Of a DNA stretch of 5,188 nucleotides, positions 1 through 5,188 are shown piece by piece. A program made the position numbers and the translations under genes. The notes under the pieces were generated by a model. The model saw nothing but the letters and a program-made list of their open reading frames with translations. It was not told where the DNA came from and ran no database searches. The DNA is from Candidatus Heimdallarchaeota archaeon (GTDB taxonomy: Archaea; Asgardarchaeota; Heimdallarchaeia; Heimdallarchaeales; Kariarchaeaceae), in contig WAMJ01000202.1 in the NCBI GenBank assembly GCA_015522385.1, positions 1 through 5,188 on the forward strand, given 5' to 3'. Position 1 is the stretch's first letter. Every line of letters starts with the position of its first letter.

Positions 1-558
1 ATAATATACAGAATCCATAAGGAGTCGGCAAGTACCGTAAATAGCATAATCGAGAGTATTTTTCGAATTAACCCCAGTCGTGTACCAAAATGGAGGTACC
101 AGATTAGATTTCTTAAGGGATTACAGTTCCTCCTATCCACAATTTTGACTGGAGGGAAGGTTGTCATCATTGGTGAACAACTAGAAATTATTCTCTTTCT
201 GATCTCTCTATCAGACATCCTCGGAATATTTGATGGGAAAAATGTAAATGGAGTTGTCTATTCCGAGTCATTGAGTGGTGTGGAAAACCTTCATGGAGTT
301 TCCTCTCTAACCGAACATTCAGTAGAACTTGATCTGATAGAAGATAAATGCATTGTTAATCTACAGGAAGGAGTTTGTTATGGAGAGGTATCAGTACCAC
401 TTCTTAAAATGGCCGAGAAGTATTTCAGAACAGATAAGCACGAAGAGGGTAAACGAATTTTGAGGTCGCTGAACCATTTATTAGTTGATAGGGAATTGTC
501 AACAAATGAGTTAAGAAAGCTGGACAAGAATTTTCTGAAGAATGCTGCTATGCACTGA
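1..558 (+). CDS. Uncharacterised protein, C-terminal 185 residues (5' end outside window)
   Basis: The reading frame is open from the first base to the TGA at 556-558 with no in-frame stop. The only candidate start inside the window is a TTG at 145, which lacks a convincing ribosome site, so the gene almost certainly begins to the left. I do not recognise the family. Visible residues, numbered from base 1: a polar and basic segment (1-35) containing PSRVPKWRYQIRF; then LKGLQFLLSTILTGGKVVIIG (38-58 in part), a helix followed by a glycine turn and a hydrophobic strand; a strongly hydrophobic helix-like run at 61-78; a more polar region (79-130) with two cysteines, C117 and C126; and a charged helical C-terminus (134-182) ending NAAMH. 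The hydrophobic run is short and amphipathic, so a buried helix in a soluble alpha/beta domain fits better than a membrane span. The 3' end overlaps serA tail to tail by 11 bp. That it is coding is likely; its function is unknown. Confidence 0.75.
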   Translation: MIYRIHKESASTVNSIIESIFRINPSRVPKWRYQIRFLKGLQFLLSTILTGGKVVIIGEQLEIILFLISLSDILGIFDGKNVNGVVYSESLSGVENLHGVSSLTEHSVELDLIEDKCIVNLQEGVCYGEVSVPLLKMAEKYFRTDKHEEGKRILRSLNHLLVDRELSTNELRKLDKNFLKNAAMH

Positions 559-1456
559 AGAACTTAATTAATTTTTCAGCGATGATTTTCCCGTTTCGAA
601 ATTGGGCCTCCTTCGTATTGGCACCGATATGTGGTGTAAGTATCACACTATCATTGTTTCGTAGTTCTTCGTTCTGTAACGGCTCTGTTTCGAATACATC
701 GATTGCAGCTCTAGTGACAATCCCACTTTTTATTGCCTTTAGCAGAGCCTCTTCCTTGACCACACCGCCTCTTGCGGCATTAATTATCATTACCCCCTTC
801 TTCATCTTTTCAAAGGCTTCTTCATCTATCATATGCTTTGTTGGGGGAATGAGCGGTACGTGCAATGATATGAAATCAGAACTCTGAAATAATTTGTCCA
901 GTTCACAGTATCTGAAATCATCCAATCCTTCTAGTTCTTTGTTCTGAATGACATCGTATCCAACTACATTCATACCTAGGGTCAATGCAGTTTTGACAAC
1001 AATCGATCCAATAGCGCCTGTACCAATCACTCCCAAAGTTTTACCAGACAGTTCTACCCCAATATATTTTTTCTTTGGCCATTCCTTTTTTTTCATCTCG
1101 GTGTGGGCAAAACTGATTCCCCTGGCCAAGTCGATAATCAAGCCTATTGTGAATTCAGCAACACTATTGGATGGGGCCTCTGGACTATTGAATACACTGA
1201 TCCCTCTCTTCTTACATTCCTCAACATCCACATTGTCCAGGCCGACCCCTGGTCTTCCTATTGCTTTGAGGTTTTCTGCATATGAGAGTAATTTCTGATC
1301 CACGGTCGTGGCACTCCTCACAACGAGACCATCTGCATCCTTGATCTCTGATGGTAACAAGTCCTTCTGCATAGACACATCGACGACATTGAATCCTGCT
1401 CCAGTCAGATGATCCTTGAGGTAATCTGAAACTTTGTCGGCAATAACAATTTTCAC
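548..1456 (-). CDS. serA: D-3-phosphoglycerate dehydrogenase, short form without ACT domain
   Basis: This NAD-dependent D-2-hydroxyacid dehydrogenase most likely oxidises 3-phosphoglycerate to 3-phosphohydroxypyruvate, the first step of cytosolic serine synthesis. In 302 residues it shows: the phosphate-binding RSATTVD (47-53); GRPGVGLDNVD (67-77); the nucleotide-binding GTGAIG (145-150), with D168 at the end of the next strand as expected for NAD preference; and the catalytic triad R229 (NAARGG), E258 (FETEP) and H276 (TPHIGAN). The R-to-E spacing of 29 equals that in E. coli SerA. The chain ends just after the catalytic domain, so the C-terminal ACT domain used for serine feedback in longer forms is absent. 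I start at GTG 1456 because AGGAG lies 7 bases before it and MKIVIADK is a normal family N-terminus; an ATG at 1498 would add 14 unlikely residues. No other serine gene is in view. Another 2-hydroxyacid dehydrogenase activity is possible but less likely. Confidence 0.88.
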   Translation of the reverse strand: MKIVIADKVSDYLKDHLTGAGFNVVDVSMQKDLLPSEIKDADGLVVRSATTVDQKLLSYAENLKAIGRPGVGLDNVDVEECKKRGISVFNSPEAPSNSVAEFTIGLIIDLARGISFAHTEMKKKEWPKKKYIGVELSGKTLGVIGTGAIGSIVVKTALTLGMNVVGYDVIQNKELEGLDDFRYCELDKLFQSSDFISLHVPLIPPTKHMIDEEAFEKMKKGVMIINAARGGVVKEEALLKAIKSGIVTRAAIDVFETEPLQNEELRNNDSVILTPHIGANTKEAQFRNGKIIAEKLIKFFSA

Positions 1457-1463
1457 AACCTTT

Positions 1464-1468
1464 CTCCT
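1464..1468 (-). promoter_or_regulatory. Ribosome binding site AGGAG deciding the serA start
   Basis: On the - strand AGGAG is followed by the 7-base spacer AAAGGTT and then GTG. This spacing is ideal and sits inside the frame that an upstream ATG at 1498 would translate, so it argues for the GTG start. It also implies a leadered serA message or translation from a longer mRNA of the upstream GTPase unit, unlike the leaderless-type promoters elsewhere in the window. A weak AT-rich run (ACAATATTAAG, about 1480-1490) could be a TATA box, but I do not rate it. Confidence 0.75.
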
Positions 1469-1525
1469 AATATCTACTATCTTAATATTGTGAAACATTG
1501 TTGGAAGGAATTGTATCGCTGTGGA

Positions 1526-2323
1526 TTAAGATTTTATGAACTCTCTGTGCAGTAGGCTTTCAAAACTTGCATCAATTATGTTACTTAGCCCCTGTCCTGT
1601 GGCATAATCAAAGAGAGAGATATTGCTATGGCCTTTCATGAGGAAATTGTTAAGGAGGATAGTTGGTGTTCTACCCAAATGCCTAGAGTTGTACGCGATG
1701 ACTATGTTGCAATCTTGGAGATGAACATTTCCTAAAGCGTTGATCATATACTCCTCATCCAAATTCCCAAGATCTATTGTCAGACTAGCAACCTTTTCCC
1801 CCTTTTCAATTACCAGTGCCTTCTCAATACTACCTTCAATAATTTTCAATTTGTTATAGGCAATCTCAATCCAACCCTCTTCAACGTGCGATCGAAATGA
1901 TGCCTTATCTTCAATATTCAACATCAGGATGGAAAGCACAGATTTGAAAAAATTCCTAAATGACCTTGAGTTCGAGATATATAACATCTTCTGATTAACC
2001 AAATCTGTGATCTTGTCCGTGAGGAGTATCCTCTCAACTGTCTGGACGACAATATTTTCGACCATACTTGAGATTAAACTTACCACATGTTCCTTCCGTA
2101 CAGTCCCATTATTGTCGATCTCGAGGAGAAGAATGTGATCTCCATGTGATAGACTTCTTCTGTACAGACCAGATCCAGATATCTGTTTCATACTTGGTAA
2201 TGGGACGCCTAATCCACTAGGGGCTAGGTCTACATCTGTCTCATCCATTGATACCTCAATCCACGAAGTTTTCTTACACTTTGGACAATAGACTTGAAGC
2301 TTTAGCTCTTGCAAGATTATCAC
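1526..2323 (-). CDS. Uncharacterised CPKC-motif protein translationally coupled to the Arf-like GTPase
   Basis: The 265-residue protein belongs to no family I can name. Started at GTG 2323 it shares GTGA with the GTPase stop codon, a classic translational coupling overlap; an ATG at 2356 would add 11 residues and overlap the GTPase by 37 bp. Visible parts: a short strand and one cysteine pair, CPKC (13-16), with no second pair nearby, so metal binding would need another ligand set or a dimer; a glycine-rich link with GSGLYRRSLSHGDH (50-63); a strand LLLEIDNNGTVRKEHVV (65-81), which reads like a small beta domain; a long helical centre (82-140); and a C-terminal alpha/beta part (150-265) with strands such as CNIVIAY (205-211). 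There is no signal peptide or clear membrane span. The tight coupling suggests it works directly with the GTPase as effector, regulator or scaffold; that is inference. Confidence 0.85.
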   Translation of the reverse strand: MIILQELKLQVYCPKCKKTSWIEVSMDETDVDLAPSGLGVPLPSMKQISGSGLYRRSLSHGDHILLLEIDNNGTVRKEHVVSLISSMVENIVVQTVERILLTDKITDLVNQKMLYISNSRSFRNFFKSVLSILMLNIEDKASFRSHVEEGWIEIAYNKLKIIEGSIEKALVIEKGEKVASLTIDLGNLDEEYMINALGNVHLQDCNIVIAYNSRHLGRTPTILLNNFLMKGHSNISLFDYATGQGLSNIIDASFESLLHREFIKS

Positions 2324-2898
2324 CTGTGAAGAGACTCTATATTCTCCATGAGCCATTCCATTCCTAACTGGATATTTTCGCCAAATTTTGCAGATCCAGA
2401 TATTACATAGAAGGGTCTATTTCTTGTTTCTTGGTTAACTTGGTAGATATCTATTGCCTCATTGACTTTATACGGTTGCATGTATTTTAAATCCTGTTTG
2501 TTAATTAGGACAAGGATAGGTTTTCTTCCATTTATGATATTAAGCATGTACTCAAAGCTCAATTTTGATTTTGCGAACTTCTCTGGATCACGATCTGCCT
2601 TGATAGTCCCGTCAATTACGTAAATGATGCCATCGGCTTGCGTAACCGCGAGTCCCCACAGTGCATTTCTGTAGAGTTCCTGTCCTCCGACATCAATTGT
2701 AGAAAGATTCCAGTTCCCTATTTTCACCCCCTTGTTCCTAATGTCTATCCCAAGTGTCGTATCGGTTTCTTCAACTTCTTGCCCTGTTTCAAGATACCTA
2801 ATCAACGTGGTCTTGCCTGCCCCAGACGTCCCAAGTGTAACTATCTTGGCCAACTTTACTTTCTTTCTCTTTGAGAATAATCTTGCTAGTAAACTCAT
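2320..2898 (-). CDS. Arf-like Ras-superfamily small GTPase
   Basis: The 192-residue protein carries every guanine-nucleotide motif: G1 GTSGAGKTT (23-31); a switch I threonine in DTTLGID (46-52); G3 DVGGQE (69-74) with the catalytic-type glutamine Q73; G4 NKQD (133-136); and G5 SGSAK (167-171). DVGGQ followed by R..LW, plus NKQD, is the pattern of the Arf/Arl/SR-beta branch rather than Ras or Rab. The N-terminus MSLLARLFSKRKK could form a short amphipathic helix with a basic end, as in Arf proteins that touch membranes. Residue 2 is Ser, not Gly, so N-myristoylation is not expected, and there is no C-terminal prenylation cysteine. I start at ATG 2898, not the in-frame ATG at 2958, because a TATA box lies about 31 bases upstream of 2898 and the 20-residue extension looks unlike the family. 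It would act as a cytosolic or membrane-associated GTP switch with the coupled downstream protein. Confidence 0.93.
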   Translation of the reverse strand: MSLLARLFSKRKKVKLAKIVTLGTSGAGKTTLIRYLETGQEVEETDTTLGIDIRNKGVKIGNWNLSTIDVGGQELYRNALWGLAVTQADGIIYVIDGTIKADRDPEKFAKSKLSFEYMLNIINGRKPILVLINKQDLKYMQPYKVNEAIDIYQVNQETRNRPFYVISGSAKFGENIQLGMEWLMENIESLHR

Positions 2899-2925
2899 TC
2901 TATCGCTAATGACTGAGAATTTCTC

Positions 2926-2934
2926 TATAAAAAC
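2926..2934 (-). promoter_or_regulatory. TATA box for the GTPase gene
   Basis: The - strand reads TTTTTATAG centred about 31 bases before the ATG at 2898. Archaeal TATA boxes sit about 25-27 bases before the transcription start, so transcription would begin only a few bases before this ATG, giving a nearly leaderless message. There is no good Shine-Dalgarno sequence before the ATG, which agrees. The box lies downstream of the ATG at 2958, so that start would be excluded from such a transcript. Confidence 0.55.
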
Positions 2935-3081
2935 TCCAGTGATGGTGTATCGACACATTAAATTTGTGACTAAACCTCTCTAACCTAAAGTGTCCTGATG
3001 CAAAGTGTTCTATCCCAATATATCGTGGGAATAAAGGTGTCCATTTGGTCAAAATCCATTTTCCGCCTAACACTGCTCATT

Positions 3082-3114
3082 CTACACATCAAGCATCTAT
3101 ATGCGCTAGTGTAG
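3082..3114. repeat. Interrupted inverted repeat (possible RNA hairpin)
   Basis: CTACAC (3082-3087) is the exact reverse complement of GTGTAG (3109-3114). Nested inside, GCAT (3093-3096) pairs with ATGC (3101-3104) around a 4-base loop. This gives a 6 bp outer stem, a small internal loop of 5 and 4 bases, and a 4 bp inner stem. No T-run follows on either strand, so it is not a typical terminator. It could be part of a structured RNA, or chance. Confidence 0.35.
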
Positions 3115-3203
3115 TTTCCTATATCTTTATACTCTCTGGAAAAGGAATAGATGTCTAAAGGCGAGGTATCGCTGCAAAAGGAATTTTACTCAATGCATAT
3201 ACG

Positions 3204-3241
3204 GTGTTCCTCCTGAACACAGTTGAAAAATATTCTTTCAA
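3204..3241. repeat. Two adjacent perfect short hairpins
   Basis: GTGTTC (3204-3209) and GAACAC (3215-3220) form a perfect 6 bp stem with a 5-base loop. Two bases later TTGAAA (3223-3228) and TTTCAA (3236-3241) form a second perfect 6 bp stem with a 7-base loop. On the - strand the first loop reads AGGAG, a ribosome-site sequence, but only a 2-codon frame (ATG CAT TGA) follows at the right distance. Two perfect stems in tandem in a non-coding stretch may mark a small structured RNA or a protein-binding site. Confidence 0.4.
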
Positions 3242-3320
3242 TATTTAGTCCGGGGACAGTGAATATCCTGTGTCATTTATTTCTCTATAGAATTCTCTTA
3301 CCCAATTAGTCTGAACCCTT

Positions 3321-3335
3321 ACAAAAATTTTAAAT
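3321..3335 (+). promoter_or_regulatory. Probable promoter of tRNA-Asp
   Basis: ACAAAAATTTTAAAT resembles a purine-rich BRE element followed by the TATA-like TTTTAAAT, centred about 37 bases before the mature tRNA. Transcription would then start near 3357-3359 and leave a 5' leader of about ten bases for RNase P. A second AT-rich string, CTTATTTATTG (3343-3353), is an alternative but sits rather close to the tRNA for a leader to exist. Confidence 0.4.
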
Positions 3336-3368
3336 CAACTGACTTATTTATTGTTATTGTACGCTCTT

Positions 3369-3442
3369 GCCCCTATAGTGTAGTTCGGCCATCATGGAGG
3401 ACTGTCACTCCTTCGACCGGGGTTCAAATCCCCGTGGGGGCG
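3369..3442 (+). tRNA. tRNA-Asp (anticodon GTC)
   Basis: The 74 bases fold into a full cloverleaf. The acceptor stem GCCCCTA (3369-3375) pairs with TGGGGGC (3435-3441), with one G-U pair, followed by discriminator G at 3442. U8 and A9 are present. The D arm is 3378-3395, with a weak stem (G10-U25, U13-U22) and the invariant GG at 3387-3388. The anticodon stem GAGGA/TCCTT encloses the loop CTGTCAC with anticodon GTC at 3404-3406. The variable loop has 4 bases. The T stem CGGGG/CCCCG encloses TTCAAAT. Discriminator G and anticodon GUC are aspartate identity elements. No CCA is encoded and there is no intron. The 3' 19 bases overlap the convergent protein gene at 3424-4443. I see no strong T-rich terminator directly after it. 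Confidence 0.97.
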
Positions 3443-4443
3443 TTAATCTCTACTTCTAAGTTGTTACATTTAGCAATGATTTTCCCTCTCTTGTCTCTGG
3501 AAATTATCCAGTTATACTTCTGAAAAATCTGATGTATTTTCGTTTCTTCCTTAAGTTTATCTGATATCGGGCTCTGGGTTTTAACATTCATTATTTTCTC
3601 TCCTCCCCTGACTCTGGTTTTATATACTTCATTCTCTGGTTTTTCAACCGATTCTTCTGTAGGGAAGAATGATGGTAGAACCGATAGTAAGTTCTTAGTA
3701 GTTGCCATGCTACCCGTTGAATCCAATATTCCTAATATCACGCGCCATGGATACCTTATATTGTAGATAGAGTTTAGTTTCACTTTTCCTGACATTTCTG
3801 GACAGTCTTTCATTATCTTCAATATCTTCGTTTCATGCATCTCTAGAGTAGACATTTCATTGGCTTGTATTTGAATTGATATACTTGCTCTTATGTTTGA
3901 TTTCTTCCCTTGAATCATCGCGATCCTTAGACTTGTGCAACCTTCTCTAATTATTGCACCTATGGTCTCCTTTTTTATCTTTGAAATAGTTATTTTACTC
4001 AAGTCAAGCACTTTCACATAAATTGATTTCCCAAAGTACGAATGTACTATAATTGATTTCTTCTTTACAGTCGGATTACTTACCATTCGATCATACTTTC
4101 CTTTGAAATGGTATCCTGAATAAGGGATTGCGGAAATTTCGTGGGGCAACAGGGATTCGCTTATCAATTTCATATCAGTATTAAGCTTAGATATTGCCTT
4201 AGGGAGGTCGTCATCAAGTTTAACACTTCTTCCTATGTACAAGAGTGTGGTCTCTCGTGATGTTTCTATGGTGGTTAGCTGGAATGTTTCGATGCATCTC
4301 TCAATGAACTTTTCAAATGATCTGGAGACATCGATTTTATCCTTCCCTCTTTGAAGCCTGAAGGTGATGATTAAGAACCCATTCTTTTTACTCTTCTCAA
4401 TTAGTACTGACTTGCTTGAGAACTTTATGTGGGGTTTTGCCAT
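3424..4443 (-). CDS. Uncharacterised 339-residue basic protein between cdc6 and tRNA-Asp
   Basis: I do not recognise this protein. It is lysine-rich and apparently soluble, with no signal peptide, membrane span or cysteine cluster. An N-terminal alpha/beta part (about 1-125) includes SFEKFIERCIETF (42-54) and TLLYIGRS (65-72). A second alpha/beta part (about 130-250) contains KSIIVHSYF and a helix TIGAIIREGCTSLRIAM. A polar, probably flexible linker (about 255-300) rich in E, K, P and S follows, then a small C-terminal segment (about 300-339) with YNWIISRDKRGKIIAKCNN. ATG 4443 is chosen because a TATA box lies about 27 bases upstream and no ribosome site precedes it, so the message should be leaderless. 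The gene follows cdc6 by 41 bp but has its own promoter. Its last codons are antisense to the tRNA T arm and acceptor stem. The long frame with its own promoter supports a real gene; a nucleic-acid role is only a guess from its charge and neighbour. Confidence 0.8.
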   Translation of the reverse strand: MAKPHIKFSSKSVLIEKSKKNGFLIITFRLQRGKDKIDVSRSFEKFIERCIETFQLTTIETSRETTLLYIGRSVKLDDDLPKAISKLNTDMKLISESLLPHEISAIPYSGYHFKGKYDRMVSNPTVKKKSIIVHSYFGKSIYVKVLDLSKITISKIKKETIGAIIREGCTSLRIAMIQGKKSNIRASISIQIQANEMSTLEMHETKILKIMKDCPEMSGKVKLNSIYNIRYPWRVILGILDSTGSMATTKNLLSVLPSFFPTEESVEKPENEVYKTRVRGGEKIMNVKTQSPISDKLKEETKIHQIFQKYNWIISRDKRGKIIAKCNNLEVEINAPTGI

Positions 4444-4465
4444 TCCGTGATAAACACATCATTTT

Positions 4466-4474
4466 GTTATAAAA
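4466..4474 (-). promoter_or_regulatory. TATA box for the 339-residue protein gene
   Basis: The - strand reads TTTTATAAC in the 41 bp between cdc6 and this gene, centred about 27 bases before the ATG at 4443. That spacing puts the transcription start at or next to the ATG, a leaderless arrangement common in archaea. The gene can therefore be expressed independently of cdc6 even though the two are close and collinear. Confidence 0.65.
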
Positions 4475-4484
4475 GGGACGGAAT

Positions 4485-5188
4485 TCATTCAAGGATCAAT
4501 TTTATTATTGGATCAACAGAGAGGATACTTTTGATCTCACTAGGTGAAACAGATAGCGTGATGACTCGCGACCGGCCATATCTTCCCTTGCTAACAACAC
4601 TAGTGGAAATCATCCCCAAAAGATCTAGGTCATTAATTAAATCTCCTACCCGTCTCTGGGTCAAAGAATCCATCCCTATCTTTGAACATATCTCGACATA
4701 GTGCTCGTAGACCTCACTTGATTTTATTGGGTCTCCCTTCTCTCTTCTTTCATCAAGGATAGTTGTGCTGATCAAAACCAGTTTTGCTTGGAGTGGTAGA
4801 GATCTTGTCACCTCCATGACCGCATTCGATTCTATTATGTTTTGGGCGGTTTCAATGTCCTTTTCTGTAATTTGATCTCGTGCTTCACTTTCGACCAATT
4901 CACCAGCAACCCTTATTAGGTCTATAGCTCTTCTTGCATCTCCATGCTCCTGAGCAGCAGCAGCAGCAGCTTTGTTAAGGGCTGGTGTCGAAAGTACACC
5001 GTCATATAAACCTTCTTTTGCCCTCTCCTTAATGATACGCTCAATCTGGGGTTTTGTGTAGGGGTCGAAGGTAATTTCTCGCTCTGTTAAGGTGCTCCTC
5101 ACTCTTGCATCCATCAGGTGCTTGAACTGAAGGTCATTGGTTATTCCAATAAGACTGATCGATGAATTCTGGAGATCCGAGTTCATCC
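4485..5188 (-). CDS. cdc6: Orc1/Cdc6 replication initiator, C-terminal part (N-terminus outside window)
   Basis: This is the archaeal origin-binding AAA+ ATPase that marks origins and recruits the MCM helicase. At least 233 residues are visible, and the family is usually about 400, so the Walker A and B half lies beyond the right edge; the methionine at 5186 is internal. Numbered from it: sensor 1 SLIGITND (11-18); the DARVRS segment (26-31) with R28 and R30, where the family's arginine finger lies; the lid helices (about 45-100) with sensor 2 GDARRA (82-87); a linker helix (about 107-130); and the winged-helix DNA-binding domain (about 130-220), with SLTQRRVGDLINDLDLLGMI as recognition-helix region and the wing SKGRYGRSRVITL. 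All visible core motifs look intact. The lid carries six consecutive alanines from a GCT repeat. Archaeal origins often lie upstream of cdc6, which here is outside the window; no clear origin box is visible inside it. Confidence 0.96.
   Translation of the reverse strand, partial: MNSDLQNSSISLIGITNDLQFKHLMDARVRSTLTEREITFDPYTKPQIERIIKERAKEGLYDGVLSTPALNKAAAAAAQEHGDARRAIDLIRVAGELVESEARDQITEKDIETAQNIIESNAVMEVTRSLPLQAKLVLISTTILDERREKGDPIKSSEVYEHYVEICSKIGMDSLTQRRVGDLINDLDLLGMISTSVVSKGRYGRSRVITLSVSPSEIKSILSVDPIIKLILE
4953..4970 (-). repeat. (GCT)6 trinucleotide repeat encoding six alanines in Cdc6
   Basis: On the coding strand six identical GCT codons run in a row, in frame, just before QEHGDARRA (sensor 2). 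The family commonly has one to three alanines here. Identical codons suggest slippage-driven expansion rather than selection for the residues alone. The helix should tolerate it because alanine is helix-forming and the flanking motifs are intact. Confidence 0.9.

Follow-up and report, generated by a model that had tools for sequence, protein, structure and literature searches.

Two adjacent genes in the window, the whole stretch of 5,188 nucleotides analysed here, seem on balance to encode the two subunits of one switch, in which an active Arf-like GTPase is served by a zinc-ribbon pseudo-Arf as its dedicated, non-switching partner. The first subunit would be an active Arf-like GTPase, probably membrane-bound through its basic N-terminal helix, and the second a C2H2 zinc ribbon followed by a G domain that lacks the P-loop. 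The dead G domain would dock on the live GTPase or lie beside it on the membrane, the zinc ribbon would make a second contact, as the fusions described below suggest, and the partner would control the nucleotide cycle or the position of the GTPase. Direct binding of the two products, its dependence on the nucleotide and the regulation itself are all proposed here as probable properties of the pair. The features of the pair and of its surroundings are as follows.

2320..2898, minus strand: Arf-like GTPase gene, 192 aa from the ATG at 2898; stop codon at 2322-2320
1526..2323, minus strand: partner gene, 265 aa with a GTG start and a stop ending at 1526; zinc ribbon and predicted pseudo-Arf domain
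2320..2323, minus strand: GTGA overlap of the GTPase stop and the partner start (GTG 2323-2321, TGA 2322-2320), 4 nt
2078..2323, minus strand: zinc-ribbon-like domain of the partner, CxxC...HxxH, residues 1-82; ligands C13, C16, H60 and H63
2012..2077, minus strand: linking helix of the partner, residues 83-104, positioned like the Arf N-terminal helix
1529..2011, minus strand: predicted degenerate Arf-type G domain of the partner, residues 105-265; P-loop absent, Asn at the G4 place (N212), G5-like DYATGQGL
548..1498, minus strand: D-isomer 2-hydroxyacid (phosphoglycerate) dehydrogenase-like gene (PF02826, 1.5e-59), next downstream of the partner and outside the proposed complex
1..558, plus strand: 5'-open ORF, remote member of the undescribed family X (hmmsearch E 2.7e-10 among 1595 ORFs)

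The original prediction of a complete Arf-branch GTPase with a GTGA overlap to a 265-aa, GTG-started protein was confirmed by the ORFs, by the motifs (G1 GTSGAGKT, DVGGQ, NKQD and SAK, all present) and by assignment to the Arf family (Pfam PF00025, E 2.2e-26). An alignment of the GTPase with 18 relatives, all taken from genomes of its class, showed Walker A, DxGG and NKxD in 19/19 sequences. Its best sequence relative in the PDB is the Asgard HodArfR1 (8oul, E 5.5e-19). The N-terminus is basic and amphipathic-looking (MSLLARLFSKRKK), and the MSLLARLF-type start is conserved across the 19 aligned GTPases, the helix and its amphipathicity being judged by eye from sequence. An alternative in-frame ATG at 2958 would give 212 aa; the start at 2898 is supported because M1 is invariant in all 19 and is directly followed by the mostly basic, amphipathic-looking N-terminus. 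In the partner frame, an alternative ATG at 2356 would give 276 aa. The Tyr of Y-C-x-x-C is preceded by 5-12 residues in the partner homologues that reach the N-terminus, and in the window partner by 11 residues from GTG 2323 or 22 from ATG 2356. GTG 2323 is the better start since the relatives with longer N-termini begin near it. The 240-aa versions of the partner (P0001-P0003) begin at Met26 and are without the CxxC (CPKC) motif. No Shine-Dalgarno-like stretch was seen directly before the GTG.

Homologues of the partner are few. Two protein searches returned 14 proteins including the window's own, and a scan of genome contigs gave three orthologous loci (L001-L003), all from Candidatus Heimdallarchaeota MAGs; no relative was found on viral contigs and no match on plasmids in a near-mode search. 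The orthologous GTPase lies directly upstream of the partner in 4/4 orthologous loci, the window counted, with gaps of -4 nt in the window and of 6, 4 and 0 nt in the three others. The tight spacing is therefore kept and the GTGA is not, as it occurs in the window only; the overlap as such is ordinary, and the fixed stoichiometry previously read from it is weakly founded because the overlap is absent from the other three loci. Identity to the window is 67-72% for the GTPases and 36-42% for the partners, so that adjacency has outlasted sequence. Among 58 genomes belonging to the same class, the partner search gave matches at E<=1e-3 in 14, namely the three orthologues and distant paralogues. 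In a second, divergent lineage (L042, L044), an Arf-family GTPase is directly upstream in 2/2 loci, overlapping or abutting the partner-type gene, so the expected position of the homologues directly downstream of Arf-like GTPases was found in both lineages.

The partner is undescribed, as had been predicted, since it gave no Pfam or NCBIfam match above cut-off, and neither the partner nor the zinc-domain sequence profile had a significant match in the PDB. Across 24 aligned N-terminal parts, C13, C16, H60 and G73 are invariant, and H63, D70 and R76 are present in at least 90%. The CPKC knuckle and the separate stretch noted in the original prediction do belong to a predicted zinc site, but they are not two features: because the ligands are conserved across the 24 sequences, CPKC and SHGDH are best taken as the halves of one CxxC...HxxH site. 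In the structure model of the partner, both ligand pairs are placed at turns that connect predicted strands, an arrangement known from zinc ribbons, and the domain probably binds zinc. In Pfam, the 24 members yielded three families at E<=0.01, every one of them matched by a single member, and the fold searches barely cover this part of the partner. Among the titles and abstracts listed in the literature searches, none deals with this zinc domain or with a pseudo-GTPase from Asgard archaea.

The C-terminal alpha/beta part had been described as matching no recognised GAP, GEF or Roadblock signature. No family matched it above cut-off, and the one model available predicts that it is an Arf-type G domain without a P-loop. 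Walker A and DxGG were found in 0/30 partner-type sequences and [NT]KxD in one (TKND in L050, likely by chance); with no P-loop, conventional GTP binding by the partner is not expected. A P-loop-like FFKS was considered and dropped, because beta1 and alpha1 are separated by only about 3 residues in the model. In Foldseek the best match to the partner model had TM-scores of 0.38/0.54 and only 6 matches reached E<=1e-3, in a comparison where VIA re-aligns only the 1000 best Foldseek matches and where the PDB holds a disproportionate number of small GTPases; the top 50 also include non-GTPases (phage terminases and a phosphoribosyltransferase). HHalign of the C-terminal part against active GTPases gave probabilities of 0.1-0.8%, no better than the controls (30 column shuffles and a reversed profile, the latter reaching up to 1.7%). 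Because this comparison is at noise level, the G-domain fold rests on the single predicted model.

The zinc domain also occurs outside the pair. A protein search with its profile gave 45 proteins of 69-118 aa, Heimdallarchaeal wherever the organism was named. The profile matched at E<=1e-3 in 128/227 genomes of the phylum; among the matches listed, those at E<=1.4e-15 were all from the first class, and many weaker matches may represent different zinc ribbons. Nine proteins in 7/56 genomes are natural fusions, in which one chain combines the zinc domain with a basic helix and with an Arf-like G domain that has all motifs. Between the fusions and the partner family, the zinc domains match (HHalign 96.4%, E 1.2e-9). 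The whole-length comparison (94.5%, E 8.1e-8) continues into the G domain, with a score that may come mainly from the zinc part. The models of one fusion (9 rows, pLDDT 76.8) and of the partner have the same order of 19 hand-paired elements, 18 of them of the same type and one a strand versus a short helix. The partner thus looks like a zinc-armed dead Arf, matched by zinc-armed live Arfs in related genomes, and it may have descended from a zinc-Arf fusion. Since the same zinc domain is fused to live GTPases in related archaea, the products of the pair probably work together.

Neighbours were recorded for 82 non-duplicate zinc-domain ORFs, taken from the best matches of two genome searches and from 40 further places, all chosen before their neighbours were known. 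Of the 40, 39 follow approximate rank order; some matches, mostly from already sampled genomes, were skipped. Thirty have a GTPase directly upstream, that is a GTPase-profile ORF on the same strand at -60 to 100 nt, including an EF2-like fragment in L051 and a fragment at the contig end in L117; of the others, 3 are fusions, 48 lack such an ORF and 1 is at an edge. Single-linkage grouping resolved 12 groups: a GTPase lies upstream in 3, 1 consists of fusions, and one group of 45 is over-merged. Twelve genomes hold 7-23 small GTPases each by the A8 profile and 47-112 first-look candidates, from which chance adjacency is estimated to be no more than a few percent. Zinc-only proteins of 105-130 aa lie directly downstream of a small GTPase at 20 non-duplicate loci, the Pfam Ras match having been checked for one of them, L046. 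Partner-type proteins in L030-L041, L043, L045 and L050 are without a directly upstream GTPase; in L033 and L036 an Arf-like GTPase lies 1.8 kb upstream. Relatives of the window GTPase gave 23 matches in 14/56 genomes, and in 0/20 of the loci fetched for them (L134-L153) did the surrounding 1.5 kb or so contain a convincing gene of the partner type or with the zinc domain. The predicted two-component module therefore holds in that the pair recurs, but the 48 ORFs without a directly upstream GTPase and the GTPases without a nearby partner count against a strictly obligate one.

Relatives of the window GTPase often adjoin a protein X of about 310 aa and a membrane protein. Family X adjoins related Arf-like GTPases in L033/L147, L036/L150, L134, L136, L138, L140, L146 and L152, and in the window its ORF is on the strand opposite to the pair. 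In L033 and L036 the set of family X, membrane protein and GTPase is followed by the zinc/pseudo-Arf-type gene, and the last three genes of the row are present in L034 and L035, up to the contig ends. The membrane proteins, called by a simple hydropathy scan and encoded beside GTPase and/or zinc-domain genes, are as follows.

Membrane proteins with 6-7 hydrophobic segments: L033:6563-7375, L034:6640-7569, L035:6674-7495, L036:4482-5291, L042:4670-5482, L044:4875-5744, L098:3253-4014, L103:949-1689

Pfam searches with seven of these gave no match above cut-off, and a receptor role for them is speculation. The GTPase subfamily thus has several partner sets, and the zinc/pseudo-Arf protein is a recurrent and not an obligate member. 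It is conceivable, though doubtful, that the window is a piece of a widespread Asgard signalling module made of the 6-7-segment membrane protein, the family-X protein, the live Arf-like GTPase and the zinc-ribbon pseudo-Arf, which would act as a membrane-coupled two-G-domain switch with one subunit permanently dead and would be an archaeal forerunner of eukaryotic paired G-protein systems.

The main alternative to a two-subunit switch is that the partner is a zinc-dependent GAP for the Arf-like GTPase, its zinc domain supplying the nucleotide site with an arginine, R76 of the IDxNGxVR stretch. The prevalence of R76 in the 24 zinc domains, the 20 loci with zinc-only proteins behind small GTPases and the ArvA/ArvC precedent, as given in the part of the source available (PMC10927574), are in its favour. 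We consider it unlikely, however, because the R76 position is non-arginine in the 9 fusions (YLGD or YQGD), where a different arginine is invariant; a GAP would also have no need of a G-domain fold, and the partner has neither an ArfGAP nor an OapC match in Pfam. Eukaryotic ArfGAPs are zinc modules that act on Arf and present an arginine to the nucleotide site, and their finger is a C4 finger of its own fold (CX2CX16-17CX2C). The partner has CxxC...HxxH instead, and the ArfGAP family is absent from its Pfam matches, as are DUF2072 (ArvC/OapC) at E<=1 and Roadblock/LC7 (MglB-type GAP), the same library detecting Roadblock in L083.

It is less likely again that the C-terminal part is a Rossmann-like alpha/beta domain of the ordinary kind, similar to a G domain but not one, with the two products sharing an operon and a pathway and not binding directly. 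The C-terminal profile comparison at noise level, the modest Foldseek scores with other folds among the matches and the partner paralogues beside unrelated genes all speak for this reading. An operon accident in a small clade, devoid of functional meaning, would fit the true orthologues seen only in three genomes and the window, and is nevertheless highly improbable, as adjacency was kept although the partners diverged so far and the association recurs, as neighbours and as fusions, in other lineages.

In the haloarchaeal vesicle module ArvA-ArvB-ArvC (OapABC), a small GTPase and a zinc-ribbon protein are likewise encoded in one operon, and ArvC is proposed as a GAP beside the vesicle GTPase ArvA, according to the part of the source available (PMC10927574). 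There ArvC belongs to DUF2072, and ArvB to DUF2073 with a predicted structure like that of SepF; the window partner matched neither family, has a predicted G-domain fold and accompanies a GTPase of the Arf branch. The Asgard ArfR GTPases (HodArfR1, 8oul/8ouk; GerdArfR1, 8oum/8oun) include the closest PDB relative of the window GTPase; an N-terminal amphipathic helix is reported for them, and a zinc or pseudo-GTPase partner is not mentioned in the part of that source available (PMC12554972).

Relatives of the eukaryotic Arf GTPases are found in Asgard archaea, where little is known about what regulates these switches and through which effectors they act. The partner described here, conserved in its operon and equipped with an undescribed zinc domain that also occurs fused to live GTPases, is a tangible candidate for such a cognate regulator. 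Paired G domains and pseudo-GTPases are familiar from Rag heterodimers, the pG domains of p190RhoGAP and the dynein light intermediate chain, in which a G fold, often without normal nucleotide cycling, works with or beside a live GTPase. No pseudo-GTPase or paired G domain is known to carry a C2H2 zinc ribbon, or to be Arf-type and operon-paired in archaea. The two-subunit switch, if true, would suggest an archaeal origin of G-domain pairs in which one member is dead.

Several further gene neighbourhoods were observed. A similar phosphoglycerate-dehydrogenase-like gene, identified by eye, is near the pair in L002 (7345-8277, minus strand) and L003 (8382-9296, minus strand). A 339-aa ORF in the window (3424-4443, minus strand) has no family match above cut-off, and its 3' end overlaps a tRNA-Asp gene (3368-3443, plus strand) by 20 nt on the opposite strand. 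In L046:3931-6237, genes for a FIST-domain protein, a Ras-like GTPase and a 105-aa zinc-only protein lie in a row. Zinc-domain proteins of 107-119 aa are encoded directly before a secretion-ATPase-like gene in L089, L092, L100 and L104 (T2SSE by Pfam in L089, by eye in the others), and a zinc-domain gene is just downstream of an EF-G/EF-2-like gene in L007/L050 and L008/L051 (by Pfam for L007, by eye for L008). In L117:1052-3425 the zinc-domain gene is flanked by the GTPase fragment and V4R-like genes, one of them above cut-off, and in L083:1426-3231 Roadblock and GTPase genes are convergent with the zinc-domain gene.
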